A DNA stretch of 50,324 bases from Candidatus Poseidoniales archaeon (lineage in GTDB: Archaea; Thermoplasmatota; Poseidoniia; Poseidoniales; Poseidoniaceae), in contig QQSC01000013.1 of the NCBI GenBank assembly GCA_003602475.1, positions 1 through 50,324 of the forward strand, read 5' to 3'. Under the pieces are notes generated by a model that saw only the letters and a list, made by a program, of their open reading frames with translations, had not been told where the DNA came from and did not search any database. Position numbers and translations under genes: made by a program. Below are positions 1 through 50,324 of the stretch, piece after piece (the stretch's first letter is position 1; each line of letters begins with the position of its first letter).

Positions 1-17
1 GAGAACCCGCTGTTCTC
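1..17. repeat. inverted repeat GAGAAC-N5-GTTCTC
   Basis: A perfect 6-base inverted repeat with a 5-base spacer at the window edge. It shares the core GAACCC-N2-TGTTC with a second inverted repeat at 225-243. It falls inside the possible partial gene, so chance is quite possible. Confidence 0.35.
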
Positions 18-81
18 TCTTTCCGATGGTGGAGCGCACGTGGTGGGCTCGACGGTTCGGGAGCATGCTACGCAAGGTTGA
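1..81 (+). CDS. possible 3' end of a truncated gene
   Basis: Frame 1 is open from the window edge to a TGA at 79-81 and reads about 26 residues (ending in ...VREHATQG). The third codon positions are rich in G and C, as in real genes here. The product cannot be named from so little. A hairpin at 139-158 lies 58 bases downstream and could end its transcript. An open frame this short can also occur by chance. Confidence 0.3.
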   Translation, partial: ENPLFSLSDGGAHVVGSTVREHATQG

Positions 82-138
82 TTCAAATGTTCAATCGGCA
101 TCACAAAGAACGTGTCTTGCGCCATACCAAACGCAAGC

Positions 139-158
139 GAAGCCCCATTGTGGGCTTC
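139..158. terminator. hairpin, possible terminator
   Basis: GAAGCCC and GGGCTTC form a perfect 7-base stem around a 6-base loop, followed by a T-rich stretch. It lies in the gene-free 82-301 stretch, between the end of the possible partial plus-strand gene and the end of the minus-strand gene at 302. It could end transcripts from either side. Nothing else in 82-301 looks coding. Confidence 0.35.
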
Positions 159-224
159 TTGTGGTTCCTTGTGTGTTGATTTGGTTTGATCCTCCGCAGT
201 CATCGTTTTTCACGGGTTGTTCAT

Positions 225-243
225 AGGGAACCCAATGTTCCCT
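225..243. repeat. inverted repeat AGGGAAC-N5-GTTCCCT
   Basis: A perfect 7-base inverted repeat with a 5-base spacer in intergenic DNA. Same core and spacing (GAACCC-N2-TGTTC) as the repeat at 1-17. It may be an operator or the stem of a terminator. Confidence 0.4.
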
Positions 244-301
244 CTGCGTACAACAAACCACCCACACTATATCAAGAGCGCGACAAGATGTCCAAATTCA
301 T

Positions 302-1123
302 TCAAAGGCTTGGCGAAGACGACATCATGGTGGCTGGCAACAACATGCGTGCGTCATGGTGCTGAACGAAACGGTAAACGATTTCAGCGAGTTGTGGTTC
401 GTTAAACGCATGAATGCGCTCACCGCCATGGCCCGAGGCGGGTGCGAACAGTCGAAGCCCCAACGGTTTGGCCAAACGGGTGAGGGCGATCTTCGCTGCC
501 CTTACCGTGTTCGACCCTCTTACGCCAGCTTCGGACATTCCTAAGCCTAGGCTGTGGATGATTTTTCCCTGTCGCACACCATGACCGTGTGCCGAAGCCA
601 GCACGCCCAAAATGATGAATTGATCCCGAGTTGAAGCGTCCCAGCGGTGAGGATCGCCATAAAACCGGTCGGACAATGATTGAACAAAGGCCCCGTGAGC
701 TGCTTCCAGTTTGTTGGGATCAAGACGGGGCACGTCGGCTAGCGGAAGCGTCCGATGTTCAGAAGGAAGAATGTCTTTGAACGGCGTCCATTGATAATCA
801 CTCAATATCCAATTGTTGAATTTCTTCGATAAAAGCGGATCTGCGCCCCGCCAAGACCAGATGCTGCGTTGGAGCATCTCGGGTGCGATGGAATCGAACA
901 CCTCCGGGGCTTCGTTCGATAAGGTTCGGAAGGCCTCAAGCAATTTTTCAACGTACAATTCCCGGTGCTTATCCGATTTGTTTTGGTACCGTGAACCGAT
1001 GTACATTTCGTGTTCGGGGGCAGTGTTCTTGTTTGTGTCTTCCAAACGAGAACCCTTCATGTTCTTGATGGCTGCTCGCATTGTGTTTTGTTGTTTCGTC
1101 TTGTTTTGTTGAATTGTGTTCAT
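302..1123 (-). CDS. hypothetical protein, 273 aa
   Basis: I do not recognise this protein. It begins with a Gln/Asn/Lys-rich stretch (about residues 1-35), followed by what looks like a soluble, mainly helical domain with many Trp, Arg and His residues. There is no signal peptide or membrane segment. The ATG at 1123 is preceded by GAGGGGA about nine bases upstream, a fair ribosome site. An internal Met at residue 15 would remove part of the low-complexity start. A 130-base gap separates it from the GNAT gene downstream in the window, and it appears to be transcribed alone. The long open frame and G/C-rich third positions support it being real. Confidence 0.65.
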   Translation of the reverse strand: MNTIQQNKTKQQNTMRAAIKNMKGSRLEDTNKNTAPEHEMYIGSRYQNKSDKHRELYVEKLLEAFRTLSNEAPEVFDSIAPEMLQRSIWSWRGADPLLSKKFNNWILSDYQWTPFKDILPSEHRTLPLADVPRLDPNKLEAAHGAFVQSLSDRFYGDPHRWDASTRDQFIILGVLASAHGHGVRQGKIIHSLGLGMSEAGVRGSNTVRAAKIALTRLAKPLGLRLFAPASGHGGERIHAFNEPQLAEIVYRFVQHHDARMLLPATMMSSSPSL

Positions 1124-1253
1124 TGGTGTCCCCTCATTTCGGGAGCAATTCCATCGATTTTGTTGTCATTGGCCCTTTCTTTTTTGATTCTTTGCAGGTT
1201 CGTGTGCACTCGATCAAGAACACATAATATGTGAGTGAATATAAACTTGGGAA

Positions 1254-1793
1254 TCAAAATTCCTTGATCATCGACCGATGAGGGCCGATACCGGTGATCG
1301 AGTAAGGCTCATCGATGATGGACCATCCTTGTGATTGGTAAAAGGGAACGGCGTGCTCTCTTGCCTGCAGGACGCCCGTACAGGCTCCGTGCTGCTCAAC
1401 CAACGTTTGCTCCAAAGCCATCAGCACCTTAGCAGCGTGGCCTTCACGTTGATGTGTGGGGAGGGTCCCCATTTGGCGAATTTGAAACGCCGGTCGCTTG
1501 GCTGAACCCGACACCAACGGCCCAAAAGCGGGAATCTTTGCAGCGTTCGGCCCCTCGTGGTCGCTACCGGACCCGTCGGATGAGTCGAGGATCATGTGTG
1601 CTCGCCCGACAGCTACGATGCTGCCCTCGACCTCGCTCCAAGCGTGAACGGCCAATACGTCATCGCTCAACCGCTCCGAACCTCTGGGCATCCCGAGAGG
1701 CTCGCGCAATACCGTATACCTGGTTTCAAAATAGGCGTCCTCTGGCAAGCCAATGAGCGTTTGAATGGGCATCGGCTCAAAACCCTCCGCCAA
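1254..1793 (-). CDS. GNAT family N-acetyltransferase
   Basis: A 179-residue protein with the GNAT fold pattern. Motif A appears as Q-R-E-G-H-A-A near residues 114-120, the loop that holds the acetyl-CoA pyrophosphate. It follows a strand containing RQMGTLP. A typical C-terminal FYxxxGW motif (FYQSQGW) comes later. GNATs move an acetyl group from acetyl-CoA to an amine on a small molecule or protein; the substrate here cannot be told. The start overlaps the end of the preceding membrane-protein gene by 17 bases, so the two are probably cotranscribed. The length is normal for a single-domain GNAT. Confidence 0.8.
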   Translation of the reverse strand: MAEGFEPMPIQTLIGLPEDAYFETRYTVLREPLGMPRGSERLSDDVLAVHAWSEVEGSIVAVGRAHMILDSSDGSGSDHEGPNAAKIPAFGPLVSGSAKRPAFQIRQMGTLPTHQREGHAAKVLMALEQTLVEQHGACTGVLQAREHAVPFYQSQGWSIIDEPYSITGIGPHRSMIKEF

Positions 1794-2682
1794 AGATCAC
1801 CCATGCGATGAACAAAAACACCAACGGTACGAGGAACGCCCCGCCCACGAGAGAGGTCAACAACCCCCATCCCAGGCGCTTTTCACCACGAACAAAGGCA
1901 GCGATTACGCTCCCGAGGTAGAGAATCGGCAAACAGCATGAAAAGACGAATGCGGCCCCATCCTCGCCAGCATAGTCTTCATCGTGATACCAAACATCCG
2001 TTTCAAAGGATTGATTGACCAAGTCCACGCTGGTAAACGAAACTTCTCCCGTGGAAGGGGTGTATTCTCCAATCGAGGTTTCCCTGTATCTGCTCGATTC
2101 ATATCCATACTGTATGACGGGGACGGAAGAGGCCTCGCCATTCCAATACGGGTCGTAATCCATCATGATGTTGTCTTCTGTTAAAGAGACGTAGAAACGA
2201 ACGCTGTGAGATGGCGAGGGCGGTGACAATTGAAAGTTCACCGTCCCGTTTTCATCAGCGCTGAAACTGATGTTTTCGCTTGTTTCGTATTCATTGGTGC
2301 TCTCAATGAATATGAACAAGAGAGTAAAAAAACCAATGACGATCCACGGAGCAACGACACCGATAAAGAAGCGCCCCCATCCTTGGGTCTTCTTCTCCAT
2401 CGCCGGTGCAAACGCAAGACCACCGCCTGACAGGGTGGAAATCTGGCCGGACAGATGGCCTGTCGAAGGGGCAACCGTCGCCGATTGTGGTGATTCAAGT
2501 GTATCGGTGGACGCCGGTGAAACGTCTGGCGATGAAAAGCCAGCATCAAAGCCCCCTACGAGGATTGGTTGTGGAGGGGACGAGGGCGATTCTTGGTTGA
2601 CATCTTCTGCTGTGATGTCAAAAAACGCTCGCGAAGCAGAGGCGTCGTCTTCGCTCATAGTACCAAGAGAACGGTTGAGCAT
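1777..2682 (-). CDS. membrane protein, 301 aa, unknown function
   Basis: The N-terminal ~110 residues are Ser/Pro/Gly-rich and look disordered. A hydrophobic helix follows (around VAPWIVIGFFTLLFIFI), then an extracellular-looking domain rich in Asn, Ser, Tyr and acidic residues. Two closing hydrophobic stretches end in a Gly-Gly-Gly-Phe tail. I chose the ATG at 2682 because GGAG-AGTGA lies upstream; the ATG at 2658 has no such site. A longer frame runs back through the tRNA-Cys on the other strand and is unlikely to be coding. It overlaps the GNAT gene. It may be a small envelope protein with an external domain held by three helices. No family recognised. Confidence 0.7.
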   Translation of the reverse strand: MLNRSLGTMSEDDASASRAFFDITAEDVNQESPSSPPQPILVGGFDAGFSSPDVSPASTDTLESPQSATVAPSTGHLSGQISTLSGGGLAFAPAMEKKTQGWGRFFIGVVAPWIVIGFFTLLFIFIESTNEYETSENISFSADENGTVNFQLSPPSPSHSVRFYVSLTEDNIMMDYDPYWNGEASSVPVIQYGYESSRYRETSIGEYTPSTGEVSFTSVDLVNQSFETDVWYHDEDYAGEDGAAFVFSCCLPILYLGSVIAAFVRGEKRLGWGLLTSLVGGAFLVPLVFLFIAWVIFGGGF

Positions 2683-2758
2683 AAAAATCACTCTCCGGAA
2701 GACGGGAATGAGGGTTGAAGGCGCGTTGAAATAGGACCGGTCGCTCGCAGCAAAGGAA

Positions 2759-2832
2759 GCACGGATGTCAGAGCGGTTATGAGCGGGATTGCAGATCCTG
2801 AGACCGGAGTTCGAATCTCCGTCCGTGCTCCA
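2759..2832 (+). tRNA. tRNA-Cys (GCA), CCA encoded
   Basis: A full cloverleaf folds by eye. The acceptor arms GCACGGA/TCCGTGC pair perfectly. The D arm is short (TCA/TGA) with GG in its loop. The anticodon stem CGGGA/TCCTG has one G-U pair and a 7-base loop TTGCAGA giving anticodon GCA. The variable loop is 4 bases, and the T arm CGGAG/CTCCG holds TTCGAAT. The discriminator base is T at 2829 and the 3' CCA is encoded at 2830-2832. No intron. It lies 84 bases before the aminotransferase and close to the divergent membrane-protein gene. Confidence 0.95.
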
Positions 2833-2916
2833 AAATTCACACCATGAGGGGCCCAACCGAAGGAGCATTCAAATCCAATCCCCGGCAGGGAAGCCTCATT
2901 CACAGAGGGATTTATC

Positions 2917-4059
2917 GTGCCAAACCTCAACCCTGTTTTGGATCGTATCGGTTCTGGTTTTGCTGCATTTTTGGCACCGCCTGGACCGGAAGTCATCAGG
3001 TTCACCGTTGGCCAACCTGATTTTGACACACCTCGCCCGGTGGTGGACGAAGCGATTGCCGCCCTCGAACGGGGCGAAACCACCTACACACGGCCGCAAG
3101 GGTCCGAATCCTTGTGCAATGGCGTGGCCAAACACCTCACTCGATACGGGATTGAAGTGAATGGGGAAGATGTGGTGATCACGCCCGGATGCAAACAAGC
3201 CCTCCTTTACGCTATGCTGGCTGTGCTGGAACCTGGTGATGAAGTGCTGTTGCTCTCCCCTGCTTGGCCTTCGTACGAGGGCATGATACAACTCGCAGGT
3301 GCTGTTCCTATCCATGTCCCCGTCAATCGGGACAACTACCATCCCAACATCGATGTGGTCCGCCAGCACATCACGCCCAAAACCAAAGCGCTGGTGTTGA
3401 ACTCTCCCAACAACCCCACGGGAGCCGTGTACCATGCACACGAAATCGAGGCGCTTGTAAAATTGGCAGTCAGCAACGATTTCTGGATTCTTGACGACAT
3501 GATCTACGCTACATTGGCATGGACAGAAGAGGGTTATGTCTCACCGTGCATGTTTGAAGGGGGTGCTGAACGCACCGTAACCATCGGTGGTTGGTCGAAA
3601 GGCTGGGCCATGACGGGATGGCGCCTTGGATGGATTGCTTCAACACCAAAGGTCATGCAAGCGGTGAAAAAAATCAATGTTAGCGCCTCCACCCACGTGC
3701 CCACCTTCTTGATGCCAGCAGCGGAGCGTGCTTTGGAAATGGACGCTGAACGTGAAACGATGGAAAGGGCGTTTCGCGCTCGCCGAGACGCCATCCATGC
3801 AGGTTTTTCCTCGTTGCCCGGTCTTGTAGCTCCCGAGCCAGAGGGGGCGTTTTACTTGATGTGTGACGTAACAGGGACAGGGATGAGCGACATGGAATTC
3901 GCAACCCGAGCGCTTGAAGAGGCACGTGTGCAGGTCATCCCCGGCTCCCTGATGAACGGGGGAGAGGGATTCATCCGCATCAGTTACGCTGCGTCGATTG
4001 AAACCATCCATGAAGGCGTGGAAAGGCTCCGAACATGGTTGACCTCAATGAACGGTTGA
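2917..4059 (+). CDS. class I/II PLP-dependent aminotransferase (aspartate aminotransferase-like)
   Basis: A 380-residue fold type I aminotransferase. Visible landmarks are the GQPDFDTP substrate-loop motif near residue 32, the TYTRPQGSESL segment and SPNNPTG near residue 168. The lysine that binds pyridoxal phosphate is K228, in SKGWAMTGWRLGW, which also carries the phosphate-binding Arg. Such enzymes transfer amino groups between an amino acid and a 2-oxo acid in the cytosol. The substrate is uncertain; aspartate, aromatic amino acids or alanine are possible. The start codon is GTG at 2917, chosen because the protein then begins just before the conserved N-terminal region. Length is typical. 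Confidence 0.9.
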   Translation: MPNLNPVLDRIGSGFAAFLAPPGPEVIRFTVGQPDFDTPRPVVDEAIAALERGETTYTRPQGSESLCNGVAKHLTRYGIEVNGEDVVITPGCKQALLYAMLAVLEPGDEVLLLSPAWPSYEGMIQLAGAVPIHVPVNRDNYHPNIDVVRQHITPKTKALVLNSPNNPTGAVYHAHEIEALVKLAVSNDFWILDDMIYATLAWTEEGYVSPCMFEGGAERTVTIGGWSKGWAMTGWRLGWIASTPKVMQAVKKINVSASTHVPTFLMPAAERALEMDAERETMERAFRARRDAIHAGFSSLPGLVAPEPEGAFYLMCDVTGTGMSDMEFATRALEEARVQVIPGSLMNGGEGFIRISYAASIETIHEGVERLRTWLTSMNG

Positions 4060-4085
4060 GGTTTTGGAAGGCCAGAACGGACGGG

Positions 4086-4454
4086 TTAGACCAAATCGAC
4101 TTGGATATAGCCTTCATGTTCTCGGACATCAAAGACCTTCAAATCTTTCTTTTTGACCATGGCGCCCAGAAGTTTGCCGTAGGGAGGGAAGAGAGGGAAA
4201 GGAGACCATTCCAGCATTTTACCATCCTCTAAACGGTACGTGGACTGGTGAAGCGGACAACGGACGCATCCGTCCTCAACCTTGCCGCCCCAAGCCAAAG
4301 GCCAACGCATGTGACGGCACAGGGCTTCGGTGGCGAACAGTCCGTCTGCCGAACGCCCCACCATGAGCATGCGCCTTTTCACGGTCACCATTTTTTTCTT
4401 GCCGTCCTTCAGCTTGGTTGCTTTCATTGCGTTGTGCCATACCATGTTCATCAC
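4086..4454 (-). CDS. Rieske [2Fe-2S] ferredoxin
   Basis: A 122-residue soluble Rieske domain. The cluster ligands are clear: C46 and H48 in CRH, then C66 and H69 in CPLH. The short length and lack of a membrane anchor point to a free electron carrier like those serving oxygenases, not a cytochrome bc subunit. Its ATG overlaps the stop of the FAD oxidoreductase gene by four bases (4451-4454), so translation is probably coupled. It may supply or accept electrons for that flavoprotein. This role is inferred from the operon, not shown by the sequence. Confidence 0.9.
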   Translation of the reverse strand: MMNMVWHNAMKATKLKDGKKKMVTVKRRMLMVGRSADGLFATEALCRHMRWPLAWGGKVEDGCVRCPLHQSTYRLEDGKMLEWSPFPLFPPYGKLLGAMVKKKDLKVFDVREHEGYIQVDLV

Positions 4455-5689
4455 CTTGGAAGAGGGACATTGAGGTGCCCCAACACGCGTTCAGCACTGC
4501 GAAGCGCTCCTTGAACTGATGGGTGTGTGCGGTGGTCGCCTGCCAACAAAACGCCTTCTTGCACAACATCGGGCATCTCGCGCCCGACCATATCGGGAGC
4601 CTGATGAGGCAAGGCGTGATTCACCGTGGTGGTCGTCACCAGCTCCCAGTCCCGCACGCAACCGCCAAACCAACCCTCCAATTCGTTTCGAACCGAACGT
4701 TGGTCGGGTTGCTGAGCGGCCTGCCCCACAAGGGTTGCCACCACGATGTGGCGGCCGTTGTTCGTCGGGTGCAGATTGGTGGGAACGTAGACGTGCAACA
4801 CGTTGTGTTCGGCTTCTCCAAACCGTTCGTTGATGAGCAAGCGGGCTCGCTTAAACGGTGGAGTGGAGGCTTCGAAGACCACGGTGCTCGTCGTTCTTTC
4901 CAGCGTGGAGTGGGATGGCTTCGTTGATGGGAGAAGTTTGGCCGTGACATGTTGAGGGGTTGCCAAGACAACGTTGTCAAACGCCTGAGATCCTTCGCTG
5001 GTCGTGACCGTTGAAGCCGAAACGGCCAACACTGGCGTGTTTAGATGAACATGACTTCTCGTTAGACGGGCTGCCAATTGTTGAGGCACTGCTGCAATGC
5101 CGAGTTTTGGCACCACCATGGTCCCGTGAGCCATGGCCCCCCACGTAAAATCAGCAAAGCCGCTTCGTTCGGACAAGGTAGGATCCAATGTGATGCCAGC
5201 AAACAACGTGCTGAGGACCCGACGGGTCGAGGGACGAAACTTCCTCGCATCCAAGGCTTCAGCAATCGAGGGGGACGCGGTGTCAAGCGATTGTTCAAGG
5301 TCTTTGGAAGAGGTGCTCAATCGCCATTTCAAAAATCGAAGACCGTCGGTGATGCCCACTGAACGGAGGGTTGGAATAAGGTACTTCGGGGCGCGCAGGG
5401 CGTCGCCCAACAAGCGTCGTTTTCCCGTTGTGGGGTCGATAGAGGCGGTGCAAGGGTCCATCGCTTTGGCCTCCAATGCAGGAACATCAATCCAGCGTTT
5501 GACCGTGGGATAAGCCGTGTGGAGAACATGGAATCCTTTGTCCACCATGTGCCCGTTCACGGACAGACTGCCCATTCGACCACCGGTGTGGCCGCTGGCC
5601 TCGAAGACCGTGACCTCATGACCGTCCATTTCCAATCCCAGAGCCACCGTCAATCCTGCAATACCAGCACCGACGACCGCTACATGCAT
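4451..5689 (-). CDS. FAD-dependent amine oxidase / phytoene desaturase-like oxidoreductase
   Basis: A 412-residue flavoprotein. The N-terminus holds the FAD-binding GAGIAG fold (residues 7-12), ending in VFEASGHTGGRMGS, the classic second FAD motif of the amine oxidase, protoporphyrinogen oxidase and phytoene desaturase group. The C-terminus has AGDHRTHPSVQGALRS, which closes the FAD site. It starts six bases after the SDR stop and overlaps the Rieske gene by four bases. The set suggests a redox pathway on a lipid, isoprenoid or quinone-like substrate. Which substrate cannot be told; squalene- or carotenoid-type desaturation is one option. Confidence 0.85.
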   Translation of the reverse strand: MHVAVVGAGIAGLTVALGLEMDGHEVTVFEASGHTGGRMGSLSVNGHMVDKGFHVLHTAYPTVKRWIDVPALEAKAMDPCTASIDPTTGKRRLLGDALRAPKYLIPTLRSVGITDGLRFLKWRLSTSSKDLEQSLDTASPSIAEALDARKFRPSTRRVLSTLFAGITLDPTLSERSGFADFTWGAMAHGTMVVPKLGIAAVPQQLAARLTRSHVHLNTPVLAVSASTVTTSEGSQAFDNVVLATPQHVTAKLLPSTKPSHSTLERTTSTVVFEASTPPFKRARLLINERFGEAEHNVLHVYVPTNLHPTNNGRHIVVATLVGQAAQQPDQRSVRNELEGWFGGCVRDWELVTTTTVNHALPHQAPDMVGREMPDVVQEGVLLAGDHRTHPSVQGALRSAERVLGHLNVPLPR

Positions 5690-5695
5690 TTGGGT

Positions 5696-6424
5696 TCAGC
5701 CCCTGATGTTGGCCATGCCACCGTCGAGGTGGAGGACTTGTCCTGTGAAATTGTCCGGTGCTTCGGTCAGCAACCAGTGCATGGCCGATGCGACTTCATG
5801 AGGTTCATTGATTCGCTTGAGTGGAATCATCCCAACGGCTGCTTCTCTCAGAGCTTCTGAACGAAGAACTGCCCCTCCCATGCGCGTTTCGGTGAGTCCT
5901 GGAGCAACGGCGTTGACGCGCAGCCCGCGCTGAGCATACGTGGAGGCGGCTGATCGCACCATTGCCTCTAAACCGCCTTTCGCTGCGGCGACGGCCTCAT
6001 GATTCGTTAGACCGTAGCTGCCTGCCACACTTGAGGTGAACACCATCCGCCCGGTACCCGCTCTAAGCATGCTCTTTCCGGCGTATTTGAGGGTCACGAA
6101 TGCCGATGTGAGGTTGGTTTGAATCACCTCTTGAAAATCAGCCACTTTCATGGCGTGAGGTGGTCGAAGCGCTATTGAACCAACGAGATGGGCAACGCCG
6201 TCCAAACGCTCGCCTGCAGCGATGGCGCTTGCAATGGCCGTCTGGACCGTGTCTTCATCCAAGGCATCACCTTGAATGAGTTGCGCACCGCGTTCAATCA
6301 TCGGCTGAACGCGGGTGGAGTCTCGGGCCAAGAGCGTAACGGCGTGTCCGTCGTCAAGCAGCCGTCCGGCCAGCAACAACGCCATATCGCTGCTTCCGCC
6401 CACGATGAGGAACGATTTCACCAT
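5696..6424 (-). CDS. short-chain dehydrogenase/reductase (SDR) family protein
   Basis: A 242-residue protein with the SDR Rossmann fold: a GGSSDMA nucleotide-binding turn near the start, a DGVAHLVGS segment, SSVAGSYG with the usual Ser, and a C-terminal HLDGGM tail. The expected active-site Tyr-x-x-x-Lys reads V-A-A-A-K, so Lys is present but the catalytic Tyr is replaced by Val. SDRs of the HEAxAAAK type are known to me as a subgroup, so the protein may still bind a nucleotide or use another proton donor. It leads the SDR/FAD/Rieske operon behind a strong TATA-like box 27 bases upstream. Confidence 0.85.
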   Translation of the reverse strand: MVKSFLIVGGSSDMALLLAGRLLDDGHAVTLLARDSTRVQPMIERGAQLIQGDALDEDTVQTAIASAIAAGERLDGVAHLVGSIALRPPHAMKVADFQEVIQTNLTSAFVTLKYAGKSMLRAGTGRMVFTSSVAGSYGLTNHEAVAAAKGGLEAMVRSAASTYAQRGLRVNAVAPGLTETRMGGAVLRSEALREAAVGMIPLKRINEPHEVASAMHWLLTEAPDNFTGQVLHLDGGMANIRG

Positions 6425-6445
6425 GCCGTGAAAACTTGGACAGCG

Positions 6446-6456
6446 CTTTTATATCC
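6446..6456 (-). promoter_or_regulatory. TATA-like box, promoter of the SDR/FAD/Rieske operon
   Basis: On the minus strand this reads GGATATAAAAG, close to the archaeal TATA consensus. It is centred about 27 bases before the ATG at 6424, the spacing expected if transcription begins at or very near the start codon. It could also serve the divergent gene beginning at 6510. Confidence 0.6.
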
Positions 6457-6509
6457 GTGTTTTGGGAACTTCACACGCATTGAAAGCCCACGAGAAGCCG
6501 TCCGTATCC

Positions 6510-7193
6510 ATGGAAGGAGAATTTGGCGACTTCTGGGCATCCAAACTTCGCCATCTTACGACCATTCATGTTCTCGGCGCCGGGCTCAAAACGGAACGGC
6601 CGGCAAACCGTTTGTTCCACGACATCGGTGAATTGGGTTGGCGCTTGGTCCCCGTCCATCCAAAGGACGCAGGAAATGCCCTGCTTGGACGACCTGTTCG
6701 AGCGGAACTAGCCCAATGCTCTGCTCCAGAACTTGTTGTGTTTTTCCTTTCACCGAAAGCCTCGATGAGCGCCCTGTTGCAACTGATACGCACAACCCCT
6801 CGCAGCGGTATGCCCTTGCTCTGGTTTCAGCCCGGGGCGGTTGATGATGGATTGATGGAAGTGTTGGAGGGTTCAGGCTACGGTTTCGTGACCGAAACAT
6901 GCATTGTTCGTTTTATCCAGAGTCGCAAACTGACACCGAATGAACCCTCTCTCCTAGGTGCATGGTACAAACAAGTTCTTTCTGCGAAAACCAACTGTTC
7001 AATGTGGACCGTCCATCAACCTGAGGGTCCAACCGAGCCACCCTCATCGGATGTGCTCGAATGGTGCGGAGACCTTCATGACCTTGAATTCTCAAACCAC
7101 ATCGTGCCAAGATACATCCGATCTCTTGGCCGCCCTGGTGAGACGTTAACGGAATTGGGCAAGAGATTGGCCAAAGACGTTACGAAGGCGTGA
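6510..7193 (+). CDS. CoA-binding-domain protein
   Basis: About 227 residues. The first ~130 resemble the small Rossmann-type CoA-binding domain (YccU-like). Landmarks are IHVLGAG, a region ending in WRLVPVHPKDAG, PELVVFFLSP, and LLWFQPGAVDDGL, which matches the family's conserved WxQxG region. The C-terminal ~90 residues are unfamiliar. Members are thought to bind CoA or acyl-CoA, with little known of their role. I prefer the ATG at 6510; a TTG at 6462 would add 16 residues. It converges with and overlaps the sugar-dehydrogenase-like gene by 14 bases. Confidence 0.7.
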   Translation: MEGEFGDFWASKLRHLTTIHVLGAGLKTERPANRLFHDIGELGWRLVPVHPKDAGNALLGRPVRAELAQCSAPELVVFFLSPKASMSALLQLIRTTPRSGMPLLWFQPGAVDDGLMEVLEGSGYGFVTETCIVRFIQSRKLTPNEPSLLGAWYKQVLSAKTNCSMWTVHQPEGPTEPPSSDVLEWCGDLHDLEFSNHIVPRYIRSLGRPGETLTELGKRLAKDVTKA

Positions 7194-8232
7194 TGGAGAA
7201 CAAGCTACCGTTGTTGCCAAACGTAGCGTAATACAAATCCCCATCCGGATGAAACGCCAACGGGAGTGGCGTGCCTGCGTCCCAAGCGAATCGGGTGATA
7301 TCGGTCTCGTACGAGCCGTCTTCGGCATCCACGGTGACATCAATACGTAGGATTTCGTGCCCCTGCGGCAGCACGGTGTTCCACGAGCCGTAGACCGTCG
7401 CATACAAGGTAAAGCCCTCGTCACCGTCCAAGCCCGGAAGCGAAGAAGTGCTGGGGCGTACATCTAGCCCGTTCATCGAAGTATGAGGCGTCCAACCTCC
7501 GACGGGGGCTTCTGTCCCGCTTGGCACGGGATTGTCCGGGTCATCATCGGGCCAACCGTAAGCAGCGCCTTCGATGAGGAAATTCAATTCCTCCTGCGGG
7601 TGATCACCGTCCCAATCTCTGCCGTTGTCGGTGAAGAAATACCCGTGTCCGTCAACCCACACCCCGTCAAAGGAATTCCGAACGCCGCTGGCCAGCACAC
7701 CGTGATCGCCGTTGGTGGCGTTGACCCACAGCAGGGCGGCGTTTCTCGAGTCGCCTTCATCGCAAACATTGCACGTCGAGCCACTGTGCCACAACAACGT
7801 CCCGTTCGGTAGCAAGGAGACAGCGTTCGTTTGATGATTGCCAACAGGGACATCTTGGACCAACACCGTACCGTTCACGTACAGCCCGTCGCCGTCAACA
7901 TCGTACCGCGACAGTTGTCCAGCCTCGGAGATGAACACCTCGCCCTGGCCAAGGGCCAGACCGTGGGGCCGGTCGAGACCCGAGAGGAGGGTTTGTCGTT
8001 GATCTGTGTTGATGTTGAGTTCCACAATCGCTCCCTCGTCCCGGTCGCAGATGAGGAGATGAATCTCATCCATCCATACCAGGCAGGTTGGGCCCCCGAG
8101 GTCGGAAGCGACCTTGTTTACTTCAAAACCGTCCACGACCGTTGGGTCGTTACCGGAAAAGTATGGGTATGCCTGCCTGACCACCACCAACAGGAGAATC
8201 ACCAAGACGGCGATGGCCACGGTTTTGCGCAT
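7180..8232 (-). CDS. membrane-anchored PQQ-type sugar (glucose/sorbosone) dehydrogenase-like beta-propeller
   Basis: A 350-residue protein. An N-terminal hydrophobic helix (residues ~4-22) exports or anchors it, and a six-bladed propeller follows. Family landmarks are the RNSFDG turn, FFTDNGRDW, EELNFLIEGAAYGWP (a hallmark of this family) and LPLAFHPDGDLY with YATFGNNGS. Relatives oxidise aldose sugars outside the cell using pyrroloquinoline quinone, but many archaeal members have unknown cofactor and substrate. A very good ribosome site (GAGGTGATT) lies five bases before the ATG. It starts 18 bases after the preceding gene, in a run of surface proteins. Confidence 0.8.
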   Translation of the reverse strand: MRKTVAIAVLVILLLVVVRQAYPYFSGNDPTVVDGFEVNKVASDLGGPTCLVWMDEIHLLICDRDEGAIVELNINTDQRQTLLSGLDRPHGLALGQGEVFISEAGQLSRYDVDGDGLYVNGTVLVQDVPVGNHQTNAVSLLPNGTLLWHSGSTCNVCDEGDSRNAALLWVNATNGDHGVLASGVRNSFDGVWVDGHGYFFTDNGRDWDGDHPQEELNFLIEGAAYGWPDDDPDNPVPSGTEAPVGGWTPHTSMNGLDVRPSTSSLPGLDGDEGFTLYATVYGSWNTVLPQGHEILRIDVTVDAEDGSYETDITRFAWDAGTPLPLAFHPDGDLYYATFGNNGSLFSITPS

Positions 8233-8250
8233 GGCAGAATCACCTCAAGG

Positions 8251-9156
8251 TCATGCTTCAACCATTCGGACTTCTTTGCCTTCGTAGGTGACGACAACGT
8301 CGTATTCAACGGAAGGTGATACCAAATCGACGTTGTTCTCGACCAAAACCAGTGTTTCATTGGCGTTCCACACCACAGGGTCAACGTCGGTCGTTTGAAT
8401 CAAACACGACGACGGGACGACCCGGGAGGGGTCGTTCAGGGCGGGGAACGTGGCCGGTTGTTCGGCTGCGACTCGCATCTTGGGAAAGCGCCCTTCATCC
8501 GCTTCGTTGTAGTAGGTCATGAAGTCCATTCGGTAGATATCGCCGCTGATGTTCAACAGAAACAGACCGTTTTTCGGTGTGACTCGATGCACTGCAAAAT
8601 CGTAGTCGTACCACGGAAGTTTCTCCGATGTGTCGTTGGAAAAGTCGATTGACGCCAGATTCACATCGTCGCCAAATCCAACCCCTTCAAGATAGACCCA
8701 TTGAACCCCGTCGGCAAGAAACACGCTCGAGGTGGAAAACCGGAGGGTGTGGTTTGCTTCCGTACTCTCGTTCTGGTGAGGGAGGTTCACGTGAGTGTAG
8801 GCTTCCTCATCGGTCGCATCCACCACCATGGTGAACGTCGCGCCGTCAGCACTGAGGGATGACGACACGAGCCCGGTCGCCTGAGCGCTGGCCGAGTTGA
8901 GGCCAAAGCCGCAGGGTGTGGCGTTTCCGTTCACCATGAGCTCAAGGCTCAACAGCGACCAGTCCAAATCTTCGAGGTCGTCGCCCACGAAGGACAACGT
9001 GCCAATCCGATCCGAACCGTTGCCGGTGATTTCTCCTCGTTGGAGAAGAACTTCATTGGTCGTCCCCAGAGCCTCCTCGTGATTCACCACGGCAAGCGTC
9101 CACGCTCCTGCGCCAAGCGCAAGGGCCACCAGCAAGCCGGCGACAATGCGTTTCAT
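8251..9156 (-). CDS. secreted or anchored protein, possibly HmuY-like
   Basis: A 301-residue protein with a clear N-terminal signal/anchor helix (residues ~4-24) and many Asn-x-Ser/Thr sites, so it should be outside the cell. A segment around residues 180-230 (WYDYDFAVHRV... then GDIYRMDFMTYYNEADEG) resembles the HmuY family of haem-binding lipoproteins, in which a DIAF/RTNG stretch is followed by a KLxxxxYY stretch. I judge this by pattern memory only, and the haem ligands cannot be assigned. It lies 16 bases after the FAS1/cupredoxin gene and 18 before the sugar-dehydrogenase-like gene, so all three are probably one transcript. Confidence 0.5.
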   Translation of the reverse strand: MKRIVAGLLVALALGAGAWTLAVVNHEEALGTTNEVLLQRGEITGNGSDRIGTLSFVGDDLEDLDWSLLSLELMVNGNATPCGFGLNSASAQATGLVSSSLSADGATFTMVVDATDEEAYTHVNLPHQNESTEANHTLRFSTSSVFLADGVQWVYLEGVGFGDDVNLASIDFSNDTSEKLPWYDYDFAVHRVTPKNGLFLLNISGDIYRMDFMTYYNEADEGRFPKMRVAAEQPATFPALNDPSRVVPSSCLIQTTDVDPVVWNANETLVLVENNVDLVSPSVEYDVVVTYEGKEVRMVEA

Positions 9157-9172
9157 GGGTTCGCCTCAGGCT

Positions 9173-11794
9173 TCACTCTTCGGTGTCGGAGGTTCGACGA
9201 CCTGTCAGGAGGACTGCACCGACCAAAGCGATGAGTGCAGAGGTCATGACAAATCCTGGCGTGTCTTCTGCATCCTCTTTGATGGTGTCGATCACATCAC
9301 CGACATCCTCGCCACCGTCTCCGACCACGATTTCACCGAACATGTTGAGTCCAATGTGTGGCTCACATGCGTAGTAGAAGGTGGTGTCCTCGGTGAACGT
9401 GTGATGGAAGTTCACGGTGGTCATGGCTTCGCCTGAGGTCACGCCGTTGGTCACGTAGGTTGAGGATTGGTATCCGTCAACTTCCTTGACATTGTGGGGC
9501 ATGCTCGAATCGGTCCACGACCAGCAAACGGTTTCACCGACATCGATGTTGACCAACGATGGGGAGAAGGCATAGCCGCTGGGTCCGATTCCGATGGTCT
9601 CGGCGCATGTTACGCCTTCAAACGGATCGACAACGGTTGGCTCATCGGCAGGTGGCATCAACACTTGGTCGATGACGTGAATCACGCCGTTGGAGGCAGG
9701 CACGTCGGCCAAGGTCACGTTGGCTGCACCAACCATCACCGAGGTTCCGGTCACTTGAATCGTCAAGTTGTCACCGTTGGCTGCAACGACGGTGGTCGAG
9801 CCTTCCGTCAGGTCGGTCGAAAGGGTCGTGCCGGGCACCACGTGGTAGAGCAGGATGTCAGCGAGGACAGCGATTTCCTCGGTGGTTGTGAAAGCATCCA
9901 GGTCAATGCCAGCAGCCGTGAAGGCGTCGTCACTTGGAGCAAAGACGGTGTAGTCGGTGGTTCCGGACAACGTTTCAACGAGGCCGGCGGCGCTGAGAGC
10001 AGCAACCAACGATGTGTGGATGGTTGTTGCACCTGCGGTCGTTGCGAGGTTCACTGCTGGAGTCCAAATGTAAGCAGCACAAATTGCTTCACTGACGTTT
10101 GTAATTGCGTGGGTCACGGTGTTGTAACATCCTGTGATCGTTTGGCCCATCATGGGGTAATTTTCGACATACATGTACGAATTGCACTCGATGTTGGAAG
10201 CGCCGGCTACGATGGTATGAGAAATCATGTTGTAACAGATGTCACCTGCTGGCGGCATCAACACCTTGTCGATGACGTGAATGACACCGTTGGTTGTTGC
10301 TACGTCAGCGGTCGTGACGTTTGCCCCACCTATGCTAACAACGCCGTTGGCGACGGTGAATGTTGCCTCGTCGCCGTTTACCATGTTGACGGACAGACCA
10401 TCGGTCACGGCAGAGGATGCAACTGCGCCCGAGTAAACGTGGTAGAGGAGAATGTCAGCAAGTGTTGCGTTCTCTTCTGGCGTGTCGAAGGATGCAAGGT
10501 CGATACCGGCTGCTTCAAAGGCAGCATCTGTGGGCGCAAAGACCGTGAACGGTCCGTCTCCCTGGAGCGTTTCGACCAGTCCTGCTTGAGAGAGGGCAGC
10601 AACAAGGGCGGTGTGCACTCCAGTGGACTGGGCAGTTGCAGGAATGTCGACCAGGTCGCTGTTCTCCAGTGTGGCAAACGTCAACAGTTCCGTAGCGTTG
10701 AGCATGCCATTGGAGTCTGCATCGGACTGGTTGAAGTTGGCCATCGAAATCATGGCGTCTTCCGATCCAGCGTAGTCTTCGTCGCCATCGGCAACAAAGG
10801 CCTCAAATTCGGACCATGTGATTTCGCTGTCGTTGTTGGTGTCGCCGACCCTGAGGATGATGTTGACCATCGTTTGTTCCTCGGACGGGAGAGTGAACAC
10901 AGCGTCAACCACGTGAACGACGCCGTTGTCGGTAGCGACGTCAGCGGTGGTCACGGTGGCGCCTGCGATGGAAACCGCTCCGCTGGCAACGGTTGTGGTA
11001 ACAAGGGCTCCGTAGAAGGTGATCACATCCATTCCGTCGGTCACATCAGCAGCCATAACAACTCCTTCGACAACGTGGTTGGCGAGGATGTAGGCGAGTG
11101 CATCGACGTTGGCTTCATCTTGGATGAACGCCATGTCAACGCCCGCAGCGCCAAAGGCAGCATCGGTTGGTGCGAAGACGGTGTAGTTGCCACCCATGGA
11201 CAAGGCCGTTCCAAGACCGGTCACGTTGAGTGCTTCTACCAATAGGGTGTGGACGCCGGTGGAAGAAGCGACTTCCACGAAACTGCCTGGCGTTGCAGGG
11301 GTGTCAACGGGCGGGAGAAGTACCTGGTCGATGACATGGATGATGCCGTTGCTGGCGTTTACGTCGGCGGTAGTAACGTTGGCTCCTTGAACGGAAACCG
11401 CTCCGGTAGGGGCCACGGTGAAGGTGACGTTGTCGCCGTTGGCCATGGTGGCCTCCATGCCGTCGGTCACGGCGGATGCTGGAACGGACCCAGAGAAGAC
11501 GTGATAGAGCAAAATGTCCCGGAGCGTGTCGTTCTCTGCCTCGGTGTCGAAGTCATTCAGGTCAACACCTGCTGCTGTGAAGGCGGCGTCGGTTGGTGCG
11601 AACACCGTGAAGGGGCCGGTTCCTTCGAGAACCGACGTCAAATTAACGTGGTTCAACGCAGCCACCAAGCTGTCGTGGCTGCCCGTGTTGGCGGCATTGG
11701 TCGGGATGTCTTGTGTTTCGTCAGCCGAAACGGTCATCGGAACGGTGGCGATTAGCAAACTGGCAATTATCAAAGCGGCACTTAGGCGTTTCAT
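9173..11794 (-). CDS. secreted protein with four FAS1 domains, EF-hands, type 1 copper domain and PGF-CTERM-like tail
   Basis: 873 residues. A signal peptide (1-23) is followed by two fasciclin (FAS1) domains (~29-165 and ~170-300), each with the TVFAPTDAAF motif. Two EF-hand loops come next (DTNNDSEITWSE and DADSNGMLNATE), then a third FAS1 domain, a small Cys-rich insert, and a fourth FAS1 domain with TVFAPSDDAF. A cupredoxin domain has copper ligands His (PHNV), then Cys, His and Met in CEPHIGLNM. The end is T-P-G-F, a hydrophobic helix and RR, like the PGF-CTERM signal cut by archaeosortase A. FAS1 domains mediate adhesion. The ATG at 11794 is chosen because the signal peptide starts there and a TATA-like box lies 26 bases upstream. 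Confidence 0.9.
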   Translation of the reverse strand: MKRLSAALIIASLLIATVPMTVSADETQDIPTNAANTGSHDSLVAALNHVNLTSVLEGTGPFTVFAPTDAAFTAAGVDLNDFDTEAENDTLRDILLYHVFSGSVPASAVTDGMEATMANGDNVTFTVAPTGAVSVQGANVTTADVNASNGIIHVIDQVLLPPVDTPATPGSFVEVASSTGVHTLLVEALNVTGLGTALSMGGNYTVFAPTDAAFGAAGVDMAFIQDEANVDALAYILANHVVEGVVMAADVTDGMDVITFYGALVTTTVASGAVSIAGATVTTADVATDNGVVHVVDAVFTLPSEEQTMVNIILRVGDTNNDSEITWSEFEAFVADGDEDYAGSEDAMISMANFNQSDADSNGMLNATELLTFATLENSDLVDIPATAQSTGVHTALVAALSQAGLVETLQGDGPFTVFAPTDAAFEAAGIDLASFDTPEENATLADILLYHVYSGAVASSAVTDGLSVNMVNGDEATFTVANGVVSIGGANVTTADVATTNGVIHVIDKVLMPPAGDICYNMISHTIVAGASNIECNSYMYVENYPMMGQTITGCYNTVTHAITNVSEAICAAYIWTPAVNLATTAGATTIHTSLVAALSAAGLVETLSGTTDYTVFAPSDDAFTAAGIDLDAFTTTEEIAVLADILLYHVVPGTTLSTDLTEGSTTVVAANGDNLTIQVTGTSVMVGAANVTLADVPASNGVIHVIDQVLMPPADEPTVVDPFEGVTCAETIGIGPSGYAFSPSLVNIDVGETVCWSWTDSSMPHNVKEVDGYQSSTYVTNGVTSGEAMTTVNFHHTFTEDTTFYYACEPHIGLNMFGEIVVGDGGEDVGDVIDTIKEDAEDTPGFVMTSALIALVGAVLLTGRRTSDTEE

Positions 11795-11816
11795 GGTCGC
11801 CGGTCCGTGGGAGGGG

Positions 11817-11824
11817 TATTTAAT
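11817..11824 (-). promoter_or_regulatory. TATA-like box for the FAS1/cupredoxin gene
   Basis: ATTAAATA on the minus strand, centred about 26 bases before the ATG at 11794. It lies between the enolase stop and this start, so the surface-protein run likely has its own promoter with little or no leader. Confidence 0.55.
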
Positions 11825-11843
11825 CCGCGGTTTTTTTCCTGAA

Positions 11844-13094
11844 TCAGAATGGAGAGCGGTAATCGGTGACATCCTCTGCAATTCGGAGCAACTGGTTGTA
11901 TTTTGCAACCCGATCTGAACGTGCCGGGGCGCCTGTTTTAATTTGACCAGCCCGAGTTCCTACGGCCAGGTCAGCAATGGTCACGTCTTCCGATTCTCCA
12001 CTTCGGTGTGACACAACATTGCGCAATCCGCTGGTGGAAGCCAAATCCATGGCCTCCAAGGTTTCCGTCACGGTACCGACCTGGTTGAGTTTGACCAGCA
12101 TAGCGTTGGCTGCGCCGAGTTCAATCCCCTGAGCAAGCCGTTCAGACTGTGTGACGAACAAATCGTCGCCCACACTCTGCACCCGATGACCGTTGGCTTT
12201 GGTAAACGCCGCCCATCCGCGCCAGTCGTCTTCGCCGAAGCCGTCTTCAATGGACAGAATCGGGTAAGCATCCAGCCAACCTTCGTACATTTCAACCATG
12301 GATTCACTGGAGAGAACTTGGCCGTCCATGTGGTACCCATCCTCCTTCAGGAACTCCGTGGCGGCCACATCCAGAGCGATGCCGATGTCATCGGTGGAGT
12401 AACCAGCGCCCTCAATCGCTCGAACCATGTACTTCAGGCCGTCTTCATTGGATGGGAGATTGGGTGCGAAGCCACCCTCGTCGCCGACGCCACCCAACAA
12501 TCCGTCCTTCTTGAGCTCCGTGCGCAAGGCATGATAGCATTCAACGCCTGCTCGCAAGCCCTCCTGGAATGAATCAAAACCGTGTGGCATCACCATGAAC
12601 TCTTGAACATCGACGTTTGATGCAGCATGTGCGCCACCGTTGAGAATGTTCAACATTGGAACCGGCATCAGTCCCCCTGCCACGCCTCCGATGTATTTCC
12701 AAAGGGGCAATTCATGCAGTGCAGCTCCGGCGTGGAGGCAAGACATGGAGGCGCCGAGAATGGCGTTGGCCCCGATTTTGGATTTGTTGGGGGTTCCATC
12801 AAGTTCAATCATCACCTCATCAATCACGTTCTGCTGATCGACTGGAAGCCCGACCAGGGCTTCCTCAAGGTGTGTTTTGACGTTTCCTACTGCCTTGTCA
12901 ACGCCCGTCCCCATGTATCGAGTTTTGTCGCCGTCTCGGAGTTCGAGCGCCTCGTAAGCGCCGGTTGATGCCCCGGATGGGACGATGGCCCTGCCAAGGA
13001 GGGAGCCGTCCACGTAACAGTCCACCTCAACGGTGGGCCGTCCTCGGCTGTCAAGCACCATGCGTGAATCCAGTCCTGTGATGTAGCCTGACAT
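11844..13094 (-). CDS. eno: enolase (phosphopyruvate hydratase)
   Basis: A 416-residue enolase, which interconverts 2-phosphoglycerate and phosphoenolpyruvate in glycolysis and gluconeogenesis. Visible motifs are ARxxLDSRGxPTVEV-type N-terminus (here MVLDSRGRPTVEV), PSGASTGAYEALELRD, the LNGGAHA metal-loop region, GDEGGFAP with the catalytic Glu, SIEDGF with metal-ligand Glu/Asp, GDDLFVTQ, and SHRSGESED with the active-site His and Ser. Length is usual. I take the ATG at 13094; a TTG four codons earlier is open but less likely. The gene ends 49 bases before the FAS1 gene, which has its own TATA-like box. Confidence 0.97.
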   Translation of the reverse strand: MSGYITGLDSRMVLDSRGRPTVEVDCYVDGSLLGRAIVPSGASTGAYEALELRDGDKTRYMGTGVDKAVGNVKTHLEEALVGLPVDQQNVIDEVMIELDGTPNKSKIGANAILGASMSCLHAGAALHELPLWKYIGGVAGGLMPVPMLNILNGGAHAASNVDVQEFMVMPHGFDSFQEGLRAGVECYHALRTELKKDGLLGGVGDEGGFAPNLPSNEDGLKYMVRAIEGAGYSTDDIGIALDVAATEFLKEDGYHMDGQVLSSESMVEMYEGWLDAYPILSIEDGFGEDDWRGWAAFTKANGHRVQSVGDDLFVTQSERLAQGIELGAANAMLVKLNQVGTVTETLEAMDLASTSGLRNVVSHRSGESEDVTIADLAVGTRAGQIKTGAPARSDRVAKYNQLLRIAEDVTDYRSPF

Positions 13095-13145
13095 CCTTGT
13101 CCCCAATCCTGAGGAGCGAGACTCGGTTTTTCAATCCCGCGATGG

Positions 13146-13586
13146 TTACTGGCGATTGAGCCATCGCATCCAACGAGATATCCGCTGTTGCATAACTGGC
13201 ACCTCGTGGTCTTCGTCGCACTTCGAAATCCAACACAGCTGCTCTTCAAGTGGAGAAATTGAGAACAATTCGGCGCGGAAGACGGTGGTATCTTCACGAA
13301 CAACGTGGTGGCGGCGGTCTTCAACAAAGCAGTGGATTAGATGCCGGGGGAAATGGTGCAGAATACGTTGTTGAGGGCACAAGAGCACAAGTGAATCGTG
13401 AAGGAAGAGCAGTGATTCACCTGATTCTCTGTCCAGTTCGTGATGAAGAAGGGGGGTTGATGAGAACATAGCTCTCACGTCAATGTGCAACCATTCCTGC
13501 TGCCGTTGGGGTAAATCGCACTTGGAAATGTGGTCCAAGTATTCTTGCCAGCCTGCCTCGCAGTTCGCGTGTTCAGCTCGCATCAT
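13146..13586 (-). CDS. hypothetical protein, about 146 aa
   Basis: The only long open frame between enolase and the Lrp gene. The product is rich in His, Arg and Glu, with several Cys and Trp, and ends in a basic stretch (RWMRWLNRQ). No signal peptide, membrane segment or known family. I use the ATG pair at 13583-13586; a GTG at 13619 would add 11 residues. An AT-rich stretch (about 13626-13725) lies upstream and could hold promoters for both this gene and the divergent Lrp gene. Without it, 13095-13747 would be an unusually long gene-free gap for this window. The evidence is only the open frame and its composition. Confidence 0.45.
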   Translation of the reverse strand: MMRAEHANCEAGWQEYLDHISKCDLPQRQQEWLHIDVRAMFSSTPLLHHELDRESGESLLFLHDSLVLLCPQQRILHHFPRHLIHCFVEDRRHHVVREDTTVFRAELFSISPLEEQLCWISKCDEDHEVPVMQQRISRWMRWLNRQ

Positions 13587-13716
13587 CACAACAAACCGTG
13601 AGTTGTTTTTGAACCCCACGAAATCCGTTTTTGATTGTTTTTTTCCTGTTTTTGGCTTTTTCTGGTCAGAAATGGAGGTTTACCGACGATAATTCAGAAA
13701 AAAATGCTGAAAAAGG

Positions 13717-13726
13717 TTTGAAATAG
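13717..13726 (+). promoter_or_regulatory. TATA-like box for the Lrp/AsnC gene
   Basis: TTTGAAATAG is centred about 27 bases before the ATG at 13748. The gene has no ribosome site near its start, in keeping with a leaderless transcript. Confidence 0.45.
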
Positions 13727-13747
13727 GTGCTGGCCCCCTGTCCAGAC

Positions 13748-14170
13748 ATGCCACGCATTGCCGAAATCGATCGAGCCATTTTAGCCCAACTTCGGAAGAA
13801 CGGACGCATGTCCTATGTCGACCTCGCCTCAGAAGTCGGGGCGAGTGAGCGTACCGTCCGCACCCACATCCGAACCATGGAGGAAAACGGGACCATCCGG
13901 GGCTACACCATTCGCGAAGGCGGTGTTGGTTTGACCGCCCTCGTTCGCATCAAGGTCTCACCCGGATCAGAAATCGGTTCCTTCGCCTCCGAAGTCACCG
14001 GTTGGGAAGGTGTCGAAATCGTCTACGAAGTTTCTGGTGAAGCAGATCTGGTTGCTCTCGTTCACGTTGATGACACGATGGCTCTGCGAGCCCTGTTGGA
14101 TAAGATGTGGCTCGCCGCCCCAGAAGAGATTGCCAGCACCACCACAGAACTCGTGCTCGAACAATATTGA
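13748..14170 (+). CDS. Lrp/AsnC family transcriptional regulator
   Basis: A 140-residue one-component regulator. The N-terminal helix-turn-helix spans about residues 4-50: IDRAILAQLRKNGRMSYVDLASEVGASERTVRTHI in pieces, a classic Lrp pattern with the recognition helix at SERTVRTHI. A C-terminal RAM/ligand-binding ferredoxin-like domain follows, with ALVRIKV and GEADLVALVHV. Such proteins bind DNA as dimers or octamers and respond to amino acids or other small metabolites. The start at 13748 rather than an upstream frame extension fits the domain start and the TATA-like box. The target genes are not evident. Confidence 0.92.
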   Translation: MPRIAEIDRAILAQLRKNGRMSYVDLASEVGASERTVRTHIRTMEENGTIRGYTIREGGVGLTALVRIKVSPGSEIGSFASEVTGWEGVEIVYEVSGEADLVALVHVDDTMALRALLDKMWLAAPEEIASTTTELVLEQY

Positions 14171-14171
14171 G

Positions 14172-14270
14172 TCACTCTTCTTCGTCGGTGCTCGGTGGCG
14201 AGTAATCAATGCCGCACGACCGGCAAACCAGATTGTCATCCCAGTCGCATTGGCGTCGACAACCTGACAT
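14172..14270 (-). CDS. 32-residue Cys-pair (zinc ribbon-like) miniprotein
   Basis: A small frame from ATG 14268-14270 to TGA 14172-14174. The product has four Cys, at residues 4, 8, 16 and 19 (C-x3-C-x7-C-x2-C), with a Gly-Ile-Asp-Tyr stretch after the last pair and an acidic tail. This is what a mini zinc ribbon looks like. A GAGGGAT stretch about six to ten bases before the ATG can serve as ribosome site. It starts 14 bases after the stop of the thioredoxin-like gene, on the same strand, so it would be cotranscribed. It converges with the Lrp gene. The partner and role are unknown. Confidence 0.5.
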   Translation of the reverse strand: MSGCRRQCDWDDNLVCRSCGIDYSPPSTDEEE

Positions 14271-14284
14271 CGCAATCCCTCTGC

Positions 14285-14827
14285 TCAAGCCTTCCACTTG
14301 ACGGAACAACCGATGGATTCGGTGTGCTGAATGCTCGGGGTTTGCCCTGCCAACATAGCGTCAATGGCGTCACCAAGTTCACTCGTCGTAACGTGATTCG
14401 GATCTTTTGGGTTGTCATCCATGCGACCGTGGTAGACCAGTTGACCGGACGGGTTGAACAAATAGAACTCGGGCGTTCTCTTGGCCCCGTAGGCATGAGC
14501 GATTTCTTGTGACTCGTCGTGAAGGTAGGCGTAAGGCATTCCGTTTTCCGCTCGCTTGACCATGTGCTCAAAGGAATCGTTTGGGTACACCACCGGATCG
14601 TTTGAGTTGATGCCGACGAAACCAACTTTGTCGTTTTGACATCGTTCTGCCATGACGTTCATACGACCCACACTGGCCACCACATACGGACAATGGTTGC
14701 ATTCGAACACCACGACCAACCCTGCCTCTCCCATGGCGTCTTCGAAGGACACGGTCTCGCCCCCATGGCCAGCATTTGCATTCTTCAGGTCAAAGTTGGG
14801 GCCAGCGTCTCCGATTGCGAGGGGCAT
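14285..14827 (-). CDS. thioredoxin-like / peroxiredoxin-fold protein
   Basis: A 180-residue thioredoxin-fold protein of the AhpC/TSA-redoxin type. It opens with a GDAGPNFDLKNANG-like segment, typical of redoxins. The redox motif is C43-N-H-C46 in FECNHCPYV, a pattern I know from a group of uncharacterised thiol oxidoreductases. The cis-Pro loop is TPEFYLF, and the C-terminal GCSVKW is also conserved in that group. No signal peptide, so it should be cytosolic. Likely a thiol-disulfide reductase or peroxidase. The miniprotein gene follows it 14 bases downstream. Confidence 0.8.
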   Translation of the reverse strand: MPLAIGDAGPNFDLKNANAGHGGETVSFEDAMGEAGLVVVFECNHCPYVVASVGRMNVMAERCQNDKVGFVGINSNDPVVYPNDSFEHMVKRAENGMPYAYLHDESQEIAHAYGAKRTPEFYLFNPSGQLVYHGRMDDNPKDPNHVTTSELGDAIDAMLAGQTPSIQHTESIGCSVKWKA

Positions 14828-14869
14828 GGACGGACCAAGGCCGGTCGCCTCAAAATGGCTTGCCTATCC

Positions 14870-15769
14870 TCAGAGGAGAAAGAAAGCGGCTGCAGCTCCG
14901 CCCAACACCACGATGGCCCCGCCGATCAACAGCAGTTTCATGCTCCCACCACCGTGGTCTTCGGTGGGGGCTGAGGCTCCAGCGCCAGATTGCGCATCCC
15001 AGTAAGCCGCTTTTTCGTTGGCAAGCGCATCGTCTTCGGAACGCCTACGCGCCTCTTCAGCCAGACGGGCTTCTTCAGCCAAGCGAGCTTCTTCAGCCAG
15101 GCGATCTTCTTCGGCCTTGCGGATTGCTTCTTCGGCCAAACGTGCTTCTTCAGCTTCCCTGCGAACTTCTTCTGCGGCTTGCCGCGCCACTTCTGCAAGA
15201 CGGTTTTCCTCGGCCAACCTCTCGGCTTCAAGGCGAGCAATCTCTGCAATGCGAGCGTCTTCAGCCACTTTTGATTCAGCGGCCAACCGAGCCTCTTCTC
15301 GAACGCGGTCTTCTTCCGCTTGACGGGCGAGCTCAGCGGCACGTGCTTCCGAACGGATGCGCTCTTCCTCGGCCAGGCGAGCCTCTTCTTCCGCACGCTT
15401 GCGGGCTTCTTCAACTCGCTTTTCTCGGTCTGCAGCATTGAGTTTCTGTGCCGCTGCATCGTCGGCCGCCATCTTTCGAATCCGGTCGTTGAGCGCATCA
15501 TCGTTGGTGTTGCGGTACTGTGTGAGAACTGCTTGGACCATGCCTTGGAAGTCTTCTTCGGTGACCTCATCCATGATGCTGCGGGTTTTGTCGAGAAGAA
15601 GCCGGACTTGTTTGACGTCGAATTCCCTGTTCTCGTCTTGATTGAGAATGTTCCTGAACTCCTTGTAGAAATACTGGTGAACGGGGTCAATAGATCCGTC
15701 CTTCATCAAAAAATCCATCAGGGCTGTCAGAATTTGGGTGAGGGTCATTCTGTCCTCGTCCATGTTCAT
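14870..15769 (-). CDS. Ala/Glu/Arg-rich coiled-coil protein with C-terminal membrane anchor
   Basis: 299 residues. The first ~100 form a mixed domain (LTALMDFLMKDGS, YKEFRNIL, VTEEDFQGMVQAVL). A long charged helix follows, about residues 105-255, built of repeated AEEARLAEE-like hexads with near-repeats at DNA level around 15055-15270. The protein ends in a Gly-rich linker and one hydrophobic helix (LLLIGGAIVVLGGAAAAFFLL), so it is tail-anchored with the coil in the cytosol. Similar in style to TolA-like spacers, but no true homology is claimed. The ATG at 15769 clears the preceding gene; a GTG at 15814 overlaps it. Probably cotranscribed with the TPR gene just upstream. Confidence 0.75.
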   Translation of the reverse strand: MNMDEDRMTLTQILTALMDFLMKDGSIDPVHQYFYKEFRNILNQDENREFDVKQVRLLLDKTRSIMDEVTEEDFQGMVQAVLTQYRNTNDDALNDRIRKMAADDAAAQKLNAADREKRVEEARKRAEEEARLAEEERIRSEARAAELARQAEEDRVREEARLAAESKVAEDARIAEIARLEAERLAEENRLAEVARQAAEEVRREAEEARLAEEAIRKAEEDRLAEEARLAEEARLAEEARRRSEDDALANEKAAYWDAQSGAGASAPTEDHGGGSMKLLLIGGAIVVLGGAAAAFFLL

Positions 15770-15780
15770 CCCTGCCGCGC

Positions 15781-18069
15781 CTAAGGGGTAGTCTTCATCA
15801 AACTTGTCTCGCACAACTTGAGGTTCGTTTGAGCCAATTGGTGCTCGGGGTCAATGGCCAGAATGCCACGCCATGAGGCTTCTTCTTCGTGCAATCTGCC
15901 TTCGCTTTGATGAATCAACGCAATGTTGAGGCGGGCGTCCACGTGCCCGGCATGACAACGCACGGCTGCTTCAAAGTCGCTCAAAGCAACGTCTGTTTTC
16001 CCCCATTCCAAGTAAAGCAAGCCACGGTGATGCCAAGCAGGTGCGTACTCCGGCGAGAGGCGAAGGGCTTCGTTCAGCGGAGATTCGGCCCGTTCCGGCC
16101 GACCCGTGCCCATGTAACACTTGGCCAAGTTGGTCAGCGCTTGGGTGTGGTGGGGCGCATCTTCCAAAACATGCTTGAATTCCTTGGCGGCGGCCTCCCA
16201 CTGACCCAATTCCATCAGGGATTCGCCTTTTCGAACCCTCGCATAACCGAGTTGGGGGGCCATGTCGAGGAGAATGTCGGCGTCTTCAAGCGCCTTGCTG
16301 GCCTCTCCAATGGAAGAATACACAGAACTTCGATTGAGCCGAGCTCTGATGTGCGAGGCATCCACGGCCAAACAGTCGCTGTAGTGTGAAATGGCTTGAG
16401 TGAAGTGAGCACTTTGGGCCGCTATGTTGCCACGAATGTAGGTCGTCAATGCGGTGGAACCGTGCAGTTCTGCTGCATCAACATGGGTCTTCGCCGAACT
16501 GAGATCGCCCATGTCCAAGGCGAGCAAGGCCGATTCGCAAGCGATGGAAGCGTGATCTGGCATCAAACGGCTGGCTCGTGCCAGGGATTCCACGGCGTGT
16601 TCGGTCTCATGAAGCAACCGTTGCGTTCGAGCCAATCCCAGCCACGCCATTCCAGACTCACGATGAAGTTCCAATGCTCCGTTGAAGGCTGCTGTTGCAG
16701 AAGCCAGCAACGCTGCGTCTGTCTGACCGGTTCCGTCCCGGCGACGGTCGGCTCTGGCGAGATGGAGTCGGCCTTCCACGGTGTGAAGTTGATGATGGTC
16801 AATACCGGTGGGCGTGCTGTCAAGCAACGCTTGTGCGTCGTCTATTCGATGGTCCAACAAATGTTTGCCGGCCAGCCGTGCCCGAAGTTCCGCGTTGCTG
16901 GGCATTCGTTCAAGTGCCTTCAACAGGCCTTCTTCTGCAGCGACACTGGAACCTTCCAATTCAAGCAAATTCGCTTTGAGGAACAACGTGTCAACGCCTC
17001 CTGCATCCAACGCAACGGCGTGCGTGGCTGCCTTGAGGGCATCACGCTCGTGGCCTTTTCTCATGGAGGTGATTCTTGCTTTCAACGCCCAAGCCTCGCC
17101 GGATTGTCGGTCGAGACTCAAGCAGCGTTCATTGGCTTCAAGGGCCAAATTGTGTTCCCCTTCTGCTTCGAGCAGCGTGGCGTATTGGAGCCAATCTTCG
17201 CTTCGAGAATCGTCCTTTTCCAACGCCAATTCAATCGCTTCGATGGCTTCAGATCGTGCCCCAGCTCGCTCACGCAAGCCCGAAAGCAGAGAGCGGTCGG
17301 CAGCGGTGTCTACGCCCATGGCCTCAAGACGTCGAACCGCACGTTCTGCCCCGTCGTCGCCCAGTGAAGCGAGGAGGTGGGCATGTGAACGGAGCAACGC
17401 AGGGTCGTCGGGCGTCACGCGAATGCGAGCCTCGAGCCAGTGTCGGAGGCGTTGATCGTCCCCTTGGAGGCGAGCAATGTGCTCAAGACCATGGAGAACG
17501 ATAAGACGACCTGGTTGCGATTGATGCGCCATTTCCAAGGCGCCTTCCGCCCAATCATGGCGGTGCAGATGCAGACTCGCAACGCCCAGCCTCTGGGCCG
17601 TAAGCCCATCGAGGTGGAGGGATGAAAGGCCAACGTTGTGGGCGTCCAGTTGAGTCAACAGCCGTTGCAACATGCGTTGATGGACCGGGCTCAATGTTGA
17701 AGCACTCACTTCATCGCCTGTTTCCTGAGCCACCAATTCGGCAATGGCGTTGGAGACGATCGTGACATCGTTCAGCAGGCTGGGATTGGTTTCCACCTGC
17801 TTCAGCAGACCGTGCATGTGCAACGAGGCATCGAGGTCGGGATGGATCTCTCTCATCGCTTGAAGCGTGTCCTGCAAGGCCGCGACGTCGTGGCCAACCG
17901 CAACGGTGGCTTGATTCAACTGTTGGAAATGGGTTCCTTGTGATTCACGAAGAACGGTCTGCATGTCCAACAAGCGGTGCAGGTCCTGGCGGGTATGGTG
18001 CATCCAGTACCCCAAGCCTGCAAACGCTACACCTGTGGCGGTGCTCAAACCAATGAGAATCAAACTCAT
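15781..18069 (-). CDS. membrane-anchored TPR-repeat protein, 762 aa
   Basis: An N-terminal hydrophobic helix (residues ~3-20) is followed by ~200 residues of helical linker and then many tetratricopeptide repeats. Clear TPR units lie toward the C-terminus, for example those with ALTNLAKCYMGTGRPERAES, APAWHHRGLLYLEWGKTDVA and DARLNIALIHQSEG. TPR arrays are scaffolds for protein complexes. Anchor plus TPRs suggests a platform on the inner or outer membrane face. I chose the ATG at 18069 because it starts the anchor and has a TATA-like box 27 bases upstream. It is divergent from the large coiled-coil gene at 18241 and followed closely by the tail-anchored coil gene. Confidence 0.85.
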   Translation of the reverse strand: MSLILIGLSTATGVAFAGLGYWMHHTRQDLHRLLDMQTVLRESQGTHFQQLNQATVAVGHDVAALQDTLQAMREIHPDLDASLHMHGLLKQVETNPSLLNDVTIVSNAIAELVAQETGDEVSASTLSPVHQRMLQRLLTQLDAHNVGLSSLHLDGLTAQRLGVASLHLHRHDWAEGALEMAHQSQPGRLIVLHGLEHIARLQGDDQRLRHWLEARIRVTPDDPALLRSHAHLLASLGDDGAERAVRRLEAMGVDTAADRSLLSGLRERAGARSEAIEAIELALEKDDSRSEDWLQYATLLEAEGEHNLALEANERCLSLDRQSGEAWALKARITSMRKGHERDALKAATHAVALDAGGVDTLFLKANLLELEGSSVAAEEGLLKALERMPSNAELRARLAGKHLLDHRIDDAQALLDSTPTGIDHHQLHTVEGRLHLARADRRRDGTGQTDAALLASATAAFNGALELHRESGMAWLGLARTQRLLHETEHAVESLARASRLMPDHASIACESALLALDMGDLSSAKTHVDAAELHGSTALTTYIRGNIAAQSAHFTQAISHYSDCLAVDASHIRARLNRSSVYSSIGEASKALEDADILLDMAPQLGYARVRKGESLMELGQWEAAAKEFKHVLEDAPHHTQALTNLAKCYMGTGRPERAESPLNEALRLSPEYAPAWHHRGLLYLEWGKTDVALSDFEAAVRCHAGHVDARLNIALIHQSEGRLHEEEASWRGILAIDPEHQLAQTNLKLCETSLMKTTP

Positions 18070-18092
18070 GCTCTCGGAGCGGACCTTGCCCC

Positions 18093-18099
18093 TATATGG
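18093..18099 (-). promoter_or_regulatory. TATA-like box for the TPR gene
   Basis: CCATATAGG on the minus strand, centred about 27 bases before the ATG at 18069. It lies in the 171-base divergent region, which holds no clear equivalent for the plus-strand gene at 18241. Confidence 0.5.
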
Positions 18100-18240
18100 T
18101 CTGCGGAAGGGGGACCGCCCAACAGGCGAGTTTTTCAGTGTTGGACCGCCCTCCGGCACCACTCTTGGAAATCAATTCATCCGCACCGGTTCTTCACGCA
18201 GATTGAAAGCCCGTCCGAGACGACGGTCTTACCGTCCGAG

Positions 18241-21060
18241 ATGAGTGAGAAGGCTGAACCTGATGCGTGGTATGCCCCGCGCTTGTCCCCAATGATAGCG
18301 TTTGGCTGGGACGAACAGGAACTGACAGGATTTGTGTTGCAAGACGACCATCGAATCAACGAACGCTTGGAGTGGTTGGAACGTGCTCTTTTTGATGCGA
18401 ATCGGTCTCAGGAAAGGCTGCAGAGGTTGACCGGATGGTTGCCGTTGTCGGATGAATCTGTGGCCACCGTTTCTGACCTGCTGAACCAACCCCTCAACGC
18501 CATTGATGCACGCGCCCACATGGATGAGATGACTGAACTTGACGCTCCTTGGGAAGCGCCACTTGAACGAGCAAAAAGCCGGTGGGAAACCGAAGGTCTC
18601 GTCGAAGAATGGCTGAACTTGCACCGCGCACTTCGAACCACTGACGTCAGCAGTTTAGGAGCCATCGCTTTGATCCAACCGCTGTTTGACACCCCAGATC
18701 GCATTTCAGAGATTTGGGAACACGTTCACGCCGTTCGTCGTGATGAGGAAAGACAACAACGGCTGATGCATGAAGCCGCAGATGCGCTTCGAACCGCCGG
18801 TTTTGAAGTTCCCAAGCTTGACGGGCATGCGCTGATGGATGCCTTGGTGATTCTCGAAAACTGGCAATCGTTGCATCACGATGTAGAGGCAGCCATTCTC
18901 AACGCCCAACAACTCATCGGACCCTTTGACAACGACGAATCCACCCGGTTGGTGACGGCACTTCGAGGGGTGGTTCACGTCGATCATAAAAAGCGATTAA
19001 ACGGCCTTAGCCGTGACATTCAGGACGTCGGTCAACGTTTGGAAAATCGGCGCAGGGACCTCTCTGAAACGCTCAACATATGGCGCAGGCAAGGCGTTGT
19101 GTTTCCAATTGCAGGAGCCATCAAGCCAGGCGAACTCCACGAATGGGAAAGCAACATGGAGAACATCACGACCACGGTTGAACGGCATCTGGTGTTGATG
19201 GAGACGGCAAAGCGGTTTCAACAAACATGGCCGTCTAGTTCAGAACAACTGTCCCCGCTGGTTGGTCAACTCGATCAAACCGAGGCCCTCCATCTCGCCA
19301 TCGAATCGTTGGAGCAGCAATGGACTGCGTTGGAACTCGACGGGTTCGCCCTCATGGAGCCCTACCTTCGGCGGGGCATGCAGATGGATGTTTGGAACAC
19401 CCGATTGCTCAACGAACCAAAGTCAACGGTTGACCTGATGCTTGCTCGTCAGGACCATTGGAATCGGCAGATTGCCCTCATTGAGCGCTTGGAGAGCCTT
19501 GACGTCTCCGTTGAAGGCCTTGACGACCAGCAACATCGTTTGGAATTGCTCCGCCTGTCCACGATAGAGGCCGATGTGTTGGACGAGATGGAGAGCTATG
19601 TGAAACTCAAAGAGCGACGGCAACTGCGCCACCGAACGATGTTGGATGACGCGCTTGGAAAACTCAGGATTCTCAACGGAGCCATCGTTGAAATCAACAC
19701 CAACAACTTGAGTTTGGCTGCGTTTGAAACGCATGTTGCGGCAATGCAACGAACCGGAGGAAAGGGTGAGGGGCGGCCGTTGGCCAATCGCGCCAAGGAA
19801 GGTCTGAAACGTGAACTTGGCCGGCTACAAGCCTTGGGGTGGGACACGTCAACATGGGATACCATGATGGTTCAACGCCCGAGTGAAATCGCCCTTCAAC
19901 TCAACAAGGCTCGACCACACATTCAATCCATTGACAAACTTCGGGGTCGAATTATGGCGCTTCCTTGGAATCGCGATGTGGAAATGGCACTTGGGATTCA
20001 ATTCCAGATTCAGCAGCCCGAGATGCTTGACCAGATGGCAAACAGCGTCTCAGTTTGGCTTTCGCACTTGGCTCAGCGACCGGTTGAACAGCATGATTTT
20101 GAACTCAATTTGTGGCGCCCCATCGTTCCTGAACACTCAAGACGTGATGTTGATTTCTTGCGCGAAGAAGCAGAGGACTCGGTCCTTGACCGTTCCTTTT
20201 CCGACGAATCAAGGAGGGAAAGCACCCACCCGACGAAGGACGGGCCTGTTTTGGTCGAAGAACGCGAAGAAACGGCACCCGTTTCAAGTCAGCCATACAC
20301 GGATGAACTCGAAACCGCCCCTTTGCGTTCGCATGAAGAGGTCGTTGCAAATAGTGAACCTGTGACGTTGACCGAAGAGCGACAAGAGCCGCCTCTGGAG
20401 TCGTCAACATCTCCTCTGAACCCACCTTTGCTCCCCAATGAACCTCTGGATGAAACCCCCCTCGCTGCGGAGCCGAAAATGAACGATAGGCATGAACCAA
20501 TCTCGGCGAAAAAAACGGTCCTCCCTCTGAGCGAACACGATTCAAACCTGGCCGCGATGGACGAGACACACGATGCGTTGAGCGCCTTAAGTTCCGTATT
20601 GGTGGGTCTTGATCTGCCGGACTTGGCCTCGGCCATTGGCGCGCGGGGACTTGAGGGCGTGAATCCTGTTCGTCGTGAGATGGCTCGCCATGTGAATCGC
20701 ACCCCGAGGGATGTCCGAGTCGCTCGATTGCTGAGGTTGGTGCTTCGATTGTTGCCGGACGGAAACGAGGACGATGCGGGAAAAAGCAAACTCTTGTTGC
20801 AACTGAGCGAAGGAATCCCTGAATTGAAACGGTGGACACGACGTCGCCTGGAAGCGCGCCATCAGGGAGCAAGTGGCAACATGCTTGACGACGCTCTTGC
20901 CCTTGGCGTTGCGCTTCAGCGAATACCGGGTCTAGGGCAACCCGTCCCTCTCACCAAGGACACATGGCCGCTCCCGATGGATCTTGTTGGCCTTCAGCGA
21001 GAAGTGGCCGCATGGAGCAAGGCAGCACGTCCACCCGCAGCCGGTGGCGTACGAGGTTGA
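18241..21060 (+). CDS. large helical/coiled-coil protein, 939 aa, unknown function
   Basis: I do not recognise a family. Residues 1 to ~640 are almost wholly helical with repeated short blocks containing Leu, Glu and Trp, like a chain of helical bundles. Residues ~650-800 are acidic, Pro/Glu/Thr-rich and probably disordered. The last ~130 residues form a compact helical domain (LSALSSVLVGLDLPDL... then RDVRVARLLRLVLRLLPDG). No signal peptide or membrane helix. The ATG at 18241 begins MSEKAEPDAW; a frame extension upstream runs through the divergent promoter and is rejected. It abuts the convergent membrane-protein gene exactly at 21060/21061. Its place opposite the TPR protein suggests a shared structural role, but that is inference. 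Confidence 0.75.
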   Translation: MSEKAEPDAWYAPRLSPMIAFGWDEQELTGFVLQDDHRINERLEWLERALFDANRSQERLQRLTGWLPLSDESVATVSDLLNQPLNAIDARAHMDEMTELDAPWEAPLERAKSRWETEGLVEEWLNLHRALRTTDVSSLGAIALIQPLFDTPDRISEIWEHVHAVRRDEERQQRLMHEAADALRTAGFEVPKLDGHALMDALVILENWQSLHHDVEAAILNAQQLIGPFDNDESTRLVTALRGVVHVDHKKRLNGLSRDIQDVGQRLENRRRDLSETLNIWRRQGVVFPIAGAIKPGELHEWESNMENITTTVERHLVLMETAKRFQQTWPSSSEQLSPLVGQLDQTEALHLAIESLEQQWTALELDGFALMEPYLRRGMQMDVWNTRLLNEPKSTVDLMLARQDHWNRQIALIERLESLDVSVEGLDDQQHRLELLRLSTIEADVLDEMESYVKLKERRQLRHRTMLDDALGKLRILNGAIVEINTNNLSLAAFETHVAAMQRTGGKGEGRPLANRAKEGLKRELGRLQALGWDTSTWDTMMVQRPSEIALQLNKARPHIQSIDKLRGRIMALPWNRDVEMALGIQFQIQQPEMLDQMANSVSVWLSHLAQRPVEQHDFELNLWRPIVPEHSRRDVDFLREEAEDSVLDRSFSDESRRESTHPTKDGPVLVEEREETAPVSSQPYTDELETAPLRSHEEVVANSEPVTLTEERQEPPLESSTSPLNPPLLPNEPLDETPLAAEPKMNDRHEPISAKKTVLPLSEHDSNLAAMDETHDALSALSSVLVGLDLPDLASAIGARGLEGVNPVRREMARHVNRTPRDVRVARLLRLVLRLLPDGNEDDAGKSKLLLQLSEGIPELKRWTRRRLEARHQGASGNMLDDALALGVALQRIPGLGQPVPLTKDTWPLPMDLVGLQREVAAWSKAARPPAAGGVRG

Positions 21061-22137
21061 TCAGACCAAATCGTCCCACAGGGCGTCTTCACTTGTTCGC
21101 GCTGGTTGTCGCGGCAGCGGCATCGGTGGTGGAGGCAAAGGTGCGGGTGGAAGCGCCGGCACTGCAGGGGGGGGCGGCGCTGGTTGCTTCAGTGGAGCTT
21201 GAAGAGGCGGTACAACCGTTCCTGGGGCGGGAAGCGGAGGGTTTGGAACCGTTGGCAACACCGGCGATGTCAGCGGCTGAAGAGGCGAAGGCCCAGTGGC
21301 TGGAAGGTTCGTTGGGAGGGGGCCCGTCGAGGCCATCGATGGTGAGGCGATGGGGGTTGTCGCTGGAGGTAGAGGCTCGTCGGGTGCGGTTGGGGGGGGC
21401 AGAAGTTGGGTCGCCACCACCGCAACTGGGGCCGGCTCTTGGGGTTCGGCCATTGATGCAACGACAGCGTCGATGTGATTGGTTTCAATGGATCCCGTTC
21501 GTAAAAAGTCCACAAACGCTGGCCCCAACAGCGCCATGCTGTTGTGAATCAAAACAGGGTGTTGCCTCCAGCCGGAGAGGTAGAAATCGTGGCGACCTCC
21601 TCTGTCTGAAAAAGAAATTCGGTGCAAATCGAGTTTGCTCATGAGCAATCCTGCAACCCCAGCAAACACGAACATCCCGCCGCTCAATCCCAAAAAGCCC
21701 TGGAACAAACCTGTGGCCATCAGCACACCAGAGAGGATGGACCCCCACCAGACCGGTTTCAATCGATGAAACAGGTCGAGATGCGTGTGTGAATACCCTG
21801 AAATGTGTTCCTTCATCAACGCCATCCGGACGTTCAAGCGACGAACACCGTCGTGGTCGTAACTGGCTTCCACGATACGAAGCAATCGGTCGTCAACCAC
21901 AAGGGAGGTTGATTCGTGGCCGGAGAGGTGTTGGCTTAACGGAAATTCAGTAACGTCTTCCCCCTGGAGCGCCAGGATGGGCGCTGCCCGCACGGGAAGT
22001 GTCCATTCCGTTTTAGGCGCAGAAGCGAGGGGGGAGACGACGCTCGTCGCATCGTCTTGGGTTTCCGTTTCGTCCCGTTCATTCTGTTCTGAAGCGAAAA
22101 ACGTTGCCTCGTCTTCATGCAGATTGTCGTCCACCAT
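21061..22137 (-). CDS. membrane protein with Pro-rich C-terminal tail, 358 aa
   Basis: An acidic N-terminus (residues ~1-60) precedes a small domain, then two hydrophobic helices at about residues 131-170 (WWGSILSGVLMATGLFQGFL and MFVFAGVAGLLM). A short domain follows (SFSDRGGRHDFYLSGW). The last ~130 residues are Pro/Ala-rich with runs such as PPPPAV, ending in the acidic WDDLV. Such a tail often acts as a flexible arm with docking ends. No family recognised. A TATA-like box precedes the ATG at 22137 by about 27 bases. The stop codon touches that of the convergent 939-residue protein. Confidence 0.75.
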   Translation of the reverse strand: MVDDNLHEDEATFFASEQNERDETETQDDATSVVSPLASAPKTEWTLPVRAAPILALQGEDVTEFPLSQHLSGHESTSLVVDDRLLRIVEASYDHDGVRRLNVRMALMKEHISGYSHTHLDLFHRLKPVWWGSILSGVLMATGLFQGFLGLSGGMFVFAGVAGLLMSKLDLHRISFSDRGGRHDFYLSGWRQHPVLIHNSMALLGPAFVDFLRTGSIETNHIDAVVASMAEPQEPAPVAVVATQLLPPPTAPDEPLPPATTPIASPSMASTGPLPTNLPATGPSPLQPLTSPVLPTVPNPPLPAPGTVVPPLQAPLKQPAPPPPAVPALPPAPLPPPPMPLPRQPARTSEDALWDDLV

Positions 22138-22158
22138 GCCCGGAGATGGTTCGGGGCG

Positions 22159-22168
22159 GTTTTAATCC
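22159..22168 (-). promoter_or_regulatory. TATA-like box for the Pro-rich membrane protein gene
   Basis: GGATTAAAAC on the minus strand, centred about 27 bases before the ATG at 22137 and squeezed between that start and the dnaG stop at 22176. Confidence 0.5.
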
Positions 22169-22175
22169 AACCGCT

Positions 22176-23423
22176 TCAGCGGTGGATTTCAGACAACCAA
22201 ACCGTCATGCCTTCTGCAGCGCCGAAGTCCTTGCCTTCCTTGGTGCCAATGATGACATTGGCGGAAGACTGATCGACGTAGGCTTGCACCTTTCCGGTAA
22301 CAGGGCCGTTGAGAAGGACGGTTTCTGCCTCGGTGGCTTCTTGGACCGCTTTTTCGAGCTTTGATGGTCCGATTTCGTCCGAATACGTGCCGTCTGCAAA
22401 TCGAATTTTGGCCTTGTTCTTGCCCAATTCTTCGACCACATCAAACAATTCTTGAATCTCTGCCGGAGCCGGCTCGTTTGCGAATGTCTCGCCCATGTCC
22501 TTGTCCCAGTCTTTGTCCTTGTCGCCGCCGAATTTTTCATTGTCTGCGGCAATTTTCTTGTCCAACTGGTGCTTGAATTTGGACGCATCGACCTTCTTCT
22601 GAAGGCACATCGTGACCGTCTTTTGAGGCAACAATTCCCACTCCTGGCCCACGGGGGCTTGAGCAGCAAAGTCAACTTTCATCATGTCGTAGAGTTGCAT
22701 GAACAACATCTCGCCACCCCTGTCGCCGTCGATGGCCACAGTTACGCTTTCTTTGCTGTTGGCAAGGTCGATGAGTTCCTGTTTGATGTTGCCTGCGCCG
22801 TCGGCGCTGATGGCGTTCTTGAGGCCGCAGTTCAGCAGGTTTCGAACATCGTTTCGACCTTCAACGATAATGAGTGAAGTGGAAGATTCCACATTCGGTC
22901 CGCAGGTCAGCCCGTGGTAGTTCTTCGCCGTTCCAACGGTCAACACCGAGCGGACTTCTTCGATCACGGTCTTTGAGGCAGCTTCGCCAGAGTTGACCAT
23001 GGTCAAGAGCAGTTCCTTGGCACGATCCACAACCGAACTTCGCTTGGTAGCGCGAATGTCGTTGATTTCGAGGACCTTGATGATGGAATCGCAGGGGCCG
23101 ATTCGGTCAATGGTTTCGAGAGAACTCGCAATGATGGCTGTTTCAACATTGTCCAAACTGGAAGGAATGATGATGGTGCCATGCACCTTCCCGTTCTTTG
23201 TTTCCATTTCGACATCAACGTGGCCCACACGGGCGGTTCGTTGCAGTTGTCTGAGCTCCAATTCATCACCGAGTAAGCCCTCGGTCTGGCCCATGATGGC
23301 ACCGATGATGTCCTTGCGTTGGACGGTGCCGTTCACCTTAATATCGGCCCGAATTTGGTACTTCATGGCCTTGCTTTTGTTTCCTTTGTTTCCTCGATTT
23401 CGATTGGGGTTTCGTTGAGACAT
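22176..23423 (-). CDS. dnaG: archaeal DnaG-type primase with Toprim domain
   Basis: 415 residues. A basic start is followed by the archaeal DnaG N-terminal domain (KYQIRADIKVNG, IIGAIMGQTEGLLGDEL). The Toprim domain has its catalytic Glu at E188 (LIIVEGRND) and the metal-binding D232-x-D234 in IDGDRGGE. Archaeal DnaG primes or is linked to the exosome in RNA decay; its exact part in replication differs between lineages. I chose the ATG at 23423 because AGGAGG lies about eight bases before it. The upstream open frame carries no conserved sequence. The 5' region holds two inverted repeats. Confidence 0.93.
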   Translation of the reverse strand: MSQRNPNRNRGNKGNKSKAMKYQIRADIKVNGTVQRKDIIGAIMGQTEGLLGDELELRQLQRTARVGHVDVEMETKNGKVHGTIIIPSSLDNVETAIIASSLETIDRIGPCDSIIKVLEINDIRATKRSSVVDRAKELLLTMVNSGEAASKTVIEEVRSVLTVGTAKNYHGLTCGPNVESSTSLIIVEGRNDVRNLLNCGLKNAISADGAGNIKQELIDLANSKESVTVAIDGDRGGEMLFMQLYDMMKVDFAAQAPVGQEWELLPQKTVTMCLQKKVDASKFKHQLDKKIAADNEKFGGDKDKDWDKDMGETFANEPAPAEIQELFDVVEELGKNKAKIRFADGTYSDEIGPSKLEKAVQEATEAETVLLNGPVTGKVQAYVDQSSANVIIGTKEGKDFGAAEGMTVWLSEIHR

Positions 23424-23455
23424 GCTCTTTCCTCCTTGCGCACAAGACGTGCAGT

Positions 23456-23503
23456 GTTCAACCCAACAAGTTGGGGAACGTTGCTGCTGTTCCGAGGAAC
23501 AGC
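23456..23503. repeat. two inverted repeats in the dnaG upstream region
   Basis: CCCAAC-AA-GTTGGG (about 23461-23474, extended by outer GTTC/GAAC) and GCTGTTCC-GA-GGAACAGC (23486-23503) lie side by side in the 149-base region between dnaG and the divergent TerB-like gene. They may be operators, or hairpins in the dnaG leader. Confidence 0.45.
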
Positions 23504-23572
23504 GTGAATGTGAACAAGAAAACCCAACAGCCCGCTCCATTTCAATCCTCCCCCGGTTTTGAGGTGTGAACG

Positions 23573-24112
23573 ATGGGTTTTCTCCAACGGTTTCTTCAAG
23601 AGGAGGGAGGCGCTGGGTCATGCGTGGCGTCAAACAACATCGGAGCATTGGAGGTGTTTCGCTCCACTGTTGAAGTCATGCTGGTCGACGGCGTTCTCAC
23701 ACGAGAAGAAAAGCGGCTCATCATCAAACTGGCTTCAGCCCTCAATCTGGAGCCAAACGAACCCGCTGAAATTTACCAGTCCATCCAAGAGAAGCGGCCT
23801 TCCGAACCCGGTGAACAAATTGAAGGAGACCTCTTCCGAAAAATATACACCCAAGTGTTTGAGGTTGCCATCGTCAACGCCTCCCTTTCCAAGGATGAAT
23901 TTCGGGTTCTTGCACACCTCAGAACACAATTCAACATTGACGACGAACAGCATCGGGACATTGAGCGAGAACTGCGAGAAATGGTGCAAGAAAAGTACGA
24001 AGACAACGCCATGATCGACACCCTCATGACCACATTAAGGGACTCTGTGGGGATGGTCGGGGACCTCTTCGATTCCATTCGAAAGCGGCCCAGCGACGGT
24101 GAACAACGTTGA
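23573..24112 (+). CDS. TerB-like helical protein
   Basis: 179 residues, fully helical and acidic. Two stretches match the TerB/DjlA-N pattern, in which a helix is followed by D-G-x-L/V-x-x-E-E: VEVMLVDGVLTREEKRLI near residue 36 and EVAIVNASLSKDEFRVL near residue 98. TerB-type domains are linked to tellurite resistance and membrane stress, perhaps through metal binding, but most members are uncharacterised. GAGGTG at 23561-23566 is a good ribosome site for the ATG at 23573. It is divergent from dnaG and probably leads a four-gene run to mobA. Confidence 0.65.
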   Translation: MGFLQRFLQEEGGAGSCVASNNIGALEVFRSTVEVMLVDGVLTREEKRLIIKLASALNLEPNEPAEIYQSIQEKRPSEPGEQIEGDLFRKIYTQVFEVAIVNASLSKDEFRVLAHLRTQFNIDDEQHRDIERELREMVQEKYEDNAMIDTLMTTLRDSVGMVGDLFDSIRKRPSDGEQR

Positions 24113-24732
24113 ATCCCCACCTCGACGATTGGTTGGGGCAACAACTCAAACGCAACCTCCGCTCAAAACGACGTTTGCTTCGTTTTTTTCACGACGCCTA
24201 CCGTGTGTGTGTGCCAGATTACATCAATCGACCAAAAACCGATATAACTTCAGCGAACAATGAATTTGCTTTCCATATTGGCTCACCATTGTCGGATCTT
24301 CGGACGGTGGCGTCGTGGGTGCTCACGCATCACCCAAAGCCACGATTGCTGGCAAAATCCATTTCTCGGTTGTGGAAACGTCATGGCCGAGAGGACCTCA
24401 CGATGGCGGGTTTGTTGTTGGCCAATGTCGAACCAGACGTTCTCGGAGAAGACCCTTGGATCGCGTTTATCCACTTGCTTCAACGTCAAGAGCCGTTGAT
24501 GGTCGTCCTTGAGGTAGCTGAAGAATTGGTGCGGGCGGGCCATCCTGTCCCGGATGACGATTGGATGTTGGCAGCCGGTCAACAGAGCCCTGCTTGGCAT
24601 CAATTTTGTCTGCTCTTTCTTTCACTGAGAAAACAGAATACCTCTGCCCTTGAAGCGTTCATTCGTCAGGCGCCTCTCGGGGGGGAATTGTTTGAACGGA
24701 TTCGCCAACGGTTGCTTTCAACGGAGGGTTGA
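24109..24732 (+). CDS. hypothetical protein, 207 aa
   Basis: Not recognised. A soluble, helical protein with a basic N-terminus (QLKRNLRSKRRLLRFF) and a Trp/His-rich middle. The start is most likely the TTG at 24109, whose last two bases begin the TGA stop of the TerB-like gene (TTGA overlap). The next in-frame Met is about 97 residues in, which would lose the well-formed N-terminus. The overlap suggests coupled translation. The helix-after-helix pattern could be an alpha-solenoid, but repeats are not clear. Confidence 0.65.
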   Translation: MNPHLDDWLGQQLKRNLRSKRRLLRFFHDAYRVCVPDYINRPKTDITSANNEFAFHIGSPLSDLRTVASWVLTHHPKPRLLAKSISRLWKRHGREDLTMAGLLLANVEPDVLGEDPWIAFIHLLQRQEPLMVVLEVAEELVRAGHPVPDDDWMLAAGQQSPAWHQFCLLFLSLRKQNTSALEAFIRQAPLGGELFERIRQRLLSTEG

Positions 24733-24751
24733 TTGGGTCGGCCCTTCCGTT

Positions 24752-24967
24752 ATGTGCATGGCCGAACGGTTGCTCCCCACTGAGGATCCTGTTCTCGAAT
24801 CCGTTCTTCAATGGACCGTTGATCGTGATGCAAAGGACGTTCGAAGATTGTTGGAATGGTTGCCTGAGGCTCGTTCAAGTCGGGAACGGAAGGCCCTCCT
24901 CGATCGAGTGCGGGACCTGCTCAGCGAGTTGGAAGCGGCCTTGGATGACCTTGACAGGTTGCATTGA
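24752..24967 (+). CDS. small helical protein, 71 aa
   Basis: A short frame, 19 bases after the preceding stop and 9 before mobA. The product is acidic and amphipathic, with a helix pair (ESVLQWTVDRDAKDVRRLLEWL and RVRDLLSELEAALDDLDRL, split by a basic turn), so it may be a helical hairpin. Starts at 24752 or 24758 are both ATG; neither has a good ribosome site. A longer frame upstream would overlap the previous gene and is unlikely. Function unknown. Confidence 0.55.
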   Translation: MCMAERLLPTEDPVLESVLQWTVDRDAKDVRRLLEWLPEARSSRERKALLDRVRDLLSELEAALDDLDRLH

Positions 24968-24976
24968 GGGAGTTTC

Positions 24977-25498
24977 ATGCACGTCGTTGTGTTGGCTGGG
25001 GGCCGAAGTACCCGCATGGGAGAGGACAAAGCCCTCATGTTTGACAACGTGAATCGCATTCATGCGATGGTCAACGACCATCTTGGCCTTCCTACCGTCG
25101 TTTTGTGCGGCGGAACCGAACGCCTTTCTCTGTTTGAAGGCGAAGTTTGGCCCGACCCTCAAGGTTGTGAAGGGGTGTTGGATGTTGTCAAGTGGGTGCG
25201 TCGACGCATCAGCGATGACATTCTCATGGTGCCCTGTGACGCGTATAAGTTGAATCATGAAGCCGTAAAATGGCTCTTACAGCACGCCGAGAAAGGGGGG
25301 GTCGCCTTGGACAGTGTTGGTAAGCGACAGCCCACGCTTGCACTCTATCCTAAACGCCTCGTTTTACCGCCCAATGCCAACACTCTGCGCTCCTATACCG
25401 AAGCACTTCCATCGCTTCCTCATCCGACGGACCCCTCGTTGTTCGACAATTTCAATCGTCCAACGGATCTCGAATCACTGAACGGCCATCGGATGTGA
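24977..25498 (+). CDS. mobA: MobA-like nucleotidyltransferase (molybdenum cofactor guanylyltransferase)
   Basis: 173 residues with the MobA signature LAGGRSTRMGEDKAL (residues 6-20), which holds GTP and its phosphates. A PCDAYKL metal-binding Asp segment follows near residue 93, and near the end comes FDNFNRPTDL, matching the usual NINTPEDL. MobA adds GMP to molybdopterin to make the bis-MGD form of the cofactor. It is slightly short for the family (about 190-200). GAGGGAG lies just before the ATG. Its 3' end overlaps purN by 47 bases. A related sugar or cofactor nucleotidyltransferase remains possible. Confidence 0.8.
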   Translation: MHVVVLAGGRSTRMGEDKALMFDNVNRIHAMVNDHLGLPTVVLCGGTERLSLFEGEVWPDPQGCEGVLDVVKWVRRRISDDILMVPCDAYKLNHEAVKWLLQHAEKGGVALDSVGKRQPTLALYPKRLVLPPNANTLRSYTEALPSLPHPTDPSLFDNFNRPTDLESLNGHRM

Positions 25499-26129
25499 GG
25501 GCGATCTCTCCGGCGGCAATTTGGTGAACGATCCTCGGGTAAAGACGGTGCTCTTCCAGTTTGACTCGCTGGCTGAGAAGATGTTCATTGTCTCCTTTGA
25601 GGACGGGAACGGGAGTTTGTGCCAGAACAAGTCCGGTGTCCATTCCGTCATCAACGAGGTGGACCGTGCATCCGGTTACCCCTGCCCTCGCCTCAAGCAC
25701 GTCTCGGTGTGCATGGGCTCCGGGGAACGCTGGAAGTAAGGATGGATGGATGTTCAGAACAGGCCGACCCCAATGTTGTAAAAACCGTGGAGAAAGCAGT
25801 CGCATGTACCCTGACAGAACAACGAGTTCGATGTCATGCGCCCTTAAAGCCTCCAAAAGAACTGCCTCATGGGCCGCTCTTTGCCCTTCTTTGGGGTGGA
25901 TTCGGTGATCCAAAACCAGGGTGGCCAGTCCCTGAGCTTCTGCTTTTCCAATCCCTCGAACGCCTGGATTGTTGCTGATGACGAGGTTGATTGTGTAAAT
26001 TGCCTCTGATTGAGCCTTTTGCTCCTTTGCCAGAGCTTCCATCCCACTACCGGAACCTGAAAGGAGCACAGCACAGCGCAACGGGTCAGCGGCGTTTCCG
26101 CTCCGAAGGCGCAATTGACCGCTGGACAT
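25452..26129 (-). CDS. purN: phosphoribosylglycinamide formyltransferase
   Basis: 225 residues. It transfers a formyl group from 10-formyl-tetrahydrofolate to GAR in the third step of purine synthesis. Key residues are N126 and H128 in NIHPSLLPAFPG and D164 in the VDDGMDTG loop; the SGYMRLLS strand also fits. The early phosphate-binding loop SGSGSGM has Gly where many members have Asn. The length is near normal. A GGAGGGG site lies before the ATG at 26129. It overlaps mobA at the 3' end, and the purH gene lies about 620 bases away on the same strand. Confidence 0.92.
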   Translation of the reverse strand: MSSGQLRLRSGNAADPLRCAVLLSGSGSGMEALAKEQKAQSEAIYTINLVISNNPGVRGIGKAEAQGLATLVLDHRIHPKEGQRAAHEAVLLEALRAHDIELVVLSGYMRLLSPRFLQHWGRPVLNIHPSLLPAFPGAHAHRDVLEARAGVTGCTVHLVDDGMDTGLVLAQTPVPVLKGDNEHLLSQRVKLEEHRLYPRIVHQIAAGEIALTSDGRSVIRDPLDD

Positions 26130-26175
26130 GAAGCCCCCTCCGGGTCTCGGATTTCAAATGTTTTTGAACAACCAA

Positions 26176-26185
26176 GGGTTATAGG
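26176..26185 (+). promoter_or_regulatory. TATA-like box for the DUF454 gene
   Basis: GGGTTATAGG is centred about 26 bases before the GTG start at 26207; no ribosome site lies between, which suits a leaderless transcript. Confidence 0.45.
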
Positions 26186-26206
26186 AACCCCCTTTGTGGG
26201 CGAATT

Positions 26207-26776
26207 GTGACTGAGAACGTAAGCGAGGGCGCTGACTCGGTGCGTTCCCGTTTGGAGGTGGCGAGAGACCTCGCCGCTCACTACCAAAGCCTCAGCGATG
26301 CACAAGTCGTGGAGGCCGTTCTCGCCGACCACAAGCCAAGCGCCAATCCCATCGTGCGTACGGCTTGGGTTGTCGCCGGTAGCCTCTTTGTGGTGTTTGC
26401 TGGGATTGGGCTTTTGTTGCCGGGATGGCCGACCACCTCTTGGCTGGTCGCCGCCGCCTATGCGTACGGTCGGTCTTCGCAACGCCTGTTCAAATGGCTG
26501 CTGACCAATCGGTTTTTCGGGGAATTGTTGCTGAATTACTACCGTTCCGGTAGAGCCCTTCCTCTCCATTCAAAAATCGTCATCTGTGGCTTGATTGGCC
26601 TTGTATCCGCCGTGTCCATTGTATGGATCACGCGGTTGGGCGACCCTGGTTTCGGCCAAACCACCATTGCCTTGGTGGCGATTGTTGGTATCTGGTGGGT
26701 GGGTTGGCGGGTGCCGTCCACCTCGTTGGTGAGCCCTGAAGCGGCGTTCAATGACGGAACAGTCGGTGTCCCGTGA
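26207..26776 (+). CDS. DUF454 / YbaN-type membrane protein
   Basis: 189 residues with a GTG start. A soluble N-terminal stretch of ~50 residues precedes the DUF454 core: a hydrophobic helix with GIGLLLPGWPTTSWLVAAAYAYGRSS, then RLFKWLLTNRFFGELL, matching the family's LPxLPTxPFLLLA and S-x-R-hydrophobic-x-x-W-L patterns. Two more hydrophobic helices close the protein. The function of the family is unknown. It overlaps the convergent purH gene by 29 bases. The N-terminal extension is longer than in YbaN. Confidence 0.8.
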   Translation: MTENVSEGADSVRSRLEVARDLAAHYQSLSDAQVVEAVLADHKPSANPIVRTAWVVAGSLFVVFAGIGLLLPGWPTTSWLVAAAYAYGRSSQRLFKWLLTNRFFGELLLNYYRSGRALPLHSKIVICGLIGLVSAVSIVWITRLGDPGFGQTTIALVAIVGIWWVGWRVPSTSLVSPEAAFNDGTVGVP

Positions 26777-28388
26777 ACACCATCGTCATGCCTCTTGCGT
26801 TGGCCTCGTCAATGACCTCTTGATCCCGAATTGAGCCGCCCGGCTGAACGACGGCGCCTGCACCCGCCTCGGCAGCTTGCTCTATGCCGTCTTTGAACGG
26901 GAAAAACGCATCCGAGGCCAACACCGAGCCTTGGGCTCGTTCGCCGGCTCGACGAGCAGCGATACGCACCGCTTCTACTCTGCTGGTTTGACCTGGCCCG
27001 ATCCCGACCGTGGCCGTTCCTTGAACCAAAACGATGGCGTTGGATTTCACCTGTTCACAGACCCGTACGGCGAATTTCATGCTCGCAATCTCTTCAGCCG
27101 TTGCTTCTCGTTCGGTGACGGTTTTGGCTTGAGACCAATCAATGATGGGCGGTTCTTCGGTCTGAACCAACAAACCGCCTTCAATTGGTTTCTGAACAAG
27201 GATTCGTTCCAGAGGAGCCAAGCGATCGTTTGGGGAGTCGATGGTCAACAGTCGACGTTTGTCTTTAGCGGTAAGAAGTTGATGCGCTTCCGGGGTAAAT
27301 GCTGGCGCCATCATCACCTCAACGAACAACGTCCCAACCGCTTCGGCGGTTTCTGCCTCAACGGTTTCGTTGAAACAGATGATGGATCCGAACGCCGATT
27401 CTGGGTCGCTGGCTAAAGCCGCCTCAAACGCTTCTTTCTGTGTGGCGCCGAGGGCGGCACCACAAGGGTTGTTGTGTTTGACAATCACGCAGGCGTGCGG
27501 CGTCTCTGGCCATTCATCAGTTGACAACGAGCGACAGAGACGCAAGGTTGCATCTGCATCCGTGTAGTTGTTGTACGACATCGCCTTGCCACCTTCGACC
27601 TTCGCTGTAACCAAGGTTGTATGGCCGGCTAGATTGGCTGGAGAGGTGTAGAGAGCCGCTGCTTGGTGAGCGTTTTCGCCGTAACGCAGAGGCTGACGGT
27701 TGGTGTAGCCCGATAGCACTTGGCTGGGCAGGTACGGTTGTTGATTTGCTGCTCCTTTGTGTGCTGTGGGATTGCCCACGTACCGCTTGTGCAGTTCGTT
27801 GGCAATGATGGAATCGTACATGGCGGTGTGCTCAAACGCCTCAAGGGCCAACGAGCGCCGCAAGTTCATGTCCACGCCATTGACGTTCTCAGCTTCTTTC
27901 AGAGCCCCAACGATACCGTGGTAGCGGTCCGGGTTTGTCGCCACCAGAACATGGCGGTGATTTTTGGCCGCTGCTCGAACCATCGTTGGGCCTCCAATAT
28001 CAACCATCTCAAGGAGAGCGTCGTCATCCAGAGGTGGGTGTTGAAGGGTAGCGTCAGCAAACGGATAGAGATTGCAAACCACCAAAGCGATGCGCCCGTA
28101 TCCCAATCTCTCCAACTCTTCAACGTCTTTTTCAAGGTGCAAGCGGGCCAACAACGAGCCGTGTATTGCGGGATGCAACGACTTGACTCTCCCGTCAAAA
28201 ACCTCTGCATGTTGGGTGACGTCCGACACGGAACGAACGGTGAGGCCTGCTTCTGTGAGAACGCGTGCCGTTCCACCCGTAGAAATCAACTCAAATCCAA
28301 GGCTGGACAATTCGGTTGCCAATTCAACGATACCTGTTTTGTCCCAAACACTCAGCAGGGCTCGGGGAGACGGATTTGCGTCGCTCAT
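26748..28388 (-). CDS. purH: bifunctional AICAR formyltransferase / IMP cyclohydrolase
   Basis: 546 residues, normal for the fused enzyme that does the last two steps to IMP. The N-terminal cyclohydrolase domain starts ALLSVWDKTGIVELA and holds the STGGTARVL and DGRVKSLHPAIHG motifs. The C-terminal formyltransferase has VKHNNPCGAA and a late SDAFFPFKDGIEQAAEAG segment. This fused, folate-dependent form is typical of bacteria; many archaea use PurP and PurO instead. Purine synthesis here thus seems folate-based, in line with purN nearby. A TATA-like GATGAATAGG sits about 28 bases before the ATG. Confidence 0.95.
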   Translation of the reverse strand: MSDANPSPRALLSVWDKTGIVELATELSSLGFELISTGGTARVLTEAGLTVRSVSDVTQHAEVFDGRVKSLHPAIHGSLLARLHLEKDVEELERLGYGRIALVVCNLYPFADATLQHPPLDDDALLEMVDIGGPTMVRAAAKNHRHVLVATNPDRYHGIVGALKEAENVNGVDMNLRRSLALEAFEHTAMYDSIIANELHKRYVGNPTAHKGAANQQPYLPSQVLSGYTNRQPLRYGENAHQAAALYTSPANLAGHTTLVTAKVEGGKAMSYNNYTDADATLRLCRSLSTDEWPETPHACVIVKHNNPCGAALGATQKEAFEAALASDPESAFGSIICFNETVEAETAEAVGTLFVEVMMAPAFTPEAHQLLTAKDKRRLLTIDSPNDRLAPLERILVQKPIEGGLLVQTEEPPIIDWSQAKTVTEREATAEEIASMKFAVRVCEQVKSNAIVLVQGTATVGIGPGQTSRVEAVRIAARRAGERAQGSVLASDAFFPFKDGIEQAAEAGAGAVVQPGGSIRDQEVIDEANARGMTMVFTGHRLFRH

Positions 28389-28411
28389 GCGGTTGACCCG
28401 TTATCGTAGTT

Positions 28412-28421
28412 CCCCTATTCA
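28412..28421 (-). promoter_or_regulatory. TATA-like box for purH
   Basis: GATGAATAGG on the minus strand, about 28 bases before the ATG at 28388, between the chaperonin stop and the purH start. Confidence 0.35.
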
Positions 28422-28457
28422 TCTTCTTTCAACATAGCGATGGGTGCTGTTGAGAAC

Positions 28458-30038
28458 TCAGTCCCCGCGCGCAGAGATGACTTGGTCGACTCGAAGAAGG
28501 CCGCACGCCGTTTCACACGCCAATTCCAAGCCGTGAGCCAAGGTTTCCGCTGGCATCCATACGTCAGCCATCGACACAACTTGTCCCGTTCTTCCTACCC
28601 CGTTGTCCGACGATTGGTTGCGATGTGCTGCACGCAGTGCCAAAAGCGTGTCAAGTCGGTCGACTCCAGCATTGTGAGCCAGTGTCGAAGGAACCACTTC
28701 CAACGCCCTAGCGAACGCTTCCATAGCGAGTCGTTCCCGTCCGGCTTGTTGTTCCGCTGCTTCCTTGATGGCCAGTGAAGCCACCATGTGAAAGGCGCCA
28801 CCGCCGTGAACGGCAAGATTTGTTGTTGCAGCGACGGTTACTGAACGAAGAGCGTCGTGCAGGCCCCGAATGGTTTCCTCAACGGCAACGCCGTCTCCAC
28901 CGCCTACGTCAAGGGTCGCGAGACCCGTTTGCTCCCCCACTTCAAGACGTACGCGTTCTCGTCGGCCGTCCATGTCTTCAGAGGTTTCAACCACCAAGCG
29001 ATCGCAATGACCCAAATCGGCGTGCTCAAGGTCGTCCAGGTGGTCGCACAGATGGGCTCCAGTGGCCCTTGAAATATCGTCGACCACCGGGCGCTCCAAG
29101 GCTCCCATCACAAAGCAACCGTTGTCAGCAAGAGCATGTATCACGGCAGGATCAATGGCCTCTGCACAAAATACAGCCGTGGCTCCCGATTGAAGGATGC
29201 TGTCCACCTTTGCAGCAAGGGAGGCCTCGTTGGCACGAATAAACGCCAGCCATTGCTCGGTTGACTCAACCTCGACCTCGGCCTCTCGAGTGGTTGTTTC
29301 GACTTCCAGAGGACAAGTGAGTACCAAGACCTTGGGTGAATCAATTGAGCGTGGGAGTCGGTCCAACACCAAGGCGGTGTTGAGGAGCATTCCACGTACC
29401 AACACCGTGTCGTGAATGCTGCCGTAGGTTCGCTTGGTCATTCGAACATCTTCATAGTTGACGGTCCCATCGTTTTGGGTCACGGCCTTCACGGCCTGCA
29501 CAACGACCCTTGCTAGGCCATCATCTGCAACATCAGCGGTGGTTCCGGCCATTGAGGCTTGTGCAATAGCCACCATGGTCGCCTCGTCGACGGGAGCAGT
29601 GGAACCACCAAGATGGTCAAGTGTGATGGAAAGAGCTCGCTGATATCCGTCAACCAGCACCAGCGGATGAAGCCCACGTTCCAGAAGACGTCCTGCTTCA
29701 CGCATCAGTTCTCCTGCAACAAGAACGCATCCAGTAACGCCGTCACCACAAGCTTGTTCCTGGGCTTCAGCCAGTTGAACGAAGGCTTTGGCGGCCGGGT
29801 GTTTGACCAGCAATTCTGCAATGATCTTGGCGCCATCGTTGGTAACTGCGGTTTCACCGTTGGATTTGTAGAGCATTTTGTCGAGGCCTTGGGGGCCGAA
29901 GGTGCCCTGCATGAGGTTTCCAAACGCTACGGCGGCCGTGACGAGTTTTTGTGTGACGCCCACGCCGCTGGTGACGGTCGTCGTCGGTCGAACAATGGCC
30001 ACGGGTGCGCGTCCACTTCCATCGTTGGCGTTCGCCAT
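28458..30038 (-). CDS. divergent group II chaperonin (thermosome-like) subunit
   Basis: 526 residues of the CCT/thermosome family, ATP-driven folding rings in the cytosol. Recognisable are GTFGPQGLDKML, TNDGAKI, the nucleotide loop GDGVTGCVLVAGEL (usually GDGTTTxVVLAGEL), the hydrolytic Asp in HDALRS, HGGGAFHM (usually PGGGAxE) and STLAHNAGVDRLDTL. The ATPase Asp residues are kept, yet several motifs are altered and the usual GGM-type C-terminal tail is missing (ends in ISARGD). The ATG at 30038 has AGGTGATG just before it; a TTG one codon earlier is less likely. It follows the 692-residue gene by 48 bases. Confidence 0.88.
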   Translation of the reverse strand: MANANDGSGRAPVAIVRPTTTVTSGVGVTQKLVTAAVAFGNLMQGTFGPQGLDKMLYKSNGETAVTNDGAKIIAELLVKHPAAKAFVQLAEAQEQACGDGVTGCVLVAGELMREAGRLLERGLHPLVLVDGYQRALSITLDHLGGSTAPVDEATMVAIAQASMAGTTADVADDGLARVVVQAVKAVTQNDGTVNYEDVRMTKRTYGSIHDTVLVRGMLLNTALVLDRLPRSIDSPKVLVLTCPLEVETTTREAEVEVESTEQWLAFIRANEASLAAKVDSILQSGATAVFCAEAIDPAVIHALADNGCFVMGALERPVVDDISRATGAHLCDHLDDLEHADLGHCDRLVVETSEDMDGRRERVRLEVGEQTGLATLDVGGGDGVAVEETIRGLHDALRSVTVAATTNLAVHGGGAFHMVASLAIKEAAEQQAGRERLAMEAFARALEVVPSTLAHNAGVDRLDTLLALRAAHRNQSSDNGVGRTGQVVSMADVWMPAETLAHGLELACETACGLLRVDQVISARGD

Positions 30039-30086
30039 CAAGCATCACCTGAGGTGCCCAACACTTGAACCCGTTGTCGTGGGCAA

Positions 30087-32165
30087 TCACTTTTTCTTGG
30101 CCGATGAGCGACTGGCTGGGGCTTTCTTAGCGTATTTCCCGAGCTTGTGCTTCTTCTGGGCTTCGTTGTTGGACCAGTGGTAGGCAAGTTTCAGCAAGTT
30201 GAGGTAATGCTCGTTGCCGTCCTTGACCATGCGGTCGTGAAGGACGTTGTTCGACATGAACACGTCGCCCCAGAGTTGAGCGGCGGTGCCTTGGTCCCCT
30301 TTGGGCATGTCAAACACTTCTTCGATGGTGGGCTCAAGGTAAGCCTTCCATACACGAGCAGGGTTCACGGCCATGGTGACTTCGACGACGATTTCGTTCT
30401 CACGAATGCCCGTTCCGGTTTGCCATGTGTCGGCTCCCAAGTCGGCCAGGAACGGCAGACAGAGGTCTTGAATGGACAACGAAGTCATGGCGTCAGCGTT
30501 TGTTAGCGAAGCATAGGCTTCTCGCATGCGGCCACGGTCGGCACCGCGAGCCGATGTTTGGTAACGCAGCTTGTCGATGGATGTGGGCACGAGGAAACGC
30601 ACGTCGGTGTAGTAAACCAGTGGGTTGTCGTCAGGCGAGTTGAAGATGTGCTCGAAGGGTGCAGCACCTGCAGATTCTCCAAGAATATCCATTGGGTAAA
30701 CGGTCTTCAGAGCGTTGGTAGCAACGGATTGGATGACACGGCGCATCAATCGCTCTGGAGCGGCTGAAACATCGTTGTAAGTGTCGAGGTATTCCTGCAT
30801 GTTAAGGATGTCATAGCCACGTACGGAAAGGATGGAATGGACGTTGGGTCCAATGACCTTCTCTCCGTCGATTTCGGCTTGGCTGATCCAGCGGGCACCA
30901 CGAGCAACATCGCTTGCTGCAACGAGGTCAGCGTATGCTTTGAATCGGCGAGTTACACGGTTCATGAAGTCCGCTTGGTCGAGTTTGGTGAACACGGTTG
31001 CTCCGTAGTTGGATTTCAATGCGTGGTCGGCGACTTGGCTGGCGTTGGCGCAGGTGAGGAGGTTGCCTTGATCTGCTGGGTAGAGAATCAGACGGCGGCG
31101 CTTGGATGCGCCACCGAGGGTGCCGATGTTGGGGTCGGTGAGCACGTACCCGAGAGTCGCACAAACTTCGAACAATCGGCTGTACTTGTCCTCGTCGCTG
31201 GAGTTTGATATCCATTCGTCAAGACCGGGCTCAATGCAGTGGAATTCAAGAGGGACCATTTCCGAACCTGCACCGAATGCCTGGCGGACTGTGGAGGAAC
31301 TCATCATGCCCATCATGGTGTAGAGTGAGGTTTTTCCAGTGGTCATGAACACATCGGAAATCCCTTCTTCGCCGAAGGATGCTCGACGGTCAGGCAGGTT
31401 GACAAGGAGATTGAAGGCCGTAGCCGTCTCTCGGTTTCCATTAACTGCGGGCCAAATCCATGTCCCGGGTTTGGTCATGAGGTATCCCGAGGCGTCCTTT
31501 CCGAATCCTGCAGGAGAGTACCGTTGCCAGCCGAGACGGTTGTTGAACGACACGTTGCGGTGCATCAACGACGGGTAGTAGACGCGGTCAAGCGGGTCGG
31601 AGTCCGGGACAACACCGCGGTGGCCAAGGCCCCACAGGATGGTTTCCCACTCTGCAAATTCGCTGTTTTCTGTGCCCAAAAAGATGTGATTCTCATTGCG
31701 TTTATCGCCTTCAAGTATGGCTCCACCCAACCGGTCTTCGTCTCCAGTGGAGCAGAAAAAGAAGGTCTGGGTTGTGAACAACTGCTTCGGCGTCCACATG
31801 TTGGCGTTGATGATGGTCTTCTGCTTGAGGAAATCTGCAACGTTTTCGATCCGGCGTTCAAATTTGAATCGGTCGGAGTCAATCCAGCTTGATCCCAAGA
31901 TGATGTTGGTGTTGAGGAGTTTTGCTTCGGCTGGCCCGATGTACCGAGTGCGGGCGTCGGCGAGGGAGTGGTCGGAGGCTGGGATTTCTTCCCAGGGCCC
32001 CTTTCGTGGAATGTATGACATGAATGTCTCTGCGTCAAACTTGTCGGTCTGAGCTTCCGAAACAACGGCCTCAACCTGATCCATGAGTTTGACATACGTC
32101 TCCGTTGGTTGAGTCCGTCCAGTTTCTTCGAACTGGCGATTTGATACACTACGATGTTCCCACAT
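30087..32165 (-). CDS. unknown 692-residue protein
   Basis: I do not recognise a family. It is a soluble, mixed alpha/beta protein rich in aromatic residues, Asn and Met, without signal peptide or membrane helix. It ends in a basic Lys/Ser/Ala tail (KLGKYAKKAPASRSSAKKK). A TTGKTS segment near residue 275 lacks the upstream Gly of a Walker A motif. The size, the even spread of sequence complexity and a strong ribosome site (GAGGTGA) that overlaps the stop of the preceding membrane coiled-coil gene argue for an abundant, real product. The chaperonin gene follows 48 bases later. It might be a large structural or scaffold protein, but this is speculation. Confidence 0.8.
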   Translation of the reverse strand: MWEHRSVSNRQFEETGRTQPTETYVKLMDQVEAVVSEAQTDKFDAETFMSYIPRKGPWEEIPASDHSLADARTRYIGPAEAKLLNTNIILGSSWIDSDRFKFERRIENVADFLKQKTIINANMWTPKQLFTTQTFFFCSTGDEDRLGGAILEGDKRNENHIFLGTENSEFAEWETILWGLGHRGVVPDSDPLDRVYYPSLMHRNVSFNNRLGWQRYSPAGFGKDASGYLMTKPGTWIWPAVNGNRETATAFNLLVNLPDRRASFGEEGISDVFMTTGKTSLYTMMGMMSSSTVRQAFGAGSEMVPLEFHCIEPGLDEWISNSSDEDKYSRLFEVCATLGYVLTDPNIGTLGGASKRRRLILYPADQGNLLTCANASQVADHALKSNYGATVFTKLDQADFMNRVTRRFKAYADLVAASDVARGARWISQAEIDGEKVIGPNVHSILSVRGYDILNMQEYLDTYNDVSAAPERLMRRVIQSVATNALKTVYPMDILGESAGAAPFEHIFNSPDDNPLVYYTDVRFLVPTSIDKLRYQTSARGADRGRMREAYASLTNADAMTSLSIQDLCLPFLADLGADTWQTGTGIRENEIVVEVTMAVNPARVWKAYLEPTIEEVFDMPKGDQGTAAQLWGDVFMSNNVLHDRMVKDGNEHYLNLLKLAYHWSNNEAQKKHKLGKYAKKAPASRSSAKKK

Positions 32166-32170
32166 TTATT

Positions 32171-32178
32171 TCACCTCA
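32171..32178 (-). promoter_or_regulatory. ribosome binding site fused to upstream stop codon (TGAGGTGA)
   Basis: The TGA stop of the membrane coiled-coil gene forms the first three bases of TGAGGTGA, the ribosome site of the 692-residue gene, five bases before its ATG. A ribosome ending on the first gene is thus placed to start the second. The same arrangement occurs between pfdA and ftsY. Confidence 0.75.
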
Positions 32179-33342
32179 GAATTTTCTTCCTTTGCTGGAG
32201 GATTGCTCCTCTTTTTGCTCCTCAACGACGCTAGCGCCATCCTCGGATGGTTGGTCGGCTGATTCGTTTTCTTTTGAGTCTTCGCCTTGTTTCTCGGCTG
32301 GTGTCCTGCGCGCCTCCATTGGCGGCGCAGATACCGGTTCAGGGGTGGCTGGGGGAGCTTCTTCAACTTCCTCGACAGCAGGTTCGGCGGCTTCCTGTGC
32401 CACGGGTTCTTCCACAGCGGGTTCTTCCACAGTAGTTTCTTCCACAGCAGGTTCTTCCACAGTGGTTTCTTCCTCGGTGGTTTCTTCCTCGGCGAGTTCT
32501 TGCTCAACAGGTGCCTCAGAACCGTCGAGCATCTCGACGATGGCATCCTCGGCTGTTTCCCTTGCGATTTCACTCGCAGCTGTTGTGGCTGCTTCCGCTG
32601 CGGCGATACTGGCCGCTTCCGCTGCGGCTTCTGCCGCTACTGCGGCTGCCTCTGATGCGTCGGCCGCAGCGGCTTCTGCGGCGGCCTGGGTTGCAGCTGT
32701 TGCTGCTGCTGCAGCCGCTTTTTCGGCCTTAGCGATGATTTCGTCGTCTCGAACTTGAGCGTTCATGGCCTGCTCCATAATGAGTGTGGCCGTGGTGCGC
32801 ATGGATGCGTCCACGATAGGAGCGCCCTGGTAGATGTATTGAACGCCCAGTCCAATCAAGCCTGCAACAGCTCCTGAGGCGATGACCCAGCCGGCGTTGT
32901 TGCGTTGAAGATCTGCTTCGTCCACGTTCGTGGCGATACCGGTTTCAATCAATGAAATTCCTTGCAACCCATGCACCCATGTGTTTGAAATGACTTCAAG
33001 CACGGCCCAAATTGCGTACAGCACCATCAGCCAGGATGCGGCGTTAAGCCATGCTCGGTTCCCCAGCACGAAGGCGGCGATTCCTGATGCCTCTGGCGTA
33101 TGGTTGGGTGAATGGTGGGCGGGTGGTTCTTCGGTAGGCTCGGGTGTTGCTTCCGGCTCTTGTGTTGAAGTGGACTCGTTTGAGTGCTCAACTGAGGGCG
33201 CGGAATCGGTGGATTCCGCCGGTGATGAATCGGTGGATTCTGCTGGCGCTTTGTTCAACCATTCGCCGTCATCGGCCACGGTTTCTTCTACCACAACATT
33301 GCTGTTTTCTGCTTCTGATTCAGCCAACTCATCATCCCCCAT
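32176..33342 (-). CDS. membrane protein with Ala-rich coiled coil and acidic repeat tail, 388 aa
   Basis: The N-terminal ~90 residues are acidic, Ser/Glu/Pro-rich and likely disordered. Two hydrophobic segments follow (SWLMVLYAIWAVLEVI and WVIASGAVAGLIGLGV). Then comes a long Ala/Glu helix (about residues 195-265, with runs such as EAAAEAASIAAAEAA). The tail has repeats of EETTVEEPAV type, visible at DNA level near 32405-32500, and is acidic to the end, which closes with SSKGRKF. The ATG at 33342 is favoured by AGAGGTTG upstream. It may fix the 692-residue protein to the membrane, as the two genes are coupled. No family recognised. Confidence 0.75.
   Translation of the reverse strand: MGDDELAESEAENSNVVVEETVADDGEWLNKAPAESTDSSPAESTDSAPSVEHSNESTSTQEPEATPEPTEEPPAHHSPNHTPEASGIAAFVLGNRAWLNAASWLMVLYAIWAVLEVISNTWVHGLQGISLIETGIATNVDEADLQRNNAGWVIASGAVAGLIGLGVQYIYQGAPIVDASMRTTATLIMEQAMNAQVRDDEIIAKAEKAAAAAATAATQAAAEAAAADASEAAAVAAEAAAEAASIAAAEAATTAASEIARETAEDAIVEMLDGSEAPVEQELAEEETTEEETTVEEPAVEETTVEEPAVEEPVAQEAAEPAVEEVEEAPPATPEPVSAPPMEARRTPAEKQGEDSKENESADQPSEDGASVVEEQKEEQSSSKGRKF
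32405..32500 (-). repeat. imperfect tandem repeat in coding DNA
   Basis: About five units of 18 bases (core TCTTCCACAG on the plus strand) code for alternating EEPAV and EETTV blocks in the tail of the 388-residue membrane protein. Likely to vary in copy number between strains. Confidence 0.6.
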
Positions 33343-33377
33343 GAGCACAACCTCTTGTCTAATGGCCAACACATTAT

Positions 33378-33386
33378 CATTTAAAG
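33378..33386 (-). promoter_or_regulatory. TATA-like box for the 388-aa membrane protein / 692-aa / chaperonin run
   Basis: CTTTAAATG on the minus strand, about 40 bases before the ATG at 33342, leaving room for a short leader with the AGAGGTTG ribosome site. It lies in the 96-base gap after the ATPase gene and suggests a separate transcript for the run. Confidence 0.5.
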
Positions 33387-33438
33387 ATACTCCAGCAAAG
33401 CAAGCTCGGCCGGCCTGTTCAATGCACGTTGGAGGCTT

Positions 33439-34761
33439 TCATCGGTTGCGACGGTTTTTGCCCTTCCGCTTGTTGTTGGCTTTGTTTTGGCTTCTGCGGT
33501 CGTCGTCCCAAAATCGATTCGGGCGCTCCATGCCCTCGGGCATGTTGTCAAAGGAATCGATGCTAAGGCGTAGCCCCCCCAATTCGTTTTGCAACTGTCG
33601 TACGTTTTCGCCTCCACGGCCAACCAACGTAGCGATCATGTTCGAAGGTGCGTAAACGGTGGCTGAGGAACTTCCAGAGAACACCACTTCACAATCCACG
33701 CCAACCCACTGACGAATGACACCTAGCATGTGTTGTTTGGCCAACGCTTGGACTGGGTTGGCTTGGGCTTCTCGGCCTTCAATGGGTACCACGGCAATTT
33801 CCGAGCCAAAGGCAAACATTTCATGCGTCAATTTACCGCTCGGGAACTCAACCACTTCAATGACCGGTCGAGCCAGTTCCTCCTGCATCCCCGTTGGGGG
33901 TTTGACCGTCATACGCAGTTCCAAAACTTGCTGAATCGCACCGGACTCAACATGAAGAATGGTGTCCAGAACTTGGCTGACGAGCCCCAATTCAACCTTT
34001 CCAATGAGACGCTGAATGGCTTCAAGCGCTGAGTTGGCGTGCGTCACGCCCAAAAGGCCCACGCCAGCTAGACGCACATCGGCAAATATTTCGAAGTCGC
34101 GGGCTCTTCGAACTTCATCAAATATTACGAAATCGGGTCGTACCAAGAAAATGATTTCTGCCGTCTTCTCCAAATCTCCTTCAAGTGGAGCGTATTGAGT
34201 GATTCGGCTGTCCAACTGCAAATCTCTGGGCGCTTCCATCGTCTTCACAAGCGCTCCAACCTCGGTGTCAAGGTATTCTGCGATGGCTTGAGCCAAGGTG
34301 GTTTTGCCAGACCCCGGTCTTCCGCAAATGAACACGCCTCTGTGATGGTTTCGAAGCCGTTCAACCAGCCGTTCGTCAAGGTCGTAATCCCCAAGGCTCA
34401 ATTTCGTGACCGGCCGAACAACAGTGATCTCACGAGCGTCCGAGAAGGGAGGCCATGCCGATGTGATGCGCAAATCGCCTAACTGGATGACTCGGCAACC
34501 GTGCCGGTCGATTTCAAGGAAACAATCGCTGCGATGGCGGTTGTTTTCAGCGAGATCAACCAGTCGCTCCTCAAGCGCTTCAAGCGCTAATGTGTCCCAC
34601 GGGTCGGGTGATTCTTCAACTTCAACGAGGCGAAGTTGGCCGATGTGGCCGCGTTTGACGCGAGGAGGGCAATCGGCCTTGAGAAACACCGTCTGCACGT
34701 CGTCCATCAGCAAGGATTCCAGCGTTTCTGGAATTTCAGGGTGGTCACCATGTGTCGCCAT
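33439..34761 (-). CDS. PilT/VirB11-like ATPase with C-terminal KH domain (PINA-like, no PIN domain)
   Basis: 440 residues. The start (DDVQTVFLKADCPPRVKRGHIGQLRLV) matches the linker region that follows the PIN domain in archaeal PIN-ATPase-KH proteins. The ATPase core has Walker A GRPGSGKTT near residue 150 and Walker B FVIFDEVRR. A KH-type domain follows, with LVGRGGENVRQLQ, and a basic tail ends the protein. PINA of Sulfolobus acts on Holliday junctions. Here the N-terminal PIN nuclease domain is absent; the sequence before the ATG codes for another gene. Whether it still acts on DNA is uncertain; RNA binding through the KH domain is another option. Confidence 0.82.
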   Translation of the reverse strand: MATHGDHPEIPETLESLLMDDVQTVFLKADCPPRVKRGHIGQLRLVEVEESPDPWDTLALEALEERLVDLAENNRHRSDCFLEIDRHGCRVIQLGDLRITSAWPPFSDAREITVVRPVTKLSLGDYDLDERLVERLRNHHRGVFICGRPGSGKTTLAQAIAEYLDTEVGALVKTMEAPRDLQLDSRITQYAPLEGDLEKTAEIIFLVRPDFVIFDEVRRARDFEIFADVRLAGVGLLGVTHANSALEAIQRLIGKVELGLVSQVLDTILHVESGAIQQVLELRMTVKPPTGMQEELARPVIEVVEFPSGKLTHEMFAFGSEIAVVPIEGREAQANPVQALAKQHMLGVIRQWVGVDCEVVFSGSSSATVYAPSNMIATLVGRGGENVRQLQNELGGLRLSIDSFDNMPEGMERPNRFWDDDRRSQNKANNKRKGKNRRNR

Positions 34762-34831
34762 ACACGCATTGGCTGATGAGCGCAGCCCTTGACCCTTCGC
34801 ACCGAGGGAAAGCGTTGAAAACGGTCCAGTT

Positions 34832-35185
34832 TCAAACGCCGTTCGGTTGCATCATGTATCCCGTGACCCAGAAAGAGCCAATGAACGACAGGGAAAGGAT
34901 GTAGGCTCCAACAGCAGGGAAGGCCCACACCGCAATGGAAACTTGAGCGAACGCCACAATGCTGACCACGACAGCGAGGCTTTCCCACGGGCCGCTACCG
35001 GTGAGGCGGAGAGCACTGAAGGTCTCGCTTCGTTCGGAAAGGCCCCAAATCATTGCGGAAAGAGCGCACAATGCGATGAGGGTCAACACAGCGTCCATCA
35101 TGCTGCCTTGAAGAATGAAAACGCCAACCGAAGCGACCAGGCTGGCACCGAACATGCGTTGCACAGTCGTGAAATCAAGGCCCAT
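34832..35185 (-). CDS. small four-helix membrane protein, 117 aa
   Basis: About four hydrophobic helices (residues ~12-30, 32-52, 68-90, 92-112) with short loops and one SERSETF turn. No family recognised. The ATG at 35185 is chosen because GGGGTGG lies just before it and the longer frame would overlap the upstream gene. It starts 25 bases after the stop of the Gfo/Idh/MocA gene and is likely cotranscribed. Confidence 0.65.
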   Translation of the reverse strand: MGLDFTTVQRMFGASLVASVGVFILQGSMMDAVLTLIALCALSAMIWGLSERSETFSALRLTGSGPWESLAVVVSIVAFAQVSIAVWAFPAVGAYILSLSFIGSFWVTGYMMQPNGV

Positions 35186-35210
35186 GGCCACCCCAAGCGG
35201 AGGGTCTTCT

Positions 35211-36143
35211 TCAATTCTCGCAAAGAGAACCGTCGGATGGGCTGCGGTTTGCCTCGGCGAAGCCATGGAGCCATGTCTCATGGTCCAGCAACACCTCATG
35301 GCTCGGGTACACCCGGGGTTCTCCGTTGCGGACCCATTCTAAAAACGCCCGTTGTTCATCCTCAAGCGGCGCAGAGACGACCTTGAGGTGATGTGTTGTT
35401 GAGCCCTTTCGCACGTTCAGCCCCCCCGTACCAAAATCCAATTCGGCTCTTCCAAGCGTGCCTTCCACGATAATCTGCCGTCGTTCTTTCTCTGACGACC
35501 ATGCTACGGAAACAACACCGGATTGATGTTGATTTGTTTTGAAACAAAGGTTGGCCTTATCCGTTTCAACCTCACTCTGTTGGACGTTCATGGTCATGAG
35601 CGGCGTTTCCAACATCCAGGCCATCAAATCCAACCCGTGGACGGCCAAGGTGGTCAAGGGTTCAGCCCCTTCCGGGCGATGTCGAGGTGTTGTACGGGTG
35701 TAGGAAAAGGAGTGAATATCTCCCAGATCGCCTTCCTTCACCATCGCATGAATGCGCCGAACCCCTTCATGGTGGCGCAACAGGAAACCAACCATTACCG
35801 TCGCGCCTTCTGGTAGGCTAGCCAACGCACTACGGACCTCGTTCATGCTGTTGCCCAGTGGCTTTTCCACAAGCACAGGAAGCTGATGATTCAAGACAAG
35901 ACGCATCAACTCGACATGCGATGCAGGAGGCGTCACGATGAGTGCGGCGTCCAACTCCTCTTCGGCCAACATTGTCTCGGTCGATGAAAAAACGGCATCA
36001 ACATCAATGTCCATCAGTCGTGTTGTGTCAACATCGCAAACCACGATTCGACCTACCTCTTCCGTGGTTTTGAACTTCTTCAACGTGCTCAAATGGCGCT
36101 TGCCCCATCTACCGCATCCAATCAACCCAATGACAAGCGACAT
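35211..36143 (-). CDS. Gfo/Idh/MocA family NAD(P)-dependent oxidoreductase
   Basis: 310 residues. The N-terminal Rossmann fold has GLIGCGRWGKRHL (residues ~5-17). The family motif EKPLGN lies near residue 95 with the catalytic Lys. AVHGLDLMAW carries the His and Asp of the GxHxxD region. The C-terminal domain is the usual alpha/beta sheet. Members oxidise or reduce sugars, inositols and nucleotide-sugars. The substrate is unknown; a role in surface glycan building is possible. The ATG at 36143 has AAGGTGG upstream; a longer frame starting at 36194 is less likely. Confidence 0.88.
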   Translation of the reverse strand: MSLVIGLIGCGRWGKRHLSTLKKFKTTEEVGRIVVCDVDTTRLMDIDVDAVFSSTETMLAEEELDAALIVTPPASHVELMRLVLNHQLPVLVEKPLGNSMNEVRSALASLPEGATVMVGFLLRHHEGVRRIHAMVKEGDLGDIHSFSYTRTTPRHRPEGAEPLTTLAVHGLDLMAWMLETPLMTMNVQQSEVETDKANLCFKTNQHQSGVVSVAWSSEKERRQIIVEGTLGRAELDFGTGGLNVRKGSTTHHLKVVSAPLEDEQRAFLEWVRNGEPRVYPSHEVLLDHETWLHGFAEANRSPSDGSLCEN

Positions 36144-36240
36144 TGCAGCCACCTTAGACCTGGTGTGTTGAGCAGCCGTTGTCATCGTGGTCAAGCAAAA
36201 GCAATGCCGTACACATTTCGTTCATCTCCACCGTTACGAC

Positions 36241-38547
36241 TCATGCCCTGTCTGAGTCAGCATCAACCGTTGCGTCGTCCTCTCTGCTCTCCTCAGATAC
36301 AATCGGTTCGGTGGTGTATTGGCTTTCGTGTGGAATGGCAATTCTTGCCGTTTCCACCAAGGTTTCAAGGTGCGTTGCCGTGACACCGGCTGCAGAAATG
36401 GCGTAGACATAGTCGCCCATGAAGATTGAACGGCGAATGCTTTGATCGTTCCACCAGTACCGTTGTTGGTCGACATCGCTAAACAAGGAGGAATGGTTGA
36501 CTTCACCATGAATCGACAACGTACCGTTGGCTTCATCGACGCTCACCAGCATCAACTTGGAAACGTATTCGTACGACCATGAATAGCGGCCGTCCTCGTT
36601 TGTGCTGGTGTAACGGTAGGTTGACAATGGAACAGCAAGGGTTTGTTTGGGCGCCCAATACTGGAAGGCTTTGGACTCGTAACTGGCTTCGGACCACGAC
36701 CATTGCCACCCGTCACCGTCGTTGTTGTTGACCGGTGCAATTCGGAGAACGGCGTCGCGTGCAGGTGCGGTGGGGTCGCTGATGTTGAACAACGAGAGTT
36801 GGGTGCTCGACCAGTCAAGCCCCGTTCCGTCTTCATTGGCAGGGCCCATGCCAATGGTCAGCAAGTGGTCTCTTGACAGCGGATGAATGTAGGTTGACAC
36901 CCCTGGCACCTCCAGTTCACCAAGGATGGTTGGGTTGGTTTCGTCTGAGACGTCGATCACCCACAGCGGGTCGATCTGCTCAAAGGTGACAAGATAGGCT
37001 CGATCCCCATCAAACCTGGCCGACCAAATCCGTTCGCCCGGCGCGATACCGTCCACTCGGCCTGTTTCAACCAACACTTGGCGTTGAGAGTCAAGATCGA
37101 CACTGCGGGTCAACGTCACGAGTTGCGACGACATGGGTTCTGGGTTTTCAAGCCACCATCGGCCCCATTGACCGGTGGTGGTGGCCACCCGCAACACGCC
37201 TTCGTACTCAGACAGAGAAAACTGGTTGAGGACCGTCCCGTTCACTCGACCCGAACCCGTGTAGAGGGTGGTGGTGGGCGAACTGATGTCGAACGTGTGA
37301 AGGTTCGTCATCTCGTCAAAACCGTCGTTGCCCCAGAACCACCACCAATCAAAGGCGCTTTCTGCGAGCACAAGGACGTCTTGAGAAGCGTAGACTTGAG
37401 GGTAATTGCCAACCACATGGTCGACATCAAACTCAAACGTCGAAGATGCGAGTTCAAGAGCAAAAATACTGGTGATGCCTCGGTTGAACCCGTCTTCTGG
37501 CGCAACAAAGTCAGCGCATGCACCCTCGCTCATTTGATGGGTTGACACCTGGCCGTTCGTGAGTTCATACACTTGAGGGATGAGGTCGGCGAGGGTGAGG
37601 TTGTCAAGTGCTGCCCGGTTGGACTGCATCGTTTTGTAGGCAATGCGTTCGCGAATCTCTCGACGAAGAGGAGCGTCCTCTTCCCAATCAAGATCGTAGT
37701 ATCCGTTGGGCAAATTCAGCCACGAAGTCATGCCGTGCACGTCCATCCAAGCGTGGGTGACGGTGCGAACGGTGCCGTTGGTTTCCCTTGCGGTGATGTA
37801 TTGACCCTCGATGTACAATTCCCTGTCAACCGTCGCATCGGAACCGTCACTGACATCCAACACGGTGAATTTGGTGAGGGTGTTGGTTCGCCAGTGGTTG
37901 TATTCACCATCCCATCCCATCGCGTCGATGACCGGGCTGTTGCCGTGAATGGCCCACGGGTTCAAGGTTGAAATCACAACAAGGCGGTCGCCATCGAGCA
38001 TCATGGCCCTTGGGGTGCCTTCCAGTGAGAGGTTGGATTCCTGCGTCAATTCCCCAAATGTTGGAACGCCAAACACATGCAAACGCTGGCCCTGGAGGAA
38101 GTAGATGTGGTGCCCGTCGGTTTTGACGAAATCGGCTTCATCTACGCCTTGCTCTTGATTGTTGGTGCCGGAATAATCCGTGCCTTCGGTTCGTCTGGTG
38201 GCCGTGTTGGTTGATCCAGCGGTTGTGGATTCAGCAGCGCCGTCGTCCATGGCCATTTCTGAATCAAACATGATGTCGCCGCCCCAGAACCTGTACTGCT
38301 CTTCGACGGCCTGGAGAAGTTGAACGCGGTATTCTTCCTCGATTGAAGCCTTGAGGGACGATTCGAGGTCATCGCAATCGTCGTAATCAAACAAATGAGG
38401 GCTGGCGACGGACCGGGATGCGGTTGGCGGCCAATCCTCTGGGAGTTCAACGTCTGGCATTTCGACCACGGGGTCCATGGTGCCCAAACAGCCGGCGCCA
38501 AAAAACAAGCCAACCATCAGCAAAGCCAGAACTTGGCGCTTCTGCAT
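36241..38547 (-). CDS. lipoprotein with beta-propeller domain (PF09826-type)
   Basis: 768 residues. The signal peptide ends in a lipobox, FFGAGC, with the Cys at residue 20 for lipid attachment. A linker of ~100 residues leads to the family signature TNNQEQGVDEADFVKTDG (about residues 128-145), followed by a large propeller-type region with repeated strands. Many Asn-x-Ser/Thr sites fit an extracellular place. The function of this archaeal and bacterial family is not known; secreted and lipid-anchored members are common. A TATA-like box sits 27 bases before the ATG. Confidence 0.85.
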   Translation of the reverse strand: MQKRQVLALLMVGLFFGAGCLGTMDPVVEMPDVELPEDWPPTASRSVASPHLFDYDDCDDLESSLKASIEEEYRVQLLQAVEEQYRFWGGDIMFDSEMAMDDGAAESTTAGSTNTATRRTEGTDYSGTNNQEQGVDEADFVKTDGHHIYFLQGQRLHVFGVPTFGELTQESNLSLEGTPRAMMLDGDRLVVISTLNPWAIHGNSPVIDAMGWDGEYNHWRTNTLTKFTVLDVSDGSDATVDRELYIEGQYITARETNGTVRTVTHAWMDVHGMTSWLNLPNGYYDLDWEEDAPLRREIRERIAYKTMQSNRAALDNLTLADLIPQVYELTNGQVSTHQMSEGACADFVAPEDGFNRGITSIFALELASSTFEFDVDHVVGNYPQVYASQDVLVLAESAFDWWWFWGNDGFDEMTNLHTFDISSPTTTLYTGSGRVNGTVLNQFSLSEYEGVLRVATTTGQWGRWWLENPEPMSSQLVTLTRSVDLDSQRQVLVETGRVDGIAPGERIWSARFDGDRAYLVTFEQIDPLWVIDVSDETNPTILGELEVPGVSTYIHPLSRDHLLTIGMGPANEDGTGLDWSSTQLSLFNISDPTAPARDAVLRIAPVNNNDGDGWQWSWSEASYESKAFQYWAPKQTLAVPLSTYRYTSTNEDGRYSWSYEYVSKLMLVSVDEANGTLSIHGEVNHSSLFSDVDQQRYWWNDQSIRRSIFMGDYVYAISAAGVTATHLETLVETARIAIPHESQYTTEPIVSEESREDDATVDADSDRA

Positions 38548-38569
38548 GAACGGTGTTCTGCCACGAATT

Positions 38570-38578
38570 GATATTAAG
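38570..38578 (-). promoter_or_regulatory. TATA-like box for the lipoprotein gene
   Basis: CTTAATATC on the minus strand, centred about 27 bases before the ATG at 38547, in the 53-base gap after the receiver-domain gene. Confidence 0.5.
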
Positions 38579-38600
38579 GGCTTGGTCAGTTGATTGACTG

Positions 38601-39269
38601 TTAAACGGGCAACATGCCCTGCTGGTAAGCATAACCCACTCCGACGGCCACAAGACCGATGGCTGCCATCAAAAAAAGACGTTTCTTGCCTTTCTTCGGT
38701 TTGCTGGTGGCATGGACTGCCGGGACCACGGTTGGGAGGTCAGGCAACAAGGTGACATCGGGTAGAGGAAGGGGGAGAGTCGCTGGGAGAGGGAGAAGCG
38801 GTCCTTCATCGGCTTCCACTTGAATTCGGTTTGGATACAGTGAATCCAGATCTTCTAGCCCAGGTGCTTCAGGAATGGGGCCCAAAACCCGTGACCAAAC
38901 CGATGCAAGGCCTTCTGCGGAAACCGGTTTTTCCAGCCAAGCCACCGCCCCAGCTGAGTATGCTGCGTCCCGTGCCAGCGACGCCATGCGGCGTGGTGCG
39001 ATGAAGACCACGCGCTCCTCGCCGCCGTGTTCCCGCATTTCAAGAGCGGCCAAATGGCCGTCCAATGAAGGCAGGTCAAGAGAAAGAAGCACCAATTCAG
39101 GATCAATCCGTATGTAGTCGTCCACCGCTTGGTCCCCGTCTTCACAGATGACGACGTTGAAATTCTTGGCCTTGAAGAGGTTGGCCAACCGATGGGTGGA
39201 CATGGGGTTGTTGTCCACCAAGAGAACGGTTGGAGCCGCCGTATCGTCAACTTCTGAAACCAAACCCAT
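38601..39269 (-). CDS. degenerate response-regulator receiver domain with C-terminal membrane helix
   Basis: 222 residues. Residues ~15-135 follow the receiver fold: VLLVDNNP acidic pocket, PELVLLSLDLPSLDG, VVFIAP, and EKPV with the conserved Lys. The phosphate-accepting Asp in the LLDxxxP position is Ser, and the Thr/Ser of the next strand is Ala, so phosphorylation in the normal way is unlikely. A Pro/Leu-rich linker follows, then a KPKKGKKRLF basic patch and a single membrane helix near the end (AAIGLVAVGVGYAY). It is tail-anchored with the domain in the cytosol. A pseudo-receiver could act as a docking module. The ATG at 39269 is preferred over TTG 39278. Confidence 0.75.
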   Translation of the reverse strand: MGLVSEVDDTAAPTVLLVDNNPMSTHRLANLFKAKNFNVVICEDGDQAVDDYIRIDPELVLLSLDLPSLDGHLAALEMREHGGEERVVFIAPRRMASLARDAAYSAGAVAWLEKPVSAEGLASVWSRVLGPIPEAPGLEDLDSLYPNRIQVEADEGPLLPLPATLPLPLPDVTLLPDLPTVVPAVHATSKPKKGKKRLFLMAAIGLVAVGVGYAYQQGMLPV

Positions 39270-39313
39270 GGGTATCAATCCTTGGCAGGATGGCCCTGCA
39301 CATCAAACAACCG

Positions 39314-39694
39314 CTACTCTTCTTCCTCGGACAATGGTTTTGAAAGGTCCTCGACCGGTGCGTCCTGTGGTTGAGTGAACGTCTCCTTGACGACTTGGTT
39401 CTGTGCCTCTTGTTCCATGTGTTGCCTCCGCACTTTCGGCGCTTGGGTAAATTGCATTTGCAGCTCACTGATCACCGAGCGAAGCATTTGGAGTTCTTGA
39501 GGCGTAAGGTTCCCATCGGTCTTCTTTTGGAACATTCGCAGCACTTCAATTCCTTCTCGGGCCTCAGGTAGGTTGTAGTGAAAACTTCCTTCTTGATCCG
39601 GCATGTACCCCATGTGGAGCAACGTTGAGCGTTGGAGCATTTGGACGATTTGAAAAAATCTTGCGGAATCTTCGTCGGCGAACATGTCGGCCAT
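39314..39694 (-). CDS. DUF1844 family protein
   Basis: 126 residues. The core matches DUF1844, with HMGYMPDQEGSFHYNLPEA followed by GIEVLRMFQKKTDGNLTPQEL and SELQMQF, the family's DLexAxxxIDlLxmLxeKTxGNLTxeE pattern. The function is unknown. An acidic tail ends the protein. The ATG at 39694 lies 39 bases after the ftsY stop (39733); a longer frame would overlap ftsY by a few bases. Being next to ftsY hints at a role at the membrane or in protein export, by context only. Confidence 0.8.
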   Translation of the reverse strand: MADMFADEDSARFFQIVQMLQRSTLLHMGYMPDQEGSFHYNLPEAREGIEVLRMFQKKTDGNLTPQELQMLRSVISELQMQFTQAPKVRRQHMEQEAQNQVVKETFTQPQDAPVEDLSKPLSEEEE

Positions 39695-39732
39695 GGTGCT
39701 TGGAGGGTGCGCAGGTACTTTTGGCCTGCGCT

Positions 39733-41109
39733 TCACTCAAACAGTTGCTTCAGCAGCCACTCAGGGTCGAATTGCAACAAGTCGTCGTACCCTTGCCCGA
39801 CGCCGGCAAACACGATGGGTCGGCCCGTTGCAAACGCAATCGAAAGCCCGGCGCCCCCTTTGGCGTCGGTGTCCATTTTCGTCAGCACTGCGCCATCGAA
39901 CTTCATGATCTCTTGGAACATTTTGGCCTGTTCCACTGCATCGTTGCCCGCCAGTGAGTCGCCCACGAAAAGAGTAAGATGTGGGTTGGTTACCTTGCGG
40001 ACTTTGTTCAATTCATTCATCAGGTTGGTTTTGTTTTGCATTCGACCTGCGGTATCAACAAGAACCACATCAATACCCTTGGCCTTTGCAGATTCAATGG
40101 CGTCCCTTGCAATGGCTGCCGAATCACCACCACGCTGGCTTGAAACGCACCGGATGCCCAAACGCTCACAGTGGGATTCAAGTTGCTGAATCGCGCCTGC
40201 TCGGAAGGTGTCCCCTGCTGCAGCGATGACGCTCAGGTCGTTGTTGAGCAACCGATGAGCGATTTTGGCTGCGGTTGTTGTTTTCCCAGTGCCGTTAACA
40301 CCCACGAGCATCACCACGACTGGCGTGTCACCCTCGGCAACAAAGCGGCGGATGGAGGCATCGAAATCCCAATATCCAGCCTCCAACAACGATTGCAATG
40401 AGCGTTTTAATGCTGCTTCGAGAACTTTTGAGAGGTCCGCACCCTTACGGAGACGGGCCCCCACGAGAGCACCACGGAGGCTGTCGATGATGGCGCTGGT
40501 GGCTTCAGAGGATATATCAGATTCCAGAAGCACCCATTCGAGTTCTTCGAGGAGATTGTCCAAGCCCGAGCCTTCCTTGATGACTCGCCCTCCTTCTTCG
40601 ACCACACCGCCTCCCAGGTCCACGCTGACGGTGGACCCGCCGCCCGTCTCGATGTTGGCTTGTTTTGAAGTGCCACGGGGTGTTTGTGCAACCTCAACGA
40701 GTTGGCGCCCCGTTGTGGTCCGCATCATGGAAAGGTCAACTTTTGAGCCGCGGGGCCTCGCCATTTCGGTGGCACCCCGTTTCTTCAGGGCTTTTTTTGC
40801 ACGGTCTTCGGCCCGCTTTCTGTCTTTTTCTTGACGTTCGAGGAGTTTTCGTTCCTTGCGACTGAGGGCACGGTTGATGACGGGTTCGTCGTCGTCCCAG
40901 TCGTCCCAATCGTCGTCCGAAGATTTCGATTCTACCTCTGGGGCCGCTTCAAGAGCATCAAGATCTTCCCACTCATCGTCGACCTTGACCGATTCTCGCA
41001 GAAGGGTTGCTTGCCCTTCTTCAGAATCCGCTTCAACCGACAGGTTGGTTTGGTCGGTTTCGTCGACCACGTCCTTTACGCGTTTCTTGAATCGATCAAA
41101 CAAGCCCAT
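39733..41109 (-). CDS. ftsY: signal recognition particle receptor FtsY
   Basis: 458 residues. An acidic, charged N-terminal region (residues ~1-150; the A domain) precedes the NG GTPase. Motifs are GVNGTGKTTTAAK (G1), DTFRAGAIQQLE, the DTAGRMQNKTNLM G3 region, and TKMDTDAKGG (G4) with the closing GVGQGYDDLLQF. FtsY receives ribosomes carried by SRP at the membrane. The ribosome site TGAGGTGAT overlaps the pfdA stop. Order rpl18a-pfdA-ftsY is shared by many archaea. Confidence 0.97.
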   Translation of the reverse strand: MGLFDRFKKRVKDVVDETDQTNLSVEADSEEGQATLLRESVKVDDEWEDLDALEAAPEVESKSSDDDWDDWDDDEPVINRALSRKERKLLERQEKDRKRAEDRAKKALKKRGATEMARPRGSKVDLSMMRTTTGRQLVEVAQTPRGTSKQANIETGGGSTVSVDLGGGVVEEGGRVIKEGSGLDNLLEELEWVLLESDISSEATSAIIDSLRGALVGARLRKGADLSKVLEAALKRSLQSLLEAGYWDFDASIRRFVAEGDTPVVVMLVGVNGTGKTTTAAKIAHRLLNNDLSVIAAAGDTFRAGAIQQLESHCERLGIRCVSSQRGGDSAAIARDAIESAKAKGIDVVLVDTAGRMQNKTNLMNELNKVRKVTNPHLTLFVGDSLAGNDAVEQAKMFQEIMKFDGAVLTKMDTDAKGGAGLSIAFATGRPIVFAGVGQGYDDLLQFDPEWLLKQLFE

Positions 41110-41112
41110 CGT

Positions 41113-41121
41113 ATCACCTCA
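41113..41121 (-). promoter_or_regulatory. ftsY ribosome site fused to the pfdA stop codon (TGAGGTGAT)
   Basis: The pfdA stop TGA at 41119-41121 begins TGAGGTGAT, a full anti-16S match three bases before the ftsY ATG. Same design as at 32171-32178. Confidence 0.75.
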
Positions 41122-41688
41122 GTCGTCAAGCGTCAGTTCCCCACCAAACATGCTACGACGTCGCCCCCGTGGTGCGGATGGTTGGCGGTCTTCTTCCTCC
41201 ACGTCCGGCGCTGACTCCTCCGCTTGAGGGGGTGGCGGTGGGGCAGATGCCGGTGAAGTTGAATTCGCCTCCATCGCCGTAGCCATCCGATTGAAGGTTT
41301 GAGCGCCCGCTGCGAGTTGTTGTTCGGTTTGTTGAGCTTGGGTGGCAAGTTCGTTGCGCAGAGCTTGAATGTCGTGTCGCCGCTGTTCGGTAATGGTGAG
41401 GGCTTCTGACCACGGCCTCTCCCCGAAAATGTTGGACCCAAGATCGATCAGTGCGGTGCCTTCGGTTGAGCCGGCTTTGTAAGGTAAACTTACCCCAGAA
41501 CCGATGGATACGTGTGCCGTGGTCTCGGCCGATGGTTGTTGCACGAGGGCTTTGAGCACGGCCTCGGTAACGGTGTGTTCGGACAGCACAGCGTCCACTT
41601 GTTCGAGTTGGCCGCCGATTTGAGTGTGGCGTGCTCGAAGCCCTTCAACTTCCTTGGCGAGTCGTTGCAGTGTGGCTCGTTCGTCCAT
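41119..41688 (-). CDS. pfdA: prefoldin subunit alpha
   Basis: 189 residues. N-terminal and C-terminal helices frame the family core, GSGVSLPYKAGSTEGTALIDLGSNIFGERPW in pieces, where LDLGxGxxxE is usual and the strands form the prefoldin barrel. The partner helix is QALRNELATQAQQTEQQL. Prefoldin holds unfolded proteins and hands them to the group II chaperonin. The protein is longer than usual because of a Pro/Ala/Glu-rich C-terminal tail of ~45 residues. The ATG at 41688 is chosen as the start of the first coiled coil; the frame extension overlaps rpl18a. Confidence 0.85.
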   Translation of the reverse strand: MDERATLQRLAKEVEGLRARHTQIGGQLEQVDAVLSEHTVTEAVLKALVQQPSAETTAHVSIGSGVSLPYKAGSTEGTALIDLGSNIFGERPWSEALTITEQRRHDIQALRNELATQAQQTEQQLAAGAQTFNRMATAMEANSTSPASAPPPPPQAEESAPDVEEEDRQPSAPRGRRRSMFGGELTLDD

Positions 41689-41737
41689 GCGGTTCACCAA
41701 CCCTACCGTGCCGGGGTAGAAGAAGTCGGCGACGGGT

Positions 41738-42010
41738 TCACTCTTCTTCGCTGACGGCTTGAATTGGGCCGCCGGCGTTGGCGATGTGTTCTCTGAAATG
41801 ATGAATGATTTGCGGGTCCTTTGAGGTTCGAGGGTCGATTTCTGCGACGGAGTCGATGTTGATTTTCCGGCGGTTGATGTTGTGGCGGGAGCCAAGGGTG
41901 GAGTACACCCGTTCGCTGGCTTGCTTGTCGTCTTGAGCTGGGATGTCAAAGGTGAATCCTTGTCGCTGGCTTCCGAACGGAGCGGTTCCCTTCACTCGAT
42001 ATGCCTTCAT
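41738..42010 (-). CDS. rpl18a: ribosomal protein L18Ae (LX)
   Basis: 90 residues, the usual size of the archaeal protein. It starts MKAYRVKGTAPFG and holds FTFDIPAQDDKQASERVYSTLGSRHNINRR, the family's pattern of a basic strand-helix core; IDSVAEI closes it. It is a large-subunit ribosomal protein found only in archaea and eukaryotes. The ATG at 42010 has a TATA-like GTTTAAAG 27 bases before it. The gene leads the rpl18a-pfdA-ftsY unit. The longer open frame is rejected. Confidence 0.93.
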   Translation of the reverse strand: MKAYRVKGTAPFGSQRQGFTFDIPAQDDKQASERVYSTLGSRHNINRRKINIDSVAEIDPRTSKDPQIIHHFREHIANAGGPIQAVSEEE

Positions 42011-42033
42011 GCTCCAGCCGACCCAGCATTTGA

Positions 42034-42041
42034 CTTTAAAC
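42034..42041 (-). promoter_or_regulatory. TATA-like box for rpl18a-pfdA-ftsY
   Basis: GTTTAAAG on the minus strand, centred about 27 bases before the ATG at 42010. Confidence 0.55.
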
Positions 42042-42108
42042 GCGCTGGCGCGGCCTTCGGGAGTCATAGAACCGAAACCTTGAGCCCAACAGGCCCCCTA
42101 GGACCTTC

Positions 42109-45100
42109 ATGGGTAAGGCAGCGTGGTTGGTTCTGCTGCTGCTCGTACCTTTCCCCGCAGCACCGCCGACGGCACAACCCGCCCAGCAGGACAACCTCGG
42201 TACGACGTGGGTTCTTGACCTCGGTGAAGACGTGTGGACGGTTACCGATTGGACGAATCTCGTAGACCAAGGGCATCAACCCCTGCGCCACCTCTCACCT
42301 CACCTTCTCCTCACATGGACCGAAGGGACAGAACCCGTTGATGTCGGTGGAATCGGGGTTGAACGAGCGCCCCCTGTTCAATGGCGAAGCGGTCTTGCTG
42401 CACCATCCATCGGTGAACACATCGCATTGCGAATCGTCCTTGAACCGTATTTGCCGGCGAACGTCAAGCTGACCATTGGTGAACTTCTCTCGGCTCATGG
42501 CCACCTTGTGGGCGAGGGCTTGGACACGCAACACCCTCTGGCTTCCATCGTCACCTTGGAACTTCGCGAACGTGTCGTTCTCTCCGATTTTGAGTTGCCC
42601 GGTGTGGCCTGGGTTGAACCCGTCCTGTCAACAACCGCTCGCAACGGTCTGTCTGCGTCTCTCAGCGAGCACGGCTCAATGAATGAACATCCGTTTTGGA
42701 ACATGGGTTTGGATGGAACGGGTGTGGTCTTGGGGGTTGCCGACAGCGGGTTGGACGCCGACCATGCCTGCTTCCGAAACGCTACGGATTCTGAAGCCCT
42801 TCATGCTGATGCCGGGGCCGAGTATCCCGCGCTGGGTCGTGTTGGCCCAGATCATCGAAAAATCCTGATCCTCAACACCACCATTGACGGCAACGACACG
42901 CCCGGCCACACCGATTACCGGCACGGGACCCACGTGGCTGGTACGTTGGTTTGCAGGGACGTGCAGAGCGAACGCAATGCAGAGGAGCCCACAAATGGAA
43001 GCGCCTTGGCCCACGGGGCAACCCTGGTGTTCCAGGACATTGTGAACGAAGACGGCTGGAATCCGCCTCCTGTTGACGAATTGCTCGTTGAAGCGTCCCG
43101 AGCCGGTGCCATTGTCCACTCAAATTCGTGGGGGGACGACACCACGGCATACACCGCAAGAACGGGTTTGTTTGACGCTTATGCTGTCGCCGTTCCTTGG
43201 TCGCTGGCGTTTGTTGCTCCGGGCAATGCTGGGGAAGGTGTCCTCGAGCCCGCCAATGGCCGAAACGTCGTTGCGGTCAGTGCGACATCAAAATCCCTCG
43301 ATCCACAACGGTGGGGCGGGACGGCTTACGGGCCAACAGAAGCTGGAACCGACGGCGTGTTCCTCCTCGCCCCTGGAAAATCCATTCGATCGGCTGCTGC
43401 TGACGGCTTTCTCAACACCAACAACAACAACCTTCGATCTTCATCCGGCACGAGCATGGCCACGCCTTTGGCAGCAGGCGGAGCGGGTGTGATTCAGCAA
43501 ATGTACGAGCAGGGCTGGATTTTGGGTACTCGGGAATTGACGACGGAGCAATCGGCCAGCACCCTTGCACCATCATGGTCGAACACCGACGACATCACCG
43601 TCCGATTGGGCCAAGGATTCACGCCTTCAGGTGCCTTGCTGAGAGCCACACTCGCATTGGCCACCACGCCTTTGAGCGAGGAACACCGCAACGGGGGAGA
43701 TGGGGGCGATGAGTGGCGTACACCCTACGACGGCTGGGGTGTCCTGAATCTGAGCCGAGTGTTCAACCCGGCAGACCTGCAACACAACACCACGGCTTCC
43801 CCAAATCTTTGGATACACGACAGTTTTCGACTTAACGGATCTCACGATGAGTGGGTCGCTACACACCTCACAAACGCCAGCAACGTCACTTCGATTGCTT
43901 CCACACCATGGTACGGCGAAGACGCTGCGGGCCCCTTTCTTCAAACCGGCGACCGGTGGGAACGGCGCTTTACACCTGTAGATGATGAAGACGTCCGAAT
44001 TCGAATGGCCTTTCCAGCCAAACCCGAACCCATGATGGTGGACGACCTTCAACTCAAGGTGAGGTTGGACGACGGTAGGGTGTTGTTGGGAGACCGCTCC
44101 CAAAGCAACGGTACGCCAACGGTGTTTTCCTCGACCATCAACACGGGCAACTTTGATTTGTTTCCATCCACCAACGAGACGACCATTGGGCTGAACATTC
44201 CCGCCTCCATGCTTCACAACGCCACACATTTTGATGTGGAGGTTGTTGCGCGGTTTGTTGCCCACGGCAACCTCACGGGAGCCGTTGGTTTGGGCGGAGA
44301 TGCGACCGGATTTGCCCTCGTGGTGCAGGGGGTGGACCGTGACAGCAACGACCACGGTGACGATGACCTTGATGGTGTGGCCAACATTGACGATCTGTGT
44401 CCTGACGAACAGGCCATCATCGATGATCAAGACGGTGACGGGTGTCTTGATGACGACGATCAAGATGGAATTCCTAACGTCGCTGATGATTGCCCCGACC
44501 ACTCCGCCATCGGCTTTGATGTCGACAACAACGGATGTTTGGACGATAGCGATGGTGACGGTGTTACCGATGAGGGAGATGCGTGCGTGACACCCGATCT
44601 AAACTGGCCCGTTGACAGCACGGGCTGCTACCCCGTGGACCGAGCCGCTGTCGTCTCAAACATCATGGCACCTCGAAACGATTCTGTCATTGAATCCGTG
44701 TTGAACATTGGATGGGCAGTGGTTGACCAGGACGGTGATTCGGTGAGCATTGAAGTGCAGATTCGCACACACAAAGGGGCTCAAACCAACCTTACCTCAT
44801 ACAGCAGTGTTGTGAACGCCACTTCTGCGCCCACCAACGGGTCGTGTCGTTGGCTCATCCCCGACGATTTACCTCCCTTTACTCAATACGACCAAACCTA
44901 CGACGTGGTGATGGTGGTTCGTACATTGAACGCTTCTCCTGCGGCAGTTCGGCTTCCTTCTGAAACGGTGATCGCCACCAACCTCACCCTGAACCATGTT
45001 GAGGACGAACCGATTCCCTTGCCCACATCATCCAGCGATGCGGGGTTGAGCATGGTTCTTCTCACGCTCGTGGCGATGGGCGCTGGCGTCCTGACCGTTC

Positions 45101-45189
45101 GGTTCGTGACTCGAGGGAAAAAGGAGTCATCAAATGAGAATGTCAAGCCGCCATTTGCTGTTCAAAGAGCCAATGGCCAGCAGAACTGA
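42109..45189 (+). CDS. secreted subtilisin-like serine protease with TSP3-type calcium repeats
   Basis: 1026 residues. A signal peptide (1-~22) and a prodomain-like region precede the S8 catalytic core, with D212 (VADSGLD), H272 (RHGTHVAG), the oxyanion-hole N373 (APGNAG) and S449 (SSGTSMATPL). A beta-rich region follows. Residues ~745-830 hold acidic thrombospondin type 3-like calcium repeats (DDDLDGVANIDDLCPDE, DGDGCLDDDDQDGIPN and so on). A further domain and one membrane helix near residue 980 end in a basic tail, so the protease is held at the cell surface. It likely breaks down proteins as food. Confidence 0.92.
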   Translation: MGKAAWLVLLLLVPFPAAPPTAQPAQQDNLGTTWVLDLGEDVWTVTDWTNLVDQGHQPLRHLSPHLLLTWTEGTEPVDVGGIGVERAPPVQWRSGLAAPSIGEHIALRIVLEPYLPANVKLTIGELLSAHGHLVGEGLDTQHPLASIVTLELRERVVLSDFELPGVAWVEPVLSTTARNGLSASLSEHGSMNEHPFWNMGLDGTGVVLGVADSGLDADHACFRNATDSEALHADAGAEYPALGRVGPDHRKILILNTTIDGNDTPGHTDYRHGTHVAGTLVCRDVQSERNAEEPTNGSALAHGATLVFQDIVNEDGWNPPPVDELLVEASRAGAIVHSNSWGDDTTAYTARTGLFDAYAVAVPWSLAFVAPGNAGEGVLEPANGRNVVAVSATSKSLDPQRWGGTAYGPTEAGTDGVFLLAPGKSIRSAAADGFLNTNNNNLRSSSGTSMATPLAAGGAGVIQQMYEQGWILGTRELTTEQSASTLAPSWSNTDDITVRLGQGFTPSGALLRATLALATTPLSEEHRNGGDGGDEWRTPYDGWGVLNLSRVFNPADLQHNTTASPNLWIHDSFRLNGSHDEWVATHLTNASNVTSIASTPWYGEDAAGPFLQTGDRWERRFTPVDDEDVRIRMAFPAKPEPMMVDDLQLKVRLDDGRVLLGDRSQSNGTPTVFSSTINTGNFDLFPSTNETTIGLNIPASMLHNATHFDVEVVARFVAHGNLTGAVGLGGDATGFALVVQGVDRDSNDHGDDDLDGVANIDDLCPDEQAIIDDQDGDGCLDDDDQDGIPNVADDCPDHSAIGFDVDNNGCLDDSDGDGVTDEGDACVTPDLNWPVDSTGCYPVDRAAVVSNIMAPRNDSVIESVLNIGWAVVDQDGDSVSIEVQIRTHKGAQTNLTSYSSVVNATSAPTNGSCRWLIPDDLPPFTQYDQTYDVVMVVRTLNASPAAVRLPSETVIATNLTLNHVEDEPIPLPTSSSDAGLSMVLLTLVAMGAGVLTVRFVTRGKKESSNENVKPPFAVQRANGQQN

Positions 45190-45250
45190 GACGGTTTTTG
45201 TGACGAATCGGTGAGGTCAACCTTGAAGTCACATGGCATGGTGGAAGAGT

Positions 45251-45267
45251 CATCCGGACCCCGGATG
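45251..45267. repeat. inverted repeat CATCCGG-ACC-CCGGATG before the actin-like gene
   Basis: A perfect 7-base stem with a 3-base loop. It lies 11-27 bases before the ATG at 45278, and its right arm touches the GGTGA ribosome site of that gene. It may hide the site as a hairpin, or be a repressor site. Confidence 0.5.
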
Positions 45268-45277
45268 GTGAACGACC

Positions 45278-46282
45278 ATGAGTGAGCGCTTGTATGTTGG
45301 AATCGACCTTGGAACTTATCAATCAACCATCGCTTCCAGCGCTGGAAAAATGCACACTGTGGAAACCGTTGTCGGACGACCAAAAGATCCGGTGGCTCGA
45401 AACTTCCTCGGCCGTGACGTGTTGTTTGGCGACGATGCTCTCAAGAACAAGCTCGCATGCAACCTTTACCGCCCCATGGCCGCCGGTGTTGCACAGGACG
45501 ATGAAGGCAACTTGGCCGCTGCCAAGGCCTTTGTTTCCCACCTTCTCGAGACCGTTGACCCAGAAGAATTCGATGAAGTCCTCGGCGTCATCTGCTCCCC
45601 AAGCCACGTTTCATTCACGGACAAGTCCAACCTTGTGGCGACCCTCCGAGGCCAAGTCAACGCCATCATGGTCGTGACCGAGCCCTTCGCCACCGCTTAC
45701 GGCATCGAAGAAATCGCTGGTTCAATCGTGGTTGACATCGGAGCAGGCACCACCGACATCGCTCGTGTGTACGGAACATTCCCCACCGACGAAGACCAAC
45801 TGACCATCACCGAAGCCGGCGATTGGCTCGACCTTGAACTGATGAAGTTGATCAGCAAGAAATTCACCGGTGCACAAATCACCAAAGACATGGTTCGCAA
45901 GTGGAAGGAAGCCTCTTCCTATGTCGGTGGCGACGTTCAGGAAGTCACCGTTGAACTGTCCGTTGAAGGAAAGCGACAAATCGTCGACATTGGCGACCTC
46001 ATCCAGGAAGCTTGCGATTTGATCATGCCCAAGATTGGTAACGCCATCAAGAAAATTGTTGCCGGCGCCGACCCTGAGTACCAGCCCATCCTCCGCAACA
46101 ACATCATCCTGTCCGGCGGAGGTTCCCTCATTCAGGGCTGTGCCGACCGAATCGCATCCGAAATCGCCGATATTGGCGACGTTCGTGTGTGGTGCGTTGA
46201 AGACGCCATCAACTCCGTGGCCATTGGTGCCCTGAAGTTGGCCTCCGAGATGCCCGACGACATGTACACCGCAATCAACTGA
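45278..46282 (+). CDS. MamK/MreB-like actin-family filament protein
   Basis: 334 residues of the actin ATPase fold. Phosphate-1 is VGIDLGT (residues 7-13), phosphate-2 is VVDIGAGTTD (151-160), and the adenosine motif is LSGGGSLIQG near residue 278. The region VVGRPKDPVARNFLGRDVLFGD and the run TFPTDEDQLTITEAG resemble MamK, the actin that aligns magnetosomes, more than ordinary MreB, as far as I recall these sequences. No magnetosome gene is near. A GGTGA site precedes the ATG. A coiled-coil gene follows on the same strand. Likely role: cytoplasmic filament for cell shape, division or placing of cell structures. Confidence 0.88.
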   Translation: MSERLYVGIDLGTYQSTIASSAGKMHTVETVVGRPKDPVARNFLGRDVLFGDDALKNKLACNLYRPMAAGVAQDDEGNLAAAKAFVSHLLETVDPEEFDEVLGVICSPSHVSFTDKSNLVATLRGQVNAIMVVTEPFATAYGIEEIAGSIVVDIGAGTTDIARVYGTFPTDEDQLTITEAGDWLDLELMKLISKKFTGAQITKDMVRKWKEASSYVGGDVQEVTVELSVEGKRQIVDIGDLIQEACDLIMPKIGNAIKKIVAGADPEYQPILRNNIILSGGGSLIQGCADRIASEIADIGDVRVWCVEDAINSVAIGALKLASEMPDDMYTAIN

Positions 46283-46374
46283 TTCGGCGAAGTGACAGTG
46301 AGCCCAAACCAGCCCCCTCAGTGGGCGTCACCGCGGGAAGGTTCAAGTGCAGTCAATTTGGCATCGTTGCTCGT

Positions 46375-47637
46375 ATGGCGATTGAAAGTGCTTCACCCAA
46401 CAACGGTCGTGGGCTCGGTTCAGCCAACGATGAACGCGCTGCCCTAGAGGGGATGCTCAAGGGATACCCTGTCAACCAGCTGGTGGAAGAGGTCCTTGTG
46501 GCATGGGACGAGTTGGCTCGCCGCAACGAGGAACTCGTCGTTGTCAAGCAACGACTGCGCGTCCTCGAACTGGATTTGGCCGAACGCCAAGACACGATGG
46601 CTCCCGAACTCGCACGACTGAACGAAGCAGAAAATGAACTGGGCGACGCGTTGGCCAAGATCACCCATCTCGAACGGGTTGTCGCTGACACCCGAGATGA
46701 ACTGGCCGCTCAACAATCCTCACTCTCGCATCAAGAGCGGGAAGACATGACCCGGGAAGTGGCCCAACTACGGGACCTGACCGCTCAACAAAACGAAGTG
46801 ATCGGTGAAATGGAAGGGCGCGTCACGCAAATGGTGAGTGCCTTGGAACGCGCCGCTGAAGCCGGATTAACATCGGTCACGGCAGACGAAGTCAGAGCTC
46901 TCAAGCATCAGGTCGACGAGACTCAACGTCAACTGGACGTTGAAAAGGCGGCGGCTGAGGCCCTTGAAGAAGAGCGGCAGCGGCTTCGAGACATCGCTGA
47001 CCGGCTCCGAGGCTTGCTTGACGCCAGAGACCGGCGCCTTGGGGAATTGGAAGAACAACTTGAACGTGTGATGCAAGGTCCTCGTTCGGTCTCCGCTGAA
47101 CACGATTACCTCGTCGAACAAATTGAAGATTTGAAGCGCCGTTTGCTGGAGCGAAACAGAGAATATGAGTCCCTTCGGCGTCGAGAACGACGGCTCCACA
47201 ACGATGTGTTTGAGCGCGACGAGCGTTTGCAACAAATGAGCCTCACCATGACCGACATCGAAGCGGCCCTGCAAGACAGAATGGCTGAACTTCGAGAAAT
47301 GGAAGGCCAACGTGCTACGATGGAACACGAGCTCAACAGCGCTCGACGGAACGAACGTACTCGCGAAGTGGTTGGACGCGTGTTCACGGACTCTCTCTCC
47401 CTCGTTCGCGGACACGAAAGTCGTGAACTGAAGCGAGAACTCTACGCTCGTTCACCTGACCTCGAGCGAACCATCAAGGCCCCCACCGCTGAAGACATGG
47501 CTACTTTGGCCAGTGGTGAAGAAATTGAACTGGCTACAGAGGAAACCGTCATTGAACCGGGCATGAACGTTGACGATGTTCGCCCACCGTCTCCCGGAGG
47601 CACCGGGGACCCGGTCATGGAAGATCACGACGAGTGA
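46375..47637 (+). CDS. long coiled-coil protein, 420 aa, next to the actin-like gene
   Basis: Residues ~40-330 form a nearly unbroken coiled coil rich in Glu, Arg, Leu and Gln. A short N-terminal region precedes it (LEGMLKGYPVNQLVEEVL). A less regular acidic C-terminus follows (ATLASGEEIELATEET) ending in DHDE. There is no membrane segment. No named family. It starts 92 bases after the actin-like gene on the same strand and may be its filament partner or cross-linker. A GTG at 46321 would extend it by 18 residues. Its end overlaps the convergent GGGP synthase gene by 13 bases. Confidence 0.75.
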   Translation: MAIESASPNNGRGLGSANDERAALEGMLKGYPVNQLVEEVLVAWDELARRNEELVVVKQRLRVLELDLAERQDTMAPELARLNEAENELGDALAKITHLERVVADTRDELAAQQSSLSHQEREDMTREVAQLRDLTAQQNEVIGEMEGRVTQMVSALERAAEAGLTSVTADEVRALKHQVDETQRQLDVEKAAAEALEEERQRLRDIADRLRGLLDARDRRLGELEEQLERVMQGPRSVSAEHDYLVEQIEDLKRRLLERNREYESLRRRERRLHNDVFERDERLQQMSLTMTDIEAALQDRMAELREMEGQRATMEHELNSARRNERTREVVGRVFTDSLSLVRGHESRELKRELYARSPDLERTIKAPTAEDMATLASGEEIELATEETVIEPGMNVDDVRPPSPGGTGDPVMEDHDE

Positions 47638-48449
47638 ACGGCCGAGCAGGCATTCACCATGGCGGCCAGATGTGCTCGAAGCGTATCGAGGTCCTCCGCC
47701 TCTTCAGTAATCGTACCCGTCACAACCCAATCCGCTCCTGCCGAAACCGCACGATGGATGTCCTCTGGTGTCCGTAGGCCTCCACCAACCATCAACGCGA
47801 GGTCGCTGACCGTTCGGGCTTCTCGAATCAAATCGGGATGGACAGGGTGTTGAGCACCGCTTCCTGCCTCCAAATACAGCAATGAAAAGCCGTACATTCG
47901 TGCACAGAGCGCATAGTCTCTGGCCAGCGATGTGTCCTCGGGTTGAAGCAATTCAGCCGCTCCGACTTCTCCAACGCGCCCCCCGGGTGCGCACACCACG
48001 TATCCCGTTGGGATGGCTTCGACCCCGAACCGTTCAATGTATGGGGCACCGCGAACCTGTTCTCCGACCAGGAACGTTCGTTTGGTTGAATTCATGAGCA
48101 TCATGAACGTGATGGCGTCTGCTGCTGGAGAAAGAGCATGGGCGCCACCGGGGAACAACACCACCGGCACATCCCAGCGCAGTTCATCGGCATCGGGGTC
48201 TTGACTGGAGGCAAACATCCGGAGTTCCAAGGCCTCCTGAATGGCCGTGCACGTGGCATGGACCACATCGTCAGGTGTGTCGGTTGAGCCGCCGACAAAG
48301 ATCATCGCAGAACCGCATTCCACCGCAACCATGGCTCGTTGAGCGGCCACATCCGGGTGTTGCTTTGCAGGGTCGATGAGCGTCACATGTCGAGCCCCTT
48401 GAGCGGTGTCCATCACGCGATGCAACACCGTGGCTTCGGTCGTGTTCAT
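47625..48449 (-). CDS. geranylgeranylglyceryl phosphate synthase
   Basis: 274 residues. It joins sn-glycerol-1-phosphate to geranylgeranyl diphosphate, the first step of archaeal ether lipids. Family motifs are HVTLIDPAKQHP at the N-terminus, AMIFVGGSTDT, VVLFPGG, PTGYVVCAPGGRVGEVG, SLLYLEAGSGA and VGGGLRTPEDI, forming the TIM barrel with its phosphate-binding loops. It is somewhat longer than the usual 230-255 residues. The ATG at 48449 is preferred; a frame extension adds nine basic residues. It is divergent from the ABC exporter. Confidence 0.94.
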   Translation of the reverse strand: MNTTEATVLHRVMDTAQGARHVTLIDPAKQHPDVAAQRAMVAVECGSAMIFVGGSTDTPDDVVHATCTAIQEALELRMFASSQDPDADELRWDVPVVLFPGGAHALSPAADAITFMMLMNSTKRTFLVGEQVRGAPYIERFGVEAIPTGYVVCAPGGRVGEVGAAELLQPEDTSLARDYALCARMYGFSLLYLEAGSGAQHPVHPDLIREARTVSDLALMVGGGLRTPEDIHRAVSAGADWVVTGTITEEAEDLDTLRAHLAAMVNACSAVHSS

Positions 48450-48538
48450 GCCCGTAGTGCGTCGCCGTCGGAGCATAGGCGTTGCCCTCGTCGCTTACGA
48501 ATGCGAGGCTTCTCAAAGTCCCAACTCTTGGAGGGGTC

Positions 48539-50320
48539 ATGGGTGAGGAAGGTCCCTTTCGACGTCTTGTCACTTACATGCGCCCACACAGGCCAACCAT
48601 TCGACTGGCGGCCTTCTGTTCGGTCTTCAATAAATTCTGGGATTTGGCACCACCGCTGCTCATCGGTTTGGCCGTTGACGTTGTTGTTCAGCGAGAGGAT
48701 TCCTTCTTGGCGAGTCTCGGGCTGATCGACCCGTGGCATCAACTGGTGCTTCTTTCGGTACTGACCTTTCTCATATGGGGTCTTGAATCTCTGTTCGAAT
48801 TTTTTTACGGCGTCCTGTGGCGCAACCTTGCGCAAACCGTTCAGCATCAAATGCGCCTTGACACGTTCACTCATGTCCAAGGGCAAAGCATGTCGTGGTT
48901 TGATGAACGTCAAAAGGGAGACATTCTGGCCATACTCAACGACGACATCAATCAACTTGAGCGTTTTCTCGACAAGGGAGCGAACGATCTGTTGCAGGTG
49001 ACAACGACCGTTATTGTGGTGGGTGCCGTGTTTCTGGCCATCAGTTGGCAGGTGGCCGTCTTTGCGGTTTTGCCCATTCCGGTCATCGTTTGGGGTTCCT
49101 TCAGGTACCAGCGCAACCTTGAACCTCGATATGCAGAAGTTCGGGCGGCCGCTGGAAAAATGAACGCCTTGCTGGAAAACGACCTTTCTGGCATGGCCAC
49201 GGTCCAATCCTTTACCGCTGAAGAACACGAATTAGCTCGAGTGGAAGGCCTGAGCCAAACCTACCGAGAAGCCAATCAGGCCGCCATCCGTCTGTCAGCT
49301 GCCTTCACGCCGTTGATCCGAATGGCGATTTTGGTGGGGTTCACCGCCACCCTCCTGCTTGGTGGATGGCTTACCCTCGACGGCGCCATGGCCGTTGGCG
49401 CCTATTCCGTATTGGTGTTCATGACCCAACGGCTGCTGTGGCCACTCACGCGATTGGGGGAGACCTTTGACTTGTACCAACGGGCCATGGCCTCTTCGAC
49501 CCGTATTCTTGACGTTCTTTCCTCGCCCAACGAGTTGCACCAAGGAGAGCATGTCTCCGCCAAAGAGGCCTTGACAACTGCGGACGTGACTTTTGACAAC
49601 GTGTCGTTTTCGTACACGGACCGAGAAATGCTGTTTGACGGGCTGGACTTGACCCTCAAAGGAGGCTCCACGACTGGTGTGGTGGGGTCAACAGGAGCGG
49701 GGAAAACCACACTCATGCGGATGCTGCTTCGGTTTGCTGAACCAACGGGAGGATGTGTCTCATGGGACGGAGTGCCGCTGAATCAATGGAATCTGCACAA
49801 CCTCCGTTCTTCGATGGCGTTGGTGGATCAACACATCACCCTCTTCCCCACAACCATTCTCGAAAACATTCGCTATGGGCGCTTGGATGCTACGGACGAA
49901 GAGGTCAAATCGGCATCCACCATCGCTGAGGCCACGACATTCGTCGAGGCCTTGCCCAACGGATGGGCCACCCTTGTCGGGGAAGGCGGCCACCGCCTTT
50001 CTGGGGGCCAACGGCAGCGACTTGCCATCGCTCGTGCAGTGCTGAAGGACGCCCCGTTGTTGCTGCTTGATGAAGCCACATCGGCCGTGGACAACGAAAC
50101 TGAAGCCGCACTCCAGCGGTCCATACACACCATTTCAAGGCACAGGACGACAGTTATCATCGCACACCGCCTCTCAACCGTTCGCCACGCCGATCGGATT
50201 TTGGTCTTTGAAAACGGGCATGTTGTGGAGGACGGGGCACACGAGACGTTGCTTGAGTTGAACGGAATCTACGCTCGGCTATGGGCGGTTCAAACGGGAA
50301 CCCTGCTGGCCGATGGCTGA
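48539..50320 (+). CDS. ABC exporter, fused permease and ATPase
   Basis: 593 residues. The N-terminal ~310 hold six membrane helices and the EAA-like coupling segments of the MsbA/multidrug exporter type. The ATPase domain has Walker A GSTGAGKTT near residue 383, the Q loop, signature LSGGQRQRLAIARA, Walker B LLLLDEATSAVD and the switch His in IAHRLSTV. It works as a dimer and moves a lipid, drug or peptide outward; the substrate is unknown. The ATG at 48539 has GGAGGGG four bases upstream. The stop codon lies four bases from the window edge, so the gene is complete. Confidence 0.93.
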   Translation: MGEEGPFRRLVTYMRPHRPTIRLAAFCSVFNKFWDLAPPLLIGLAVDVVVQREDSFLASLGLIDPWHQLVLLSVLTFLIWGLESLFEFFYGVLWRNLAQTVQHQMRLDTFTHVQGQSMSWFDERQKGDILAILNDDINQLERFLDKGANDLLQVTTTVIVVGAVFLAISWQVAVFAVLPIPVIVWGSFRYQRNLEPRYAEVRAAAGKMNALLENDLSGMATVQSFTAEEHELARVEGLSQTYREANQAAIRLSAAFTPLIRMAILVGFTATLLLGGWLTLDGAMAVGAYSVLVFMTQRLLWPLTRLGETFDLYQRAMASSTRILDVLSSPNELHQGEHVSAKEALTTADVTFDNVSFSYTDREMLFDGLDLTLKGGSTTGVVGSTGAGKTTLMRMLLRFAEPTGGCVSWDGVPLNQWNLHNLRSSMALVDQHITLFPTTILENIRYGRLDATDEEVKSASTIAEATTFVEALPNGWATLVGEGGHRLSGGQRQRLAIARAVLKDAPLLLLDEATSAVDNETEAALQRSIHTISRHRTTVIIAHRLSTVRHADRILVFENGHVVEDGAHETLLELNGIYARLWAVQTGTLLADG

Positions 50321-50324
50321 ACTC

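Follow-up and report, generated by a model that had tools for sequence, protein, structure and literature searches.

The window analysed here, a stretch of 50,324 nt that is contig C5 of a 1.95-Mb Poseidoniales genome (G000), encodes an actin-fold ATPase of the MamK/BeeR branch, which we call actin B, and behind it a long coiled-coil protein; judging from sequence comparisons and a structure model, we think it rather probable that actin B forms filaments and that the adjacent coiled coil is a dedicated filament-associated linker or adaptor. The nearest public relatives of the genome are Poseidoniales, Marine Group II, in keeping with the original prediction of a MamK-like actin and an adjacent coiled coil in a marine archaeon. 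In surface seawater few archaea are as abundant as Poseidoniales, of which we know no cultured member; MamK-type actins have, to our knowledge, been studied almost only as organelle-arranging filaments in magnetotactic bacteria. The gene order at the locus is S8 subtilisin-like protease, actin B, coiled coil, convergent GGGP synthase and ABC transporter, with FtsY and prefoldin alpha as other neighbours seen around actin B loci; these identities come from reading the translations, backed by gene order in relatives. The three genes that concern us most are:

42109..45189, plus strand: subtilisin-like protease with acidic, aspartate-rich repeats of calcium-binding type (translation reading, synteny)
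45278..46282 including stop, plus strand: actin B, predicted 334-residue MamK/BeeR-branch actin-fold ATPase (NCBIfam, PDB, AlphaFold2/Foldseek)
46375..47637 including stop, plus strand: 420-residue coiled-coil partner (adjacency to actin B, long helices)

The three nucleotide-binding motifs originally quoted for the actin are all present in its 334-residue translation, and the ATPase signature of actins, in its phosphate as in its adenosine motifs, is conserved in actin B:

45299..45316, plus strand: phosphate-1 motif GIDLGT, residues 8-13 (translation; G8, D10, G12 and T13 invariant in 22 aligned actins)
45728..45757, plus strand: phosphate-2 motif VVDIGAGTTD, residues 151-160 (translation; D153, G155, A156, G157, T158 and D160 invariant in 22 aligned actins)
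46109..46138, plus strand: adenosine motif LSGGGSLIQG, residues 278-287 (translation)

Among the NCBIfam models, MamK (NF040964) matched actin B at 330 bits (E = 1.3e-98; cut-off 400 bits) and BeeR (NF053558) at 211 bits (E = 2.2e-62; cut-off 530 bits), while MreB models gave 74 (E = 1.2e-20) and 64 bits (cut-offs 293 or 366 bits) and salactin (NF053533) 27 bits (cut-off 400), all of these scores lying below the respective cut-offs, as did a match to Pfam PF25229 (23.4 bits, cut-off 27.1); the Pfam label of the protein is MreB_Mbl. Searched singly against the PDB, actin B matched MamK (2.6e-62), BeeR (2.5e-39) and MreB (2e-11), and a profile of 22 actin sequences returned MamK at 327 bits, BeeR at 206, MreB at 82 and eukaryotic actin at ~51, with crenactin absent among the 60 best PDB matches. 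An AlphaFold2 model (pLDDT 88.8) found MamK 5ljv as its best Foldseek match (TM 0.91), then BeeR (TM 0.85). MamK, at 34% identity for the AMB-1 protein, is therefore the nearest solved structure in sequence, profile and fold searches, and the resemblance lies far beyond chance, as had been supposed. Because the family models, the solved-structure profiles and a confident model agree, we place actin B in the MamK/BeeR branch, at a great distance from both MreB and eukaryotic actin; our tree included one bacterial MamK and one BeeR, so that the position predicted within the branch is coarse. As actin B falls short of the 400 bits required for MamK, and its neighbours include no recognised magnetosome gene, we regard it as a relative of MamK and not as MamK. 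The earlier view that MamK, and not MreB or crenactin, is the closer relative of the actin stands for MreB, and for eukaryotic actin too, its crenactin part resting on absence from the 60 best PDB matches; the protein cannot, however, bear the name MamK itself. A tblastn search of plasmids gave weak MreB-type matches only.

The coiled-coil gene follows directly after the actin, as first described, on the same strand across a gap of 92 nt that contains a promoter-like element kept in all relatives examined. We place its start at ATG 46375 and not at GTG 46321 of the ORF finder because orthologues share that methionine. A structure model has helices at residues 33-162, 170-233 and 239-359; no Pfam family matched the protein, and a DivIVA-like N-terminus was rejected, there being no Pfam DivIVA match at E-values up to 10. 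Conservation along the chain was measured in 17 full-length rows and is high both in the hinge (residues 163-169, 0.93), which is missing from the short forms described below, and in one segment of the middle:

46338..46347, plus strand: AAGGTTCAAG promoter-like element, 28-37 nt before the coiled-coil ATG (conservation across relatives)
46423..46860, plus strand: N-terminal helix, residues 17-162, common to the 150-residue short form (alignment, segment table)
47047..47226, plus strand: residues 225-284, the best-conserved 60-residue stretch, missing from all short forms (mean commonest-residue frequency 0.92)

The element AAGGTTCAAG, or a close variant of it (AAAGTTCAAG, AAGGTTCAAT), occurs about as far ahead of the ATG in all loci compared, 11 full-length and four short, and is possibly the TATA-type promoter of the group. 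Across both families it is kept ~28-40 nt ahead of the coiled-coil ATG.

That the pair is kept in related genomes was borne out, the coiled coil lying downstream of actin B in 80/80 loci of Poseidoniaceae and in 7/7 actin-bearing loci examined in Thalassarchaeaceae, the other family; in one genome (G299) the two genes are unlinked, both being retained. Some loci have insertions of 0.6-2 kb downstream of the coiled coil, and in Thalassarchaeaceae several genes are inserted upstream of actin B, so that gene order is disrupted on both outer sides of the pair and not between its members. Over the 80 Poseidoniaceae loci identity is 84-95% for actin B, ~65-86% for the coiled coil and often near 40-50% for the protease. 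The S8 protease, a fast-evolving protein, is found upstream of actin B at every locus where the flank is covered, and is probably not part of the filament.

Most genera of Thalassarchaeaceae lack both actin B and a second actin, actin A. The actin-less genomes of this family encode at the same site, convergent with GGGP synthase, a 150-residue orthologue of the N-terminal part of the coiled coil, which is without residues 163-420 of the long form and so without its best-conserved stretch, and these loci keep a AAGGTTCAAG-type element ahead of the ATG. This truncation alongside actin loss, as read from the alignments, is our best evidence that would tie the middle of the coiled coil to the actin. 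In an RpoB tree the actin-less genomes of the family form a single clade of 26, which has smaller genomes, and the actin-bearing genera branch earlier; there was therefore mainly one loss event, and, falling in a clade with smaller genomes, the joint loss could be general reduction. Repeated independent joint loss, which we had considered, is weakened by this tree and also because two further absences, those of G070 and G274 in genus g14, may be assembly gaps, a contig end adjoining the locus in G070 and GGGP synthase having been looked for and not found in G274. Basal MGIIb subclades have been reported to share traits with MGIIa (PMC6336850), which would fit the earlier branching of the actin-bearing Thalassarchaeaceae genera, provided that those subclades correspond to these genera. 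Short coiled coils adjoining GGGP synthase lie at L132:9226-9684, L133:9131-9589, L134:9116-9574 and L142:3934-4389, and have the motif QL(I/V)EEV..xWDE.

Actin A, likewise of the MamK branch and 49% identical to actin B, occurs in nearly all Poseidoniaceae, and at loci with sufficient flank it is preceded by a zinc-ribbon protein. These genes in the window genome, and the residue of actin B on which a comparison with actin A turns, are:

C50:36562-37557: actin A (NCBIfam MamK 362 bits, below the 400 cut-off)
C50:37689-38702 (L001:2589-3602): zinc-ribbon protein, 338 residues, N-terminal zinc ribbon, beside actin A
46085..46087 of the window, plus strand: Pro270 of actin B, the position of the MamK A278D change (PEYQATVLQN in 5jyg, PEYQDTVLQN in 5ljw)

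Against salactin, actin A scored 58 bits with NF053533, missing the cut-off of 400, and 47.8 with Pfam PF25229, passing that of 27.1; the Thalassarchaeaceae actins tested against MamK NF040964 scored 340 and 377 bits, below 400. The zinc-ribbon protein, actin A, actin B and the long coiled coil have an identical distribution in Thalassarchaeaceae (G109, G112, G158, G182, G200, G271, G281, G287 and G303), and in the remaining genomes of that family the zinc-ribbon protein is absent or at trace level only. Family matches of this protein are limited to the zinc ribbon; its residues 257-305 weakly resemble other short proteins of the group, and we take this region to be possibly TerB-like.

The PDB lists 5ljw under the name 'MamK non-polymerising A278D mutant'. 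At the equivalent position actin A (n = 29) has Asp in 23, Asn in five and Glu in one, and actin B (n = 98) has Pro in 72, Gln in 20, Ala in three, Ser in two and Thr in one, never an acidic residue; as actins A and B are two clades, this contrast amounts to one fixed difference. By analogy with the mutant, actin A may be defective in self-polymerisation. In the best tree actin A groups with MamK (93/78; one MamK and one BeeR sampled), and actins A and B as one clade, that is, a single Poseidoniales duplication, are not rejected (p-AU 0.147). We tentatively offer, while thinking it quite unlikely as a whole, a two-actin system in which actin B would be the polymer, actin A, not self-polymerising, would cap, nucleate or co-polymerise with it, and each would have its own partner (the coiled coil for actin B, the zinc-ribbon protein for actin A), the whole being an archaeal skeleton that positions some structure.

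For the pair itself we propose that actin B would be an ATP-driven, filament-forming member of its branch, and that the coiled coil would cross-link the filaments or connect them with a membrane or cargo; the conserved middle of the coiled coil (~residues 163-345) would meet the filament and its N-terminal helix (17-162) an older partner that persists without actin. Probably together with actin A and the zinc-ribbon neighbour, the pair would make up an internal scaffold, separate from FtsZ division, that positions or segregates something in small coccoid cells. Counting against the linker role, coiled coils have many possible binding targets. It is also conceivable, if somewhat unlikely, that the two genes are neighbours only through slow decay of gene order, actin B acting by itself or with different partner proteins, and the coiled coil having a separate function. 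This would suit a coiled coil that has its own promoter-like element and is retained in actin-less species, the unlinked pair in G299, the S8 protease, which is about as constantly adjacent to actin B and need not be related, and a joint loss that was mainly a single event. However, the coiled coil drops its best-conserved part exactly in the clade that loses actin, its N-terminal part and promoter remaining, and the outer sides of the pair break when the inner junction does not.

Other identities for actin B have less in their favour than the linked filament that we prefer. An MreB-like filament of cell shape or division would agree with the Pfam label, and MreB is the next known family behind MamK and BeeR, but the MreB score of 74 bits stands against 330 for MamK, Poseidoniaceae cells are cocci of ~0.7 um (PMC6864105), and 97/97 genomes, whether they encode the actin or not, have FtsZ-family genes; we consider this reading very improbable, and actin B as the sole division machinery is rejected by the same FtsZ count. 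Hardly credible at all is a true MamK that arranges magnetosomes or an organelle resembling them: MamK does come closest of all families in sequence and fold, yet its 400-bit cut-off is missed by actin B, actin A and the Thalassarchaeaceae forms tested, and no magnetosome gene was recognised in the flanks that were read, the neighbours being FtsY, prefoldin alpha, S8 protease, GGGP synthase and ABC transporter. A link to the archaellum was rejected as well, since G241 and G317 have archaellin without actin and G112, G200, G271 and G281 actin without archaellin. Nearly every Poseidoniales genome among the 97 has two to three tubulin/FtsZ-family genes, the third being much weaker.

Of the known systems, AMB-1 MamK (PDB 5jyg/5ljv, NF040964) is the best match by sequence, profile and fold, is of equal length and shares the kept nucleotide site, whereas actin B is archaeal, scores below the cut-off, has no magnetosome genes seen nearby and has a coiled-coil partner without a family match. 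MamK of Desulfovibrio magneticus works with coiled-coil proteins, with interactions in two-hybrid tests (PMC12748827), and Magnetospirillum AMB-1 has two MamK-type actins in one cell (PMC2818848), a pairing like that of actins A and B in Poseidoniaceae. BeeR of Verrucomicrobiota (PDB 8r2n, NF053558), the second-best match to actin B (TM 0.85), is a MamK relative outside magnetotaxis, of unknown function, that forms a three-stranded tube; it has a disordered N-terminal extension of 30-50 residues, and its paper describes no partner coiled coil (PMC11929497). Actin B differs in lacking such an extension (the first strand of its model starts at residue 4) and in scoring 211 bits against a 530-bit cut-off. 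Salactin of Haloarchaea, for which MamK was reported as the closest subfamily (PMC10746226), is likewise an archaeal actin with MamK affinity, but actins A and B reach 58 and 27 bits, respectively, with its model, where 400 are required. Crenactin is an archaeal actin with adjoining partner genes too, being encoded beside arcadin regulators, one of them SMC/Rad50-like (PMC5173319); it differs in its partner proteins and is not in the 60 best PDB matches of actin B.

Paired MamK-branch actins, one of them beside an apparently dedicated coiled coil, suggest an internal skeleton of which we found no description in the literature searched. No paper treating MamK together with Poseidoniales or Marine Group II was found in that literature, most subscription journals lying outside its scope, and the MGII papers checked for terms relating to actin or a cytoskeleton contained none. 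That non-magnetic archaeal cocci have two paralogues, each with a putatively dedicated partner, and that another archaeal class has a relative, makes one ask what role the wider MamK/BeeR branch plays; the natural variants (actin A and actin B, long and short coiled coil) make function testable.

The relative in another class of Thermoplasmatota, in genome G080, is a MamK-family actin that scored 435 bits against NF040964, above the 400 cut-off, and was the sole protein to pass it among those scored. The assembly has 7% contamination, and the contig of the actin carries archaeal-type genes, e.g., DUF531; such an actin is present in 1/12 genomes of the class. Directly after it lies a 618-residue protein (L140:10423-12276) with a long helical part rich in Lys, Glu and Arg, unrelated to the coiled coil of the window, and G080 thus repeats the arrangement of an actin and a long helical protein with another partner.
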